A stretch of 64,000 nucleotides of DNA from Azospirillum sp. TSA2s (GTDB taxonomy: Bacteria; Pseudomonadota; Alphaproteobacteria; Azospirillales; Azospirillaceae): contig NZ_CP039645.1 of NCBI RefSeq assembly GCF_004923315.1, positions 291,001 through 355,000 on the forward strand. Direction: 5' to 3'. The notes beneath the pieces were generated by a model, which saw nothing but the letters and a program-made list of their open reading frames with translations, did not search any database and was not told where the DNA came from. The translations under genes were made by a program, and so were the position numbers. Below are positions 1-64,000 of the stretch, piece by piece. The first letter of the stretch is position 1. Each line of letters begins with the position of its first letter.

Positions 1-906
1 TTCCCATTCCAGCACCGCCCAGCCGTCGAAGCCGTACTCGGTCAATTTGGAGAAGATGCCGCGGAAATCGACCTGCCCGTCGCCCAGCGAGCGGAAGCGC
101 CCGGCCCGGTCCTTCCACGGCGCATAGCCGGAATAGACGCCCTGCCAGGGGGTCGGATTGAACTCCGCATCCTTGACGTGGAACATGCGGATGCGGTCGT
201 GGAAGACGTCGATGTAGCCGAGATAGTCAAGCTGCTGCAGCACGAAATGGCTGGGGTCGAACAGGATGTTGCAGCGCTCATGCCCGCCGACGCGGTCGAG
301 GAACATCTGGAAGGTCGTGCCGTCGAACAGATCCTCGCCGGGGTGGATCTCGTAGCAGAGATCGCAGCCGGCTTCGTCGAAGGCATCGAGGATCGGGCGC
401 CAGCGCTTCGCCAGTTCGTCGAAGGCGGTCTCGATCAGGCCCGGCGGGCGCTGCGGCCAGGGATAGAGGTAGGGCCATGCCAGTGCGCCGGAGAAGGTGG
501 CGTGGGCGGTCAGGCCGAGATTGGCCGATGCCTTGGCCGCGAGATGCAACTGCTCCACCGCCCAGGACTGCCGCGCGTCGGGGCGGCCGTGGACCTCCGC
601 CGGGGCGAAGCCATCGTAAAGCGCGTCATAGGCGGGGTGGACGGCGACGAGCTGGCCTTGCAAGTGGGTGGACAGCTCGGTCAGTTCGACGCCGGCGTCG
701 GCCAGGGTGCCCTTGACCTCGTCGCAGTAGGTCCGGCTGGTCGCGGCCTTTTGCAGGTCGAACAGGCGTCGGTCCCAGCTGGGGATCTGCACGCCCTTGA
801 AGCCGAGGCCGGCGGCCCAGCGGGCGATGGCGTCCAGCGAATTGAAGGGGGCCGCGTCGCCCGCGAACTGGGCGAGGAAGATCGCGGGGCCTTTGATGGT
901 CTTCAT
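1..906 (-). CDS. Sugar phosphate isomerase/epimerase, TIM barrel (3' end cut by window)
   Basis: The reading frame opens with ATG at 906 and stays open for 302 codons to base 1, so the C-terminus is missing. The protein reads as a xylose-isomerase-like TIM barrel. Metal-ligand-like positions are visible in EIHPGED (Glu about 186), FDPSHF (Asp about 217), FHVKD and the final LEWE, as in the IolE/YcjR group of sugar or inositol isomerases and epimerases. It is the last visible gene of the leftward ABC sugar operon, 221 bp behind the binding-protein gene, with a repeat element between them. It probably isomerises the imported sugar or polyol or a derivative of it. The exact substrate cannot be told. 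Family assignment is firm; the reaction is inferred. Confidence 0.85.
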   Translation of the reverse strand, partial: MKTIKGPAIFLAQFAGDAAPFNSLDAIARWAAGLGFKGVQIPSWDRRLFDLQKAATSRTYCDEVKGTLADAGVELTELSTHLQGQLVAVHPAYDALYDGFAPAEVHGRPDARQSWAVEQLHLAAKASANLGLTAHATFSGALAWPYLYPWPQRPPGLIETAFDELAKRWRPILDAFDEAGCDLCYEIHPGEDLFDGTTFQMFLDRVGGHERCNILFDPSHFVLQQLDYLGYIDVFHDRIRMFHVKDAEFNPTPWQGVYSGYAPWKDRAGRFRSLGDGQVDFRGIFSKLTEYGFDGWAVLEWE

Positions 907-945
907 GGGTTTTGGCTCCCCGGTTATTGGGGGGTACGGCCACTT

Positions 946-1111
946 GCCCCCACCCTAACCCTTCCCCGCTCTCGCGGGGGAGGGGACAAGTGCTTAGGCG
1001 GGACAGTGGCGGCAGTTCCTCCCCCGCCCAGCTCTCGCACAAAGCTACGCTTTGTGCTGACGCGGCAGGCGGACCGTAGGTCCGCTGAGAGCGGGGGAGG
1101 TTAGGTGGGGG
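946..1111. repeat. Palindromic intergenic repeat, long form (copy 1)
   Basis: This 166-bp element fills most of the gap between two operon genes. Its ends are inverted: CCCCCACCCTAACC at the left and GGTTAGGTGGGGG at the right. A G/C-rich hairpin (CCCCGC/GCGGGG type) lies inside the left half. Bases 1032-1091 form a 60-bp nested module bounded by CTCTC and GAGAG that holds two smaller hairpins, GCACAAAGC/GCTTTGTGC and GCGGACC/GGTCCGC. The module is absent from the copy at 4878-4981 and present in the copy at 18981-19145. No coding capacity is evident. It looks like a REP- or MITE-like non-autonomous element. Confidence 0.8.
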
Positions 1112-1127
1112 TCTAACGCCGCAAGGA

Positions 1128-2111
1128 TCAGTACGGCGAATCCGGGAAGTAGAACTCCTTGGCGTTCTCCTTGGTGATCAGCGCCGACGGGATGATGTGG
1201 GTCGCCGGCAGCTTGTCGCCCTTCAGGCGGGCTTCGGCGGTCATCTTGATGGCGTCGTAAATGAATTTCGGCGAATAGGACACGTCGGCGTGGATCAAGG
1301 GGTTGGAGCCGTCGAGGATGGTCTTCACCATCGTCTTCGACCCGGCGCCGCCGAACACCTCCTTGATGTCGGTGCGCTTGGCCTGCTCGATCGCCTTCAG
1401 CACGCCGAAGGCCATGTCGTCGTCGGCGGCCCAGATGACGTCGATGTCCTTGAAGCGGGTCAGGAAGTCCTGCGTCACCTTGAAGGCGTCGTCACGGTTC
1501 CAGTTGGCGTATTTGCCGTCGAGAATCTTGATGTCGGGATACTGCTTCAGCACGCCGGTGAAGGCCTCCCACCGCTCGTTGTCGAGCGTGGTCGGGATGC
1601 CGCGCAGGGCCACGATGTTGGCCTTGCCGTTGTATTTCTTGGCGATGTATTCGGCCGGGATGCGGCCGAAGGCGGTGTTGTCGCCGGCGATGTAGGCGTC
1701 CTGCGCGCTGGTGTCGGTCAGGCCGCGGTCGACCACGGTGACATAGACGCCCTTCTTCTTGGCCTGCATCACCGGCTGGGTCAGGGCGGCGGATTCGAAG
1801 GGGAAGATGACCAGCGAATTGATGCCGGTCACCGTCACCAGATCCTGAAGCTGGTTCGCCTGTTCCGGTGCGCCGCTGGCGGTCTTGACGGTGATCTTCA
1901 GGTTGGGATGGGCCTTTTCCAGCTCGGCCTTCGCCTGATTGGCCCACCAGACGATGCCGCCGGTGAAGCCGTGCGTGGCGGCGGGAATGCTGACGCCCAG
2001 CTTGACGGTGTCGGCCGCCAGGGCGAAGCCGCCGCCGAGGGCCACCGTCGCTGCCATGGCGAGGCCGGTGCCGAGCACAACACGTCGAGTATAACGAGCA
2101 ACTTCCGACAT
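1128..2111 (-). CDS. Sugar ABC transporter substrate-binding protein, ribose (RbsB) type
   Basis: A 327-residue periplasmic binding protein. The N-terminus carries a twin-arginine-like YTRRVVLGTG stretch, then a hydrophobic segment and an Ala-rich cleavage region (FALAAD). The mature part matches the two-lobed Peripla_BP_4 fold, with typical segments such as VKLGVSIPAATHGF near the start and IWAADDDMAFGVLKAIEQA in the second lobe. The ATG at 2111 follows a strong AAGGAGGAG ribosome site. It lies 24 bp behind the permease gene in the same operon. It should deliver a monosaccharide or polyol to the permease. The 14 bases around its start (GGAGAAACGTCATG) recur at 4710-4723, upstream of the ATPase gene. 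Confidence 0.92.
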   Translation of the reverse strand: MSEVARYTRRVVLGTGLAMAATVALGGGFALAADTVKLGVSIPAATHGFTGGIVWWANQAKAELEKAHPNLKITVKTASGAPEQANQLQDLVTVTGINSLVIFPFESAALTQPVMQAKKKGVYVTVVDRGLTDTSAQDAYIAGDNTAFGRIPAEYIAKKYNGKANIVALRGIPTTLDNERWEAFTGVLKQYPDIKILDGKYANWNRDDAFKVTQDFLTRFKDIDVIWAADDDMAFGVLKAIEQAKRTDIKEVFGGAGSKTMVKTILDGSNPLIHADVSYSPKFIYDAIKMTAEARLKGDKLPATHIIPSALITKENAKEFYFPDSPY

Positions 2112-2135
2112 GACGTTTCTCCTCCTTATCGTTTC

Positions 2136-3188
2136 TTACGGGCGCCGGCGCTGCAGGAAGGCGACGGCGATGATGACGCAGCCCTGGACCGCCGCGTTCA
2201 GATAGACGCTGATGATGCTGGTCAAGTTCAGGATGTTGCTGATGACCGACAGCAGGACCGCACCGATCACCGTCCCGGCGATCCGGCCCTCGCCCCCTTT
2301 GAAGGAGGTGCCGCCGACGATCACCGCGGCGATGGCCTCCAGCTCCCACAACAGTCCGGTGGTGGGGGAGGCGGAACCGAGGCGCGGCACATACAATACG
2401 GTCGCGATGCCGACGCAGACGCCGAGCAGCCCGTAGGTCAGCAGCTTCACCCGGTCGACGTCCACGGCGGCGAAGCGCGCCACCTGCTCGTTGGAGCCGA
2501 TGGCCTGGACATAGCGACCGAAGGCGGTGCGGTTCAGCAGAACGGCTCCCGCCACCGACACCGCCAGGAAGACCCAGACCGGCACCGGGAGGCCCAGCAG
2601 GCTGCCGTAATAGACGGGGCCGTAGGCGTCGGACAGGTCGTTGTCCAGCGTGATGGCGCCGCCGTCGGCCAGCCACGTCAGCACCGCGCGGAAGATGCCG
2701 AGCGTGCCCAGTGTGACGATGAAGGGTTCGATCCGGCCGCGCGTGATCAGAAAACCGTGCGCCAGCCCGAAACCGCCGCCCAGCAGCAGCGCGAACAAAA
2801 CGCCGAGGGCCACCACCGCGACCGGGGAGCCGACCGACGCGGCCAGCGCGTTCATCACCAGGATCATGCTGCCGGCGATCAGCGCCGCCATCGAACCAAC
2901 CGACAGGTCGATGCCGCCGGAGATGATGACGAAGCACATGCCGATGGAGATGATCCCGATGAAGGCCGTGCGGGTCAGCACGTTCATCAGGTTGCCCCAG
3001 GTCGCGAAATCCGGGTTCAGCGCCGTCCCGATCACCAGCAGCAGAACCAGTCCGACGACCGGGCCGAAGCGGTGCGGGTCGAAGCGGCGCGCCGGCTTTC
3101 GGGCGGACACCGCACGGACCTCAGCAGCGGGTGTTGGGGCGGGTGTGGGTGCTGATGTCGGTCCCGCTGGCATCTGTCCCGATGGCAT
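2136..3188 (-). CDS. Sugar ABC transporter permease, RbsC family
   Basis: About 350 residues with a Pro/Ala-rich cytoplasmic start and eight or more hydrophobic segments from residue 35 on (for example [14 protein letters not shown]). The middle contains [12 protein letters not shown], a hallmark of ribose/xylose-type BPD_transp_2 permeases, and [20 protein letters not shown] toward the end. The ATG at 3188 was chosen because GAGGAG lies about 10 bases upstream; a TTG at 3194 and an ATG at 3173 are alternatives. The start lies 68 bases inside the ATPase gene, so the two are probably translationally coupled. It forms the membrane channel of the importer. Confidence 0.92.
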
Positions 3189-4650
3189 GGGCAATCAACT
3201 CCTCTTCGCTGAGCCGGTCGGCGGGCACGGTCGCGGTCACCCGCCGCCCGCGCATCACGATCACCCGGTGGCAGAGCCCGATCAGTTCGATCAGTTCCGA
3301 TGAAATGACGATCACGCCGCGCCCTTCGGCGGCCAGCCGCGCGATCAGGAAATAGATGTCCCGCTTGGCGCCGACATCGACGCCGCGCGTCGGCTCGTCC
3401 AGCACGAAGACGCGGGGGTCCGGCTCCAGGAACTTGGCGATGGCGAGCTTCTGCTGGTTGCCGCCGGAGAGCGACGACGCCTTTCCCTGCGGATCGCCGC
3501 GGATACCGAAGCTGGTCACCGCATGCTCCAGCGCCCGGTCCTCCGACGCCGGCGACAGCAGCGGGTGGGCGTGGTGGCGCAGTGTCATCAGGGTCAGGTT
3601 GTCGCGCAGGCTCATGCCGACATGCAGGCCCTTGCCCTTGCGGTCCTCGCTGAGATAGGTCAGGCCATTGCGCATGGCCTCGCGCGGATTGCGCAAGCGA
3701 ACCGGGCGGCCACCGATCTCGACGGTTCCGGCGCTGCGCGGGCGCAAGCCCAGGATGCCCTCGAACAGTTCGGTGCGGCCGGCGCCGACCAGACCGGCGA
3801 AGCCCAGGATCTCGCCGGGGTGGAGATCGAAGCCGACATCCTCCGCCCAGCCGGGAACCGTCAGGCCGCGCACCGCCATCAGCGGCTTGCCGAGGGCCGG
3901 GATGTGCTTGTCCGGGAACATGTCGGTCAGCTCGCGGCCGACCATCAGCGTCGCCATGCGCTGACGCGGCGTTTCGGCCGTGGGGGCGCGGGCGACGAAG
4001 CGGCCGTCGCGCATCACGATCACCTCGTCGGTGATACGCTCCACCTCGTCCAGCTTGTGGGAGATGTAGACGATGGTGACGCCGTCCCGGCGCAGCCGCT
4101 CGATCAGCCCGAACAGCCGGTCGCATTCGGACGGGGTCAGACTGGCGGTCGGCTCGTCCATGATCAGCAGGCGGGCGTTGCGCAGCTGCGCCTTGGCGAT
4201 CTCCACCAGTTGCTTTTCGGCGACGATCAGGTCGCGCACCTTGGTGTCGGGGTCGCCGTCGAAGCCGACCTGACGCAGGGCTTCGGCCGCCCGCGCGCGC
4301 ATGGCGCGGTCGTCGAGCAGCCAGCCGCGCTTGATCTCGTGGCCGAGGAACATGTTCTGGGCGACGGTGAGATCGTCGGCGAGGCTGAGTTCCTGGTGGA
4401 TCAGCACGATTCCGCGCTTTTCGGCGTCGCGGGAGTTTTTGAACGTTACCGGCTCGCCATCGATGCGAACTGTGCCGGAGGTCGGCGCATGATAGCCGGC
4501 GAGGATCTTCATCAGCGTGGATTTGCCGGCGCCATTTTCGCCCAGCAGCCCATGCACCCGGCCGGGATGCAGGTCGAAGCCGACGCCGTGCAGGACGCGC
4601 ACGGAACCGAATTCCTTGGTGATGCCGTCGAAGGCGACATGCAGGCTCAT
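3121..4650 (-). CDS. Sugar ABC transporter ATP-binding protein, double-cassette RbsA/MglA type
   Basis: A 509-residue protein with two fused ATPase cassettes, the usual size for the carbohydrate-uptake CUT2 family. Cassette one has Walker [10 protein letters not shown] near residue 38 and Walker [12 protein letters not shown]. Cassette two has a degenerate P-loop ([10 protein letters not shown]), signature LSGGNQQK and Walker [13 protein letters not shown], the standard asymmetry of RbsA/MglA proteins. ATG at 4650 follows AGGAGGT with good spacing; longer upstream frames run into the repeat and were rejected. It is the first main gene of the leftward operon and is divergent from the ROK regulator. 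It powers uptake of the same unknown sugar. Confidence 0.94.
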
Positions 4651-4712
4651 GGCTCCGCACCTCCTGACGGCCTTTCCACCGGCCGCGTTGCGGCGGGGCG
4701 GATGCCGTCCAT
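4647..4712 (-). CDS. Possible 21-codon upstream reading frame coupled to the ATPase start
   Basis: An ATG at 4712 is preceded by GGGAGAAACGTC and opens a 21-codon frame starting MDGIRPAATRP. Its TGA overlaps the ATPase ATG as ATGA. The sequence around this ATG repeats the ribosome-binding context of the binding-protein gene (shared 14-mer GGAGAAACGTCATG). It could couple translation of the ATPase gene, or be a relic of a duplicated gene start. No family resemblance is visible and expression is unproven. Confidence 0.3.
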   Translation of the reverse strand: MDGIRPAATRPVERPSGGAEP

Positions 4713-4807
4713 GACGTTTCTCCCACTGCGGAGCGTGTCGTCCCGCAAGACGCCGCTTCGTTCGTTGAGCGGATGGTAAGCCCGGTGCTTTGGACAGACA
4801 ATGGACG

Positions 4808-4832
4808 ACTTTGAACATAATTTGGCAAAAGT
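4808..4832. promoter_or_regulatory. Candidate ROK operator in the divergent promoter region
   Basis: In the gap between the divergent transporter and ROK genes lies ACTTTG, 12 A/T-rich bases, then CAAAAGT, an imperfect inverted repeat. ROK repressors such as XylR and NagC bind A/T-rich dyads with TTTG/CAAA-like arms. The position fits autoregulation plus control of the transporter operon. The symmetry is imperfect, so this is a weak call. Confidence 0.3.
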
Positions 4833-4877
4833 GGGGTGGGTGTGGTAGGGATGGGGTGGGGGAAAGTGCGGACTCTT

Positions 4878-4981
4878 GCCCCCACCCCAACCCTCCCCCG
4901 CTGGGCGGGGGAGGGGGCAGTGCTGATGCGGAAAGGCAGCGGCAGTCCCTCCTCCGCCCAGCGGGGGAGGTTAGGTGGGGG
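4878..4981. repeat. Palindromic intergenic repeat, short form (copy 2)
   Basis: This 104-bp copy has the same ends as the other two (GCCCCCACC at the left, GGTTAGGTGGGGG at the right) and the internal CCTCCCCCGC/GCGGGGGAGG palindromes. It lacks the 60-bp CTCTC...GAGAG module found in the other two copies; CGCCCAG is joined directly to CGGGGGAGG. It ends 34 bp before the ROK regulator start. Confidence 0.8.
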
Positions 4982-5015
4982 TCTAACCCCGCAAGAATCA
5001 GAAAGGCACCCTTCG

Positions 5016-6248
5016 ATGGTTGACTGGCAACGTCTGTCGGACGGCGAGCGCGCCCTGCTGGAGCGGTTGTTCTGGGCCGGCGGGCTGTCGCGCGGCGAAC
5101 TGGCGGCGTCGGTCGACTTTTCCAAGAGCAAGGCCAATCTCGCCATTTCCAGCCTGATCGGCCGCGAACTGATCGAGGAGGGCGGGGTGCAGCCGTCTTC
5201 GGGCGGGCGGCGGCCGGAGGTGCTGCGGCTGAGCCACCGGATAGGGGTGCTGGCGGGGATCGACATCGGCGCCACCAGCGTCGACGTGGCGCTGCTCGCC
5301 CCCGACATGACGGTGCTGGACCACCGGTCGGAACCGGCGGATGTGCGCGACGGGCCGGTGGCGGTGTTCGGGCGGGTGCGGACGCTGCTGCGCGAGGCGC
5401 GGGAGCGGCTGGGCATCGGGCCGGCGCGGGTGCTGGGCATCGGCGTCGGCGTGCCGGGGCCGGTCGCCTTCGGCAGCGGGACGCTGGTCAACCCGCCGCT
5501 GCTGCCGGGTTGGGAGAGCTTCTCGATCCGCGAATGCCTGGCGGAGGAGTATGCCGCGCCGGTCTTCGTCGACAACGATGTGAACATCATGGCGCTGGGC
5601 ACCCATTGGCGCCTGCACGGCCAGCTTCAGAACTTCCTGGTCATCAAGATCGGCACCGGCATCGGCTGCGGCATCATCTGCCACGGCATGGTCTATCGCG
5701 GGCGGGACGGTTCGGCGGGGGATGTCGGGCATATCTGCGTCGATCCCCACGGGCCCGTCTGCCATTGCGGCAATGCCGGCTGCGTCGAGGCGATGGCGGC
5801 CGGCCCGGCCATCGCCCGCATGGCGGAGGACGCGGCGCGCGCCGGCGAGAGCCCGCGGCTGATGGAGGTGCTGGAGCGGAACGGGCATCTCACCACCGTC
5901 GATCTCGGCAATGCCAGCCGGGCGGGCGACGCGGCGGCCAACGCCATCGTACAACAGGCCGGCGGCCATATCGGGCGGATGCTGGCGGCGGTGGTCAATT
6001 TCTTCAACCCGTCGCACATCTTCATCGGCGGCGGTGTCGCGCGGATCGGGCCGCTGTTGCTGGCCTCGATCCGGCAGAGCGTCTATCAGCGCTCCCTCGC
6101 CCTCTCCACCCGGCATCTCGACATCCAGTATGTGCCGGAGGTCGAGAGCGCCGGGGTGATCGGTGCGGCGGTGATGGCGGTTCAGGAAACCATGCTGGCC
6201 GGTACCGGGCTGACTGGCACCGGCGTCACGCCGCGCGAACGGCGGTGA
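5016..6248 (+). CDS. ROK family transcriptional regulator / sugar kinase-like protein
   Basis: 410 residues. A winged-helix DNA-binding region occupies roughly residues 1-75 ([20 protein letters not shown] is helix-turn-helix-like). An ASKHA-fold ROK domain follows, with phosphate-binding [22 protein letters not shown], the zinc-binding [10 protein letters not shown] motif, and [10 protein letters not shown] near the end. The HTH makes it a regulator rather than a pure kinase. It is divergent from the sugar ABC operon, the usual arrangement for a sugar-responsive repressor of that operon. ATG at 5016 was chosen because the HTH begins soon after; upstream in-frame sequence is the repeat. Its 3' end overlaps the convergent chemoreceptor gene by 23 bases. 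Confidence 0.9.
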
Positions 6249-8328
6249 TGAAGCTGGTGACCTCGCCGCGCAGGGTCTCGGCCTCGCGCGCGAGGCTGCT
6301 GGCGGCGTCCAGCACCTCGGTGGCGGCGGAGCCGGTTTCCAGCACCGCATGATTGACGCCGACGATGGTGGAGGAGACCTCGGTGGTGCCGCGCGCCGCC
6401 TCCGTCACATTGCCGGCGATGTCGCGGGTGGCCGCGCCCTGCTCCTCGATGGCGGCGGCGATGGTGGTGGTGATCTCGCTGATGCGGCCGATGGTCTGGC
6501 CGATGCCGGCGATGGCGTCCTGGGCGCCGCCGGTGGCCTGCTGGATCTCCTTCACCTTGGCCTGGATCTCGTCGGTGGCGCGGGCGGTCTGGCTGGCCAG
6601 CGCCTTGACCTCGCCCGCCACGACGGCGAAGCCCTTGCCCGCTTCACCCGCACGCGCGGCTTCGATGGTGGCGTTCAGCGCCAGCAGGTTGGTTTGCGCG
6701 GCGATGGTGTTGATCATCTCCACCACATGGCCGATCTGGTCCGCCGCCTCCACCAGCATCCGCATGGTGCTGTTGGTCCGTTCGGCCTGGGTCACCGCCT
6801 CGCCCGAGATGCGGGTGGAGGCGGCGATCTGACGGCCGATCTCAAGGATGGAGGCCGACAGCTCCTCCGTCGCCGAGGCCACGGTCTGCACGTTGGCCGA
6901 CGCCTGTTCGGAAGCCGCGGCGACGGCGGTCGCCTGGGCGCTCGCCTGAGTCGCGGTGGTGGACATGGCGCCGGCGGTGCCCTGCATCTCGGTGGCGGCG
7001 GAGGCGACGGTCTCCACGATGTGCATCGCCTTGGCGTCGAAGTCGCGCATCAGCGCTTCCAGCCGGGCGGCCCGCGCCTCCTTGGAGGCCTGTTCGCGGG
7101 CCTGTTCCGCCGCCAGACGGTCGGCGATGATCATGCTGTCGCGGAAGACGGTGACGGTCGCCGCCATGCCGCCGATCTCGTCGGCACGGCCAAGGCCGGG
7201 GATCGCCACCGCCATGTCGCGGTCGGCCAGACGGCGCATCGCCTCGGTCATCGAACGGATCGGGTCGCTGACCCGGCGCTTGGCGACGATCAGGCCGGCG
7301 ACGGTCAGCAGCACGGCGGCCAGCACCAGCAGGCCGGCGATGACGGCGTCGCGGGTGGCGCGCGCGGCCTGCGATTCGGAGCGGACGACCATCCGGTCCA
7401 CCGCCGCCAGCGCGGCATCGACGATGTAGCCCTGGCTGGCGGTGTCCTGCCGGCGCAGCGTGCCGATCTCCACCGGCGAGGGACGGCCCTCGGCAAGGGC
7501 GGCGAGCACCGCCTTGCGCTGATCGACCAGCGGACCTTCGAAATTCACCTTGGCCTTCTCGACCGCCTCGCGGATGGAGTCCGGCGTGTCGGGGCGGGAC
7601 GCCGATTCCTTGACCAGGGCCCAGGCCTGCACGGTACGGCCGATGGCCTCCGCCACCGCCTGCGCGTCGGCCGGCGTCCAGGCCTGGCCGGTGGCGACGG
7701 CGGTCTGGATGCGCAGCGCCATGCCGCCGGCGTTCAGGCGGGTGTTCCAGGCGGCGCGCTTGATGCCCAGCAGATGGTCGACCACCGGATCGGCCAGCTT
7801 CAGCGAGCCGTCGAGCAGGTCGGTGGCGGCGGTCAGCGCGTCGAGATAGGCGACCGGCGCCGTCGCCCAGGCGTCCGCCACCGCCGGATCGCGCGAGGCC
7901 TTGCGCTGGCGCACCGCGCCATCGGCCTGCTGGCGCAGGGCGGCAAGCGTGTCGTGGGTGGCGCGCAGTTTGTCGGCCGCTGACGGCAGGCCGGGCAGGT
8001 CGAGAGTGGCGAGCTTGGCGGCGATGGCGGCGTAACCAGCCTCCGCCACCGCGCGGTTGGCGGCGATGTCGCGCAGTTCGGCATCGCCGGCCGCCTCCTC
8101 CGCCCCCAGTGCCGGACCGACCAGACCGCGCTCCAGACGGATCGCCAGCAGCGTGCGCAGCAGGTCGCGGCTGGTCTCGCTGAGCGTGGCGACACGGTGG
8201 GCGTTGCGGGTGCGGTCCACGACGTCGACCAGCATGTGGCTGCTGGTGGCGATCAGCAGCAGGCCCAGCGCGGCGACGACAAGTCCAAGGGTGGCGCGGA
8301 TCGACAGCCGCGAGAGGAGCGTGATCAT
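6226..8328 (-). CDS. Methyl-accepting chemotaxis protein
   Basis: 700 residues. TM1 is at about 13-33 ([20 protein letters not shown]). A long periplasmic helical region up to about residue 330 is rich in Ala/Leu/Arg. TM2 ([20 protein letters not shown]) is followed by HAMP ([20 protein letters not shown]) and a full MCP signalling domain. The hairpin tip reads [39 protein letters not shown] (cited here in parts: [10 protein letters not shown] and [10 protein letters not shown]). The ligand is unknown. It faces the ROK gene tail to tail. ATG at 8328 is preceded by a weak AGGAA. No CheR/CheB docking pentapeptide is visible at the end. Confidence 0.93.
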
Positions 8329-8610
8329 GGTCGATTCCTGTTTGTGCGAAGAGTTCGAGCCGTCGCGGAACGGGCGCTGTCCGGAAAGAGGTCTGGATGT
8401 GAGCCAGAGACGTTGATGGAAACCGAATCGTCCTTTCGGCTCAGCCCCTATTGACAGCGGCCGGCATGGTCCGCGACGGCATCTCTCCGGCGTTGATATA
8501 TTAATATGCTAAAACTGCGTGGATTGAGATAGCAGATAAATTCGAAGCATGGATCAAAATGCCGCATGAGGACTGCGGAAGTATTTGACCGTAATTTAAA
8601 ATAAACGCTC
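8329..8610. other. 282-bp gap with an A/T-rich tract
   Basis: No gene is seen. Bases 8490-8610 are strikingly A/T-rich for this window and include the 10-bp palindrome ATATTAATAT at 8498-8507. Both flanking genes run leftward, so the gap should hold the chemoreceptor promoter and the end of the DUF5666 transcript. No hairpin followed by a T-run was found. Confidence 0.5.
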
Positions 8611-9888
8611 TTAGAAACGCGCGCCCCTGCCGCCGGGGCCACCACCCGGTCCTCCATCAGGGCCGCCGCCAAATCCGCCGCGAGGGCCGCTGTGCGGAGA
8701 ACCGCCGCCTGGAACACCGCCGCCCGGTCCCCGGCCGGGACCGCCGAATGCACCGCCCGGACCGGGGGAACCGCCAACGGGGCCGGGGGGCGGCGCCGCT
8801 CCGGGACGGGCGCGCATGCCGTCGACCGGACCATCCGGCCCCTCCATGCCGGGCGCGTCCGGTCCCGGCATTCCGTCGGAGCGCATGCCCTCTGGCCGCA
8901 TGCCCGCGCCTGCCAACCCGGCGGCGCGGTCGGCGGGATCGGTGCCGGGCAGCGACCGGCCGCCCAGATGCGGCGCTCCGAAGGCCCGTCCGCCGCCGAA
9001 CCCGCCGCCGGAGGTGACCACACTGTCGATCACCACCCGTGCCGGCGCGGCGATGCCGCTTGCCCGGTCGATGCGCGGTCCGCCCGGCGCGACGGTCTGG
9101 CCGGAGCCGTCCACATAGGTTTCGACCGACAGGGCATTGACCGTGGTGCCGAAGGGGTTGAAGGGATCGGGCTCCACCGTCAGCGCCGCACTGCCATCGG
9201 CTCCTCCAGCGGCAGCGCCGGTGACGCGCACCATGCCGCCCACCTCCGGCAGTCTGCCGTCGAGCCCCCGGCCGCGGGACAGCGTCAGGCCGGCGACGGT
9301 CAGCGTCTTCGGCGTGACGGCATCGAGCCGGCCGCGCAGAACCCAGCCGCGCGCCGGATCCCAGGGATCGACACGGCTGGCGTCGATCACGCCGTCGGGA
9401 CGGCGCAGGCCGGAGACGGCAACCCAGCGTCCGGGCGTGAGCGCGGTGGTGCCCTCGGCCTCGGCGAGGTCGATGCGCTGGCCCAGCACCAGCGCGCCGC
9501 CGGCCGTCGTCCGGTCCACCGGGCCGGCGACGGCGAAGCGCACGTCCAGCGTTTGCGCGGTCAGGCCGGTCGGCCCGCCGGGCGCGGCGGTCATGGCGAC
9601 GGTCTGGCCGATGCGGACATCGCCGGGCTGCGCCGGACGGCCTTCGATCCGCACGGTGGTGGTCGGCGGCAGATCGACCCGCAGGCCGTTGACCCAGACG
9701 CTGCCGAACGCGGTGACCGTGCCGACGATGCCGGTGCCGCCGATGCCGCGGTCGGTCACGGACACGCCGGTGCCGCCGATGCCGCGGTCCGCCAGCCCGG
9801 CAACCCCGCCAGGGGAGGGGGTGGGACCGCAGCCGGCGGCCAGCAGCAGCGTCAGCAGCAGGGTTCGGGCGAGGGGCTTGCGGGTCAC
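8611..9888 (-). CDS. DUF5666-type lipoprotein with Gly/Pro-rich tail
   Basis: 425 residues from a GTG at 9888. A lipoprotein signal ends at LLLAAGC (Cys 20). Next comes a duplicated DRGIGGTG motif and then repeated small beta-rich units (GIVGTVTAFGSVWVNG, VLRGRLDAVTPKTLTVAG) typical of DUF5666. The last 130 residues or so are a low-complexity Gly/Pro/Met tail. The GTG overlaps the stop of the upstream DUF6502 gene as GTGA, so the two are probably co-translated. Function is unknown; the cell-envelope location is inferred from the lipobox. The glycine tail may be exposed or disordered. Confidence 0.8.
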   Translation of the reverse strand: MTRKPLARTLLLTLLLAAGCGPTPSPGGVAGLADRGIGGTGVSVTDRGIGGTGIVGTVTAFGSVWVNGLRVDLPPTTTVRIEGRPAQPGDVRIGQTVAMTAAPGGPTGLTAQTLDVRFAVAGPVDRTTAGGALVLGQRIDLAEAEGTTALTPGRWVAVSGLRRPDGVIDASRVDPWDPARGWVLRGRLDAVTPKTLTVAGLTLSRGRGLDGRLPEVGGMVRVTGAAAGGADGSAALTVEPDPFNPFGTTVNALSVETYVDGSGQTVAPGGPRIDRASGIAAPARVVIDSVVTSGGGFGGGRAFGAPHLGGRSLPGTDPADRAAGLAGAGMRPEGMRSDGMPGPDAPGMEGPDGPVDGMRARPGAAPPPGPVGGSPGPGGAFGGPGRGPGGGVPGGGSPHSGPRGGFGGGPDGGPGGGPGGRGARF

Positions 9889-10799
9889 GATGCGCCTGCT
9901 CCCCCGCCGGAGCCGGCATGTTGCTGCGCAGGAACGGGTGCCTCGTCCTCGTCATAGAGATAGAGGCCGGCGGTGAAGCGGTGGCTGGCGTCGTCGCGGC
10001 CGGCATCGCCGTCGGCGAGATCCGCCGCCATGCGGTTCAGCTCGACCAGCATCGCCATGCCCAGCCGGTCGGCTTCGTGGCGCAGGGCGGCGATGGAATC
10101 GGGGCTGAGCCGGTCATAGGCCAGCGCCCGCTCCAGGAAAGGCGGGGTGCCGCCGGCCAGATTATGCCCGGACGCCGCCAGATGGTCGGCGAGGTTGCGG
10201 CCGTAATAATAGGCGAGCTTGTCCAGGTCGCCACGCGGCACATGCGCCGCCTCGGCAAGGTCGAGCAGGCCGTCGGGCCGTTCCGTCACCAGCCCGGCAT
10301 GCAGCAGTTCGTCCAGCAGGGCGCGCGGGCGGATGTCCTTGCTGATGCCGGTCACCAGCGTCTCGAAACCGGGCTCGCGGTCCGAAGCGGAACTGCGGGG
10401 GAGGGGGAGGGGGCGGCCGGCGGCATCGAGGAAGCCGGGATCGGTCAGCCAGCGGCTCAGCACCTGCGACCCCAGCGACGGCGCGGCGGCGGCGGCGGCT
10501 TCCGCAGCCGGCGGAGCGCCCCGGATCTGGCTGACGTCCTTGCGGTGGACGCCGGTCAGCAAGGTGATGCGGCTGTCGGTCATCGGCTTTCCGGGCAGCG
10601 CGAAGCCACGCTCCGCCACTTCGACATACACCGACTTCAGCAGGGTCGCCAGCATCGGCCAGGAAATCCCGAAGCCGATCAGCGTCCGCACCAGCGGGAC
10701 CAGCACACGGCGCACCGCCGACAGCAGCGCCGGCGGCGGCGCCGCCCCGGTGATGCCCGCCTCGCTGGGGCGGTCTGGCTGGGGGCTGCGGGTGGGCAC
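9885..10799 (-). CDS. DUF6502 family protein
   Basis: About 304 residues if translation starts at the GTG at 10799; the frame stays open upstream, so the start is uncertain. The N-terminal region (LLSAVRRVLVPLVRTLIGFGISWPMLATLLKSVYVEVAERGF) resembles a helix-turn-helix-like segment. It is followed by DSRITLLTGVHRKDVSQI, the recognisable core of DUF6502. The rest is helical, with many Asp/Arg/Leu. A DNA-binding role is possible but unproven. It is translationally coupled to the DUF5666 lipoprotein gene downstream. Two dyad sequences lie just upstream. Confidence 0.75.
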   Translation of the reverse strand: MPTRSPQPDRPSEAGITGAAPPPALLSAVRRVLVPLVRTLIGFGISWPMLATLLKSVYVEVAERGFALPGKPMTDSRITLLTGVHRKDVSQIRGAPPAAEAAAAAAPSLGSQVLSRWLTDPGFLDAAGRPLPLPRSSASDREPGFETLVTGISKDIRPRALLDELLHAGLVTERPDGLLDLAEAAHVPRGDLDKLAYYYGRNLADHLAASGHNLAGGTPPFLERALAYDRLSPDSIAALRHEADRLGMAMLVELNRMAADLADGDAGRDDASHRFTAGLYLYDEDEAPVPAQQHAGSGGGAGAS

Positions 10800-10830
10800 G
10801 CGCCTGACACTCCGGCGGTTGGGGCTGTCT

Positions 10831-10851
10831 CTATTGCCGATGCGACAATAG
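10831..10851. promoter_or_regulatory. Dyad CTATTG-N9-CAATAG upstream of the DUF6502 gene
   Basis: Perfect 6-bp arms separated by nine bases, 32 bp upstream of the proposed GTG start of the DUF6502 gene. It could be a regulator site or a hairpin in the leader. The protein that would bind it is unknown. Confidence 0.35.
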
Positions 10852-10889
10852 CGCGGCGGGGCCGAAAGGGAATTACCTTTTCGCTTGAT

Positions 10890-10906
10890 GTGGGAAATTT
10901 TCCCAC
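10890..10906. promoter_or_regulatory. Perfect 8-bp inverted repeat GTGGGAAA-T-TTTCCCAC
   Basis: A 17-bp palindrome with one central base, about 90 bp upstream of the proposed DUF6502 start and 237 bp upstream of the divergent membrane-protein gene. Such compact symmetry is typical of a dimeric repressor operator. DUF6502 itself, if it binds DNA, is one candidate. This is inference only. Confidence 0.45.
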
Positions 10907-11142
10907 GCATGATGCCGGGCATGCGACAGCCGCGGTCGCTGCGCAGTTCCACGGGGACCACCAAGGTCCCCCAAACTTTCCCCAAGGTCAGGAGCGGCCG
11001 TCCGGCCGTAGCCCGCATGAGCCTGTCATCGATTGACCAGCCTGCTTATCCGCCCGCCCGCGGGGACGCTCCCAACCCTGTCGGGGCGCATGGAAAACGG
11101 AACCCGTCTTCGGTCCTACCCTTTCGAACGCGAGCGTCCGAC

Positions 11143-11853
11143 ATGGCGTCGTCCATCGCCCGTACCGCCGCCATCAACCGGTCGGCATTGATCCGCAGCA
11201 TCCTGTTCGGGGCGGCGGCGAACCTGCTGGTGGCCGGCAGCGCGCTCTATGCCCGGCCGCTGCAGGACGCCCTGTGGACGCGGGCCGGCGACGGCAGCCT
11301 GCTTCTGCTGGTCGCCATTGCGCTGGGGCTGTTCGCCCTGCATGCGCTGCTGGACTTCGGCCAATCGCGCGAACTGGCGCAGCTGGTGCCGCCTGGCGCT
11401 GTGTCCGGTGCGCCGGCGGGGTTGCTGGAGCGGCTGTGGCTGCAGGAAGCGGTATGGGCACCGGTCCATCTGGCGGTGCTGGCACTGCTGAACCCGCTGA
11501 TGGGCGCCATGGCATTGGCCGGGATCGCGGCATTGACGGCGATGATCGCGGTCGGCGCCACCGGGCCGGCGAGCGCCATCGGCGGGCGGTCGCAGTTCGC
11601 CCGGCTGGCCGGCGCGGACGGCTTCGGCTGCACCGACGGATTCCTTGCCGGGCTGGGCTTCTGCGAGACGGTCTATCGGGTGCTGATCGTCGGGCTGGGA
11701 GCGGCGCTGCTGGTGCGTGGCGATCTGGAGCCGGGACTGTTCGTCGCCGCCTCACTGATCGGCATCGCCGCGATGCGCGCCGCCGCCCGCGGTGCCGCCC
11801 GTTGGCATGGCGGACGGCAGGCGGCGGTGATGCTCAGGGTCGGGCGGGTGTGA
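11143..11853 (+). CDS. Membrane protein resembling the transmembrane domain of a type I secretion ABC transporter, no ATPase domain
   Basis: 236 residues with about five hydrophobic helices. The order of segments resembles the transmembrane half of PrtD/HlyB-like exporters: NLLVAGSALYARPLQDALWTR (TM1 then the loop that usually reads YDRVL), ALGLFALHALLDFGQSRELAQL (TM2 and the RSR region), WAPVHLAVLALLNPLMGAMAL (TM3/4) and LLVRGDLEPGLFVAASLIG (TM5/6). The nucleotide-binding domain is missing; the gene stops where the linker would be, and the next gene is convergent. No membrane-fusion or outer-membrane partner is nearby. It may be a decayed exporter or a repurposed membrane protein. The homology is judged by eye. 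Confidence 0.55.
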   Translation: MASSIARTAAINRSALIRSILFGAAANLLVAGSALYARPLQDALWTRAGDGSLLLLVAIALGLFALHALLDFGQSRELAQLVPPGAVSGAPAGLLERLWLQEAVWAPVHLAVLALLNPLMGAMALAGIAALTAMIAVGATGPASAIGGRSQFARLAGADGFGCTDGFLAGLGFCETVYRVLIVGLGAALLVRGDLEPGLFVAASLIGIAAMRAAARGAARWHGGRQAAVMLRVGRV

Positions 11854-11864
11854 TGGTACAGGTG

Positions 11865-11893
11865 CCCTCTCCCAGGGCGGGAGAGGGAGTTTT
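11865..11893 (+). terminator. Rho-independent terminator
   Basis: A 9-bp perfect stem, CCCTCTCCC/GGGAGAGGG, with a 5-base loop followed by AGTTTT, 12 bp after the membrane-protein stop. It lies between convergent genes. Confidence 0.7.
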
Positions 11894-11910
11894 ATGCGGC
11901 AATCAATCGT

Positions 11911-14475
11911 TCAAAGCCCCGGCCACGTCTCCGCGACCAGACGGCGGACTTCGGCGGCGCTGTCGGTGCCGAGTGCGGCTTCGGCGACGCGGCGGCAATC
12001 CTCCAGGCGCAGGGTGCGGATGAAGGCCTTCAGGTCGGCGATCACCGCCGGGGTGGCCGATAGCTCCGTCACGCCAAGCCCGATCAGCAGTGGTGCCGCC
12101 ATCGGGTCGGAGGCGGAGCCGCCACACACCGCCACCACCCGGTCGTGGGTCTTCGCGCCCATCACCGCAAGCCGGATCAGCCGCAGCACGCCCGGGTGCA
12201 GCGCGTCGAGCTGCGCCGCCACATGCGGGTTGCCGCGGTCCATCGCCAGCACATACTGGGTCAGGTCATTGGTGCCGATCGACAGGAAATCCGCCACCGC
12301 GCCGATGCGGTCGGCGATCAGGGCGGCGGCCGGCACCTCGATCATCGCGCCCAGCTCGATCGGTTCGGCGCGGCCGAGCCTGGCCCGCTCCTCGTCCACC
12401 ATCGTCCGCACCGCCAAAAGTTCGGACGGCGAGGCGATCATCGGCACCATGATGCGGCAGATGCCGGCCGGCTTGACGCGCAGGATGGCGCGAATCTGCG
12501 CGCGCAGAAGCTCCGGCTCGCGCAGGCCGACGCGGACACCGCGCAGGCCCAGCACCGGGTTCTCCTCCTTCGGCAGCGGCAGGTAGGACAGCGGCTTGTC
12601 GCCGCCGACGTCCAGCGTGCGGATCACCAGGGGCCGGCCTTCCAGCGCGTCGGCGATCTGCTGGTACTGCTGGTACTGCTCATCCTCGGTCGGGGCGGAC
12701 TGGCGTTCCAGGAACAGGAATTCGGTGCGCAGCAGGCCGCAGCCCTCCGCCCCCTCCACCACGGCGCCGGGGGCGTCGCTGACCCGGCCGAGATTGGCGA
12801 ACACCTCGATCCGCGTGCCGTCGGCCATCCGGCAGTCCTCGCGGGAGGTGCGGCGGTTCTCCTCGCGCCGGGCGGCACGGGCGGCGACGGCGGTGCGGGT
12901 GGTCGCCAGCATGTCCTCCGGCGGGAAGACCAGCAGCTCGCCGCGGTTGCCGTCGAGCACCACGGGGGCGCCGTCCGGCACCCGCTCCGCCTGCCGGCCC
13001 AGCGCCACCACGGTCGGCACGCCGAGCGCCGCCGCAAGGATGACGGCGTGGGAGGTCGGGCCGCCATGCGCCATGCCGATGCCGGCCAGCCGACCGGCCG
13101 GAACCCCGGCGAGGTCGGAGGGAAGGATCTCGTCGGCCAGCACGATGGTTCCGGCCGGCAGGTCCGCCAGCCCGGCCGACGGCTCCTTGCCCGACAGGGC
13201 GGTCAGCACCTGCTGTTCCAGGTCGCGCAGGTCGGCGGCGCGTTCGGCCATGCGGGGATCGGCGAGACCGGCCAGCGCATCGGCCTGCATCTGCGCCGTG
13301 CGCTGCCACGCCCATTCCGCACTCTTGCCGGCACGGATGTCGGTCAGCGCGCTGTCCAGCAGTTCGGGATCGTCCAGGATTTCGCGGTGGGCCTGGAAGA
13401 TGGCGGCGTGGTCCGGCATGCGCTTGGCCGAGTCCGCCAGCCTGGAGATCACGCGCTCCAGCGCCTGATGCAATCGCGGCTCCTCGACCTCGGGTCCGGC
13501 GCCCTGTTCCGTCACGCGCACGCCGCTGCGGAAGCGGCGGACGACGCTGCCGACCGCCTGTCCCGGTACGGCAATGGTGCCCTTCAACAGCGCCTCCTCG
13601 CCGGGAGCGAAGGGCGGACCGATGTCTTCCTCAGCGGCCGGTTGGGCCGGGGCCGGGGTGGCGGCGGGAGCAGGGGCCGGAGCGGCGACGCCTTCGACGA
13701 CGGGGTCGCCAAGGCCGCTGTCGATCAGGCCGGCGATGCTCTCCACCACGCCCTGTGCGCCGGGACCGGTCGCGCGGATGGTCAGCCGGTCGCCCAGCGC
13801 GGTGCCGAGCCCCATCAGGGCGACGACGCTCTTGGCATTGGCGCTGCGGTCGCGGCAGAGGATGGAGACGGTGCCGGGATGCGCCTTGGCGGCGGCGACC
13901 AGGGCCGCGGCGGGTCGGGCGTGCAGGCCGTGGGCGATGCGCAGGGGCACGGTGCGCTCCGCCGTCTCGCCCGACTCGACCGGAGCGGCAGCCGGGGTGG
14001 GGGCGGCATCGGCGCCGCTGCCGCCATGGACGGTCATTGCGGCGTCGCCGGCCGCGATCTCGCGGTCCACCGACTGGCCGTCGACGGTATAGCCGTCATT
14101 CACCACGACCATCATGCTGACCAGGCTCTGCGCCCGGCTTCCCACCAGATCCATGTCGAAGCTGATCAGGCGGTCGCCGGTCTTCACCGACTGCCCATCC
14201 TGCACATGGGCGGTGAATCCCTCGCCGTTCAGGCCGACGGTGTCGACGCCCAGATGCAGCAGCACCTCCGCCCCGCTGGCGGTGCGGACGGTGCAGGCGT
14301 GGCGGGCGCGGTGGACCGACAGCACGACGCCGTCGCAGGGGCTGCGCAGCTCGTTCACCGTCGGGTCGATGGCCATGCCGGTTCCGACCAGCCCCTGGGC
14401 GAAGGCGGGATCGGGCACCTCGGTCAGCGGCATGGCCCATCCGGCCAGCGGGGCTGCAAGCGTGATCGCGGTCAT
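11911..14475 (-). CDS. PTS IIA(Glc-type)-HPr-enzyme I fusion protein
   Basis: 854 residues containing three phosphotransferase modules in one chain. Residues 1-150 are a IIA-Glc/Crr-like domain with phospho-His in VLLHLGVDTVGL (His 74) and the partner His at 59. Residues 175-255 are HPr with GLHARP (His 185). A Pro/Ala linker leads to enzyme I, with phosphohistidine GGPTSH (His 476) and the C-terminal CGGSASD cysteine loop. It takes phosphate from PEP and passes it to IIB domains. Here the two IICB proteins encoded nearby lack their own IIA, so this protein is the obvious donor. ATG at 14475 follows GAGGATC. It is divergent from the NagE-like gene. Confidence 0.95.
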   Translation of the reverse strand: MTAITLAAPLAGWAMPLTEVPDPAFAQGLVGTGMAIDPTVNELRSPCDGVVLSVHRARHACTVRTASGAEVLLHLGVDTVGLNGEGFTAHVQDGQSVKTGDRLISFDMDLVGSRAQSLVSMMVVVNDGYTVDGQSVDREIAAGDAAMTVHGGSGADAAPTPAAAPVESGETAERTVPLRIAHGLHARPAAALVAAAKAHPGTVSILCRDRSANAKSVVALMGLGTALGDRLTIRATGPGAQGVVESIAGLIDSGLGDPVVEGVAAPAPAPAATPAPAQPAAEEDIGPPFAPGEEALLKGTIAVPGQAVGSVVRRFRSGVRVTEQGAGPEVEEPRLHQALERVISRLADSAKRMPDHAAIFQAHREILDDPELLDSALTDIRAGKSAEWAWQRTAQMQADALAGLADPRMAERAADLRDLEQQVLTALSGKEPSAGLADLPAGTIVLADEILPSDLAGVPAGRLAGIGMAHGGPTSHAVILAAALGVPTVVALGRQAERVPDGAPVVLDGNRGELLVFPPEDMLATTRTAVAARAARREENRRTSREDCRMADGTRIEVFANLGRVSDAPGAVVEGAEGCGLLRTEFLFLERQSAPTEDEQYQQYQQIADALEGRPLVIRTLDVGGDKPLSYLPLPKEENPVLGLRGVRVGLREPELLRAQIRAILRVKPAGICRIMVPMIASPSELLAVRTMVDEERARLGRAEPIELGAMIEVPAAALIADRIGAVADFLSIGTNDLTQYVLAMDRGNPHVAAQLDALHPGVLRLIRLAVMGAKTHDRVVAVCGGSASDPMAAPLLIGLGVTELSATPAVIADLKAFIRTLRLEDCRRVAEAALGTDSAAEVRRLVAETWPGL

Positions 14476-14778
14476 GATGGTTCGATCCTCTTTTCTTATC
14501 GCTTGGACCGGAGCGGGCGTCACCATGTCGGACGCCGTCTGTGCGCAGACGCCGCATAGCCCAAGCGGAATTCTCATCATATGTTAGCGAAAGATCCTGT
14601 CCGGGAAAGGCGGAAGCCTGCGGCCAATCCGCGCCCCAGCCGACGCATCGGGGATAAGCCGCAAGCTTGCCCGATTCACTATGTCGCCTATGTCGTGAAA
14701 CCAGAGCATGGGTCAGGTTGTAATTCCGTCCTGAGCAAACGATGTCGCCGCCGCCGGACAATTTGCGGGAGAGCCGCC
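14476..14778. other. Divergent promoter region between the PTS fusion and nagE-like genes
   Basis: 303 bp without a gene. On the leftward side, CGCTTGG (14500-14506) pairs with CCAAGCG (14561-14567), enclosing the smaller hairpin GTCTG-TGCG-CAGAC (14537-14550). This structure would sit in the leader just upstream of the ribosome site of the PTS fusion gene. No copy of the TGGTAT...ATACCA site seen elsewhere in the cluster was found here. Confidence 0.45.
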
Positions 14779-16563
<1,785 letters not shown>

Positions 16564-16599
16564 TCCACTCTCTGCGTGGTATTCGACTGGTTTCATCGG

Positions 16600-16637
16600 G
16601 CGGCACGACCTTATCCGGGGCGTGCCGCTTTTCTTTT
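16600..16637 (+). terminator. Rho-independent terminator after the nagE-like gene
   Basis: The stem GCGGCACG/CGTGCCGC with a 13-base loop is followed by TTTTCTTTT. It separates the nagE-like transcript from the deaminase-nagA unit, which then needs its own promoter. Confidence 0.8.
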
Positions 16638-16709
16638 CCGCATTGCGGCTGTCGTCGTGAAGCGATTCCACCAATGGACGCTGGCCTCCGGCGCAAGAAG
16701 GTCTTACAT

Positions 16710-16723
16710 TGGTATCTATACCA
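16710..16723. promoter_or_regulatory. Candidate GntR (NagR/NagQ-like) operator TGGTATCTATACCA
   Basis: A perfect dyad (TGGTAT, two bases, ATACCA) lies 19 bp upstream of the deaminase start. GntR/HutC-type amino-sugar regulators such as NagQ/NagR and DasR bind closely related TGGT...ACCA palindromes. The cluster encodes a GntR/UTRA regulator 3 kb away. The position near the start suits repression. Confidence 0.7.
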
Positions 16724-16742
16724 GCCAATCGCGAGCGCCGCC

Positions 16743-17804
16743 ATGACCGATCCGGGCATTCCTGATTTCAAGCCGTCCCGCACCACTCCCCTGATGGCGG
16801 TGGAGGCGGCGGAGGCGCCCGCCGCGGTGGCCCGGCAGATCGCGCGCTGCGGCGCCGGCTTCGCCGAGTTGGGCGCGCGCCTGCGCCGCGAACCGCCGCA
16901 CTTCGTCGTCACCTGCGCCCGCGGCAGTTCCGACCATGCCTCAGCCTACGGCAAATACCTGATTGAGACGCGGATCGGCCGGGCGGTGGCCTCCATCGGG
17001 CCGTCGATCGCTTCGGTCTATGGCGGGCATCTGAGTCTGGAAGGGGCGCTGTTCGTCGCCGTCTCGCAGTCGGGGCGCAGCCCGGACCTGCTGCGGCTGG
17101 TGGAGGCGGCCAAGGCCGGCGGGGCGCTGGTGGTGGGATTCGTCAATGCGGAGGACTCGCCGCTGGCGGAGATGTGCGACCACTTCCTGCCGCTTGCGGC
17201 CGGGCCGGAGCGCAGCGTCGCCGCGACCAAGTCCTGCATCGCCTCGCTGGCCGCCTACCTGCAGCTGGTGGCGCATTGGCAGGATGATCCGGTGCTGAAG
17301 GCGACGTTGGCGGCCTTGCCCGACACGCTGGCGGCAGCCCAGGCGCTGGACTGGAAACCGGCGCTGATGCCGCTCGCCACCGCACAGAATCTTTACGTGC
17401 TGGGGCGCGGAGTCGGCTTCGGGGCGGCGCTGGAGATGGCGCTGAAGTTCAAGGAGACCTGCCGCCTGCATGCCGAGGCCTTCAGCGCGGCGGAGGTCGT
17501 GCACGGTCCGCTGGCGCTGGTCGGTCCCGGATTCCCGGTGCTGGCCCTGACCCAGGCCGACGCGGCGGAACCCCACACCCGCGCGGTGGTGGAACGCATC
17601 GTCGGGCTGGGCGCCGCCGTCGCCACCACCGAAGCGGGACTTGCCGGAACCACCCTGCTGCCCAGCCTGCCGGGGATCGCACCGGAGGCTGCACCGCTGG
17701 CGGCGTTGCAGAGCTTCTACGGCGCGGTCTATGAACTGGCGCTGGCCCGCGGCATCGATCCCGACAGCCCGCCCAACCTTGCCAAAGTGACGAAGACCGT
17801 CTGA
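16743..17804 (+). CDS. SIS-domain glucosamine-6-phosphate deaminase (NagB-II type)
   Basis: 353 residues with two SIS sugar-isomerase domains and no glutamine amidotransferase domain. The N-terminal SIS contains VVTCARGSSDHASAYGKYL and the sugar-phosphate loop AVSQSGRSPD; the second contains LGRGVGFGAALEMALKFKETC. The C-terminus PPNLAKVTKTV is the characteristic tail of GlmS-like SIS proteins. With nagA directly downstream (one-base overlap, TGATG) it most likely converts glucosamine-6-phosphate to fructose-6-phosphate and ammonia. This is the alternative to classical NagB, which is not present in this window. AgaS-like activity on galactosamine-6-phosphate is a less likely option. Confidence 0.88.
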   Translation: MTDPGIPDFKPSRTTPLMAVEAAEAPAAVARQIARCGAGFAELGARLRREPPHFVVTCARGSSDHASAYGKYLIETRIGRAVASIGPSIASVYGGHLSLEGALFVAVSQSGRSPDLLRLVEAAKAGGALVVGFVNAEDSPLAEMCDHFLPLAAGPERSVAATKSCIASLAAYLQLVAHWQDDPVLKATLAALPDTLAAAQALDWKPALMPLATAQNLYVLGRGVGFGAALEMALKFKETCRLHAEAFSAAEVVHGPLALVGPGFPVLALTQADAAEPHTRAVVERIVGLGAAVATTEAGLAGTTLLPSLPGIAPEAAPLAALQSFYGAVYELALARGIDPDSPPNLAKVTKTV

Positions 17805-18964
17805 TGCGACAGCTCCTGACCGGTGCCCGGATTTTCACGGGCGAGACCATCCTCGACGGCCGCAGCCTGCTGGTCGGCGATGGCCGCATCCTCGACATCG
17901 TGGCGCCCGGCCGCAACGCGCCGGAGGTCGACCGGACGGTGGCGCTGGAGGCGGGCGACCTGCTGGCCCCCGGCTTCCTCGACATCCAGGTCAATGGCGG
18001 CGGCGGTGTGCTGTTCAACGGGCAGCCGACGGCGGAGGGGGCGCTCGCGATCGCCGCGGCGCACCGGCGCTTCGGCACCACCGGGCTGCTGCCGACCATC
18101 ATCACCGACACCCCCGACTGCCACCGCGCCGCCGCCGAGGCGGCGGTGAAAGCGGTGGCGCAGCCCGGCAGCGGCGTGCTGGGCATCCATTTCGAAGGGC
18201 CGTTCATCAGCCCGCAGCGGGTCGGCGCGCATGACCCGCGCTTCGTCCGCGCGCCGGACGAGGGCGATCTCGACTTCATCGGCGGGCTGCCGGCGCGGAT
18301 GCCGGGCGGGCGGGTGCTGCTGACCCTGGCGCCGGAATGCGTGGAGGATGCGGCGCTGTCGCGGCTGATGGCGGCCGGGGTGATCCTGTCAGTCGGCCAC
18401 ACGATGGCGAGCGCCGAGCGGGTGGTCGAGGCCTTCGATCTCGGCGTGCGCGGCGTGACGCATCTTTACAACGCGATGTCCGGCATCGCCAACCGCCAGC
18501 CGGGTCCGGCCGGGGCGGCGCTGGGTGACGGGCGGCCCTGGTGCGGGCTGATCGCCGACGGGCATCACGTCCATCCGCTGATGATGCGCGCGGCGCTGGC
18601 GGCCCGGCCGCGCGGTCGGATGATGCTGGTGACCGACGCGATGCCGCCGACCGGCACCGACGCGGATCGCTTCGAGCTGAACGGGCGGACGATCTACCGG
18701 CGCGACGGCCGGCTGGTGCTGGCCGACGGGACGCTGGCGGGGGCGGACCTCGACATGGCGACGGCGGTGCGCAATGCGGGGACTCTGATCGGCCTGCCTC
18801 TGGAGGAGTCGCTGCGCATGGCGTCGCTCTATCCGGCGGAGTTTTTGGGGATGGATGGCGAGCGCGGAAGGATCGTGCCGGGCTGGCGGGCCGATCTGGT
18901 GCTGCTGCGGGCGGATTTGACGGTGAAGGGGACTTGGGTGGAGGGAGAGTGGCGGGGGGTGTGA
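17804..18964 (+). CDS. nagA: N-acetylglucosamine-6-phosphate deacetylase
   Basis: 386 residues, normal for NagA. The amidohydrolase barrel shows GFLDIQVNGGGG, the ligand Glu in HFEGPFISPQRVGAH, His in SVGHTMA and THLYNAM, and the catalytic Asp in VTDAMPPTGTD. It removes acetate from GlcNAc-6-phosphate to give glucosamine-6-phosphate for the upstream SIS deaminase. Its ATG shares one base with the deaminase stop, indicating an operon. The gene ends 16 bp before the third palindromic repeat. Confidence 0.95.
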   Translation: MRQLLTGARIFTGETILDGRSLLVGDGRILDIVAPGRNAPEVDRTVALEAGDLLAPGFLDIQVNGGGGVLFNGQPTAEGALAIAAAHRRFGTTGLLPTIITDTPDCHRAAAEAAVKAVAQPGSGVLGIHFEGPFISPQRVGAHDPRFVRAPDEGDLDFIGGLPARMPGGRVLLTLAPECVEDAALSRLMAAGVILSVGHTMASAERVVEAFDLGVRGVTHLYNAMSGIANRQPGPAGAALGDGRPWCGLIADGHHVHPLMMRAALAARPRGRMMLVTDAMPPTGTDADRFELNGRTIYRRDGRLVLADGTLAGADLDMATAVRNAGTLIGLPLEESLRMASLYPAEFLGMDGERGRIVPGWRADLVLLRADLTVKGTWVEGEWRGV

Positions 18965-18980
18965 GGTGTCGGCTTCGACT

Positions 18981-19145
18981 GCCCCCACCTAGCCTCCCCC
19001 GCTGGGCGGGGGAGGGACTGCCGTCGCCTTTCCGATTAAGCGCTTATCCCCTCCCCCGCCCAGCTCTCGCACAAAGCTTTGCTTTGTGCTGACGCGGCCG
19101 GCGGACCATAGGTCCGCTGAGAGCGGGGGAGGGTTAGGGTGAGGG
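18981..19145. repeat. Palindromic intergenic repeat, long form (copy 3)
   Basis: This 165-bp copy lies between convergent genes. It starts GCCCCCACCTAGCC and ends GGGTTAGGGTGAGGG. The left half forms CCTCCCCCGC/GCGGGGGAGG. Bases 19064-19123 are the same 60-bp nested module as in copy 1, with hairpins GCACAAAGC/GCTTTGTGC and GCGGACC/GGTCCGC between CTCTC and GAGAG. Confidence 0.8.
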
Positions 19146-19174
19146 CAATCGACAGCCGGAACTTCAAGGACACG

Positions 19175-19840
19175 TCAGCCCACCGCCACGATCTCCAGCC
19201 CGTCCTCCTCCACCCGCACCCGCAGAGCCGTCAGGTCGGGCAGGCACAGGTTGCCGTCCAGCTCATGCGCCGGCAGCGTCGTGGTCAGCGCGATCACCAG
19301 GGCGCCGGCGGCATGGCCGGCCTCCAGACCCGCCGGGGCGTCCTCGAACACCACGGTCTCGCGCGGGTCGAAGCCCAGCTTTTCGGCGGCGGTGCGGTAG
19401 CCTTCGGGGTGGGGCTTGCCGTGGGCGACCATGTCGGCGCCGATCAGCAGGTCGGGCAGGGGCAGGCCGGCCTGGGCGATGCGCTTCCTCGCCATGTCCT
19501 GCGGAGCCGAAGTCACCACCGCCCAGCGGTGGCGCGGCAAGGATTGCAGAATCTCCAGCGCGCCGGGGACGGCGCGCACCCCCTCGGTGTCGTTGGTGTA
19601 GCAGTCTTCCACCAGCCGGACCTCTTCCTCGATGTCGGCGCCGGCGGGGGCGAAGCGGCGGACGGTTTCGATGCTGCGGACGCCGTGGCAGACGGCCAGG
19701 ATCGCGTCGGGGTCCAGATCGTGCCGGGCGGCCCAACTGCGCCAGGAGCGCTCCACGGGACCCTTGGTGTCGATCAGGGTGCCGTCCATGTCGAACAGGA
19801 TGGCGCGGACACGGAACGGGGTATCAAGGGCAGGCTTCAT
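19175..19840 (-). CDS. HAD-superfamily phosphatase, beta-phosphoglucomutase-like
   Basis: 221 residues. Motif I is LFDMDGTLIDT (nucleophile first Asp), motif II VVTSAPQD, motif III the Lys in GKPHPEGY, and motif IV VFEDAPAGLEAG. The small helical cap lies between residues 25 and 90, as in subfamily IA sugar phosphatases and phosphoglycolate phosphatases. It is co-directional with and 51 bp behind the GntR regulator inside the amino-sugar cluster, so it may dephosphorylate an excess hexosamine phosphate. The true substrate is not predictable from sequence. Confidence 0.88.
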   Translation of the reverse strand: MKPALDTPFRVRAILFDMDGTLIDTKGPVERSWRSWAARHDLDPDAILAVCHGVRSIETVRRFAPAGADIEEEVRLVEDCYTNDTEGVRAVPGALEILQSLPRHRWAVVTSAPQDMARKRIAQAGLPLPDLLIGADMVAHGKPHPEGYRTAAEKLGFDPRETVVFEDAPAGLEAGHAAGALVIALTTTLPAHELDGNLCLPDLTALRVRVEEDGLEIVAVG

Positions 19841-19891
19841 CGCGCGCTCTCGTCAGGATTTTCTTGCAGGGAACGGAATGGTCCGGGGGGA

Positions 19892-20650
19892 TCAGACCAG
19901 CGACAGCTCCACGACGAAGTCATAGGCGTCGCCGCGGTAGTGGGAACGGACGAACTCCAGCGGGGTTCCGTTCTCCAGGAAGGTGCGGCGCTCAATGTAG
20001 AGGGCGGGGGCGCCGTCCGGAACCCCCAGAAGCGTCGCCTGATCCGTCGGCAGGCGAATGGCAGACAAGCGTTGCAGCGCCCGGAAGGGGGGATAGCCGC
20101 GCGCGCGCAAAGTCTCGTACAGGGATCCCTGCACCAGATCCGGGTCGGGCAGGAAACTGGTCGGCAGAGCGCTGAGTTCGATGGCGAGCGGGGTGCCGTC
20201 GGCGAGCCGCAGCCGGTGCAGCCGCACCACCTCCGCCCCCGGCCGCAGGCCCAGCGCCATCGCCTCCTCCGGGGTCGCGGTGGCGACGGAGCGGCTGAGC
20301 CAGCGGGAATCGGGCTTCAGCCCGCGCCCGCCGATATCCTCGGTGAAACTGGTCAGGGCGGACAGCCGCTGTTCCACATGGGGGCTGCGGTTGATGAAGG
20401 TGCCGGCGCCCTGGCGCTGGTGCAGCAGCCCCTCCACGATCAGTTCGCGGAGCGCCTTGCGCACGGTGACGCGCGACACGCCAAAGACTTCCGCCAGTTC
20501 CCGTTCGCCGGGCAGGGCGTCCTGGTCGGTCAGCCGGCCCTCGACGATCAGCGTCCGCAGATGCCGCGCCAACTGCAGATAGAGCGGCAGGGGCAGCGCA
20601 TCCGACAGGGCGGCGGGGTCGAACGGGGCCGCGGGGGCGGCGGTGGACAT
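19892..20650 (-). CDS. GntR family regulator, HutC/UTRA subfamily (NagR/NagQ-like)
   Basis: 252 residues. A winged helix occupies about residues 20-90 (PLYLQLARHLRTLIVEG, then the classic ALPGERELAEVFGVSRVTVRKALREL). A UTRA effector domain spans about 100-245 and ends DAYDFVVELSLV. Members next to nag genes respond to amino-sugar phosphates. ATG at 20650 has GGAG upstream. It is divergent from murQ, with TGGTAT-like half sites between them, which suggests autoregulation and control of both the murQ unit and the deaminase-nagA unit. Confidence 0.92.
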   Translation of the reverse strand: MSTAAPAAPFDPAALSDALPLPLYLQLARHLRTLIVEGRLTDQDALPGERELAEVFGVSRVTVRKALRELIVEGLLHQRQGAGTFINRSPHVEQRLSALTSFTEDIGGRGLKPDSRWLSRSVATATPEEAMALGLRPGAEVVRLHRLRLADGTPLAIELSALPTSFLPDPDLVQGSLYETLRARGYPPFRALQRLSAIRLPTDQATLLGVPDGAPALYIERRTFLENGTPLEFVRSHYRGDAYDFVVELSLV

Positions 20651-20683
20651 CGGCAACCACTCCAGTGCTCCGGGACCGGCATG

Positions 20684-20812
20684 ATACCACTGAAAGGCCT
20701 TTGGGCAACAGGCCCGGACGGCGGACGGCGGCGTACGCACGATTGTGACTAGTTTCAGATTGCGGAATGTCCGGATTTTGGTATTCTGCACATACAGTCC
20801 AATCTAATACCA
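20684..20812. promoter_or_regulatory. Divergent gntR-murQ control region with TGGTAT half-sites
   Basis: Between the divergent genes, TGGTATT (20779-20785) faces AATACCA (20806-20812), perfect 7-bp arms 20 bases apart. A further ATACCA lies at 20684-20689. These half-sites match those of the 14-bp operator at 16710-16723, suggesting binding by the cluster GntR protein with unusual spacing. Confidence 0.45.
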
Positions 20813-20855
20813 CCAACCTCCGGTCCATGTGCCGGAGCGATAGCGGAGCCGGGGA

Positions 20856-21752
20856 ATGGCAAGCGGCACCGAGGATGCGGCGAACCGGTACAGCCGGCTG
20901 GACGTGTGGCCGGCCGCCGAACTGATGACGGCGCTTTGGGAAGGGCAGACGCGGGCGCTGGCATCTTGCGTTCCGGCATTGCCCTTGGTCGCCGCCGCGG
21001 TGGAGGCCGCGGCCGGGCGTCTGTCCGGCGGGCAGGGCCGGCTGATCTATGCCGGGGCCGGGTCGTCGGCGATGGTCGCCGCGCTGGATGGGCTGGACCT
21101 GGGGCCGACCTTCGATTGGCCGGCGGAGCGTCTGGTGCTGCTGATCGCCGGCGGGCTCGACCTCTCGCGCGGGCTGGCCGGGGCGGCGGAGGATGACGAG
21201 GGGGCCGGGCGCGCCGATGCCGGCCGGGCGGGGATTTCCGCCGCCGACGTGGTCGTCGGGCTGTCGGCCAGCGGGGCCAGCGCCTACACCGTCGGCGTCC
21301 TGCGCGCCGCGCGGGCGGCGGGGGCGCTGACCATGGGCATCGCCAGCAGCGCCGGCTCGCCCCTGCTGGAAGCGGTGGAGCATCCGGTGCTGACCGCGAC
21401 GGGGGCGGAGGTGATCGCCGGCTCCACCCGGCTCGGCGCCGGGACGGCACAGAAGGTGGTGCTGAACCTGTTTTCGACCGGCGTCATGACGGCGCTCGGC
21501 AATGTCTACGACAACCTGATGATCAATGTCCGGCCGGAGAACGCCAAGCTCCGCCGCCGCTGCACCGTCATGGTCGCCCGCATCGCCGGCGTCGACGAGG
21601 ATGCTGCCGGTGCGGCGCTGGAGCGGCATGGCGATGTGCGCCGCGCCGTGCTGGGGCTGGCCGGGCTGGATGGAGCCGACATCGACCGGCTGCTGACCGA
21701 GACCGGCGGCAACCTGCGCCGGGCGATGGAGCGTGCCAAATCAACCACTTGA
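20856..21752 (+). CDS. murQ: N-acetylmuramic acid 6-phosphate etherase
   Basis: 298 residues, the usual MurQ length. The SIS domain shows YAGAGSSAMVAALDG at about 65. The family signature appears as MGIASSAGSPLLEAVEHPV, TGAEVIAGSTRLGAGTAQK and NLMINVRPENAKLRRR. A C-terminal UBA-like three-helix part ends the protein. It cleaves the lactyl ether of MurNAc-6-phosphate to give GlcNAc-6-phosphate and D-lactate, feeding NagA. It is the first gene rightward from the GntR control region and is followed after 64 bp by an IICB transporter gene, so the pair probably forms one unit for cell-wall sugar recycling or uptake. Confidence 0.93.
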   Translation: MASGTEDAANRYSRLDVWPAAELMTALWEGQTRALASCVPALPLVAAAVEAAAGRLSGGQGRLIYAGAGSSAMVAALDGLDLGPTFDWPAERLVLLIAGGLDLSRGLAGAAEDDEGAGRADAGRAGISAADVVVGLSASGASAYTVGVLRAARAAGALTMGIASSAGSPLLEAVEHPVLTATGAEVIAGSTRLGAGTAQKVVLNLFSTGVMTALGNVYDNLMINVRPENAKLRRRCTVMVARIAGVDEDAAGAALERHGDVRRAVLGLAGLDGADIDRLLTETGGNLRRAMERAKSTT

Positions 21753-21816
21753 TAATGACCAACATGACAGGCCCGGCACCCTGAGGCCGGAGCCCGCTTC
21801 ACTGGGAGACGTCCGA

Positions 21817-23283
21817 ATGTCTGCTGATCGTTTGCCGGGCGACCGCTTCTCGGGCGTCCAGAGGCTTGGGCGGGCGCTGATGCTGCCGATCGCCGTGCTG
21901 CCCATCGCCGGGCTGCTGCTGCGCATCGGCCAGCCCGACCTGCTGAACATCGCCTTCATCGCCGCGGCGGGCGACGCCGTCTTCTCCAACCTGGGCGTCC
22001 TGTTCGCCGTCGGCATCGCCATCGGCTTCGCGCGGGAGAACCACGGGGCCGCAGGTCTGGCCGGCGCGGTGGGGTATTTCGTGGCGGTGAAGGGTGCCGT
22101 GGTGCTGAGCGGCGTCGCGCCCGAGCTGGTGGCGAAGATGTCGAGCCGCATCAGCATTCCGGTCGGCATCCTGATCGGCATCATCGCCGGCCAGCTCTAT
22201 AACAAATACAAGGACATCAAGCTGCCGGACTATCTCGCCTTCTTCGGCGGGCGGCGCTTCGTGCCCATCGTCACCGGTCTGGCGGCGCTGGGGATCGCGC
22301 TGGTCTTCGGCTATGGCTGGCCCATCGTCGATTCGGGCTTGAGCGCGCTGACCACCGGCGTGCTTGGGCTGGGCGAGTTCGGCCTGTTCCTGTACGGCGT
22401 GCTGAACCGCATCCTGATCATCACCGGCCTGCACCACATCATCAACAACATCGCGTGGTTCCTGCTGGGCGATTACCAGGGCGTCACCGGCGACCTGAAC
22501 CGCTTCTTCAAGGGCGATCCGACGGCCGGCGCCTTCATGGCGGGCTTTTTCCCGGTGATGATGTTCGGCCTGCCGGCCGCCTGCCTCGCCATGTACCACA
22601 CCGCCAAGCCGGAGAACCGCGCGGCGGTCGGCGGCGTGCTGCTGTCGATGGCGCTGACCGCCTTCCTGACCGGCGTGACGGAGCCGGTGGAATTCGCCTT
22701 CATGTTCCTGGCGCCGGTGCTGTTCGCCGTCCATGCCGTGCTGACCGGCCTGTCGATGGTGCTGATGGACGTGCTGAACGTGAAGCTGGGCTTCGGATTC
22801 TCGGCCGGGCTGTTCGACTATGTGCTGAATTACGGCAAGGCGACCAACCCGATCCTGCTTCTGCCGGTGGGGGCGGTGTACTTCGCCGTCTATTACGGGC
22901 TGTTCCGCTTCGTCATCCAGCGCTTCGATCTGAAGACGCTGGGCCGCGACGATGTCGCCGTTCCCGCCGGTCAGGCGCCGGCCGCCGAGGGCGTCCGACC
23001 CGCCGCCGCGCCGGTCGCGGTGACCAGCGATCGGGCCGGCGCCTATGTCGCCGCACTGGGCGGGGCCGGCAACCTGCGCTCGGTGGAGGCCTGCACCACC
23101 CGCCTGCGCCTGAGCGTCGCCGATGCCGGCCGCATCGACGAGGCGGCATTGAAGCGGATCGGTGCGCGCGGCGTGGTGAAGCCCTCGGCCAACTCGGTCC
23201 AGGTCATCGTCGGCCCGATCGCCGACCAGTTGGCGGGCGAGATCCAGGACTCGCTGAACGCATCGGCGGGATTGCGGGTCTGA
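21817..23283 (+). CDS. PTS IICB transporter, GlcNAc/glucose family, linked to murQ
   Basis: 488 residues from ATG at 21817, which follows GGGAG; a longer frame from 21733 would overlap murQ and is not needed. The IIC domain begins VQRLGRALMLPIAVLPIAGLLLRIG and contains LHHIINNIAW and VTEPVEFAFMF. One IIB domain follows, with the phospho-cysteine in SVEACTTRLRL (Cys 426). There is no IIA. Position after murQ suggests MurNAc (or GlcNAc) as substrate, but E. coli MurP has the domain order IIB-IIC whereas this protein is IIC-IIB like NagE. Phosphate should come from the IIA-HPr-EI fusion of this cluster. Confidence 0.88.
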   Translation: MSADRLPGDRFSGVQRLGRALMLPIAVLPIAGLLLRIGQPDLLNIAFIAAAGDAVFSNLGVLFAVGIAIGFARENHGAAGLAGAVGYFVAVKGAVVLSGVAPELVAKMSSRISIPVGILIGIIAGQLYNKYKDIKLPDYLAFFGGRRFVPIVTGLAALGIALVFGYGWPIVDSGLSALTTGVLGLGEFGLFLYGVLNRILIITGLHHIINNIAWFLLGDYQGVTGDLNRFFKGDPTAGAFMAGFFPVMMFGLPAACLAMYHTAKPENRAAVGGVLLSMALTAFLTGVTEPVEFAFMFLAPVLFAVHAVLTGLSMVLMDVLNVKLGFGFSAGLFDYVLNYGKATNPILLLPVGAVYFAVYYGLFRFVIQRFDLKTLGRDDVAVPAGQAPAAEGVRPAAAPVAVTSDRAGAYVAALGGAGNLRSVEACTTRLRLSVADAGRIDEAALKRIGARGVVKPSANSVQVIVGPIADQLAGEIQDSLNASAGLRV

Positions 23284-23311
23284 GCGCCGGGCCGAGGAAG
23301 CCGGTCTGACG

Positions 23312-23346
23312 AAAAGCCCCGGTCCTCCGATGAGGCCGGGGCTTTT
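23312..23346 (+). terminator. Rho-independent terminator after the murQ-linked IICB gene
   Basis: AAAAGCCCCGG pairs with CCGGGGCTTTTT across a 13-base loop. The A-run before and T-run after make it work in both directions, fitting the convergent flavoprotein gene. Confidence 0.9.
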
Positions 23347-23422
23347 TCATGCTGTGCTCAATCGCCCGGCTTCATCCGTGGCGGACAGTGCCGAGCAGCT
23401 CGCCGGTGGCCCTTCCGTCCGC

Positions 23423-24961
23423 TCAAACCCGTCGCGGTTCCGGGAACTCAGGCGCCGTCATGCCGGGCAGAGCCGTTTGGCCGACCATCGTTCCGGCATC
23501 CAGCCCGTCCAGAATCCGGCGGGCGGCTTCGGCGCATTGGCTGCGCAGTTCCGGCACGGCGGTCATCTCCCAGAAGGGAGCCTTGGCGACCGGACCAAAG
23601 GCGAGCAGGCGCGGGGAGGGGGTGCCGTCGGCGGCGATCACCGCACCGCCTTCCGTCACGTCCAGCCCCAGCCGCAAGGCATCCGGCCGCGCAATGCCAC
23701 GGTCGAGCAGCGAGCGCACCAGGGGATGGCGGATGCGGGTGTAGTCGCAGTTGGTGCCGGTGGCGTTGATCAGCGCGCCCGCCGTCAGCAGCCGCTCCCT
23801 CCCGCCGCCGCGCTCGACGACGGTCAGCTCCAGCCCATCGGCGATGAGTGCTGCGTCCTTCAAGCGGCCGGGCAGGATGCTCAATTGACCGCCGGCACGG
23901 GCCGCGGCGATGCGGTCGGCGACCTGCGGCGCCATGCGGTGGCGGTGCACCTCCCAAAAGGGACGGGCGTGGCGGAGGAAGCGTTGGCGTTCCTCCATCG
24001 GCAGATGCGCCCAGATGCGGTGGTGGTGAGGCCGCAGCGCGTCGAAGGCCGACCGCCAGTCATAGCCGGCAGCCGCGGCCCGCCGCGCGTCGGCCTTCAG
24101 GGCGATCAGCACGTCCAGAACCGTGCTGGGCAGCACGTCGGGATGGAGGAACGAGGTGTAGGGCCGCGTCTCCTCATGCCGCAGCGGCAGCAGACCGCGG
24201 CGCGACACGGCGGTGATCGGACCGCGGTGCCCCTGGTCGAGCAGCGTCAGAACCGTGTCCACCATGGTCAGGCCGGTGCCGAGGATCGCGACGGCGGCTT
24301 GCCCGTCGATCCTGGCGATGGCGGCGGCATCCCACGGGTCGCCGATGAAGCGCTCCGACGCGAAGGCCTCCGCCGCCGTAGGGGACGCCAGACAGGGCGG
24401 AGAGGGCGGGAAATTGCCGATGCACAGGGCCGCGGTGTCGGCGCTGACCACCCGTCCGTCGCCGAGGCGGACATGCACCGCCGGCCGGTTGCCGGAGGAG
24501 GTTTCGGTGCGAACGTCCACCGCCTCGCCGCGGATCTGGTTCAGGCGGGCATGGGCGGGAGCCTCTGCCTGTGCCTCCGCCAGGACATCCTGGATGTAGG
24601 CGCCATACAGCGCGCGGGAGACGAAGGCATGGCCGCTGGGCGGCTGGTCCGGCACCGGCCCATCCGCCCGGCTCCACAGCCAGCGCAGGAAATGGCGCGG
24701 GTCGTCGGGATAGGCGCTCATGTTGTAGGCGCGGACGTTCAGCACATGCGTGCCGTTCGGTGTCGAATAGGCGACGCCGGTTCCCGGCCGGTGGCCGTAT
24801 TCGATCAGATGGACCACCAGCGGCGCCCGGGCACCGCGCAGCAGATGGGCCGCCAGCAGGCTGCCGGTGAAGCCGGCGCCGACGACAGCGATCTGGCGGG
24901 GATGGTGGAAACTGTCCGGCGCGCTGCCGCCGGGCGGATGGAAGTGAGGCGTTGCAGGCAT
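23423..24961 (-). CDS. FAD/NAD(P)-binding protein (NAD_binding_9 type)
   Basis: 512 residues. The start has a dinucleotide-binding loop, IAVVGAGFTGSLLAAHLL, near residue 23. Next is GTGVAYSTPNGTHVLNVRAYNMSAYPDDP, a motif typical of the COG4529/PF13454 flavoproteins, and later VAILGTGLTMVDTVLTL, a second nucleotide-binding loop. Similar proteins are often found with sulfur- or nitrate-related genes, but no reaction is established for the family in general. It is divergent from the sulfonate operon across a 644-bp gap, so it may share its regulation. ATG at 24961 follows AAGGA. Confidence 0.85.
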   Translation of the reverse strand: MPATPHFHPPGGSAPDSFHHPRQIAVVGAGFTGSLLAAHLLRGARAPLVVHLIEYGHRPGTGVAYSTPNGTHVLNVRAYNMSAYPDDPRHFLRWLWSRADGPVPDQPPSGHAFVSRALYGAYIQDVLAEAQAEAPAHARLNQIRGEAVDVRTETSSGNRPAVHVRLGDGRVVSADTAALCIGNFPPSPPCLASPTAAEAFASERFIGDPWDAAAIARIDGQAAVAILGTGLTMVDTVLTLLDQGHRGPITAVSRRGLLPLRHEETRPYTSFLHPDVLPSTVLDVLIALKADARRAAAAGYDWRSAFDALRPHHHRIWAHLPMEERQRFLRHARPFWEVHRHRMAPQVADRIAAARAGGQLSILPGRLKDAALIADGLELTVVERGGGRERLLTAGALINATGTNCDYTRIRHPLVRSLLDRGIARPDALRLGLDVTEGGAVIAADGTPSPRLLAFGPVAKAPFWEMTAVPELRSQCAEAARRILDGLDAGTMVGQTALPGMTAPEFPEPRRV

Positions 24962-25193
24962 CGAAGTCCGTCCTTCCGTGAGTCATTCCGGAAAAGGCCG
25001 GCCGTTGGCGGCTGCTCCCCAGGTCCGTCAATCCGTGATCGGGTGCGGGGTTTCGCGTCGGCCGTGTGTCTGCTCGGTCCGCTTCGTTCTCTCCTGCATA
25101 TCACAGGGTCCGGACACGCGCCATCGGCCGAACGGCAAATACCATTACCAAAGTAGGAATCAGTTTATTTTCACACAGATTTGGTTTTCCACG

Positions 25194-25217
25194 TTGACTT
25201 ATAGTCCACCGTAACTG
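25194..25217 (+). promoter_or_regulatory. Possible promoter for the leader peptide and sulfonate operon
   Basis: TTGACT at 25194-25199 is followed after about 18 bases by TAGAGA, a weak -10. The surrounding 25130-25230 stretch is A/T-rich against the GC-rich background. Transcription from here would give a roughly 110-base leader before the small reading frame at 25342. No CysB-like site could be recognised with confidence. Confidence 0.35.
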
Positions 25218-25341
25218 TAGAGAATAGGGGCGAGCCCGCTTCCGGAGCCGCCGCGGCAATTTGAATCGCAGCTTGCGCCGCGTCACCAAACGCTAAAGCG
25301 CCACGATCCCGATCGTGGATTCGTCGAAGGAGTGACCGGAT

Positions 25342-25425
25342 ATGTCCATGGTCGCATTCCAGTTTTCCATCATGCCGCCTGTCGCTCCAGCCGCGCCGAT
25401 GGCGCGCTGTACCTGTCGCGCCTGA
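25342..25425 (+). CDS. Candidate cysteine-sensing leader peptide (27 aa)
   Basis: An ATG at 25342 sits nine bases behind a perfect AAGGAG and opens a 27-codon frame, MSMVAFQFSIMPPV..., that ends RCTCRA-stop. Two Cys codons lie near the end and overlap the hairpin GTCGCG-CCTGA-CGCGAC at 25415-25431. Just upstream is another hairpin, CCACGAT/ATCGTGG (25301-25318). Short leaders with clustered Cys codons are known upstream of sulfur-assimilation genes in other bacteria, where ribosome stalling at low cysteine changes downstream expression. The next gene is a sulfonate-type transporter, so the logic fits. That this one acts that way is inference. Confidence 0.6.
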   Translation: MSMVAFQFSIMPPVAPAAPMARCTCRA

Positions 25426-25605
25426 CGCGACGGGCCTGATGGTGAGCGCCTGACGCCGGGCGCCCCGCCGATCCAATCCTTCCCGGTTCCCGGACGCAGC
25501 CCCGCATTCCGTGGCTGTGCTTACCCCCGGCTTTTGCCGTGACGGCGTGCGCGATCCTTTGCGCCGCACCGGGAGACCTGCACCGATTTTAAAGGTGGTC
25601 AGTCC
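25426..25605 (+). promoter_or_regulatory. Possible attenuator region between leader peptide and sulfonate operon
   Basis: 180 bases follow the leader stop. GCGCCTGACGC occurs at 25419-25429 and again at 25446-25456, so two nearly identical mini-hairpins are tandem, offering alternative pairings. A further GC-rich structure around GTGCGC...GCGCCGCAC lies near 25550. There is no T-run, so control could act on Rho access or the ribosome site instead of an intrinsic terminator. Confidence 0.35.
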
Positions 25606-26697
25606 ATGAAACAATTCACAAAACGGATCGCCCGCTCGGTCCTGGCCGCTGCCGCCGTGCTGACGGCCGTCACCGTCGCCGGAAGCGCCGTGGCCGAACC
25701 GGTCACCATCCGCTTCGGCTTCGCCCAGGTCGGGGTGGGCAACCGCCAGTTCGGCAGCGGCAACACCGCGGCAATCCTGCATTCCAGGGGAATCCTGGCG
25801 GAGGAGTTCAGGAACGACCCCGACGTCAAACTCGACTGGTCCTTCTTCAAGGGCGCCGGTCCCGCGGTGAACGAGGCGATCGCCAACGATCAGCTCGATT
25901 TCGCCCTGCAAGGCGATCTGCCGTCGCTGGTCGGCCGATCGAACGGGCTGAAGACCAGAATTCTGGCGGCGAGCGGCCTGCGGTCGAACCTTTATCTGGC
26001 GGTGACGCCGAAGGCGGGCATCCGGTCCGTCGCCGACCTGAAAGGCCGCAAGGTGGCGCAGTTCCGCGGCACCAACCTGCAGCTGGCGACCGACAAGGTG
26101 CTGGCCGCCCATGGCCTGACCGAGCGCGACGTGAAATTCATCAACATGGACTTCGCCACCGCCACGGCCGCACTCGCCACCGGCGACATCGACGCGGCGT
26201 TCGGGCAGGCCGATTATCTGGCGCTCGACGGCCAGGGCGTCGCCAAGGTCGTCTACAGCACCCGCGGCGACGACCCGACCTTCACCCGCCATTCCCACCT
26301 GCTGGTGACGGAGGCGTTCGAGAAGGCGCATCCCGATATCACCTACCGCGTGGTGAAGGCGCTGGTGAAGGCGGCGGCCTGGGCGTCGGACGAGGCCAAC
26401 CGCGAGGCGCTGTTCGGGGAATGGGCCAAGTCCGGCGTTCCGGCCGAGACCTTCCGCGCCGATTTCGAAGGACAGGCGCTGGGCTACCGCAACAGCCCGC
26501 TGATCGACGACTTCCTCGTCGCCGCCTACCGCGATCAGGCGGAACGGGCCAAGGGCTACCGGCTGGTGCGCAGCGACGTGCAGATCGACGGCTGGTTCGA
26601 GCCCGCCTATGTCGACCGCGCCGTGGCCGAGCTGGGGCTGGCCGGCACCTGGAAGCGCTACGACGCCAAGGGGCATCAGCAGACGGCGGCGAAGTAA
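25606..26697 (+). CDS. Sulfonate/taurine-type ABC transporter substrate-binding protein
   Basis: 363 residues with a clear signal peptide (RSVLAAAAVLTAVTVAGSAVA, cut about residue 30). The mature protein matches the SsuA/TauA/NMT1-like fold: IRFGFAQVGVGN, DLPSLVGRSNGLKTRILAASGL, and VADLKGRKVAQFRGTNLQLATDKVLAAHGL. It delivers a sulfonate, taurine or related compound to the two permeases downstream. ATG at 25606 follows AAAGGTGG. Context with a TauD-like dioxygenase supports an organosulfur substrate. Nitrate or pyrimidine-precursor binding proteins share the fold, so the ligand is inferred. Confidence 0.88.
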   Translation: MKQFTKRIARSVLAAAAVLTAVTVAGSAVAEPVTIRFGFAQVGVGNRQFGSGNTAAILHSRGILAEEFRNDPDVKLDWSFFKGAGPAVNEAIANDQLDFALQGDLPSLVGRSNGLKTRILAASGLRSNLYLAVTPKAGIRSVADLKGRKVAQFRGTNLQLATDKVLAAHGLTERDVKFINMDFATATAALATGDIDAAFGQADYLALDGQGVAKVVYSTRGDDPTFTRHSHLLVTEAFEKAHPDITYRVVKALVKAAAWASDEANREALFGEWAKSGVPAETFRADFEGQALGYRNSPLIDDFLVAAYRDQAERAKGYRLVRSDVQIDGWFEPAYVDRAVAELGLAGTWKRYDAKGHQQTAAK

Positions 26698-26725
26698 CGC
26701 CCCACCGATCGGAGGAGTTCGCCCC

Positions 26726-27598
26726 ATGACGAACCTCGAACTGAGCCGCGGCGCCTATGAAGCCGCCCGGATCGCCGGCAGCGGACGCCTCGATCTGCGG
26801 GTGGATGATGGTAACCCGAAGCCGGCCGCCGCCGTCCTGCGGCCCATGCTGACCGCCCTTTCAGCCCTGGTCTTCCCGGCGGCCCTGCTGGGAATGTGGA
26901 CGCTGTCGTCGCATTTCGGCTGGCTGCCGGCCCAGATCCTGCCGGCACCGGATCAGGTTGCCGCCACGCTGGCCGATCTCGCCGACAGCGGCGACCTGTG
27001 GTTCCACACCCGCATCAGCCTGCTGCGCGTGGTGGAGGGCTTCGCGCTCGGTGGAGCGGCAGGGTTGTTGCTGGGCATCGCCATGGGCTTGTCACGGCGG
27101 GTGCGCTGGACCGTCGAACCGCTCTTCACCGCGCTGGCCCAGGTGCCGCCATTGGGCTGGATCCCGGTTCTGATGCTGCTGGTCGGCATAGACGAGGGGC
27201 TGAAGCTGCTCATCATCGCCAAGGCGGCGCTGATCCCCGTGGCGCTGAACACCCACAAGGGCATCCGCAACGTTCCCGACGGCCTGCGGGAGGTCGGGTC
27301 GGTCCTGACCTTCGGCCCCTGGGCGACGCTGACGCGGATCGTCCTGCCGGCGGCGGCGCCGTCGATCTTCACCGGCATACGCTATGGCCTGACCAGCGCG
27401 TGGCTGGCGCTGGTGGCGGTGGAGCTGCTCGCCTCGTCGGAAGGCCTGGGATACCTGATGGTGTGGGGCCGCCAGCTGTTCCAGCTGGACATGGTGATCG
27501 CCGCGATGCTGGTGGTCGGGCTGATCGGCTTTGCACTGGACTGGAGCCTTTCCCGGGTCGAGCGCCGCCTGCAACGCTGGGAGCTGGCCGGATCATGA
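26726..27598 (+). CDS. ABC transporter permease, SsuC/TauC family (first)
   Basis: 290 residues with about six membrane helices after a 45-residue cytoplasmic start. The binding-protein-dependent permease loop appears as EVGSVLTFGPWATLTRIVLPAAAPSIFTG, the EAA motif that contacts the ATPase. ATG at 26726 follows GGAGGAG. It is 28 bp behind the binding-protein gene and overlaps the next permease by ATGA. Two different permease genes suggest a heterodimeric channel. Confidence 0.9.
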   Translation: MTNLELSRGAYEAARIAGSGRLDLRVDDGNPKPAAAVLRPMLTALSALVFPAALLGMWTLSSHFGWLPAQILPAPDQVAATLADLADSGDLWFHTRISLLRVVEGFALGGAAGLLLGIAMGLSRRVRWTVEPLFTALAQVPPLGWIPVLMLLVGIDEGLKLLIIAKAALIPVALNTHKGIRNVPDGLREVGSVLTFGPWATLTRIVLPAAAPSIFTGIRYGLTSAWLALVAVELLASSEGLGYLMVWGRQLFQLDMVIAAMLVVGLIGFALDWSLSRVERRLQRWELAGS

Positions 27599-28380
27599 GC
27601 ACGCTCGACCATCCCGCCGCATCCCGCGTCTCGCGCCGTCTCCATGGTCTGATTCCCGTGCTGGCCCTGCTGGCCGGGTGGGAAGCCGCCAGCCGCAGCG
27701 GCCTTGTCGATCCGAAGCTTCTGCCGTCGCTGCTGACCGTCGCCGGGCGTGCGGGGCAGGAGCTGGCCGAGGGGCGGCTTGCCGTCGATGTGGCGGCCAG
27801 CCTGGCCCGCGACATCGCCGGCTTCACCATCGGCAGCCTCGCCGGCATCCTGGTCGGATTGCTGCTCGGCCTGTCGCGGCTGGCCGACCGGCTGATCGGG
27901 CCCAGCTTCAACGCCGCCAAGCAGATCGCGATCTTCGCCTGGATCCCGCTGATCTCGGTGTGGTTCGGGGTGGGGGAGGAGGCGAAGATCGCCTTCATCG
28001 CGCTCGCCGCCTTCACGCCCGTCGTGGTCAATACATGGGAAGGTGCCCGCGCCGCGCCGCCCAAGCTGGCGGAGGTCGCCCGCGTGCTGGAGTTCGGCCG
28101 CTGGCGGACCTTGCGGCTGGTCACGCTGCCGGCGGCGCTGCCCGCCATCTTCGCCGGGCTGCATCTGGGCCTGATCAATGCCTGGCTCGCCACCGTCGGC
28201 GCCGAATATTTCATGACCGTCGGTCCGGGCATCGGCGGGCTGATGACCGAAGGGCGCGAGCATTTCCACATGGACCTCGTCCTGCTCGGCGTCCTGCTGC
28301 TGGGGCTGATCGGCCTCGCCCTCAACACCCTTGCCACCCGGCTGGAAGCGCGCGCCCTGCGCTGGCGCCGCCGAGCTTAA
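27595..28380 (+). CDS. ABC transporter permease, SsuC/TauC family (second)
   Basis: 261 residues, shorter at the N-terminus than the first permease. Helices follow the same pattern, and the EAA loop reads EVARVLEFGRWRTLRLVTLPAALPAIFAG. Its ATG overlaps the stop of the first permease (ATGA), a coupling that would help equal production of both subunits. It shares only moderate identity with the first permease, so this is not a recent duplication. Confidence 0.9.
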   Translation: MSTLDHPAASRVSRRLHGLIPVLALLAGWEAASRSGLVDPKLLPSLLTVAGRAGQELAEGRLAVDVAASLARDIAGFTIGSLAGILVGLLLGLSRLADRLIGPSFNAAKQIAIFAWIPLISVWFGVGEEAKIAFIALAAFTPVVVNTWEGARAAPPKLAEVARVLEFGRWRTLRLVTLPAALPAIFAGLHLGLINAWLATVGAEYFMTVGPGIGGLMTEGREHFHMDLVLLGVLLLGLIGLALNTLATRLEARALRWRRRA

Positions 28381-28411
28381 GTCCCTGAGCCTGATAAGGA
28401 GCGTTCCCGTC

Positions 28412-29278
28412 ATGGCCGACATCATTCGACCAAGTCATCACTCCATCCACCACGCCACGGCACGCGGCGCGCTGGAGATCCGCGGACTGACCAAGCGCTA
28501 TCGCGTGTCCGGCACTCCGTTCACCGCCTTGCAGGACATCGACCTGTCGGTGGCGCCGGGTGAGTTCGTCTCCATCGTCGGCGCGTCCGGCTGCGGCAAG
28601 TCGACCCTGCTGCGCCTGATCGTCGGGCTGGAACGGCAGTTCGACGGCGACATCCGTCTGGACGGCCGTCCCATCGCCGGACCGGGTCTGGACCGCGCCA
28701 TCGTCTTCCAGGAACACCGCCTGTTCCCCTGGCTGACGGCCGAGGAGAATGTCGCGCTGGGTCTGCTGAAATCGAACCGTCCCGCCGCGGACAAGCGCCG
28801 TCTGGTGCAGGAGCATCTGGAGCTGGTGGGGCTGGGCGCCTTTGCCGGGGCCTATCCATCGCAGTTGTCCGGCGGCATGTCGCAGCGGGTCGCCATCGCC
28901 CGCGCCCTGGTCAACCGCCCGCGCATCCTGCTGCTTGACGAGCCCTTCGGCGCGCTCGACGCGCTGACCCGCAGCCACTTGCAAGCCGAACTTCTGCGCA
29001 TCGTCCGGGCGGAGGGCATCACCGCCATCCTCGTCACCCACGACGTGGAGGAGGCGCTGTATCTGGGCGACCGCGTGGTGGTCATGCACCCGCGTCCCGG
29101 CCGGATCGCCAGCATCATCCCGTCCGGCCGCCTGCCTGCGGCGGAGGATGGCAGCGGCAGCCCGCAACATGGCCATGGGCACGATCGCGCCGATCCGACC
29201 TTCGTCCGCCTGCGCGAGGCCGTGCTGGCCGAACTCGGCGCCGGACATGCACAGACGCCCGTCCGGCGAGCCGCCTGA
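28412..29278 (+). CDS. ABC transporter ATP-binding protein, SsuB/TauB family
   Basis: 288 residues. Walker A is GASGCGKST, the Q-loop VFQEHRLFPWL, the signature LSGGMSQRVAIARAL, Walker B ILLLDEPFGALDALTR and the switch His in LVTHDVEEAL. A His/Gly-rich stretch (SPQHGHGHDRAD) near residue 260 is unusual for the family. ATG at 28412 follows AAGGAG. It energises the importer encoded by the two preceding genes. Confidence 0.94.
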   Translation: MADIIRPSHHSIHHATARGALEIRGLTKRYRVSGTPFTALQDIDLSVAPGEFVSIVGASGCGKSTLLRLIVGLERQFDGDIRLDGRPIAGPGLDRAIVFQEHRLFPWLTAEENVALGLLKSNRPAADKRRLVQEHLELVGLGAFAGAYPSQLSGGMSQRVAIARALVNRPRILLLDEPFGALDALTRSHLQAELLRIVRAEGITAILVTHDVEEALYLGDRVVVMHPRPGRIASIIPSGRLPAAEDGSGSPQHGHGHDRADPTFVRLREAVLAELGAGHAQTPVRRAA

Positions 29279-29334
29279 CCCGCGTAATTCCCGCCCAATC
29301 ACAAGTCCGACAACCAACCAAGGATCATCTCATC

Positions 29335-30279
29335 ATGACGACTCTGACCGCCGACATCGCCACCCGTTCCGAGACCTCGCCGGCCGGCTTCGGCCTCGAC
29401 ATCCGTCCCATCGGCGGGCGCATCGGCGCGGAGGTGCATGGCTTCCGCCTGTCCGGCGACCTGCAGCCCGCAACCGTCCGCGCCATCCGGCAGGCGCTGA
29501 CCGAGCACAAGGTCCTGTTCTTCCGCGGCCAGACCCATCTGGACGAGGCCGAGCAGGAGGCCTTCGGCCGGTTGTTCGGCGATCTGGTTTCCCACCCCAC
29601 CGTGCCGTCGCTGGCCGGGACGGAGCATGTGCTGGACGTCGACGGCAGCCGTGGCGAGCGCGCCAGCTCCTGGCATGCCGACGTCACCTTCGTGCCGGAT
29701 TACCCGTCCATTTCCATCCTGCGCAGCGTCGTGGCGCCCGGGCGCGGCGGTGACACAATGTGGGCCGACAATGTGTCCGCCTACAACGAACTGCCGGAGC
29801 CGCTGCGCGAACTGGCGGAGAAGCTGTGGGTGGTGCACTCCAACGTCTACGATTATGTCGGCGACCGCCAGAACCGGTCGGAGCAGGCGCTGCATCGCTA
29901 CCAGACCGTCTTCACCTCCACCCGCTACGAGACAGAGCATCCGCTGGTCCATGTTCATTCGGAAAGCGGCGTGAAGGCGCTCATTCTCGGCCATTTCGCT
30001 CAGAGGATCGTCGGCTTGACCAGCACCGATTCCCGCCTGCTGCTGGATCTGTTCCAGGGTCACGCCACCCGGCCGGAGAATGTGGTGCGCTGGCGCTGGA
30101 GCCCCGGCGACGTGGCCGTGTGGGACAACCGCACCACCCAGCACCGCGCCGTCGACGACTATGACGACCAGCCGCGCGTCGTCCGCCGCGTGACGGTCGC
30201 CGGTGCGGCCCCCGTGGCGGTCGGCGGCCGCCGCAGCTTCTCCCGCTCGGTCGTCCAGGCGAACGCCGCCGCGGCGTGA
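29335..30279 (+). CDS. TauD/TfdA family 2-oxoglutarate-dependent dioxygenase
   Basis: 314 residues. The iron ligands are visible: His 114 and Asp 116 in SSWHADVTF, and His 270 in TTQHRAVDDY. The 2-oxoglutarate-binding Arg is close to the C-terminal RRVTVAG. Such enzymes hydroxylate taurine or alkylsulfonates next to the sulfur so that sulfite is released. Directly downstream of the sulfonate transporter, it gives the operon its desulfonation step. Sulfate-ester dioxygenases (AtsK) share the fold and are an alternative. Confidence 0.92.
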   Translation: MTTLTADIATRSETSPAGFGLDIRPIGGRIGAEVHGFRLSGDLQPATVRAIRQALTEHKVLFFRGQTHLDEAEQEAFGRLFGDLVSHPTVPSLAGTEHVLDVDGSRGERASSWHADVTFVPDYPSISILRSVVAPGRGGDTMWADNVSAYNELPEPLRELAEKLWVVHSNVYDYVGDRQNRSEQALHRYQTVFTSTRYETEHPLVHVHSESGVKALILGHFAQRIVGLTSTDSRLLLDLFQGHATRPENVVRWRWSPGDVAVWDNRTTQHRAVDDYDDQPRVVRRVTVAGAAPVAVGGRRSFSRSVVQANAAAA

Positions 30280-30425
30280 TGTGGCCTGGGGCGGGGGCCG
30301 CGGCATTCGCCACGGCCTCCGTCCCGCCGCCATCATCGAGGTCGCCAATCCGGCGCCGATGTGGCACATGCGATGGCGCGCACCGCCGATGCGCACGTCG
30401 TCCCATGTCCCGTCAGGAGGCTGCC

Positions 30426-31739
30426 ATGTCCGTGTCGCCCACCGCCCGCTCTTCCGCTTCCGACCGGCTGGAGGCGGCTCTCTCCCGGATTGCCGATCCG
30501 GAGCGGCAGGGCTCCCTGGTGTTCACCGAAGTCTATGCGGAGGAGGCGCGCGCCGCCGCCATGGCCAGTGACCACCGCGTCGCCCAGGGCCGGCCGCTGG
30601 GGCCGCTCGATGGGCGCATCGTCTCGGTCAAGACGCTGTTCGACGTGGCGGGCGACACCACGGCGGCCGGGTCCGCCATCCTGCGCGGCCGGCCGGCTGC
30701 GGCGCGCGACGCCCGGGCGGTGGCCCGGCTGCGGGCGGCGGGCGCGGTCATCATCGGCCGGACCCACATGACGGAATTCGCCTTTTCCGCCGTCGGCATC
30801 AACCCCCATTACGGCAATCCCGGCAATCCGCATGACCGCTCGCGGGTGCCGGGCGGCTCCTCCTCCGGGGCGGTGATCTCGGTGGCCGATGGCATGGCGG
30901 AGATCGCGTTGGGCAGCGACACCGGCGGCTCGCTGCGCATTCCGGCAGCGTTGTCCGGCGCCGTCGGCTTCAAGCCGTCCGCCGGGCGCCTGCCGGCCGA
31001 AGGGGCGTTCCCACTGTCGCCGACGCTGGACGTCATCGGGCCGATTGCCGCGACCGTTGCCGATGCGGCCTTGCTGGACAGCGTGCTTTCCGACGGCGAC
31101 ATGGCGCCACTGGCCGCGCTGCCGGTTGCCGGACAGTCCTTCCTGGTGCCGCGCGGGCGGCTGTTCGACGGCGTCGAGCCTGCGGTCGCCGCTGCGTTCG
31201 AGGCGGCGCTGGACCGGCTGCGCGCGGCCGGCGCCCACATCGCGGACGGCTCCATCGAGGCGGAATTGGAGGCGCTGGCGGAGTTGGACCGCATCGGCGT
31301 CTTCACCGCCATCGAGCTGGCGGCGACGCTGGCCGATCTCGGCATCACGGCGCTCGACGGCATCGATCCGAAGACCCGCGCGCGGATCGAGGCCGGGGGC
31401 AAGGCGCCCGCCGCCGATTATGTCCGCATGCTGCGTCGGCGCGCCGAACTGGTCCGGCTGATGGACGAGCGGCTGACCCGCCACCCGGTCCTGCTGCTGC
31501 CCACCGTGCCGATGACCGCGCCCGCCATTGCCGACGTGCTGGAGGATGCGGCCTTCCACCGCGTCAATCTGGCGCTGCTGCGCAACACCCGCGTCGCCAA
31601 CCTGGTCGACCTGCCGGCCATTTCCCTGCCGGTGCCGACCGACGGCCTGCCGGTCGGGCTGATGGCGATGGGGCGGCGCGGCAGCGACCGCAGCCTGCTG
31701 GGCATCGCCGCCGGGATCGAAGCTGCGCTGCGGGGGTGA
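30426..31739 (+). CDS. Amidase (amidase-signature family)
   Basis: 437 residues. The Ser-cisSer-Lys triad is visible: Lys 69 in SVKTLFDV, cis-Ser 146 in GGSSSGA, nucleophile Ser 169 in GSDTGGSLRIPA. Length and the C-terminal DLPAISLPVPTDGLPVGLM match small-molecule amidases such as AtzF-like and aryl-acylamidase enzymes, not GatA (no GatB/GatC nearby). ATG at 30426 follows AGGAGG. Lying 146 bp behind the dioxygenase on the same strand, it may release ammonia or a carboxylate from an amide-containing organosulfur compound. The substrate is unknown. Confidence 0.88.
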   Translation: MSVSPTARSSASDRLEAALSRIADPERQGSLVFTEVYAEEARAAAMASDHRVAQGRPLGPLDGRIVSVKTLFDVAGDTTAAGSAILRGRPAAARDARAVARLRAAGAVIIGRTHMTEFAFSAVGINPHYGNPGNPHDRSRVPGGSSSGAVISVADGMAEIALGSDTGGSLRIPAALSGAVGFKPSAGRLPAEGAFPLSPTLDVIGPIAATVADAALLDSVLSDGDMAPLAALPVAGQSFLVPRGRLFDGVEPAVAAAFEAALDRLRAAGAHIADGSIEAELEALAELDRIGVFTAIELAATLADLGITALDGIDPKTRARIEAGGKAPAADYVRMLRRRAELVRLMDERLTRHPVLLLPTVPMTAPAIADVLEDAAFHRVNLALLRNTRVANLVDLPAISLPVPTDGLPVGLMAMGRRGSDRSLLGIAAGIEAALRG

Positions 31740-32104
31740 TCCCCGGGTGAGGATGTGACCAACGTGGGGCCGGGAATTTTCCGCGCAGGAATCCCGGTTC
31801 CGCACGTATCACTGGTGAGGACGTGTGTCGTTGCTGAAGAGTATGAACTAAAATTCATAAATAACCGCTTCATGACTCCCAAATGACCACTCATCGTCAC
31901 AAGCGGTGGCAAAGAGTGGGTACAGGACAGAATCCGGTTCATTTCGCATAAAGTCGCCGCCTATTGTCTCCGTGCGGTCCGATGAGGACTGCAGACGAGA
32001 GCTGAACGCCGTCGATGATGACGGCCGTCAGCCATCCGGTTGCGCCGGAAATATTGGCGCTGAAAATCCGGGTAGCAATCAGCTGAAATGTTTGGAGACT
32101 ACTT
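31740..32104. other. 365-bp gap before the Thr-rich protein gene
   Basis: No gene seen. A/T-rich bases 31840-31880 contain ATGAA-N6-TTCAT and could hold a promoter (TTGCTG, 17 bases, TTCATA). The ribosome site GGAG lies eight bases before the downstream ATG. A CCGGGA/TCCCGG inverted pair at about 31770-31798 may end the amidase transcript but lacks a T-run. Confidence 0.4.
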
Positions 32105-33040
32105 ATGGCTAACAACTTCGCCACTGATTCGCTCAAGTCCGTGATGTCCAAGGCTGCCACCGGCCCGACCTCTTCCGTCGCGACCTCCGACAGCGCAGTT
32201 GCCGAGTTCCGAGCCCACCAGCCTCTGCACCAGGACACCCAGGGCGACGCCTCCACCGGCGGCACCACCGACACCACCACCCAGCATGGCACGCCGACGC
32301 TGTCCGACAGCGCCATCGCCGAACTGAAGGCCGCCTATGTCGCGGTCGAACACGCCATTGCCGAGGCCAAGACCGGCACGACCGGCAGCACGACCGACAC
32401 GACAGGTACGGACAAGGCGGCCACGGATTCGGCAGCCACGGATACTGCCTCGACCGACAAGACGCCCACCGATGCGGCCAGCCATAAAACCGCCGACTCG
32501 TCCACGCACCAGCCGCCGGCCGGTCCGCTGGTGAAGGTTCTGGCCGACGCCACCGGCGAAACCACCGCCACCGTTCAAGGCGTGCTGCAGCAGGTTCGCG
32601 CCGTGCTGCACCAGGAGCACCTGACCGACGCCTCCGGCCATAATTCCGGCCATGCCGGGACGACCGACACGACGGCGGACGCCAAGCCCTCCACCGGCAC
32701 CTCCACCGCCACGGAAAACACCTCCACGGCGGCGGACGACGCAAAGACCGGCAATGCCCCGCATTGGCACGACCGTCTGATCGCTCAGCATGACGGCTCC
32801 GGCACCACGGGCTCGACGGATGCCGCCGGCGGTCAGGGTGGGGCCGACAGTGGCAGTGCCATCTGGCAGCATTTCCTGAACCACTATGCCTCCGGCGACA
32901 GCGCGGTCACCACCAACGCCGGGGTGGTCGCGGCGGTCGACGAATTCGCCGACACCGTCCAGTCGCTGCACCTCGACCACGGCCATGGACAGATGCATGA
33001 CCATGGCACCGACGGCGCCCATCTCGGCACCGCCGCCTGA
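32105..33040 (+). CDS. Unrecognised Thr/Asp/Ala-rich protein with His-rich C-terminus
   Basis: 311 residues, not recognised as any family. It starts MANNFATDSLKSVM. SDSAVAEFRA (about 28) and SDSAIAELKAAYVAVEHAI (about 67) look like a short internal duplication. Two long Thr/Ser/Asp/Gly/Ala low-complexity stretches separate possible helices (VKVLADATGETTATVQGVLQ). The end is His/Gly/Asp-rich (LHLDHGHGQMHDHG). There is no signal peptide and no membrane helix. The composition suggests a disordered, acidic, possibly secreted or metal-binding protein. It has its own terminator, so it is probably expressed alone. Confidence 0.7.
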   Translation: MANNFATDSLKSVMSKAATGPTSSVATSDSAVAEFRAHQPLHQDTQGDASTGGTTDTTTQHGTPTLSDSAIAELKAAYVAVEHAIAEAKTGTTGSTTDTTGTDKAATDSAATDTASTDKTPTDAASHKTADSSTHQPPAGPLVKVLADATGETTATVQGVLQQVRAVLHQEHLTDASGHNSGHAGTTDTTADAKPSTGTSTATENTSTAADDAKTGNAPHWHDRLIAQHDGSGTTGSTDAAGGQGGADSGSAIWQHFLNHYASGDSAVTTNAGVVAAVDEFADTVQSLHLDHGHGQMHDHGTDGAHLGTAA

Positions 33041-33045
33041 CTCGC

Positions 33046-33084
33046 GCTGCGCCCTTCCATTCAATGGGAGGGCGCAGCCTTTTC
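33046..33084. terminator. Bidirectional terminator between the Thr-rich gene and dctD
   Basis: GCTGCGCCCT pairs with AGGGCGCAGC (10 bp), with additional pairing inside the loop, followed by CTTTTC on the plus strand. It begins six bases after the stop of the Thr-rich gene and reaches the stop codon of dctD on the other strand. Confidence 0.8.
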
Positions 33085-34423
33085 ACGACAGCCCGTATTT
33101 CCTGATCTTGTCGTGCAGCGTGGTCTTGGCGATCTGCAGTTCTTCCGCGGCGCGGGCGAGGCTGTGGTTGGTGCGGCGCAGGGTGTCGGCGATCAACGCG
33201 CGCTCGAAGGCCTCCACCGCCTCGGCCAGCGGGCGACCGGCGGCGGGATGGACGGTGGCGAAGGGCGGGAAGCCCTGTTCGATCCCCAACACGCAGCGGT
33301 CGGCGACATTGTGCAGCTCGCGTACGTTGCCCGGCCAGTCATAGGCCATCAGGCGGCGCATGCGCTCGGCATCCGGCGGCGGGACCGGGCGGCCGTGGCG
33401 GGCGGCGGCCTGCAGGGTGAACTGTTCGAAGAGCAGGGGGATGTCCTCGCGCCGGTCGCGCAGGGGCGGCAAGGGCAGGTTGGCGACGTTCAGGCGGTAA
33501 TAGAGGTCGGCGCGGAATTGCCCGCGGTCGGCCAGTTCGCGCAAGTCCACCTTGGTCGCGGCGATCACCCGGCAATCGACAGGAACGGGGGTGTTGGAGC
33601 CGAGCCGTTCCAGCGTGCGCTCCTGAAGCACGCGCAGGAACTTGATCTGCACCGGCATCGGCATGCTCTCGATCTCGTCGAGGAACAGGGTGCCGCCATT
33701 GGCGTGTTCCACCTTGCCGATGCGGCGCTTGCCGGCCCCGGTGAAGGCGCCGGCCTCGTGGCCGAAGATTTCGCTGTCGATCAGGCTTTCCGGCAGGCCG
33801 CCGCAGTTGATGGCGACGAAGTTGCCGCCGCGGCGCGGGCTGGCGTCGTGCAGGCAGCGGGCGGCGAGTTCCTTGCCGGAGCCGGTCTCGCCATGGATCA
33901 GCACGTCGGCGGCGGAGTTGGCGAGTTCACCGATCAGCCGGCGCACCCGCTCCATCTGCGGCGATCCGCCGACCAGCCGCGCCTCGATGCTGTCGCGGTT
34001 CTGCAGGCGGGCGCGCAGGTCGCGCACCTCCAGCGTCAGGCGGCGCTTTTCCAGGGCGCGGCGCACCACCTCGACCAGATAGTCGGGGGAGAAGGGCTTC
34101 TCGATGAAGTCGTGGGCGCCCAGCTTCATCGCCTGCACCGCCATCGCCACGTCGCCATGGCCGGTCATCAGCACCACCGGCAGATCCGGGTCGCTTGCCA
34201 GCAGTTCGGCCAGCAGCGCCATCCCGTCCATGCCCGGCAGGCGGATGTCGGTGACGACGATGCCCGGAAAGCCCTCGGCCACCAGCCGGCGGGCCTTCTC
34301 CGCGCTGTCGACCGCCTGGGTCGGGATGTCCTCCAGCTCCAAAGCCTGCTGGCAGCCGAGGCTGACATTCGGGTCATCCTCGACGATGAGGACCTTCAGA
34401 GCGTTGGCGGCAGCGTCGGACAT
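33083..34423 (-). CDS. dctD: C4-dicarboxylate response regulator, sigma-54 activator
   Basis: 446 residues. The receiver has the phospho-Asp in IVVTDIRLPGMDG (about 59) and Lys in FIEKPFSP. The AAA+ domain has Walker A GETGSGKE and the sigma-54 contact motif GAFTGA. A Fis-type HTH (SLARAAEELQIAKTTLHDKIRKYG) ends the protein. It overlaps the kinase gene dctB by 28 bases. It should activate a sigma-54 promoter in response to C4-dicarboxylates; a good candidate promoter lies upstream of aspA, the first gene of this same unit. Confidence 0.94.
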   Translation of the reverse strand: MSDAAANALKVLIVEDDPNVSLGCQQALELEDIPTQAVDSAEKARRLVAEGFPGIVVTDIRLPGMDGMALLAELLASDPDLPVVLMTGHGDVAMAVQAMKLGAHDFIEKPFSPDYLVEVVRRALEKRRLTLEVRDLRARLQNRDSIEARLVGGSPQMERVRRLIGELANSAADVLIHGETGSGKELAARCLHDASPRRGGNFVAINCGGLPESLIDSEIFGHEAGAFTGAGKRRIGKVEHANGGTLFLDEIESMPMPVQIKFLRVLQERTLERLGSNTPVPVDCRVIAATKVDLRELADRGQFRADLYYRLNVANLPLPPLRDRREDIPLLFEQFTLQAAARHGRPVPPPDAERMRRLMAYDWPGNVRELHNVADRCVLGIEQGFPPFATVHPAAGRPLAEAVEAFERALIADTLRRTNHSLARAAEELQIAKTTLHDKIRKYGLS

Positions 34424-36270
34424 GGAAACTCTCCGGCCTGGATGGCGGTCGGGTCGGTGGGCAGGGCGGCGGCGGGAAGGTCGACGGTGAAGACCGCCCC
34501 GCCATCCGCGCCGTTCGCCCCGGTCAGGGCGCCGCCGAAGTCACGCACGATCCCGGCCGAGATGGCAAGTCCCAAGCCGAGCCCGCCCCCGCCTTCCTTC
34601 GCTCCGTCCTTCGCGGCGTCCTTGGTGGTGAAGAAGGGCTCGAACAGGCGGGCCAGCACCTCGTCGGACAGGCCGGGGCCGTTGTCGGCCACCTGGATGC
34701 GAACCCGGCCGTCCTCCGTCCGGGCGGTGAGCGTCAACCTGCCATTCTCGCGCCCGGCCAGCGCGTCCAGCCCGTTGGCGACCAGATTGACCAGCACCTG
34801 CTCCAGCCGGTTGGGGTCGCAGAGGGCCGCGACATCCTCCGGCACATCAAGGTGAACGGTCACACCGGACCGTCGCAGCCGCTGATCCAGCAGGAACAGC
34901 GCGTTGTCGATCGGCCGGCGCACCGCCACCGGACGGGGAGCGCCGGAGGATTTGCGGGCGAAGGATTTCAGCTGGCTGGTCAGGGCGCCCATGGTGTCGA
35001 CCAGACTGGCGATACGCTCCAGATTGCCTTGCGCCGCGTCCAGATTGCCGCGCTGGAGGAACTTGACGCTGTTGCCGGACAGGGTGCGCAGCGCCGCCAG
35101 CGGCTGGTTCAGCTCATGCGCCAGACCGGCGGAGAGTTGGCCGATCACCGCCAGCTTGCCGGCATGAACAAGCTCGTCCTGGGCGGCGCGCAGGTTGCGG
35201 GTGCGCTCCTCCACCTTGCGTTCAAGGTCGTGCAGGTGGCGGCGGCGCTGCACCCACATCAGCAGCAGGATGCCGAGGAAGGCGCTGCCCACTGCGGCAA
35301 GAGCGGCGCGGGTCCAGGCCATGCCGGTCACCTGCGCGACCGGCGACAGCACGGTCATCGTCCAGCCGGTGCCGTGCAGAGGCGCGGTCTGGGCCAGGAA
35401 ACCGCCGGACACCGGGAAGACGGTTTCCTCCAATTGCCCCCCGGCCGGGCGGGGCAGGCGGACCAGTTCGGCATCCTCGGCGATCCGGCTGACCGGGGTC
35501 AGGCCCAGCGGCGGCAGCGGGCGGGCGTTGTATTGCAGGGTCTGGTCGAAATGGCGGCGGGTCGGCTCGTCCATCGGCCGCAGGGTGGTGAATTTCCAGG
35601 ATGGGACGGAGGCGAGGATCACCACGCCGTTCTCGTCGGTGACCAGCACCGGCGCCTCCACCGTCGACCAGCTTTGTTCCAACTGCTCCAGGCTGACCTT
35701 CACCACCGCGACGCCGACGATGGCGCCATCCTCCGCCAGGGGCGAGGACAGGTAATAGCCGGCCTGCCCCCGCGTGGTGCCGACGCCGAAGAAGCGGCCC
35801 TGGCGGCCGGCGGCGGCCTCGACGAAATAGGGGCGGTAGGACAGGTCCTCGCCGATGAAGCTGTCGGGACGGTTCCAGTTGCTGGCGGCCAGCACCCGGC
35901 CCTGGCGGTTCAGCACATAGATCGACAGGGTGCCGGCCCGCTCGTTCAGCCGCTCCAGATAGCGGTTCAGCCCCCAGGCCAGCGGCGCCCTGCCGGTGAC
36001 GAGGTCGAGAACGTCGCGCTCCAGCCCCAGCGTTGCCGGGAAATAGGCGTATTTGTCGATCTCGCGTTCCAGACTCTCGGCATAGAGGTCGAGGCGGTGG
36101 TGCCCGGTCTCCTGCAAGGCGTCGAGCCCCATCCCCTCGCTGACCCGGAAGCCCACCACACCGGCAAGCAGCGCCAGACCGGCGAGCGCCGGCAGCAGAA
36201 GGCCGATGGTGCGGAGGCGTCTGGCTACAGGCATGAAAAAGGCGGGCAGGGAAAGGGACCGCCGCATCAT
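34396..36270 (-). CDS. dctB: C4-dicarboxylate sensor histidine kinase
   Basis: 624 residues. TM1 is at about 20-42, a double-Cache-like periplasmic sensor spans about 45-310 (LDLYAESLEREIDKYAYFPATL is typical of DctB), TM2 is at about 315-340 and a coiled linker follows. HisKA contains the phospho-His in GLAHELNQPLAALR. HATPase_c has N-box NLVANGLDAL and G-boxes DNGPGLSDE and GLGLGLAIS. A short Lys/Asp insert (KDAAKDGAKEGGGG) precedes the last glycine box. It pairs with DctD by overlap. Two Met codons sit at the start and no clear ribosome site is present. Confidence 0.92.
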   Translation of the reverse strand: MMRRSLSLPAFFMPVARRLRTIGLLLPALAGLALLAGVVGFRVSEGMGLDALQETGHHRLDLYAESLEREIDKYAYFPATLGLERDVLDLVTGRAPLAWGLNRYLERLNERAGTLSIYVLNRQGRVLAASNWNRPDSFIGEDLSYRPYFVEAAAGRQGRFFGVGTTRGQAGYYLSSPLAEDGAIVGVAVVKVSLEQLEQSWSTVEAPVLVTDENGVVILASVPSWKFTTLRPMDEPTRRHFDQTLQYNARPLPPLGLTPVSRIAEDAELVRLPRPAGGQLEETVFPVSGGFLAQTAPLHGTGWTMTVLSPVAQVTGMAWTRAALAAVGSAFLGILLLMWVQRRRHLHDLERKVEERTRNLRAAQDELVHAGKLAVIGQLSAGLAHELNQPLAALRTLSGNSVKFLQRGNLDAAQGNLERIASLVDTMGALTSQLKSFARKSSGAPRPVAVRRPIDNALFLLDQRLRRSGVTVHLDVPEDVAALCDPNRLEQVLVNLVANGLDALAGRENGRLTLTARTEDGRVRIQVADNGPGLSDEVLARLFEPFFTTKDAAKDGAKEGGGGLGLGLAISAGIVRDFGGALTGANGADGGAVFTVDLPAAALPTDPTAIQAGEFPCPTLPPTL

Positions 36271-36345
36271 AGCAGAAGCCCCCGTCCCATGGCCCGCCCG
36301 TCTTCCGGACCGGTCCCTTAGGATATCGGGCAGGATATCAGCCCG

Positions 36346-37623
36346 TCACTCGGCAGCGGCCGGGGCGGGCAGCGCGGCGCCGGCCTCCTCGTCATCCTCC
36401 TCGGTGCCGATGGCGTTCTCCCACTTGGCGACGACGGTGGTGGCGATGGCGTTGCCCAGCACGTTGGTGGCGGTGCGGCCCATGTCGAGGAAATGGTCGA
36501 TGCCCATGATCAGCAGCACGCCGGCCTCCGGCAGGTGGAACATCGGCAGCACCGCGGCGACCACCACGAGGGAGGAGCGCGGAACGCCGGCGATGCCCTT
36601 GCTCGACACCATCAGCACCAGCAGCATGACGATCTGCTGTTCCAGCGTCAGCGGGATGCCATAAGCCTGGGCGATGAACAGCGACGCGAAGGTCGTGTAG
36701 ATCATCGAGCCGTCGAGGTTGAAGGAATAGCCGAGCGGCAGGACGAAGCCGATCACCCGTTCCTTCACACCCAGCGTCTTCAGCTCTTCCATCACGCGGG
36801 GATAGGCGGATTCGCTCGACGCGGTGGAGAAGCCCAGCAGCATCGGCTGGCGCATCGCCTTCACGACGCGGAAGACGTCGCCCTTCAGCACGACGAAGCC
36901 GGCGAAGACCAGCGTCGCCCACAGCACCGCCAGCGTCAGATAGAAGCTGCCCATGAACTTGCCGTAGACGGCCAGCACGCCGAGGCCCTGCGTCGTCACC
37001 ACGTTGGCGACGGCGGCGAAGACGCCGATCGGGGCGAAGCGCATGACATAGTCGGTGACCTTCAGCATCACCGGCACGACCTCTTCGATCGAACGGGCGA
37101 GCAGGCCGGCCTTGGTGTCGCGCAGCTGGCCGATGGCGAGGCCGACGAAGAGCGAGAAGATCAGGATCTGCAGGATCTCGTTGTTCGCCATCGCTTCGAA
37201 GAAGTTGCGCGGGAACAGGTGGGTCAGGAAATCCTTCAGGTTCAGGGCGGAGGTCTTCAGACCGGCGCTGGCGGCGGCATCGGGCAGCGGCACGCCGACA
37301 TTGGCGCCCGGCTGCAGCAGGTTGGCGAAGACCAGCCCGATGAACAGCGACGCGAAGGACGCCATCAGGAACCAGCCGACCGCCTTGCCGCCAATGCGGC
37401 CGACGGTGCGGGCGTCGCCCATGCCGGCCATGCCGGCGACCAGGGTGGCGAAGATCAGCGGTGCGATGATCATCTTGATCAGGCGCAGGAAGATGTCCGT
37501 CACCATCGCGAAGTAGCTTGCGATCTCCTTGGCCGCCGCCGCGTCGAACAGGCTGTTGCAGACATAGCCGGTGACGATGCCCAGCAGCATGGCGACGATG
37601 ATCAGCGTCGTCTGTTTGTTCAT
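36346..37623 (-). CDS. dctA: C4-dicarboxylate:cation symporter
   Basis: 425 residues of the glutamate/dicarboxylate symporter fold. It begins TTLIIVAMLLGIVTGYV. It contains MIIAPLIFATLVAGMAGMGD, the re-entrant loop region STASSESAYPRVME, GYSFNLDGSMIYTTFASLFIAQA, and GIDHFLDMGRTATNVLGNAIATTVVAKWE near the end. It imports succinate, fumarate and malate and can take aspartate in some species. It lies between aspA and dctB on the same strand (101- and 75-bp gaps). In rhizobia dctA is divergent from dctBD, so this order differs. Confidence 0.95.
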   Translation of the reverse strand: MNKQTTLIIVAMLLGIVTGYVCNSLFDAAAAKEIASYFAMVTDIFLRLIKMIIAPLIFATLVAGMAGMGDARTVGRIGGKAVGWFLMASFASLFIGLVFANLLQPGANVGVPLPDAAASAGLKTSALNLKDFLTHLFPRNFFEAMANNEILQILIFSLFVGLAIGQLRDTKAGLLARSIEEVVPVMLKVTDYVMRFAPIGVFAAVANVVTTQGLGVLAVYGKFMGSFYLTLAVLWATLVFAGFVVLKGDVFRVVKAMRQPMLLGFSTASSESAYPRVMEELKTLGVKERVIGFVLPLGYSFNLDGSMIYTTFASLFIAQAYGIPLTLEQQIVMLLVLMVSSKGIAGVPRSSLVVVAAVLPMFHLPEAGVLLIMGIDHFLDMGRTATNVLGNAIATTVVAKWENAIGTEEDDEEAGAALPAPAAAE

Positions 37624-37724
37624 GGTCCTGTTACCTCACCTTTCCCGCCCGCCTCGATGCGCCGGCCGGGTTGCGGTCGATGGGAACCGGCCCCGAGCGG
37701 GTCGGGACCGGGTGGCGGATCGGG

Positions 37725-39140
<1,416 letters not shown>

Positions 39141-39199
39141 CGGACGTTTCGCTCCCTTGTTTGAGACCGCCCCGTCTTCGCGGGGCGCAACCGGTAAGG

Positions 39200-39215
39200 A
39201 GCAACCGCCATGCCA
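39200..39215 (-). promoter_or_regulatory. Sigma-54 (RpoN) -24/-12 promoter upstream of aspA
   Basis: On the minus strand TGGCATGGCGGTTGCT matches the sigma-54 consensus TGGCAC-N5-TTGCW with one change, and the invariant GG and GC are exactly ten bases apart. Transcription would start about 50 bases before the aspA ATG. The same operon ends with dctD, a sigma-54 activator, which makes the match more credible. Confidence 0.75.
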
Positions 39216-39289
39216 GCGCAGGCGGGCAGGACGTCGCAGCCTAAGCCTTTGATCTTTCTGCGTATGATTGCTGGTGAGAGCCGCGGTCG

Positions 39290-39335
39290 TTCGGATTTCC
39301 GAATGCACCCGCCAACGGGCGTCCGGAAATCCGAA
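39290..39335. promoter_or_regulatory. Tandem activator-site candidates upstream of the sigma-54 promoter
   Basis: TTCGGA-TT-TCCGAA (39290-39303, perfect) and TCCGGA-AA-TCCGAA (39322-39335, one mismatch) are two dyads whose centres are 32 bp apart, three helical turns, lying about 80-130 bp upstream of the sigma-54 promoter. Rhizobial dctA has tandem DctD sites in this kind of position. The two also form one long 14-bp inverted repeat (39288-39301 and 39324-39337). Confidence 0.6.
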
Positions 39336-39344
39336 CGCGCCCGA

Positions 39345-40034
39345 TCACTCGCCCAGGCGGTTGGTCCAATCCTCGACCCGGCCGCTCTCGACCCGGCGCT
39401 GAGCCAGGGTGCGCCAGCCGGCCGCCAGCGGCTCCAACTCCGCGATGCCGGCCAGCGTGGGAAGGTCGCCAGTGTCGTGGTAGAAGGCGCGAAGGATGCG
39501 GGCCAGCGGCCAGTCGGGCAGGGGGCGGTCGATCAGGGAGATCTCGTCGCCGGCGGCGGCGATGCCCGGCTCCAGCACGCGATAATACCAGCCGGTCCGG
39601 CCGGTGGACTGCACCCGCCGCGCCATGTCCTTCACGCCGAAGCGATGGTTCAGCTTCCAGCAGGGCTGGCGCCCCTGGCTGACCTGCAGGATCGCCGTGC
39701 CGATGCGGAAGACGTCGCCGACGCAGACCGTCTCCTCCGTCAGGCCCCGGGTGGACAGGTTCTCGCCGAAGGCGCCAACGCTATCGAGCAGCGGGACGGG
39801 GGCGGGCAGGTCGGCGCGCCAAGCCGCGTAATGGTCGAAGGGGTAATGGTGGACCGCCTTGTCCGGCCCGCCATGGTTGCGGCGGTCGGCCTGCTCGTCG
39901 CCCTCCAGACCGGCCGGACCGATGGCGACCGCGGCGTCGGTCGGGTGCTTGCCGATGGCGCTGAGCGTGTCCGGCCGGCCGAACGGCACCGCCTTGCCGG
40001 TCAGAATGGCGGACAGGGTCGTGGTCTTCGTCAT
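39345..40034 (-). CDS. MOSC domain protein, YiiM-like
   Basis: 229 residues. The MOSC core shows GLEGDEQADRRNHGGPDKAVHHYP, FGENLSTRGLTEETVCVGD and the invariant cysteine in SQGRQPCWKLNHRFG. A C-terminal three-alpha segment (LARILRAFYHD) places it with YiiM, which acts in molybdenum-cofactor-dependent N-hydroxylated compound reduction. It may handle Moco sulfur or act on hydroxylamino compounds. It stands alone. The dyads of the aspA promoter lie ten bases downstream of its stop. Confidence 0.88.
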   Translation of the reverse strand: MTKTTTLSAILTGKAVPFGRPDTLSAIGKHPTDAAVAIGPAGLEGDEQADRRNHGGPDKAVHHYPFDHYAAWRADLPAPVPLLDSVGAFGENLSTRGLTEETVCVGDVFRIGTAILQVSQGRQPCWKLNHRFGVKDMARRVQSTGRTGWYYRVLEPGIAAAGDEISLIDRPLPDWPLARILRAFYHDTGDLPTLAGIAELEPLAAGWRTLAQRRVESGRVEDWTNRLGE

Positions 40035-40120
40035 TGGCCGATCTCTTTGGTCTTATCGTTTCGCCTGCCCTCCCTTATCAGTTTCATGCCGTCCGTGCCA
40101 CGAGGGAGCCCCGCCGCGCC

Positions 40121-40912
40121 ATGCCCGCCTTTGCCGCCAACCTGACGATGATGTTCACGGAGTGGCCGTTCCTGGACCGCTTCGACGCCGCCGCCGATGC
40201 CGGTTTCCGGGCGGTCGAGTATCTGTTCCCCTACGACCATGCGCCGGACGAGGTGGCCCGGCGGCTGGAGCGCAACGGGTTGACCCAGGCGCTGTTCAAC
40301 ATGCCGCCCGGCGACTGGGCCGCCGGAGACCGCGGGCTGGCCGCCCTGCCGGAGCGGTTCGAGGAGTTCCGCGCCGGCGTCGCCCAGGCGCTGGACTATG
40401 CGGCGGCGACGGGCTGCCGCCGGCTGCACATGATGGCCGGGCTGGCCGATCCCGCCGATCAGGCGGCGGTCAGGGCGTATCGGCGTGCCGTGGCCTACGC
40501 GGGCGAGGCGCTGTCGGCGTGCGGGATCGGGCTGCTGCTGGAGCCGATCAACGGCCGCGACATGCCGGGATATTTCCTGAATGATTTCGGTCTTGCCGAG
40601 CGGATGATCGCCGACTCCGGCCTGCCCAATGTCGGGCTGCAGTTCGACATTTACCACCGCCAGATCCTGCATGGCGACGTGACCATGGCGCTGCGCCGGC
40701 TGATGCCGCTGACCGGCCATGTCCAGATCGCCTCGGTCCCGTCGCGCAACGAGCCGGACGGCGAGGAGCTGAACTGGCCCTTCCTGTTCGGGGAACTGGA
40801 CCGGCTGGGCTATGGCGGCTTCGTCGGCTGCGAGTACCGGCCGAGGGCCGCCACGCTGGAGGGGCTGGGCTGGTTTGCCCCCTACCGCGCGGCGGCGGGG
40901 CAGTCGCGCTAA
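40121..40912 (+). CDS. Hydroxypyruvate isomerase-like TIM-barrel protein
   Basis: 263 residues, the size of Hyi/OtnI. It begins PAFAANLTMMFTEWPFLDRFDAAADAGFRAVEYLFPY, which is characteristic of hydroxypyruvate isomerases. Metal-ligand-like residues include Glu in LLEPINGRD, Asp in GLQFDIYH and Glu in FVGCEYRP. It would interconvert hydroxypyruvate and tartronate semialdehyde, or a related four-carbon ketose as in OtnI. No glyoxylate carboligase or tartronate reductase is in the window. It ends with a 4-base convergent overlap on the acetyltransferase gene. Confidence 0.85.
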   Translation: MPAFAANLTMMFTEWPFLDRFDAAADAGFRAVEYLFPYDHAPDEVARRLERNGLTQALFNMPPGDWAAGDRGLAALPERFEEFRAGVAQALDYAAATGCRRLHMMAGLADPADQAAVRAYRRAVAYAGEALSACGIGLLLEPINGRDMPGYFLNDFGLAERMIADSGLPNVGLQFDIYHRQILHGDVTMALRRLMPLTGHVQIASVPSRNEPDGEELNWPFLFGELDRLGYGGFVGCEYRPRAATLEGLGWFAPYRAAAGQSR

Positions 40913-41349
40913 TCCAGCTTGTGGACGAAGTGGTGGCAGCCGATCCGGTAGCGCTTGCCCATATAGACACGGTGGGCGTCGCCGCGCTCCGGACCGACGC
41001 CGGAATCGAGGTGCAGCGCCTTGCAGTCCAGCCGTTCGGCCTCGGCCTTCGCCCAGTCAAGGATGAGGGAGGCATAGCCCCGGCCGCGATGCTCCGGCAG
41101 GGTCGCCATGTCGACGATGTAGAAGGACTTGCCCAGCCAGAGGGAATATTGCAGGCGGAATCCCATGACGCAGGCGGCCGGCCCGCCCGCTTCGGGGATG
41201 ATGCCGGCGAGGCGATAGCCGTTCGGCCGCAGCACCGTGTCGATGATGCGGGTCATCTCGGCCGCATCGTATTTCGGCCAAAGCACCTGCAGGGCCGGCA
41301 CCGCCGACGCCGTATTTCCTTCGGTAATCTCGCTGATCTCCGGCTGCAC
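40909..41349 (-). CDS. GNAT family N-acetyltransferase
   Basis: 146 residues. The acetyl-CoA-binding P-loop motif is visible as ATLPEHRGRGYASLILDWAKAEA, preceded by the beta-strand FYIVDMA. The C-terminus contains VYMGKRYRIGCHHFVHKL, typical of small GNATs that acetylate amines or amino acids. The substrate is unknown. ATG at 41349 has AGAGGAT upstream. It stands alone between convergent and co-directional neighbours. Confidence 0.88.
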   Translation of the reverse strand: MQPEISEITEGNTASAVPALQVLWPKYDAAEMTRIIDTVLRPNGYRLAGIIPEAGGPAACVMGFRLQYSLWLGKSFYIVDMATLPEHRGRGYASLILDWAKAEAERLDCKALHLDSGVGPERGDAHRVYMGKRYRIGCHHFVHKLD

Positions 41350-41443
41350 GATTCATCCTCTTGGTTCCGGTGCCGTCGGCAGGATGGTCCGGATGGGGAG
41401 GAGGTTGCAAGGCCGGCTTGGGCGTGGCTGCCGTGCTGCGCGG

Positions 41444-42460
41444 TCAGTCGACGGTGAGGACGATCTTGCCCTGGACATGACCAGCGGCGGCGCGCTCGTG
41501 CGCCTTCCGTGCGTCGGCCAGCGGGAAGACGCTGTCGATGACCACGCGGATGGTGCCGGCGTCGAGGAGCTTTCCGATTTCCGTCAGTTGGGCGCCGTTC
41601 GACCGGACCTGGGTGGCCGACACGGTGACGCCCAGCTCCGCCGCTTCCGTACCGGCGTCGAAGCCCAGCGGGAAGATCGGGAACAGGGCGCCGCCGCGCT
41701 TCAGCGTCGGCAGGAAACGGCGGGTGGCCGCGCCGCCGACCGCATCGATGACGAGATCGGCCCCGCGCACGACGTCCTCGGGCCTGGTCCTGGTGTAGTC
41801 GATGACCTCGTCGGCACCGAGATCGCGCAACAACGCCTCGTGCCGGCCGGAGGCCACGGCGATGACGCGCGCACCCTTCCATTTCGCGATCTGCAGAGCC
41901 AGATGCCCGACACCGCCGCCGGCGCCGTTCACCAGCACGGTCCTGCCGGCAAGCGGCACCGGACGATGCTGGTCCGGCTGCAGCGGATTCGGTTCGTCAT
42001 GGCCGAGATCGACCAGGAACTGCCATGCGGTGAGCAGAGACATCGGCGCCGCGGCGGCATGCACATGGTCGATGCCCGGCGGTTTGATCCCGACCTCCGA
42101 TACCGGGACCGTGACATACTCGGCATAGGCCCGGCTGTCGCCGGCGAGGCCGGCGGGAAAGCGGACCATCGCATAGACCTCGTCGCCAACGGCGACTGTC
42201 CTAACGTCGTCGCCGACGGCTTCGACCATGCCGGAAACGTCGGTTCCGGGGATGATGGGGAAGGACACCCGGGGTCGCCATTCGGGCGGAAGCATCCGGT
42301 AGCCGTCACGCAGATACCAGTCGGGAGGATTGAGGCCCACCGCGTGGACGCGGACGAGGACCTCGCCCGCTTTCGGCCGGGGTTTCGGCGCGTCTTCATA
42401 GACCAGGACCTCCGGACCGCCGAAGGCGTGCAGCCGCACCGCTTTCATCATTTCGCTCAT
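41444..42460 (-). CDS. Zinc-type alcohol dehydrogenase-like NADPH:quinone oxidoreductase
   Basis: 338 residues of the MDR superfamily. The GroES-like part carries [15 protein letters not shown] and [20 protein letters not shown]. The nucleotide-binding loop is [23 protein letters not shown], then [22 protein letters not shown]. No zinc-binding Cys cluster is visible, so it belongs with the zinc-free quinone reductases (QOR-like). ATG at 42460 follows AAGGAG. It is divergent from a LysR gene, which probably controls it. Confidence 0.9.
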
Positions 42461-42519
42461 CACAGTCTCCTTGGGAGAGGATCGGACCTGGACGAGCATA
42501 TGATCGGCGGTTGGGGATT

Positions 42520-42538
42520 GATAATCGGCCTGAATATC
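42520..42538. promoter_or_regulatory. LysR-box candidate GATA-N11-TATC
   Basis: A perfect short dyad with the T-N11-A spacing typical of LysR-type sites lies in the 92-bp gap between the divergent quinone reductase and LysR genes, close to the LysR start. This suits autorepression and activation of the reductase. Confidence 0.45.
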
Positions 42539-42552
42539 TGTTCAATTATGCC

Positions 42553-43488
42553 ATGAAGGAACAAATAGGCCTGGAACGGCTGACCGGGCTGATCGCATTC
42601 GCGCGTGCCGGATCGCTGGGCAGCTTCACCGCCGCCGCGCGGTCGCTGTCGATCTCGCCCTCCGCCGTCAGCAAGAGCGTGCAGCGGCTGGAGCAGCGGC
42701 TGGGGGTCTCGCTGTTCACCCGCACCACGCGCTCGCTGACGCTGACGCCGGAGGGGCGTGAGTTGCATGAACGCGCGGTGAGGCTGCTGCGCGACGCGGA
42801 GGAGATCGAGCAGGCGGCGATGGCGGCGCGATCGGAGCCGTCCGGCACCCTGCGGGTCGCGGCCCCGCTGCCGATCGGCGTCCATGTGATCGCGCCGGCA
42901 TTGCCGGCCTTCCGCAAGCTCCACCCCAAGGTGACGGTCGATCTGCGCCTGAACGACCGGATGGTCGACATTGTCGAGGAGCGGATCGACGTCGCCGTGC
43001 GCATCGGCGAGTTGGCGGATTCCGGGCTGCTGTCGCGCCGGCTGGCTCCGCACCGGCTCTGCTGCTTCGCCTCGCCGGACTATCTGGCGGCGCGCGGCAT
43101 GCCGATGCACCCCGACGAACTGGACGGGCATGACACCGTCCTTCTGCGCTATCAGAGCACGGGGCAGGCGCTGCGCTGGCCCTTCCTCATCGGCGGCCGG
43201 CTGGTGGAGGTCGTGCCGCCGGCCGGCATCGTCGTCGACGTCAGCGATGCGCTGGTCGCCGCGCTGGCGGCCGGCGGCGGCATCGGCATGGCCGCGACCT
43301 TCATCGCCGGCCCCCTTGTGGCGCGCGGCGAGCTGGTCCCGGTCCTGCCGGACTTCGCGGTCGAGCGGAACAACATCACGGCGCTCTGGCCGGAAAGCCG
43401 CGACACCAACCCGGCGGTGCGCGCCTTCCTGGCCCTGTTGCACGAGGTGTTTCAGGAGCGGATGACGGCCGCCGGCTTTCCGGCCTGA
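42553..43488 (+). CDS. LysR family transcriptional regulator
   Basis: 311 residues. The N-terminal winged helix reads [53 protein letters not shown] (quoted parts: [15 protein letters not shown] and LFTRTTRSL), placing it in the large CrgA/DmlR-like group. The effector domain starts [12 protein letters not shown]. It is divergent from the quinone oxidoreductase gene and is the likely regulator. ATG at 42553 has no good ribosome site; an upstream TTG at 42511 in frame is possible. Confidence 0.9.
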
Positions 43489-43497
43489 TCCTACCCG

Positions 43498-44868
43498 TCA
43501 CTCCAGCGGCTTCAGTTCGCCCAGCAGGGTCGGCAGCAGTTCGGCGACGGTGGGGTGGATGTGGACGGCGCGCTGCAGCGTGGGGTAGGGCGCCTTGGCG
43601 TACATCATGTCGAGCACGCCGTGGATCGCCTCGTCGCCGCCGGGGCCGAGAATGGCGGCGCCGAGAATCTCCCGGCTGTCGGCATCGACGACGATCCGCA
43701 TGAAGCCGTCGGCCTCGCCCTTCTCGACCGCCCGGCCGACGCGGGTCATCGCCCGCTGGCCGACCAGCGCCCGCCGGCCGGAGCGGCGGACCGCCTCGTC
43801 GGTCATGCCGACGCGGGCGAGCGGCGGGTCGGTGTAGAGCGCGTAGGCCTGGATGCGGTCGTCGACGCTGCGCGGATCGTCGTCCAGCAAATTGGCGGCG
43901 ACGATCTCGAAATCATTGTAGGCGGTGTGGGTGAAGGCGCCGCGCCCGTTGCAGTCGCCCATCGCCCAAATGCCCGGCACGTTGGTGCGCAGCCGGTCGT
44001 CCACCGTGACATAGCCGCGGGAATCCATCGCCACCCCGGCGCGGTCGAGGCCGAGGTCGCCGGTGTTGGGCGTCCGCCCGACCGCCAGCAGCACATGGCT
44101 TCCCACCACCGACGGGGTGCCGGAGGCGCAGTTCACCCCGACCTCGATGCCGTCGGCGTGGGGAGCGAAGCGGATGCAGTCGGCCGACAGGCGGACGGTC
44201 ACCCCCTCCTTCTCCAGCAGCTCCCGGATGGCGTATGAGACGTCGGGGTCCTCGCGGCCGATCAGCCGTTCCCCTTTCTCCACCACCGTCACCTCGGCGC
44301 CGAACCGGCGGTACATCTGGGCGAATTCCAGGCCGATGTAGCTGCCGCCGACCACCACCAGATGCCGCGGCACATGGTCGAGGTCGAGGATTGTGCCGCT
44401 GGTGAGAATATTCACGTCGCGGACGCCCGGCATGTCCGGCACCGCGGCGCGGGCGCCGACATTGAGGAAGATGCGCTCCGCCGTCAGCAGTTCGTCGCCG
44501 ACGCGCACGCTGTTGGCCGATTCGAAGCGGGCATGGCCCTGCAGCACGCGGCAGTTCGGCATGCCGCGCAGCCAGCGTTCGACATTCTGGCGCGAGCGGC
44601 CGGAGACGGCGTCCTTGCGCGCCTTGACCCGCGCCATGTCGATGCGCACCGGGCCGTCCAGCATCACGCCGTACTCGGCGGCGCGCTGGGCCATCCGCGC
44701 CACGCGGGCGCTGGCGATCAGCGTCTTGGTCGGGGTGCAGCCGGTGTTGACGCAGGTGCCGCCGAACAGCTTGCGTTCGATGACGGCCACGCTCATGCCG
44801 GCGGCGGTGAGGCGTTCGGCGAGCGGTGGTCCGGCCTGGCCGGCTCCGATGATGATGGCGTCGACCAT
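43498..44868 (-). CDS. FAD-dependent pyridine nucleotide-disulfide oxidoreductase (MerA/RclA-like)
   Basis: 456 residues. The FAD loop is IIIGAGQAGPPLAERL, the redox-active pair GGTCVNTGCTPTKT (Cys-x4-Cys near residue 40), the NAD loop VVVGGSYIGLEFAQMYRRFGAEVTVVE, and the dimerisation domain ends VHIHPTVAELLPTLL. There is no N-terminal heavy-metal domain and no C-terminal vicinal Cys pair of true mercuric reductase, so it is better viewed as an RclA-like or generic disulfide reductase. ATG at 44868 follows AGGAG. It ends ten bases from the convergent LysR gene. Confidence 0.9.
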   Translation of the reverse strand: MVDAIIIGAGQAGPPLAERLTAAGMSVAVIERKLFGGTCVNTGCTPTKTLIASARVARMAQRAAEYGVMLDGPVRIDMARVKARKDAVSGRSRQNVERWLRGMPNCRVLQGHARFESANSVRVGDELLTAERIFLNVGARAAVPDMPGVRDVNILTSGTILDLDHVPRHLVVVGGSYIGLEFAQMYRRFGAEVTVVEKGERLIGREDPDVSYAIRELLEKEGVTVRLSADCIRFAPHADGIEVGVNCASGTPSVVGSHVLLAVGRTPNTGDLGLDRAGVAMDSRGYVTVDDRLRTNVPGIWAMGDCNGRGAFTHTAYNDFEIVAANLLDDDPRSVDDRIQAYALYTDPPLARVGMTDEAVRRSGRRALVGQRAMTRVGRAVEKGEADGFMRIVVDADSREILGAAILGPGGDEAIHGVLDMMYAKAPYPTLQRAVHIHPTVAELLPTLLGELKPLE

Positions 44869-45063
44869 GGCGGGCTCCTGCGGCCTGAGGCATTCGTTGG
44901 GGGGAAGGCGTGGGGAAAGGATGGTAGCGCCGGTTCCGCGGCCTTCTCAACCAACCCAAGGTATGACTGGCGACAGCACGTCCAGATCGTTCAAGAAGCG
45001 GGAGGCATCGGCAGGCAAGCTGCGGGGATGGGAACGGCACATCCCGAGGTTGGAGACGGGCGC

Positions 45064-46728
45064 ATGGGTGCGGATTGGGCGGGCGCGGAGTGGAGCGGTT
45101 CGCAGGCGGCGGGCCGGGCGGCCGAGCGGCGGCTGGGCGTGCTGGCGATTCCGCTGGCGCTGACCGTGTTCGTGATCGACACCTTCACCGACATCGAAAG
45201 CGCCATCGCGGTCCTGTATGTGCTGGTGCTTCTCCTGGCGGCCACCGCGCTGTCCCGGCGCGGCGTCCTGCGGGTGGCGGCGGGCTGCGCACTGCTGGCG
45301 GTGCTGTCCTTCTTCCTGTCGCACTGGCACGACATGGACCTGTCATCGGTCCTGCGCTGCGGCGTTTCCCTGGCGGCCATCCTCATCACCGGTGCGCTGC
45401 TGGTGCGGGACCATGACTCGCGGGCATTGCTGGTCCGAGCCAACAACGCGCTGGCGCGCAGCGAACGGCGCTATCGCGGCATGTTCGAGCAGGCGCGCAT
45501 TTCGCTGTGGGAACAGGATTTCACCGCCGTGACGGCGGCGCTCGACGCGCTGCGGGCGGACGGGGTGACGGACATCGCCGCCCATGCGCAGGCCAATCCC
45601 GGCTGGGCGCGGGAGATGGGCGCGTCGGTCGTCACCACCAACGTCAACGACGCCACCCTGGAACTGCTGGGCGCCGCCGGCCGGGCGGAGGTGCTGGGGC
45701 CGCTCGAACGCTTCCTTCCCGCCGAGGATCCGGCGCTGCCGCAGATACTTCTGGCGCTTTGGGACCGGCGCGACCGCTTCGAGGGGAGGGCGCAGCTGAT
45801 CGCCGCCGACGGGCGCACGCTGACTGTGCTGCTGGGCATCAGCTTTCCGGACGACGGCGTCGGCTTCGACCGGGTGGTGGTCGGCGTCGTGGACATCACC
45901 CAGCGCGAACGCACGCAGGAGGCGCTATTGGCTGCCCAGGCGGAACTCGCCCGCGCGGCGCGCGGCGCCACGCTGGGTGCCCTGTCCGCCTCCATCGCCC
46001 ACGAGCTGAACCAGCCGCTGGGCGCCATCGTGCTGAACGCGCAGGCCTGCCTGCGCTGGCTGCGCCGTGACCCGCCGGACATCGAAACCGCCGCTAACGC
46101 GGCGGACCGCATCGTCCGCGACGGCAAGCGCGCCGCGGACATCGTGCAGCGGACACGCGGCATGCTGGTCAAGGACACCCGCTGCGACGAGACCATCGAC
46201 CTGCGCCAACTGGTGGAGGAGGTGGCGCTGCTGCTAGAGCGCGAGCTGTCGGCCGCCGCGACGGTGCTGGTCAGCGGCTTCGCGCCCGATGTGCCGCCGG
46301 TGAGGGGCAGCCGGGTCGGCTTGCAGCAGGTGCTGATCAACCTCGTCACCAACGGCCTGCACGCCATGGCGGAGGCGGGGAGCCCGTGCCGCGAGTTGAC
46401 CATCACCGTCGAGCTTGCGGGGGACGGCAACGAGGTGAGTGTGGCGGTCCGCGACCGCGGCCGGGGCATCGACGAGGCCAGCCGCGCCCGCCTGTTCGAT
46501 CCCTTCTTCACCACCCGGCCGGACGGCATGGGCATGGGGCTGTCGATCTGCCGGTCCACCGTCGAATCCTGCGGCGGCACGCTGACCGCGCACAACCATG
46601 CGGAAGGTGGGGCGGTGTTCGAGTTCACCATACCCGCGGCCTTGCCCCAGCCCCCGGCATCTTCCGGGCCGCTGCCCGCGTTTTCCGGATCGCCGGCCGT
46701 TCCGCCGGCGCCGGCACGAGAGGACTGA
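45064..46728 (+). CDS. Sensor histidine kinase, FixL-like output, membrane N-terminus
   Basis: 554 residues. Three or four membrane helices fill residues 20-120 (LGVLAIPLALTVFVIDTF, IAVLYVLVLLLAATAL, AILITGALLV). A PAS-like region spans about 130-280. HisKA is SASIAHELNQPLGAIVLNAQACLRWLRR (phospho-His in AHELNQPL), followed by HATPase with NLVTNGLHAM, DRGRGIDE and GMGMGLSIC. It is followed six bases later by a FixJ-like regulator, its likely partner. ATG at 45064 follows GGAG. No heme-PAS His was recognised, so oxygen sensing is not claimed. Confidence 0.9.
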   Translation: MGADWAGAEWSGSQAAGRAAERRLGVLAIPLALTVFVIDTFTDIESAIAVLYVLVLLLAATALSRRGVLRVAAGCALLAVLSFFLSHWHDMDLSSVLRCGVSLAAILITGALLVRDHDSRALLVRANNALARSERRYRGMFEQARISLWEQDFTAVTAALDALRADGVTDIAAHAQANPGWAREMGASVVTTNVNDATLELLGAAGRAEVLGPLERFLPAEDPALPQILLALWDRRDRFEGRAQLIAADGRTLTVLLGISFPDDGVGFDRVVVGVVDITQRERTQEALLAAQAELARAARGATLGALSASIAHELNQPLGAIVLNAQACLRWLRRDPPDIETAANAADRIVRDGKRAADIVQRTRGMLVKDTRCDETIDLRQLVEEVALLLERELSAAATVLVSGFAPDVPPVRGSRVGLQQVLINLVTNGLHAMAEAGSPCRELTITVELAGDGNEVSVAVRDRGRGIDEASRARLFDPFFTTRPDGMGMGLSICRSTVESCGGTLTAHNHAEGGAVFEFTIPAALPQPPASSGPLPAFSGSPAVPPAPARED

Positions 46729-46733
46729 CCACC

Positions 46734-47375
46734 ATGCCACAAAGCCCCGCTCCATCCCCTTTGAAGGACGACCCGCTGGTTCTCGTCGTGGATGACGATG
46801 CCGGCATGCGGGAGGCGGTGGTCGATTTGCTGCGGTCGGTCGGCATCGAAAGCCTCGCCTTCGGCAGCACGGCCGAACTGCTGGCGGCGGCAGTCCCCGA
46901 CCGGCCGGGCTGCCTGATCCTGGACGTGCGGCTTCCCGGCCTGGGCGGGCTGGAGTTCCAGACGAGGCTGGACAGCCTGGGCATCGCGCTGCCCATCGTC
47001 TTCATGACCGGTTTCGCCGACGTGCCGATGTCGGTTCGGGCGATGAAGGCGGGAGCGATGGATTTCCTCATCAAGCCCTTCCGCGACCAGGACATGCTGG
47101 ACGCGGTGGAGGCCGCGATCGCCCGCGACCGGTCCAGGCGGCGTGACCGGGCCGCCGCGCTGACGGTGGAGTCGCTGGCCGCGACCCTGACCCCGCGGGA
47201 GCGCGAGGTGATGGCCGAGGTGGTCAAGGGCCGGCTGAACAAGCAGATCGCCGGCGATCTCGGCATCAGCGAGGTGACCGTGAAGCTGCACCGCGGCAAG
47301 GTGATGCGGAAGATGCAGGTGCGCTCGGTCGCCGACCTCGTCCGCAAGGCGGAGGTGCTGGACCCGGAGGAGTAG
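46734..47375 (+). CDS. FixJ-like response regulator, LuxR-type HTH
   Basis: 213 residues. The receiver has Asp pair VVDDDAG, phospho-Asp in CLILDVRLPGLGG and Lys in FLIKPFRDQD. The C-terminal LuxR/FixJ HTH reads LTPREREVMAEVVKGRLNKQIAGDLGIS then EVTVKLHRGKVMRKM. It is likely phosphorylated by the upstream kinase. Three 15-bp tandem repeats begin inside its stop codon. Confidence 0.92.
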   Translation: MPQSPAPSPLKDDPLVLVVDDDAGMREAVVDLLRSVGIESLAFGSTAELLAAAVPDRPGCLILDVRLPGLGGLEFQTRLDSLGIALPIVFMTGFADVPMSVRAMKAGAMDFLIKPFRDQDMLDAVEAAIARDRSRRRDRAAALTVESLAATLTPREREVMAEVVKGRLNKQIAGDLGISEVTVKLHRGKVMRKMQVRSVADLVRKAEVLDPEE

Positions 47376-47427
47376 ATCCCCGAGGAATGGCCCCCCTAGG
47401 AATAGACCCCCTAGGAATAGACCTAGG
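47374..47427. repeat. Tandem 15-bp repeat, three units plus a partial
   Basis: The units AGATCCCCGAGGAAT, GGCCCCCCTAGGAAT and AGACCCCCTAGGAAT are directly adjacent (47374-47418), followed by AGACCTAGG. They begin in the stop codon of the FixJ-like gene and end about 30 bp before the next gene. CCTAGG cores recur every 15 bp, so they could be repeated protein-binding sites. Confidence 0.7.
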
Positions 47428-47511
47428 TGTGGTATCTCCCCGCGGTCCCGTCCGGCTAGGATGCGCGTGGCGCCGGGGAACGGCGCCTCCATCCGGTCGA
47501 GGCATCACGAA

Positions 47512-47898
47512 TTGTCCAACGCACCCCTGATAGCGGTGGTCGATGACGACGAGGCGATCCGCGAGGCGCTGGACGACCTGCTGCGGTCCGTCGGCTTCCG
47601 CTGCCGGTCCTTCGTCTCCGCCGAGGATTTCCTGGCGCAATTCCTGACCAGCGCCGACCGCGGCGATATCGACTGCATCATCCTGGACGTGCGCATGCCC
47701 GGCCTGTCCGGGCTGGAGATGCAGGAGCGGCTGAACGCCGACGGCGGCGGACATCCGCCAATCCTGTTCATGACCTCCTATGCCGACGAGACCACACGGG
47801 CGCGGGCCATCGGCGGCGGCGCCCGCGACGTGCTGGGCAAGCCGGTGGACGCCCACATCCTGATCGCCTCGCTGAACAGCGCCATCGCGGCGGGGTGA
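47512..47898 (+). CDS. Single-domain response regulator
   Basis: About 128 residues if the TTG at 47512 is used (GAGG nine bases upstream); the frame also has an ATG at 47461, giving 145 residues. The receiver shows IAVVDDDEAIREAL, phospho-Asp in CIILDVRMPGLSG, Thr/Ser in LFMTSYAD, and a Lys in VLGKPVDA. There is no output domain. It may act as a phosphate sink or intermediate for the kinases on either side. The hybrid kinase gene starts 218 bp downstream. Confidence 0.85.
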   Translation: MSNAPLIAVVDDDEAIREALDDLLRSVGFRCRSFVSAEDFLAQFLTSADRGDIDCIILDVRMPGLSGLEMQERLNADGGGHPPILFMTSYADETTRARAIGGGARDVLGKPVDAHILIASLNSAIAAG

Positions 47899-48116
47899 CG
47901 GCCCGGGGGCGGCCTGCGCGTGTGCGGGGCAACCCGATCGCTCCCTCTTCTGATCTGTTGTGCTTCTTCGATTTCCCAATGAACCTGCCGGGCCGCAAAT
48001 GGCGATCGCATGGCAGCGTTCGGCAATCCCCGGCGGTTAAGGGTTGAGCGGGGCCGGACGGGAGACGGAGCAATGACGGTCGCAACCCACAGCACCAAGG
48101 CCGGACTCGGGACGCC

Positions 48117-50735
48117 ATGAGCTTCCTGACCCGCCTGCTGCTGCTCGTGTTCCTGGCCCTGGTGCCGGTCTGCGCCCTGGAGGTGTGGAACCAGATCGAC
48201 CAGCGCCGCCAGCGTTCGGAGGAAGTCCACGAGCATGCCCGGCAGCTTCTCAGCCTGCTCGGCGGCGAGCAGCAGCGCCTCGTCGAAGGCGTGCGCCAGA
48301 TGCTGGAACTGCTGGCCGAGACGTCGGCCGCGCAGGCTCTCGATGCGTCGGCCTGCCAGGCGCTGCTGACGCGCACGGGCGCGCGGATCGCGGATTACCT
48401 GTCGATCAACCTCGCCGGCACGGACGGGGTCATCCTCTGCTCCACCAACGCGGCCCTGGCCGGACGGACCATCGCCGACCGGATGCATGTGCGCGCAGCC
48501 CTGGAAAGCGGCGGCTTCACCGTCGGCGAGTTCATCCGGCAGCGGCACAACGGCAAGCCCGCCATGCCGTTCGGCCTGCCGATCCGCCGCAACAGCGCCG
48601 ACGGTCCGCCGATCGGCGTGGTCACGGCGCTGATCGATCTCGGCTGGCTCGAACGCTATCTTTCCGAACACCCGCTTCCCGACAACGCGTCGCTGCTGGT
48701 GGCCGACAGCAACGGCACCGTGCTGGCCCACGCGCCGACGCGGCCGGGAGCCGTCGGCAGCACGCTTCCGCAACGGTTCCGCCCCCTGCTGGACGCCGAC
48801 GCCGTGGGAACCGCCCGATTGACGGGGATCGATGGCATCGAGCGGGTGTTTGCCTATGTTCCGCTGTCGGCCGGGGTCCGGCATATCTTCGTGGCCATCG
48901 GCATCGACCATGATACGGCGATGCGCGGCATCGACGACGCGCTGTGGCGGTCGCTGATCTGGATCGCCGCCACGCTGATGCTGGGCCTGCTGGCGGCGTA
49001 CCTGATCGCCAAACGCCATATCCATCAGCCGGTGAGGGCGTTGATCGCCGCGACCGAACGCTGGCGTTCCGGTGACCGCTCCGCCCGCGTCGGCGCGGTG
49101 GACGGCCCGGAAATGAGCCGGCTCGGGCTGTCGTTCGATGCGCTGGCCGAAGACCTCGACCGGCAGATGCAAGCCAACGAGGCGGCGTCCGCCGCGCTGC
49201 GCGCCAGCGAGGAACGACTCCGCGCCCTGGTCGAGAACGCGCCGCACATGATGTGGGTGAACCATCCGGACGGCACGCTGGAATTCGTCAACGCCGCCTT
49301 CCGGGCCTACACCGGCCGCATGACGACCGAGGCCAACCGGATGGAAGACCTCCATCCAGACGATGTCGGGCATGTCCAGGCGATCCGCGCCCGCGCCATC
49401 GCCGTCGGCGCGCCGCACGAATACGAACTGCGCCTGCGCCGGGCCGACGGAGCCTACCGGTGGCATCTGAGCCGCACCCACCCGATCCACCAGGGCGGAC
49501 GGATCGTCGCCTGGTATGGTGGCGCGGTCGACATCCACGACATCCACCGCGCCCGTGACGCGGCGGAGGAAGCCGGCCGCAGCAAGAGCCGCTTTCTCGC
49601 CGCCGCCAGCCACGATCTGCGCCAGCCGATGCAGTCGATCCTGCTGTTCGCCGAGGTGCTGCGGCCACACCTGACCGACGGCCCCGGCCTGGACGCGCTC
49701 GGCCGTCTCCAGCATGGTCTGGAAATTCTCAAAGGGCTGCTGGACGGGCTGCTCGACATCTCCCGCCTGGACGCCGGCATCGTGGCGCCGCAGCTGGAGG
49801 AGTTCCGGGCGTCGGATCTGCTGAGGAGCCTGGACGACGCCTATGCGCCGCTCGCCCAGGAAAAGGGGCTGGACTGGCGGGTGGTGCCCTGCCAAACGAC
49901 GATCCGCAGCGACCGTGTCCTGCTCGGCCGCATGCTGCGCAATCTGGTGGAGAACGCCATCCGCTACACCGACCGGGGCGGGGTCACGGTCGAATGCACC
50001 CTGCAGGCCGATCATCTGCTGATCGGGGTTCGCGACAGCGGATGCGGCATCCCGGCCGACCAGATCCACCGCATCTTCGAAGAGCTGTATCAGATCGAGA
50101 ATCCCGAGCGGGACCGCAACCAGGGGCTGGGACTGGGGCTGGCGATCGTCCGTCGCCTGTCGGACCTGCTGGATCATCCCGTCACCGTGCATTCGCAGTC
50201 CGGACAGGGGTCGCTGTTCAGCATCGCCGTGCCGCTCGCCACCGAAGACCGCGCCGCGGAGCCCCAGCCCGCCGAGGCGGCGCCGGCACCGCCGGAGCGG
50301 GGGGAGACGCGGCTGGCGGTGGTCGTGGATGACGATCCCATCGTCCTGGCCGGGATGGAGAGCATCCTTCACGCCTGGAAATTCGACGTGATCGCCGCCG
50401 ATTCCACCGACCACGCGGTGGAGAGGCTGGAACGGGACGGGCGGCGGCCGGACATCCTCATCGTCGACTATCGCCTGCGGGACAAGCGCATCGGCACGGA
50501 GGCCATCCTGCGCATCCGTGCGATGCACGATCCGGCCATTCCCGGCCTGATCGTCACCGGTGAGATCGGCACCGAACCGCAGAACGATGCGCTCAGATAC
50601 GGCTTCCACCTGCTGCACAAGCCGGTCACCCCGCGCACGCTGGCCGCCGCGCTCAGCCGGCATCTTGCGGGGAGCGATGGCGAAGATCGGACAGCGGTCG
50701 CCGACGGCGCCGGTCGACCGTCAGCGGACCTCTGA
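48117..50735 (+). CDS. Hybrid sensor histidine kinase with Cache, HAMP, PAS and receiver
   Basis: 872 residues. TM1 is at 1-22. A Cache-like periplasmic domain contains NLAGTDGVILCSTNAALAGRTIADR. TM2 is at about 283-303 (LIWIAATLMLGLLAAYLI), followed by HAMP, then PAS (about 375-490, PHMMWVNHPDGTLEFVNAAFRAYTG). HisKA is FLAAASHDLRQPMQSILLFAEVL, followed by HATPase (NLVENAIRYTD, GLGLGLAIVRRLS). A C-terminal receiver has Asp in ILIVDYRLRDKRIG. The first 12 residues are very hydrophobic. The ribosome site is weak. The partner output is not obvious. Confidence 0.9.
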   Translation: MSFLTRLLLLVFLALVPVCALEVWNQIDQRRQRSEEVHEHARQLLSLLGGEQQRLVEGVRQMLELLAETSAAQALDASACQALLTRTGARIADYLSINLAGTDGVILCSTNAALAGRTIADRMHVRAALESGGFTVGEFIRQRHNGKPAMPFGLPIRRNSADGPPIGVVTALIDLGWLERYLSEHPLPDNASLLVADSNGTVLAHAPTRPGAVGSTLPQRFRPLLDADAVGTARLTGIDGIERVFAYVPLSAGVRHIFVAIGIDHDTAMRGIDDALWRSLIWIAATLMLGLLAAYLIAKRHIHQPVRALIAATERWRSGDRSARVGAVDGPEMSRLGLSFDALAEDLDRQMQANEAASAALRASEERLRALVENAPHMMWVNHPDGTLEFVNAAFRAYTGRMTTEANRMEDLHPDDVGHVQAIRARAIAVGAPHEYELRLRRADGAYRWHLSRTHPIHQGGRIVAWYGGAVDIHDIHRARDAAEEAGRSKSRFLAAASHDLRQPMQSILLFAEVLRPHLTDGPGLDALGRLQHGLEILKGLLDGLLDISRLDAGIVAPQLEEFRASDLLRSLDDAYAPLAQEKGLDWRVVPCQTTIRSDRVLLGRMLRNLVENAIRYTDRGGVTVECTLQADHLLIGVRDSGCGIPADQIHRIFEELYQIENPERDRNQGLGLGLAIVRRLSDLLDHPVTVHSQSGQGSLFSIAVPLATEDRAAEPQPAEAAPAPPERGETRLAVVVDDDPIVLAGMESILHAWKFDVIAADSTDHAVERLERDGRRPDILIVDYRLRDKRIGTEAILRIRAMHDPAIPGLIVTGEIGTEPQNDALRYGFHLLHKPVTPRTLAAALSRHLAGSDGEDRTAVADGAGRPSADL

Positions 50736-50830
50736 GTTATCGGTGGGGGCAATGACACTCCCAGTCAATTTTTCGGGCCGCACATCAGCACCGACGGAAC
50801 ATTTCGCCTGCACCGTGTTTGTCTGCAGAC

Positions 50831-52345
50831 ATGGAAGTGAAGGAGCCATTGGTGCCCAAGCCGATCCCGATTGAAAAAGTGCAGACCGGAATTCCGGAAT
50901 TCGACCTGATTTTGCGTGGAGGACTGCCGCGCGGCCGAATACATCTGCTGGAAGGCGCACCGGGCACCGGGAAGACGACCATCGCCCTGCAACTTCTGGC
51001 GCAGACGCGCGATGACGGCAGAAAAGGGCTTTATATCACGCTGTCGGAAAGTGCGCCGGAGCTGGAGGCGACCGCCGCCAGCCACGGCTGGTCGCTGGAC
51101 GGCATCGCGCTGTTCGACATTGTGCCGATCGAAGCGCGGCTGGATCGCCAGCAGAGCGTGCTCTACCCGTCGGAGGTGGAACTGGGCGAGACCGTGCGCC
51201 TGATCATCGACCGCATCGAGGAGGAAAACCCCGAAGTGGTGGTGATCGACACCGTTTCGGAACTGCGGCTGCTCACCCAGGATCACCTGAGCTACCGGCG
51301 GCAGGTCCTGGCGCTCAAGCAGTTCCTGCAGAACCGCCGCTGCACCACGCTGATCCTCGACGACCTGACCCATCAGGAAAGCACGACGGAGCTGCACAGT
51401 CTGGTGCACAGCGTGATCGTGCTGGAACAGAGCGAACGCTTCTACGGCGCGGCACGCCGCCGCCTGCGCATCGCCAAGATGCGCGGAGCCGAGTACCAGA
51501 GCGGCTGGCACGATTTCGCCATCACCGAACGCAATGTCCTGGTCTTCCCCAGCCTGATCGCCGAGGAGCATCGCAGCGACTTCGAGCCGGAGGAGATGGC
51601 AAGCGGACTGACGGCCCTGGACGAACTGATGGGCGGCGGCCTGACGCACGGGACCACGACGATACTCGTCGGTCCGTCGGGCGCCGGAAAATCGTCCCTC
51701 GCCCTGCAATATGTCGCGGCGGCGGTCAAGCGTGGCGAGCATGCCACCTATTTCTCGTTCGACGAGAACTTCAAGACGTTGGAGCTGCGCAGTTCGGCGT
51801 TGGGGATCGACATCGTCGAGGCCGTGCGCCGGAACCGCGTCGGCTGGCACCGCGCCAACCCGTCCCGCCTGTCGCCCGGCCAATTCGTCTGGCAGGTCCG
51901 CCGCGAGGTCGAGGATCGCGATGCCCGCATCGTGGTGATCGACAGCCTGAACTCCTACCTCAGCACCATGCCGGAGGAGCAGGCGCTTGTCCTGCAGATG
52001 CACGAACTGCTGACCTACCTGAACAACAAGGGCGTGGTCACCATCCTGATCCTGGCGCAGCAGGGCATCATCGGCGACGTGCAGAACCCCGTCGATCTTT
52101 CCTTCATGAGCGACACCGTGGTCCTGCTGCGCTTCTTCGAAGCCGGGGGCGAGGTTCGCAAGGCGATTTCGGTGGTCAAGAAGCGCACCGGCGTCCATGA
52201 AGTGTCGATCCGCGAATTCCGGCTGTTCCCGGACGGCATGCAGGTCGGCCCGCAACTGATGGAATTCCAAGGCGTGTTGACGGGAGTGCCGCATTATGAC
52301 GGTCCGGCGGAGCCGCTTCTGCGCGGTCATGCAGAGGGCAGGTGA
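50831..52345 (+). CDS. KaiC-like double-domain RecA-type ATPase
   Basis: 504 residues from ATG at 50831; a GTG at 50852 behind AAGGAG is an equally good start. Two KaiC domains are present. Domain one has EKVQTGIPEFDLILRGGLPRGR, Walker A GAPGTGKTT and Walker B VVVIDTVSEL. Domain two has ASGLTALDELMGGGL, Walker A GPSGAGKSS and Walker B IVVIDSLNSYLS. By eye, the KaiC phosphosite pair Ser-Thr aligns with LSFMSDTVV, keeping Ser but with Phe for Thr. No kaiA or kaiB is nearby. The next gene, a kinase, starts nine bases later, so the pair probably signals together. Confidence 0.9.
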   Translation: MEVKEPLVPKPIPIEKVQTGIPEFDLILRGGLPRGRIHLLEGAPGTGKTTIALQLLAQTRDDGRKGLYITLSESAPELEATAASHGWSLDGIALFDIVPIEARLDRQQSVLYPSEVELGETVRLIIDRIEEENPEVVVIDTVSELRLLTQDHLSYRRQVLALKQFLQNRRCTTLILDDLTHQESTTELHSLVHSVIVLEQSERFYGAARRRLRIAKMRGAEYQSGWHDFAITERNVLVFPSLIAEEHRSDFEPEEMASGLTALDELMGGGLTHGTTTILVGPSGAGKSSLALQYVAAAVKRGEHATYFSFDENFKTLELRSSALGIDIVEAVRRNRVGWHRANPSRLSPGQFVWQVRREVEDRDARIVVIDSLNSYLSTMPEEQALVLQMHELLTYLNNKGVVTILILAQQGIIGDVQNPVDLSFMSDTVVLLRFFEAGGEVRKAISVVKKRTGVHEVSIREFRLFPDGMQVGPQLMEFQGVLTGVPHYDGPAEPLLRGHAEGR

Positions 52346-52354
52346 ACGACGCCG

Positions 52355-53977
52355 ATGCGCACGTCCATCCTTGTCCTGGCCCCGGAGGGGCGGGATGCCG
52401 AGGTGATCGGCTCGGTCCTTGGCGAGATCGGCCTGGAAACGCAATCCTGCTTGGATATGGCGGCTCTGTGCCGAAGCCTCGGTGACGAAACCACGGCGCT
52501 GGTGCTCTCCGAAGGGGCACTGGGCGATGTCGGGCCTCTGGCGGCGTGGCTGGAGGGCCAGCCTCCCTGGTCGGACCTGCCCATCGTGATCCTGACCTCG
52601 CGCGGCAGCCGGCTGGCCGGCCGCGGCCGTCAAGCCTTCTTCCAGTCGCTCGGCAACGTCACCCTGCTGGACCGGCCGCTGCACCGCGAGGCGCTGCAGA
52701 GCGCCGCGCAGGCGGCGCTGCGCAGCCGGACGCGCCAATACCGGACCCGCAGCCATCTGGACCAGATCACCCAGGCCACCAGCCGCCTGGAGGAGCGGGT
52801 CGCCGACCGGACGCGGGCCTTGCAGGCCGAGATGGCGGATCGGCGGCGGGCCGAGACGGCCCTGCTGCAGGCCCAGAAGATGGAGGCGCTCGGGCAGCTG
52901 ACCGGCGGCGTGGCGCATGACTTCAACAACTTGCTCCAGGGCATCGTCAGCTGCCTCGCCGTTCTGGAACCCACGGTGTCCGACGGCACCCCGCGCCAGC
53001 TGTTCGAGGCGGCGAACCGTTCGATCGAGCGGGGCGCAAAACTGACGCAGTCGCTGCTGTCCTTCGCGCGGCGCCAGATGCTGATGCCGGAGGCCACCGA
53101 CCTCGGCGACCTGCTGTCCGGCATGGGCCCGCTGCTGGAGCGCACGCTGGGCGGCCAGATCGCCGTCACGATCGATGTGCCGCCCGGACTTCCCGCGGTG
53201 CTGATCGACCGGGCCCAGTTCGAATCCGCCATCCTGAACCTCGTCATCAATGCCCGCGACGCGATGCCGGCGGGTGGTCGGCTGTCGATGACGGCATTCG
53301 TCGCCACGGCGGGCCGCGACGGCGGGGGAGATTTGCCGGTGGAACTGGCTCCCGGGACCTATGTGGCGGTCCGGGTGGAGGATAGCGGCAGCGGGATCGA
53401 CCCGACGGTGATGCCGCACGTTTTCGAGCCGTTCTTCACCACCAAGCCGGTCGGCGAGGGATCGGGGCTCGGCCTGTCGATGGTCCATGGCATGGCGACG
53501 CAGTCCGGCGGCGGCATCCACATCGACAGTACGCCGGGCGCCGGAACCGCGATCACCCTGTACCTGCCCAGCACTTCCACCGGCACCGCCATGCCGGATG
53601 CGCCCGCTGCCGACGTCGAACCCGGCGCCGGGCGCACCATCCTGCTGGTGGAGGATGATGCGATCGTGCGAATGGGGACGATGGCGCTGCTGGAGAATCT
53701 CGGTCATCAGGTCATCGAGGCGGACAGCGGCGAGGAGGCCCTGGCGGTTCTCAGCGACGGGGCGGAGATCGACGCCCTGGTCACCGACTTCGCCATGCCC
53801 GGCATGAACGGTGCCGCCGTGGTGCGGGGCGCCCGGCAATTACGCCCCGGAATACCGGCGCTGATCGTCACCGGCTATGCCGACACGCCGGACTTCGGGG
53901 AGGCGGTGCGCCTGCTGCGCAAGCCCTTCACCCCCCACCAGATCGCCGACTGCCTCGCGGCCATGCTGCCGGAGTGA
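52355..53977 (+). CDS. Hybrid histidine kinase with N-terminal pseudo-receiver and C-terminal receiver
   Basis: 540 residues, soluble. Residues 1-125 look like a receiver fold (ILVLAPEGRDAEVIGSVL) but the phospho-acceptor position reads LVLSEGALG without Asp, so it is a pseudo-receiver. A coiled coil (EERVADRTRALQAEMADRRRAE) leads to HisKA LTGGVAHDFNNLLQGI and HATPase (NLVINARDAM, GSGLGLSMVHG). The C-terminal receiver has Asp in ALVTDFAMPGMNG. It is in one unit with the KaiC-like gene; the pseudo-receiver could be the contact point, a role that KaiB- or CikA-like modules play in clocks. That role is inferred. Confidence 0.9.
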   Translation: MRTSILVLAPEGRDAEVIGSVLGEIGLETQSCLDMAALCRSLGDETTALVLSEGALGDVGPLAAWLEGQPPWSDLPIVILTSRGSRLAGRGRQAFFQSLGNVTLLDRPLHREALQSAAQAALRSRTRQYRTRSHLDQITQATSRLEERVADRTRALQAEMADRRRAETALLQAQKMEALGQLTGGVAHDFNNLLQGIVSCLAVLEPTVSDGTPRQLFEAANRSIERGAKLTQSLLSFARRQMLMPEATDLGDLLSGMGPLLERTLGGQIAVTIDVPPGLPAVLIDRAQFESAILNLVINARDAMPAGGRLSMTAFVATAGRDGGGDLPVELAPGTYVAVRVEDSGSGIDPTVMPHVFEPFFTTKPVGEGSGLGLSMVHGMATQSGGGIHIDSTPGAGTAITLYLPSTSTGTAMPDAPAADVEPGAGRTILLVEDDAIVRMGTMALLENLGHQVIEADSGEEALAVLSDGAEIDALVTDFAMPGMNGAAVVRGARQLRPGIPALIVTGYADTPDFGEAVRLLRKPFTPHQIADCLAAMLPE

Positions 53978-53993
53978 CAGGCCGGGGAGGCCG

Positions 53994-54767
53994 TCACGTC
54001 GGCGCGTAGAGCTTCAGCGCCTCCGGCATCAGGCGGTTCATCTGGCCGATGCGGTCGTCGACGCCGGGGTGGGTGGACAGGAAGACCGGCGGTTGCGATC
54101 CGGCCTGCCGCATGTTGCCCCACAGCGCCACGGCCTCGCGCGGGTCGTAGCCGGCGCGCGCCATCAGCATCAGCCCGTCGCGGTCGGCCTCCAGCTCCTG
54201 GTTGCGCGAGTAGGGCAGGATCAGGCCGTATTGCGCACCGGTGCCGAGCGCCGCGGCGATCTGCTGACTGCCGGGAACGCCGCCGGCACCCAGTGCCGCG
54301 CCGACGATGCCGGCCCCCGCCTCCGACGCCATCTGGGTGCTGACCCGCTCGGCGGCGTGGGCATCCAGATTGTGGGCGATCTCGTGCCCGACCACCGCGG
54401 CCAGCTGCGCGTCGTTCCTGGCGTAGCGGAACAGCCCTTCATAGACGCCGATCTTCTGGCCGGGGAGGGCGAAGGCATTGGCCTCCTCACCTTGGAAGAC
54501 ACGAACCTCCCATTTCGAGGCGTCGAGGCCGGCGGCACGCAGCAGGCGCGCCGACACCTCCTCGGCCCGGCGCTGGTAGGATTGGTTGGTGGTGGCCGGC
54601 GTGGAGGAGACCAGGCGTTGCCAGTCCTGTTTGCCCAGATCGGCGAGCTGTTCCTGCGAGACGAGGTTGAGGCCGAGCCCCGTCGCCCCGCTGCCGCAGC
54701 CGGCCAGAGCCAGGCATCCGCCCAACATCGCCGCGAGACGCAGCGCACGGGTCCTTTCGTTCGGCAT
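53994..54767 (-). CDS. M48 family zinc metalloprotease, lipoprotein
   Basis: 257 residues. The lipobox LALAGC puts Cys 24 at the mature start. The zinc site is VVGHEIAH (His 128, Glu 129, His 132), with the third ligand Glu in NQELEADRDG. The arrangement and length match BepA/LoiP-like periplasmic M48 proteases that help assemble or degrade outer-membrane proteins. ATG at 54767 follows GGGAG. It stands alone, 16 bp from the convergent kinase gene. Confidence 0.92.
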   Translation of the reverse strand: MPNERTRALRLAAMLGGCLALAGCGSGATGLGLNLVSQEQLADLGKQDWQRLVSSTPATTNQSYQRRAEEVSARLLRAAGLDASKWEVRVFQGEEANAFALPGQKIGVYEGLFRYARNDAQLAAVVGHEIAHNLDAHAAERVSTQMASEAGAGIVGAALGAGGVPGSQQIAAALGTGAQYGLILPYSRNQELEADRDGLMLMARAGYDPREAVALWGNMRQAGSQPPVFLSTHPGVDDRIGQMNRLMPEALKLYAPT

Positions 54768-54851
54768 GAGTGATTCGCTCCCTGCATTTGCTTTCCAGCT
54801 TAACCCTGGCATGTCCTGACGGTTCCAAGAAAGCTGTCCATACGGGGCGCA

Positions 54852-55760
54852 TCAGCGGTCGCCGTCCCCGGCCCTGATGAAATCGAGGAAGGCCCTGAGC
54901 GGAGCCGGCACCAGACGGCGCCCGGCATAGTAGAGGAAGGGGCCGGAAAAGCTTTGCCACCAGGGTTCGAGAACGGGCTCCAGCGCGCCGCTGTCCAGAT
55001 GCGGGCGCAGCCATTGCTCGAACAGATGGACCACGCCGACGCCGGACACCGCCGCGTCGATCGCGAGTTCCATGCCACCTCCCGGACCCACCACCAGCGG
55101 ACCGGGCGGATCGAGCCGGATCACCTCCCCGTCGCGCTCGAACTCCCACAGCGGAAAGGCGCCGCTGGCAAAGCGCCCGCGCAGGCAGGCATGGGCCATC
55201 AGGTCGCGCGGATGCTCCGGCCGTCCCTTCGCGCGGAGATAGGAGGGCGAGGCCGCAGTCGCGAAACGCTGGCGGCGGGGGCCGATGGGAACCGCGATCA
55301 TGTCCTGCTCCAGCCGCTCGTCATAGCGGATGCCGGCGTCGCAGCCGGCCGCCAGCACGTCGACGAAGCTGTCCTCCGCCATCACCTCCACCCGGATTTC
55401 GGGATAGGCGGCGAGGAAGCGCGGCAGGATCCCCGGCAGGACCAGCCTTGCCACGCTGACCGGCACATTCAGCCGGAGGGTTCCCGCCACCCGGTCGCGG
55501 AAGCCGTTCACCACATCGAGCGCAGCATCGACCTCGCGCAATGCGGGGGCGAGCCGGGCCAGCAGACGCTCCCCCGCCTCCGTCAGCACTACGCTGCGCG
55601 TGGTCCGGTTGAGCAGCCTCACGCCCAGTTGCGCCTCCAGCCGCCGCACGGCCTCGCTGAGGGCCGAGGCGCTGGCGTTGCTGGCGCGGGCGGCTTCGCG
55701 GAAGCCACGGGCGCGGGCCACCGCGACGAAGGCGTTCAGGTCCCCCAGGTCATGCTGCAT
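54852..55760 (-). CDS. LysR family transcriptional regulator
   Basis: 302 residues. The winged helix is AFVAVARARGFREAARASNASASALSEAVRRLEAQLGVRLLNRTTRSV (core SASALSEAVRRLE). The effector domain starts GTLRLNVPVSVARLVLPG. It is divergent from an aldo/keto reductase gene across 93 bp that contain a perfect GCACAG-N10-CTGTGC dyad, and is the likely regulator of that gene. Confidence 0.9.
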   Translation of the reverse strand: MQHDLGDLNAFVAVARARGFREAARASNASASALSEAVRRLEAQLGVRLLNRTTRSVVLTEAGERLLARLAPALREVDAALDVVNGFRDRVAGTLRLNVPVSVARLVLPGILPRFLAAYPEIRVEVMAEDSFVDVLAAGCDAGIRYDERLEQDMIAVPIGPRRQRFATAASPSYLRAKGRPEHPRDLMAHACLRGRFASGAFPLWEFERDGEVIRLDPPGPLVVGPGGGMELAIDAAVSGVGVVHLFEQWLRPHLDSGALEPVLEPWWQSFSGPFLYYAGRRLVPAPLRAFLDFIRAGDGDR

Positions 55761-55773
55761 TGTTCGGTAATCC

Positions 55774-55795
55774 GCACAGGCTGTCCCGACTGTGC
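55774..55795. promoter_or_regulatory. Inverted repeat GCACAG-N10-CTGTGC between divergent LysR and reductase genes
   Basis: Perfect 6-bp arms lie 14 bp from the LysR start and 58 bp from the reductase start. This is the expected place for a LysR regulator that represses itself and activates the reductase. Confidence 0.5.
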
Positions 55796-55853
55796 AGACT
55801 AATCGAACAGGGCGCTGGAGACTAGATTTGCCGAGACCAAAACGGAGGCCATC

Positions 55854-56723
55854 ATGTCCAATCTCGACAAATCGGGCAGTTTCACCCTCGGCGGCAAGAC
55901 CGTCAGGCGGCTCGGCTACGGCGCCATGCAGCTTGCCGGTCCCGGCGTGTTCGGCCCGCCGAAGGACCATGACGCGGCGATTGCCGTGCTTCGCCACGCG
56001 ATAGAAGCTGGCGTGAACCACATCGACACCAGCGACTTCTACGGTCCGCATGTCACCAACCGGCTGATCCGCGAAGCGCTGGCGCCCTATCAGGACGATC
56101 TGCTGATCGTGACCAAGATCGGCGCCCGGCGCGGCGACGATGCGTCCTGGCTGCCGGCGGCCTCGCCCGACGAGCTGCGGCAGGCCGTGCATGACAATCT
56201 GCGCAATCTCGGCCTGGACGTGCTCGACGTCGTCAATCTGCGGCTGTGGGGCGACCATGGCCACGCGCCGGCCGAAGGGTCGATCGAGCGGGAACTGAGC
56301 GTGCTGGCCGACCTGCAGCGGCAGGGGCTGGTCCGGCACATCGGCCTCAGCAACGTCACCGCGGTCCAAGTCGAGGAAGGCCGCCGCATCTGCGAGATCG
56401 TCTGCGTGCAGAACCACTACAACCTCGTGCACCGGGCGGACGACGCGCTGATCGACGACCTTGCCGGAAAGGGGATCGCCTATGTGCCGTTCTTCCCGCT
56501 CGGCGGCTTCTCGCCACTGCAGTCGGACCAGTTGTCGGACGTCGCCCGCCGGCTCGGCGCGACGCCGATGCAGGTGGCGCTCGCCTGGTTGCTGAAGCGG
56601 GCGCCCAATGTGCTGCTGATTCCGGGCACCTCTTCGGTCGGTCACCTGCGCGAGAATCTGGCGGCGGCCGAGCTGGATTTGCCCGCCGATGCCCTGGAGC
56701 TGTTGGATCGCTTGGTCCAATAG
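55854..56723 (+). CDS. Aldo/keto reductase family oxidoreductase
   Basis: 289 residues. The TIM-barrel AKR motifs include GYGAMQL, AIEAGVNHIDTSDFYG (catalytic Asp and Tyr), the catalytic Lys in LIVTKIGARR, GLVRHIGLSNVTAVQVEE and LLIPGTSSVGHLRENLAAAEL. The usual catalytic His is replaced in NLRLWGDHG, as in many bacterial AKR13-like proteins. It probably reduces aldehydes with NADPH. ATG at 55854 follows GGAGG. The acyl-CoA synthetase gene is 118 bp downstream. Confidence 0.92.
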   Translation: MSNLDKSGSFTLGGKTVRRLGYGAMQLAGPGVFGPPKDHDAAIAVLRHAIEAGVNHIDTSDFYGPHVTNRLIREALAPYQDDLLIVTKIGARRGDDASWLPAASPDELRQAVHDNLRNLGLDVLDVVNLRLWGDHGHAPAEGSIERELSVLADLQRQGLVRHIGLSNVTAVQVEEGRRICEIVCVQNHYNLVHRADDALIDDLAGKGIAYVPFFPLGGFSPLQSDQLSDVARRLGATPMQVALAWLLKRAPNVLLIPGTSSVGHLRENLAAAELDLPADALELLDRLVQ

Positions 56724-56802
56724 CCCCGGCGGCACCGTGGATGTCACATGGGAGCCGGTCGATAAGGGGGGCTGCCCGAACCGGTTCCCATATCCTACAA
56801 TC

Positions 56803-56838
56803 GGCTGTTCAAGCGGACCAGCCGTAAAAGGAACAGCC
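56803..56838 (+). promoter_or_regulatory. Hairpin that could mask the ribosome site of the acyl-CoA synthetase gene
   Basis: GGCTGTTC (56803-56810) is a perfect complement of GAACAGCC (56831-56838), which overlaps the AAAGGAA ribosome-binding sequence in front of the GTG at 56842. A TACAAT -10-like box at 56796-56801 just upstream would start transcripts that lack or barely include the first arm. A further 10-bp imperfect inverted repeat lies at 56750-56789. Confidence 0.4.
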
Positions 56839-56841
56839 CCG

Positions 56842-58362
56842 GTGAATCTCTTCTCCCTTCTCGATCAGGCGGCAACCCGGTTCCCCGACCATGGGGCGGT
56901 GTTCCGCGGCACCGAGCCGGTCCACAGCTTCGCGGAGTTGCGCTCGCGCGCGCTGCGCATCGCCGCCGGGCTGCGGGCCTCGGGGCAGCCGGGGGACCGC
57001 ATCGCCATCGCGACGGAGAATGTGCCGGAATATGTCGAGCTGTTCTTCGCCATCTGGGCGGCCGGCATGGCGGCGACGCCGGTGAACGCCAAGCTGCATC
57101 CGCGCGAGTTGGTGCAGATCCTGGAGGATTCCTCTGCGACCACCGTCTTCGTCTCGCCCAAGCTGGCCCCCGGATTGGAACAGGCGCTCGACGGATCGCC
57201 GGCCGCCTCCTGCCGCCGGATCGTCATCGGCGGGAGCGATTACGCGGCCCTGGCGGCGGGGGAGGAGTGGGCCGGGCCGATCGACCCCGATCCGCAGGCG
57301 CTGGGCTGGCTGTTCTACACCAGCGGCACCACCGGCCGGTCGAAGGGGGCGATGCTGTCGCACCGCAACCTGCTGGCCATGACCATCGCCCATCTCGCCG
57401 ATGTCGAGGCGGTGGACGAGGAGTGCAGCCTGCTGCACGCCGCGCCGATGTCGCACGGCTCCGGCCTCTACATGGCGGCCTATGTCGCCCGCGGCGCCCG
57501 GCAGGTGGTTCCGGCCTCGTCGGCCTTCGAACCGGCGGAGTTCCTCGATCTCTGCGACCGCCACCCCGGCTGCGGCGCCTTCCTGGCCCCGACCATGGTG
57601 CAGAGGCTGCGGCTGGAGGCGGAGCGCGGCGGGCGCCGGCCGGCCAATCTGCGCTCCATCGTCTATGGCGGCGGGCCGATGTATGTGGAGGAATTGCGCC
57701 GGTCGCTGGCGGTCTTCGGCCCGGTCTTCGTCCAGATCTACGGCCAGGGCGAGGCGCCGATGACCATCACGTCCTTGCGCCGCCGCGACCATGCCGCGGA
57801 CGACGATGCGGTGCTGGGATCGGTCGGCTTCGCCCGCAGCGGCGTCGAGGTGGCGGTGGTGGATGCCGACGGCCGACCACTGCCGCCCGGCGAGGTGGGC
57901 GAGATCGTCTGCCGCGGCGACGTGGTGATGGCGGGCTATTGGAACAACGCCAAGGCGACGGCCGAGGCGCTGCGCGACGGCTGGCTCTACACCGGCGACA
58001 TGGGGTCGTTCGACCGGCGCGGCTACCTGACCCTTCGCGACCGGTCGAAGGACGTCATCATCAGCGGCGGCACCAACATCTACCCGCGCGAGGTGGAGGA
58101 GGTGCTGCTGCGCCATCCGGATGTCGCCGAGGTCTGCGTCACCGGCCAGCCCGATCCCGAATGGGGCGAGATCGTCGTCGCCTTCATCGTCGCCGAAGCC
58201 GGCCGCGACATTTCCCCCGACGGCCTCGACGCCCATTGCAACGCCAACATCGCCCGCTTCAAGCGGCCCAAGCGTTACCTGTTCGTCGAGGCGCTGCCGA
58301 AAAACAACTACGGCAAGGTGGTGAAGCGCGAGTTGCGGGCGCGTCTGGCCGGCGGCGCGTAG
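56842..58362 (+). CDS. AMP-forming acyl-CoA synthetase / AMP-dependent ligase
   Basis: 506 residues from GTG at 56842, which starts exactly at the family N-terminus (NLFSLLDQAATRFPDHGAVFRG). The AMP-binding P-loop is LFYTSGTTGRSKGAML, then YGGGPMYVEELRRSL, YGQGEAPM, the hinge YTGDMGSFDRRGYLTLRDRSKDVIISGGTNIYP, and the catalytic Lys in KNNYGKVVKREL. It activates a carboxylic acid to its CoA thioester. The lack of neighbours for beta-oxidation leaves the acid unknown; the C-terminal part resembles medium-chain and aromatic acid ligases. Confidence 0.92.
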   Translation: MNLFSLLDQAATRFPDHGAVFRGTEPVHSFAELRSRALRIAAGLRASGQPGDRIAIATENVPEYVELFFAIWAAGMAATPVNAKLHPRELVQILEDSSATTVFVSPKLAPGLEQALDGSPAASCRRIVIGGSDYAALAAGEEWAGPIDPDPQALGWLFYTSGTTGRSKGAMLSHRNLLAMTIAHLADVEAVDEECSLLHAAPMSHGSGLYMAAYVARGARQVVPASSAFEPAEFLDLCDRHPGCGAFLAPTMVQRLRLEAERGGRRPANLRSIVYGGGPMYVEELRRSLAVFGPVFVQIYGQGEAPMTITSLRRRDHAADDDAVLGSVGFARSGVEVAVVDADGRPLPPGEVGEIVCRGDVVMAGYWNNAKATAEALRDGWLYTGDMGSFDRRGYLTLRDRSKDVIISGGTNIYPREVEEVLLRHPDVAEVCVTGQPDPEWGEIVVAFIVAEAGRDISPDGLDAHCNANIARFKRPKRYLFVEALPKNNYGKVVKRELRARLAGGA

Positions 58363-58378
58363 GACAGGGGAGGGCCGG

Positions 58379-58804
58379 TCAGCGGCCGGCCGCCTGACGG
58401 CGCAGGGCCTTCAACTCCTCGAAGCGGGCGGAGACGTCGCGCATGACGGCAGCCATTCCCATCATCGCGCCGTCCGCGTCCTTCAGCGGCACGATGGTGA
58501 ACTCCACCGAGATGCGGCTGCCGTCCTTGCGGGTCGCCGGAACCGACAGCAGGTCGCCGCTGCCATATCGGCTGACCCCCGACTTCATCACCTCGTCATA
58601 GCCGTCCCAATGGCGCTGGCGCTGCCGTTCGGGGATGATGATGTCGAGCGACTGGCCCAACGCCTCTTCGGCGGTGAAGCCGAACACCCGCTCGGCACCG
58701 GCGTTCCAGAAGCGGATGATGCCCTCGCGGTCGGAATAGGCGATGGCTTCGGCCGGGCTGTTCAGCAGCGCCAGCCCCAGCCGTTGCAGGTCGTCCTCGG
58801 TCAT
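58379..58804 (-). CDS. Small single-PAS-domain protein
   Basis: 141 residues consisting almost entirely of one PAS domain: NSPAEAIAYSDREGIIRFWNAGAERVFGFTAEEALGQ, then DIIIPERQRQRHWDGYDEVMKSG and a PAC-like RISVEFTIVPLKDADG. There is no output domain. ATG at 58804. It may sense a ligand, light or redox state and act by binding a partner. It is convergent with the acyl-CoA synthetase and 50 bp downstream of the VanB-type reductase gene on the same strand, so the two could be co-transcribed. Confidence 0.88.
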   Translation of the reverse strand: MTEDDLQRLGLALLNSPAEAIAYSDREGIIRFWNAGAERVFGFTAEEALGQSLDIIIPERQRQRHWDGYDEVMKSGVSRYGSGDLLSVPATRKDGSRISVEFTIVPLKDADGAMMGMAAVMRDVSARFEELKALRRQAAGR

Positions 58805-58854
58805 GCGTGCTCCCCCCTTTCATCGTTGAAATGTCATCGTTGAATGTCCCGGAC

Positions 58855-59853
58855 TCACAGGTCCAACACCAATCTTGCGCTGCGGGCACGCGACACGCAC
58901 AGCATCATCGTCTTGCCGGCGGCGCGTTCGGCGTCGGACAGCACGCTGTCGCGGTGGTCGGGTTCGCCCTCCAGCACCGTCGTCTCGCAGGTGCCGCAGA
59001 TGCCCTGTTCGCAGGACGAGTCGACCGTGACGCCGGCGGCGTCGAGCGCCTCCAGCACGCTGGTCCCCGGCGGCACCGTGACCGTCACGCCCGACCGGGC
59101 GCAGACCACCTCGAAGCTGACGTCCTTGAAGCTGTCGGCGGCCGCATCCTCGCGGACGGGCTCGACCCGCGGCGTGAACCATTCGAAGCGGACATCCTGC
59201 GCCGGCCGGGCCGCTGCGGCAACCGCCTCCATCAGCCGTTGCGGACCGCAGCAGTAGATCGGGACATCGACGGGCGTCGCGGCGAGCAGCGCGTCCACCG
59301 TCAGCTTCCGCCCCTCGTCGGCGGCATGGACCTCGACACGGCCATGGGGCAGGGCGCGGAGTTCGCCGAGGAACGGCGCCGCCGCGGCGCTGCGCACGCA
59401 ATAATGCAGGGTCCAGTCGGCGCCCCGGTCGGCCGCCGCGCGGATCATCGGCAGCAACGGCGTGATGCCGATACCGCCGGCGATGAACAGATAGCGCGGC
59501 GCCTCGTCGTAGCGGAAATTGTTGCGCGGCAAACCGATGGCGACGGCGGCGCCCGGCTCCAGTTCGCCATGGACGAAACGCGATCCCCGCCCGCCGGGCA
59601 CGTTCAGAACGGCGATGCTGTAGGCCTGCCAGTCCGCCGGATTGCCGCACAGCGAATAGGACCGCACCGCCCCGTCCGGCAGATGGATGTCGATGTGCGC
59701 GCCCGGCTCCGCCGGTGGCAGGACCTGCCCGTCAGGGTCGCGCAGTTCCACCAGCATCACCTGCGGCGCCACCCGCTCCAGACGATGCACGCGCAGCGTC
59801 CGTGTCTTCGAAGGCGGGCGCTGCAGTGTCTCCGGCTGAAGGGTGTTCATCAT
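58855..59853 (-). CDS. VanB/phthalate-dioxygenase-reductase-type ferredoxin oxidoreductase
   Basis: 332 residues in the order flavin domain, NAD domain, ferredoxin. The flavin-binding RSYSLCGNP is near residue 75. The nucleotide-binding GGIGITPLLPMIRAA and CCGPQRLMEAV follow. The C-terminal plant-type 2Fe-2S cluster is formed by CEQGICGTCE and the later Cys in MMLCVSRA. Such reductases feed electrons from NAD(P)H to Rieske oxygenases, but no oxygenase gene is in the window. The start is the first of two Met codons at 59853. The promoter has a SoxR-box-like spacer. Confidence 0.9.
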   Translation of the reverse strand: MMNTLQPETLQRPPSKTRTLRVHRLERVAPQVMLVELRDPDGQVLPPAEPGAHIDIHLPDGAVRSYSLCGNPADWQAYSIAVLNVPGGRGSRFVHGELEPGAAVAIGLPRNNFRYDEAPRYLFIAGGIGITPLLPMIRAAADRGADWTLHYCVRSAAAAPFLGELRALPHGRVEVHAADEGRKLTVDALLAATPVDVPIYCCGPQRLMEAVAAAARPAQDVRFEWFTPRVEPVREDAAADSFKDVSFEVVCARSGVTVTVPPGTSVLEALDAAGVTVDSSCEQGICGTCETTVLEGEPDHRDSVLSDAERAAGKTMMLCVSRARSARLVLDL

Positions 59854-59898
59854 CGTACCTGCCTGAAAAGTTCGTCGGTGGGGAAGGGTGCTGGCGTT

Positions 59899-59953
59899 TG
59901 GTATACCAGATCCAACGCAAACAGCATAAAACCTCAAGTCAACTTCAGGTCAA
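59899..59953 (-). promoter_or_regulatory. SoxR/MerR-type promoter with downstream palindrome, upstream of the VanB-type gene
   Basis: On the minus strand TTGACC and TATGCT are 19 bases apart (59948-59953 and 59923-59928), the long spacing used by MerR-family activators. Between them lies a dyad, CCTGAAGTTGACTTGAGG, differing in two places from the SoxR consensus CCTCAAGTTAACTTGAGG. Just past the start site, TGGTATACCA (59899-59908) is a perfect palindrome of the GntR/FCD kind. The promoter therefore looks doubly controlled. Confidence 0.6.
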
Positions 59954-60088
59954 GCGAAAATGCCGGAATGCCGCCGCGAATTCGACGGCTTGCAGACCTC
60001 CCCGGCGAACGGCCAATGGATCATCCGCGCCTTGCCGGGTGTTGTTCGCGAAACGGTGCGCACCGGCACAACAGCGGGAGGAGCGATC

Positions 60089-60715
60089 ATGTCACGCAAG
60101 ACGATCTTGGTCCTGGTTGCGACACTCGGACTGGCGGCAATGCCGGCGCTTGCCGCATCCGGCGATGTCCATTCCGTGGTGGGAGAGAAGGTGAACCTGC
60201 GCGCCGGCCCCTCCGACGATGCGGCGGTGCGGTCCACCGTCGCGCGCGGCGGCGAGGTGGTCGAATTGCGGCGGGAGGGCAACTGGCTGGGCGTCCGGGT
60301 GCTGCGCACCGGGGAGGAGGGCTGGCTGTTCTCCGACCTCGTCAAGCGGCAGACCGCCAGCACGCTGGGCGGCGGGGAGGCCGCACCGGCGCAGGCCGGG
60401 TTCGAGCGGCTGTCGCCCGGTTTCGACGGGCTGATGGCGACCATCGGCGAGCGTCTCGGCTACCGCTTCGCCGACAAGGTGGACCAGGCCGGCAACGGCG
60501 CCCTTCGGGTCGTGCCGACCCAGGAATGGTCCTACAACACCGGCCGCGACGCCAAGATGTACGCGGCGCTGGCCCTGTACCAGATGTGGAAGAACTACAA
60601 CAACGGCCGACCGGTGACGGTGACGCTGGGGCCCCAGGGGCCGTCCGCCATCACCATCGCCGATGCCGCGAAAGGGCCCGAACTGACCATGCCGACGCTG
60701 AACCCGTCTCGCTGA
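60089..60715 (+). CDS. Secreted bacterial SH3-domain protein
   Basis: 208 residues. A signal peptide (TILVLVATLGLAAMPALAASG) is cut near residue 22. An SH3b domain follows: VVGEKVNLRAGPSDDAAVRSTVARGGEVVELRREGNWLGVRVL. The C-terminal 110 residues (LMATIGERLGYRFADKVDQAGNG, MYAALALYQMWKNYNNG) are not recognised. It probably binds cell wall or a periplasmic partner. ATG at 60089 follows GGGAGGAG. Confidence 0.88.
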   Translation: MSRKTILVLVATLGLAAMPALAASGDVHSVVGEKVNLRAGPSDDAAVRSTVARGGEVVELRREGNWLGVRVLRTGEEGWLFSDLVKRQTASTLGGGEAAPAQAGFERLSPGFDGLMATIGERLGYRFADKVDQAGNGALRVVPTQEWSYNTGRDAKMYAALALYQMWKNYNNGRPVTVTLGPQGPSAITIADAAKGPELTMPTLNPSR

Positions 60716-61053
60716 GCCGAGGCCGGGCCTTGGACTCGGGCTGAATGGATCGGGCTGAGCGAATCGGCCCGAATCCGCGCGTGGTGCCGATCACTCGGGA
60801 TGGGCGGCCATGCGGCGTCGCGCGGCCCTCCCGTCGCGGCTCCTGCCCGATGTGCGGCGTGTTGGCGCAGGAACGGCGATGACCGGCCTTCCGCAGCGCC
60901 GTCCGGTCGACCATCCGCCGCCACCGCACCCAAATTTCCTGAAATACCGCCATATGTAAACCGGGCCGCAATAATTGGCCTCGACACTGACATCAGAGTG
61001 CGTAGCCCGCACGGCAATCGTCCGGTCGATCGAGTTCGAAAAGGTGCACCCCC
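60716..61053. other. 338-bp gap upstream of the second chemoreceptor
   Basis: No gene seen. Right after the SH3 gene, three 14-bp direct repeats starting TCGGGCTGA or TCGGCCCGA (60736-60777) form a possible hairpin without T-run. The A/T-richer part at about 60945-60980, near the chemoreceptor start, may hold its promoter; no sigma-28 match was recognised. Confidence 0.4.
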
Positions 61054-62769
61054 ATGTCCGTGTCGCCAACCTCCGTGCCGCCCACCCGCACGCGCCTCGT
61101 CACCAAGATCATGGGGCCGTCGCTGCTGCTGGCCGCCATCGCCGTCGGGATTGCGGTGTATGGCTTGGCGTCGCTCTCCACCCTGCATGAACGGAACGTC
61201 CAGCTGGTCGAGCGCGATGCGGCACGTCTGGAGATGGCGCTGCGGCTGAACAGCGAGTTGAACGTCACGGCGATCGCCACATCGAACGCCGTGCTCGCCA
61301 CCAAGGCGGAGGATGTGAAGACCATCCGCGGACGCTACCAGCAGCGTCTGGCCGCCGTGCTGGATTACTCGAAGCGGATCCTGGAGACCAACCCCGCGCC
61401 GGCCATCGCAAAGCCGGCAAAGGACATCCAGGACCTGTCGGGCGATTACGACCGGCTGGCCCAGCGGGCCATCGCCCTGTCGGCCGAAGGCAAGAAGGAC
61501 GAGGCCTTCCAGGTGATCTTCGGCGAGATGCGGGACGTGCGCTTCAAGATCAACGGCGAGTCGGACAAGCTGGTCGCCGCCGCCAAGGAGGAGATGCAGG
61601 CCGCGCAGAAGAGCGGCGATGCGGTCTATAACGCCGCCCTTTTCTGGCAATCGCTGGGGTCGGTGCTCGGCATTGCGCTGTCGCTGGGTCTGCTGGTCTG
61701 GATCGTCCAGCGTCACGTCTCCCGCCCGCTGACCCGCCTGACCTCGGCGACTGAGCGGCTGTCGCGCGGCGATCTGGAGGTCGAGCTGGAGGCCCTTGAC
61801 CAGGGGCGCGGCGACGAGGTCGGCACGCTGGCGCACGCGCTCCACATCTTCCGCGACAACGCGCGCGAGATGCGCCGTCTGGAGGCGCAGCAGCATGAGG
61901 AGGAGGCGCTGAAGGACCGGCGCCGGCAGGCCGTCGACGGGCTGATCGCCAATTTCGAGAACGGGATCACCGGGCAGCTCACGGTGCTGACCAATGCCGC
62001 CGACCAGATGCAGCAGACCGCCCAGCTGATGAACCGCACCGCGGAGTCGACGCACGAGCGCACCGCCGCGGTGGCCAACGCCTCCGAGGTGGCGTCCGGA
62101 AACGTGCAGACCGTCGCCGCCGCCGCCGATGAACTGACCGCGTCGATCGCCGAGATCAGCCGCCAGATCGAGCAGGCCAACGGCGTCGCCGGCGAGGCCG
62201 TGCAGCAGGTGATGCAAACCAACACGACCGTCGAGGGGCTGTCGTCCGCCGCCGCCCGGATCGGCGAGGTCGCCCATCTGATCACCGAAATCGCCAGCCA
62301 GACCAACCTGCTGGCGCTGAACGCCACCATCGAGGCGGCGCGGGCGGGAGAGGCGGGCAAGGGCTTCGCCGTCGTCGCCCAGGAGGTGAAGAACCTCGCC
62401 ACCTCGACCGCGCGCGCGACCGAGGAGATCACCGCGCAGATCCAGGAGATCCAGGCGGTGAGCGGCGAGACGGTCGCGGCGATCCGCAATGTCGGGACGA
62501 CGATCCGCTCCATCAGCCAGATCTCCGCCACCATTGCCGCCGCCGTCGAGCAGCAGAGCGCGGCGACGCGGGAGATCGCGCGCAACACCCAGGAGGCGGC
62601 GCAGGGAACCAGCCAGGTGTCCACTCACATCGGCGGCGTGGAGGCGGCGGCCCGCGATACCGAGGCGGCGGCCGATCAGGTCAAGACCGCAGCCGCCGCC
62701 CTGTCCGGCGAAGCGTCGTCGCTGCATGCCCAGGTCGCCGCTTTCCTCTCCTCCATCCGGGCTGCCTGA
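61054..62769 (+). CDS. Methyl-accepting chemotaxis protein with four-helix-bundle sensor
   Basis: 571 residues. TM1 is at about 22-42 ([19 protein letters not shown]), a four-helix-bundle periplasmic domain at about 43-190, and TM2 at about 196-215 ([18 protein letters not shown]). HAMP is [21 protein letters not shown]. The signalling tip is [35 protein letters not shown] (parts SQTNLLALN and [11 protein letters not shown]). It shares the typical tip with the chemoreceptor at 6.2-8.3 kb but differs in its sensor. ATG at 61054 follows AAAGGTG. Confidence 0.93.
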
Positions 62770-62901
62770 GCGGTCCATCCGGTCCGGGCGTCATACATCT
62801 GTCACGGTGCTGCTGTAGCGTGACGCGCCGGCGCGAGGCCGCCCACGCCGAACAGCCGTCCGGCGGGGCCGATCCGCCAAGTCCTTCCGGAGACCCGTCG
62901 C

Positions 62902-64000
62902 ATGGATTTCTTCCGCCGCTTCAACTTCCTGGTCTGTGCCCCCGCCTTCGAGGTGGACGAGCTGGAGGGCATGCGGCTTCAGCAGATCCTGTCGGAAGTG
63001 GAGCGGATGGGCTTCGAGGTGGTGCGCGCCCGCCGGGTCGAGGATGCCGAGCTGGCGATCCGCACCGATGCCGCCATCGGCTGCATGATCGTCGATTGGG
63101 GCAAGCGCGGCGCCGACGGCAAGCAGGCCTCGCTGATCGCCTTCGCCCGCCAGCGCGGCTTGGAGATGCCGATCATCCTGCTGGTCCGCCGCCAGCGGCT
63201 GGAGAACATCCCGGTCGACGTGCTGAACCAAGTCGACGGCTACATCTTCCTGGCGGAGGAAACGCCGGAGTTCATCGCCAAGAATCTGGTCAGCCGGCTG
63301 AAGCAGTATGCCGACACGCTGAAGACGCCCTTCTTCGGCGCACTGGTCGATTATGCGGAGGAGGGCAACCAGCTCTGGACCTGCCCCGGCCACAATGGCG
63401 GCATCTTCTACAGCCGCAGCCCGATCGGCCGCATCTTCGTCGAGCATCTGGGCGAGGCGGTGTTCCGCGACGACATCGACAATTCGGTGCTGGAGATGGG
63501 CGACCTGCTGGTCCATGAGGGGCCGGCGCTCCAGGCGCAGAAGGAGGCCGCCCGCATCTTCGGGGCGGAGCGCACCTATTTCGTGCTGAACGGCACCTCG
63601 GCCTCCAACAAGATCGTGCTGTCGGCGCTGGTGGCGGAAGACGACCTCGTGCTGTTCGACCGCAACAACCACAAGGCGGCCCATCACGGCGGCCTGTTCC
63701 TGGGCGGCGGCATCCCGATCTTCCTGGAGACCGAGCGTAACGCCCATGGCCTGATCGGTCCCATCGACCCGCAGGCTCTGGACGAGGAGGTGATCCGCGA
63801 GCGCATCCGCCGCAACCCGCTGGTCAAGGACCCCGACGCCTGGAAGCGCGAACGCCCCTTCCGCGCCGCGGTGATCCAGCAATGCAGCTACGACGGCACC
63901 ATCTACAACGCCCAGATGATGCTGGAGCGGATCGGCAAGCTCTGTGACTACATCCTGTTCGACGAGGCCTGGGCGGGGTTCCTGAAATTCCACCCGCTGT
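62902..64000 (+). CDS. Orn/Lys/Arg decarboxylase, class I PLP enzyme (3' end cut by window)
   Basis: 366 codons are visible and the gene runs off the right edge. An N-terminal wing domain (FNFLVCAPAFEVDEL, residues 1-125) resembles a receiver fold, as in inducible Lys/Arg/Orn decarboxylases. The PLP domain begins TCPGHNGGIFYSRSPIGRIF; FVLNGTSASNKIV and FDRNNHKAAHHGG bind the cofactor phosphate. CSYDGTIYNAQMM and YILFDEAWAGF hold the Asp facing the PLP ring. The Schiff-base Lys lies beyond the edge. Substrate (Lys, Arg or Orn) cannot be told. ATG at 62902 follows GGAG. Confidence 0.92.
   Translation, partial: MDFFRRFNFLVCAPAFEVDELEGMRLQQILSEVERMGFEVVRARRVEDAELAIRTDAAIGCMIVDWGKRGADGKQASLIAFARQRGLEMPIILLVRRQRLENIPVDVLNQVDGYIFLAEETPEFIAKNLVSRLKQYADTLKTPFFGALVDYAEEGNQLWTCPGHNGGIFYSRSPIGRIFVEHLGEAVFRDDIDNSVLEMGDLLVHEGPALQAQKEAARIFGAERTYFVLNGTSASNKIVLSALVAEDDLVLFDRNNHKAAHHGGLFLGGGIPIFLETERNAHGLIGPIDPQALDEEVIRERIRRNPLVKDPDAWKRERPFRAAVIQQCSYDGTIYNAQMMLERIGKLCDYILFDEAWAGFLKFHPL

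Follow-up and report, generated by a model that had tools for sequence, protein, structure and literature searches.

The window, the whole 64,000-nucleotide stretch of Azospirillum sp. TSA2s DNA that was analysed, contains a sulfonate-type operon, as a preliminary description of the same DNA had proposed. The genes encode an SsuA-type substrate-binding protein, two ABC permeases, an ABC ATPase, a TauD-family dioxygenase and an amidase, and they are preceded by a short frame with cysteine codons close to its end (Table 1). The 27-codon frame, the AAGGAG ribosome site and the RCTCRA ending given in that description were all found; the frame opens with ATG and its product is MSMVAFQFSIMPPVAPAAPMARCTCRA. 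It displays the general pattern of an amino acid leader, being short, preceded by an SD sequence and carrying its regulatory codons in repeat towards the end. No NCBIfam family matches the peptide. The Arg-Cys-Thr-Cys-Arg codon pattern was considered as a signal and rejected: there are 30 sites in the organism's own genome vs. 42 in a backwards control, so these codons alone are uninformative.

The Cys codons had been described as overlapping one of two nearly identical mini-hairpins. The two hairpins do share the 11-mer GCGCCTGACGC (25418-25428 and 25446-25456), and the overlap holds for the second Cys codon, which lies inside the upstream hairpin with the stop codon, but not for the first, which lies outside. 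Together with 45 nt downstream, the final 40 nt of the leader fold with a local z of -3.71 relative to shuffles. The whole stretch 25220-25610 is unremarkable in structure (z -1.65; 8 of 100 shuffles equally good). A C-rich stretch follows the leader. A terminator scan detected no intrinsic terminator in 24950-25700, and intrinsic termination was rejected as the output.

A putative promoter is present 5′ of these features. It was not called by a strict sigma-70 scan; in 17 genus copies of the region that were inspected, a TTGAC-N16-19 plus TAGA-like box ends 23-32 nt 5′ of the first helix, P1. About 16 nt 5′ of the -35 box is a TTCACACA-like motif (25170-25177), with similar motifs in several genus copies, and this is a possible regulator site. 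At the other end of the region, in 25560-25610, the ribosome site of the binding-protein gene, AAAGGTGG, is situated in a weak hairpin, and both orthologues show good conservation here.

Table 1. Leader region and operon: positions of features within the window
Feature	Position	Strand	Remarks
Putative promoter TTGACT-N16-TGTAGA	25194-25221	+	Resembles boxes in genus copies
SAM-II-like aptamer	25251-25300	+	RF00521 19.8 bits; model R1 109.5 bits, the window copy being itself included in R1
P1	25252-25257/25277-25282	+	6 pairs
Aptamer letters AAUUUGA; GCUUGC; CGCUAAAG	25258-25264; 25271-25276; 25291-25298	+	
Hairpin P3, CCACGAU-CCCG-AUCGUGG	25301-25318	+	7 bp, 5′ of ribosome site
Leader ribosome site AAGGAG	25327-25332	+	9 nt 5′ of ATG; similar sites in genus copies
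GACCGG, 3′ arm of possible SD-hiding helix with 3′ side of P3	25334-25339	+	Permutation tests, 68 distinct loci, 23 genera
Cys leader frame	25342-25425	+	Cys codons are nos. 23 (25408-25410) and 25 (25414-25416)
Cys-Thr-Cys codons TGT ACC TGT	25408-25416	+	Cys also at frame end in both orthologues
Hairpin CCTGTCGCG-CCTGA-CGCGACGGG	25412-25434	+	9 bp, -16.1 kcal/mol with flanks
C-rich stretch 3′ of leader	25426-25590	+	78-nt windows reach 45% C, 24% G
Second hairpin, shares GCGCCTGACGC	25446-25463	+	7 bp
SsuA-type substrate-binding protein	25606-26697	+	TIGR01728 136.5 bits, below cut-off 163.5; NMT1 domain PF09084
Two ABC permeases	26753-27598; 27592-28380	+	PF00528 in both; starts chosen by analyst
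ABC ATPase, nitrate/taurine/sulfonate group	28409-29278	+	PF00005; TIGR01184 best NCBIfam, below cut-off; start chosen
TauD-family dioxygenase	29335-30279	+	PF02668 213.6 bits; taurine dioxygenase NF007104 below cut-off
Amidase	30276-31739	+	PF01425; NF004622 506 bits, over cut-off; start uncertain

The SAM-II-like element and its distribution

A divergent SAM-II-like element at 25251-25318 is found directly 5′ of the leader's ribosome site. Its hairpin P3 is the one that the preliminary description had placed in front of the ribosome site, although membership in a larger element had been missed. The only Rfam match overlapping the element is a weak one to RF00521 (SAM_alpha) at 25243-25316 (19.8 bits, E 0.059); it does not reach the gathering score of 36, and P1 and the core letters of SAM-II are present. 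Fifteen genus copies of the R1 type are listed at 25.8-28.6 bits and others are not listed; a score of 36.2 bits belongs to a weak R1 match without leader (G032:C185). Nine genus copies checked gave six matches of 21.1-27.5 bits and three without match. Among 16 elements from the class, one passes (L168, 36.8 bits), six score 22.4-34.1 and nine have no match; for ten leader-bearing class copies, matches at E 1 or better are confined to two (L168, and L173 at 28.8 bits), with none for the other eight. Because copies score low and many lack a match, the element is, as judged from sequence, SAM-II-like and not a SAM-II member.

The motifs AUUUG, CUUGC and CGCUAAAG are invariant in all 20 copies of A1, the window included, and one A of GCUAAA is absent in three of the 68 copies of A3 (L125, L126, L135). 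In SAM-II riboswitches the core letters AUUUG, CUUGC and GCUAAA have a role in SAM binding. Over 77 distinct copies, P1 has 94.8% of cells paired, with three of its six pairs invariant, and P3 has 97.6% paired, with both-sided changes in all seven pairs. The covariation score of P3 is 0.115 vs. 0.036 for shuffled alignments (0 of 500 shuffles as high), in an alignment that was fitted to the model and leans towards P3.

Two more helices were assessed with permutations that exchanged the partner strands among loci. Pairing of L1 with the strand after P3, which would correspond to the P2 pseudoknot, scores 8.20 vs. 7.34 in the family (sd 0.22, 62 distinct) and 11.71 vs. 10.18 in the class (sd 0.25, 52 distinct), with 0 of 300 permutations as good in either; in the host genus it is unsupported (6.90 vs. 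7.02; 208 of 300 permutations as good). Pairing of the 3′ side of P3 with the ribosome site and the bases that follow it scores 15.0 vs. 12.5 (sd 0.31, 0 of 300) in a set of 68 distinct leader loci. When each of 23 genera contributes a single leader locus chosen at random (40 draws), the mean z is 4.38 for the first helix and 3.91 for the second; this test and that of the second helix cover the 98 loci in which the element could be parsed and a Cys leader is present. The 5′ arm of the possible SD-hiding helix is CCGGUC in most genus copies, and the window copy carries one A-C mismatch. On these permutation results the element resembles a SAM-II riboswitch whose P2 has gained a hairpin, with an alternative helix that would hide the leader's ribosome site.

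The element is widespread. In DNA comparisons within the genus, the region at about 25251-25350 recurs at other loci in 45 of 45 genomes (matches of about 67-178 nt, 77-91% identity). Thirty copies that were read, which include the window's own locus in three genomes, all display, in the same order, the aptamer letters, hairpin, ribosome site, ATG and a short frame that has Cys close to the stop. A covariance model built from 20 copies (R1) placed the element at 53 sites in the 45 genus genomes and, in an order draw made up of host-family genomes, in 72 of 82 genomes and 8 of 13 genera. A second model, built from 68 copies (R2), detected it in 72 of 385 genomes and 48 of 276 genera of a class draw; a phylum draw of 398 genomes, an unstated share of them outside the class, yielded 15 with the element, all within the class. 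The window's own genome has a second copy (C1:422161-422263) and also a canonical SAM-II (69.6 bits) 5′ of a gene that reads as MetZ-like. Three other loci (L196, L209, L216) display a second, same-strand SAM_alpha match about 110-120 nt 5′ of the element, and these are possible tandem riboswitches; the genes behind them are metZ by reading (L196, L216) and siroheme-synthase-like (L209).

Low or absent Rfam scores, the unsupported L1 helix in the host genus and the mismatch in the window's SD-hiding helix would all be expected if the element were a decayed or re-purposed SAM-II relative, kept as a ribosome-site cassette in an attenuator that senses Cys-tRNA only. This explanation is unlikely, however, since the core letters do not vary among the 20 copies of A1, the element is kept in 45 of 45 genus genomes and P3 covaries. 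The cysteine switch of the preliminary description stands in that a Cys leader precedes sulfur-scavenging genes, but it is incomplete: the hairpin in front belongs to a SAM-II-like element found in 45 of 45 genus genomes, so that a second input probably acts beside cysteine.

Leader peptides and genes behind the element

Leaders were counted in a family set of 89 of 107 places (49 of 53 in the genus, 40 of 54 in other genera), in which three weak matches of 24-31 bits (L122, L127, L159) and a partial one (L137) were kept, and in a class set of 60 places outside the host family, taken down to E 5.5e-10 with weaker ones excluded. In the family set, 84 copies have an ATG no more than 30 nt from the model end and 77 of these open a frame of 4-60 codons. 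Cys occurs in the last 12 codons in 76 of the 89 (76 of the 77 short frames; dinucleotide shuffles give a mean of 11.4 and a maximum of 22), and at least two Cys in 65 (mean 1.6, maximum 6); the counts become 78 and 66 if any ATG within 36 nt is allowed. Of 72 distinct peptides with Cys, 64 have the last one 0-2 codons before the stop. In the class set, 23 of 60 copies have a Cys leader and 18 have one with at least two Cys (shuffles 5.0, maximum 12, and 0.65, maximum 4). Loci with a Cys leader by the criterion used span 23 genera, with about five of the 23 such loci in the class set expected by chance. That the Cys-ending frame of the window is more than a chance feature is indicated by the recurrence of such frames behind the same element, far beyond shuffles, and by the tail z of the window leader.

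Besides Cys, Met and Arg, few positions are held in leader groups A and B. Whole-peptide pN/pS is 1.85 in group A and 0.68 in group B, which does not amount to ordinary purifying selection, and conservation of the whole peptide is therefore not claimed. A comparison of in-frame and out-of-frame Cys codons (196, 136, 19) was set aside as confounded by ATGT. In group B, the Cys codons are paired with downstream bases, with a compensating change in L103; only 51% of 68 leader tails have a fold z below -1. The gap after the leader contains 43.5% C and 27.9% G vs. 37.9% and 29.6% in the following coding sequence, a modest difference, and C exceeds G in the gap of all 52 loci. Six-codon leaders, MTCCCP and MTTCCP, are found behind the element at L139, L149 and L161, where the next gene is porin-like by reading.

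Loss of the frame or of its Cys codons in close relatives would speak against a Cys leader. Both orthologous loci (G013, G024) keep frame and Cys, with the endings CCRCCA and CCRCRRA before the stop and with a central part that has diverged, and the Cys leader is supported by this. In a third Azospirillum (G041, the same as L227), the binding-protein gene is 81% identical and no element is found upstream. Other homologues of the binding-protein gene also have no element upstream, with too little upstream sequence in L231 to judge; a 12.6-bit match in L229 lies inside the gene itself and looks like chance.

The leaders are associated with import genes and with a small protein, which in Azospirillum is roughly 66 residues long. 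Counted by profile search, since regex searches missed copies, the small protein is encoded no more than 1.5 kb from 65 of the 89 family elements, each of which has a Cys leader. Among the class copies it is behind 16 of 60 elements, 13 of them with leaders of at least two Cys; at L166, L211 and L218 it is present with no leader by the criterion used. The window operon and two loci with TauD-like genes (L109, L110) have element and leader with the small protein absent. The protein has no Pfam or NCBIfam match. An example (L105:5950-6147, minus strand) displays the pattern AxxIEVxGxxAGIVVAxxxGFxFFASD; an AlphaFold2 model (mean pLDDT 88) has three strands followed by two helices, and its best match in the PDB is only at E 1.0. 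Element and leader, ending in RRCRCRT, CRCRCRT or RRCRCRA, are also found with the small protein absent at L168, L169 and L172, and a gene that reads as MetN-like follows at L168.

MetQ/MetN/MetI-like genes, named mostly by reading, follow the small protein at many Azospirillum loci; at L107 the first of them matches PF03180 and the next ones were named by reading. In other families, one locus (L203) has the element, the leader MVCLMCPCSHRR, the small protein and genes that read as binding-protein and TauD-like, and at another (L207) a sulfate-binding gene, by reading, follows the small protein. Leaderless copies precede sulfate-binding genes (confirmed at L148) and, by reading, metZ-, metA- and MetN-like genes; MetN-like genes follow the weak matches L127 and L159. 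There is no clean split by pathway between copies with and without leader, because leaderless copies also precede a hydrolase-like gene (L156) and a binding-protein gene that falls in the window's cluster (L122).

The leaderless copies directly before metZ-like, MetN-like and sulfate-binding genes, together with pN/pS values near 1, could suggest that the frame is passive or a remnant, the aptamer ligand being the sole signal and the Cys codons idle. This is improbable in view of the 76 Cys-bearing frames among 77, against a shuffle mean of 11.4, and of the Cys retained in both orthologues. It is more doubtful still that the peptide itself is active, either as a Cys/Met-rich binder of metal or thiol or in trans like peTrpL. 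Leader residues are enriched in Cys (10.1%) and internal Met (7.1%) relative to mononucleotide shuffles (2.7% and 0.7%), but the few positions held in groups A and B and the six-codon versions argue against such a role.

Proposed two-stage control

A two-stage sulfur sensor 5′ of the sulfonate-scavenging operon, in which a SAM-II-like riboswitch would gate the Cys leader and a pause near the stop codon would control the operon, is the reading considered probable here, with appreciable doubt. The bacterium may judge its sulfur supply twice, by SAM and by cysteine, before the scavenging operon is turned on. In the first stage, aptamer and P3 would form the riboswitch and the leader's ribosome site its expression platform, so that the level of SAM, the presumed ligand, would decide leader translation.

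In the second stage, a ribosome short of Cys-tRNA would pause at the leader's Cys codons, a pause expected there since the codons stand directly before the stop and in or beside a hairpin. The paused ribosome would prevent the hairpin from closing and cover the C-rich RNA that follows. As no intrinsic terminator was found, the output would most likely be either termination by Rho or accessibility of the next ribosome site downstream. A paused ribosome would correspond to the operon being on, and quick release or no leader translation to the operon being off. Cys codons near the stop, the hairpin, the C-rich gap and the lack of a terminator fit a pause that blocks Rho or opens the next site.

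The SD-hiding helix uses the 3′ side of P3 and would compete with P3, which the L1 helix would hold, so that SAM, if it favours P3 and the L1 helix, would expose the leader's ribosome site, leader translation would repress, and low SAM or low cysteine alone would turn the operon on; but this reversed first stage is scarcely credible, as SAM would then activate the leaderless copies before metZ-like and sulfate-binding genes, which is metabolically odd. Those copies call for the opposite sign, with SAM not exposing the site.

For the two-stage sensor in general, opinion leans slightly towards a class-wide alphaproteobacterial module. A distinct SAM-II-like riboswitch, with its hairpin in P2, would gate Cys/Met leaders and apply a logic of SAM and charged Cys-tRNA to sulfur import operons and to the unnamed small protein that is usually found behind the leader, and related leaderless elements would precede methionine biosynthesis genes and some import genes.

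Comparison with known systems

The SAM-II riboswitch is described from metA and metZ leaders and met genes (PMC1273637, PMC9373788). The window element resembles it (RF00521) in a P1 with AUUUG, CUUGC and GCUAAA, in its occurrence in Alphaproteobacteria and in the sulfur genes downstream. It differs in falling below the gathering score with short indels, in the covarying hairpin P3 after GCUAAAGCG, and in the frame behind it, which is a Cys leader and not a met gene. Among the literature matches listed, and in the parts of them available, no description of a SAM-II riboswitch paired with a Cys leader was found.

The uORFC-8-2 motif is a cysS leader of Rhodobacterales with a Cys-codon frame inside a stem and a terminator-like stem followed by a U run (PMC8632094). 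Both systems are alphaproteobacterial and combine a short Cys-codon frame with a stem. In contrast to uORFC-8-2, the window has no terminator stem with U run in 24950-25700, precedes an SsuA-type gene rather than cysS, and has a riboswitch-like element in front.

In mycobacteria, cysteine-responsive attenuation reportedly depends on leaderless polycysteine frames, as Canestrari is said to have described in 2020. Cys codons in a short upstream frame are common to both; whereas the mycobacterial start is leaderless, the window frame is SD-led and lies behind a conserved RNA element. Leaders of the tnaC type exert Rho-dependent control by a pause adjoining the stop codon, with no intrinsic terminator. 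The proposed pause near the stop and the lack of an intrinsic terminator are similar here, and a role of Rho is suggested only by the C-rich gap.

Tandem attenuators are present in Salmonella mgtCBR, where two short-frame sensors occur in one leader RNA (PMC3641672). The window likewise would have two sensors in one leader RNA, but they are an aptamer and one frame, rather than two short frames, and the signals would be those of sulfur. Most work treats riboswitches and leader-peptide attenuators separately; in the present case they are stacked, and the first appears to govern whether the second is read. With this layout, the logic by which a metabolite signal is combined with one from tRNA can be examined in simple fusions, and the stacked element and leader point to an uncharacterised small protein.
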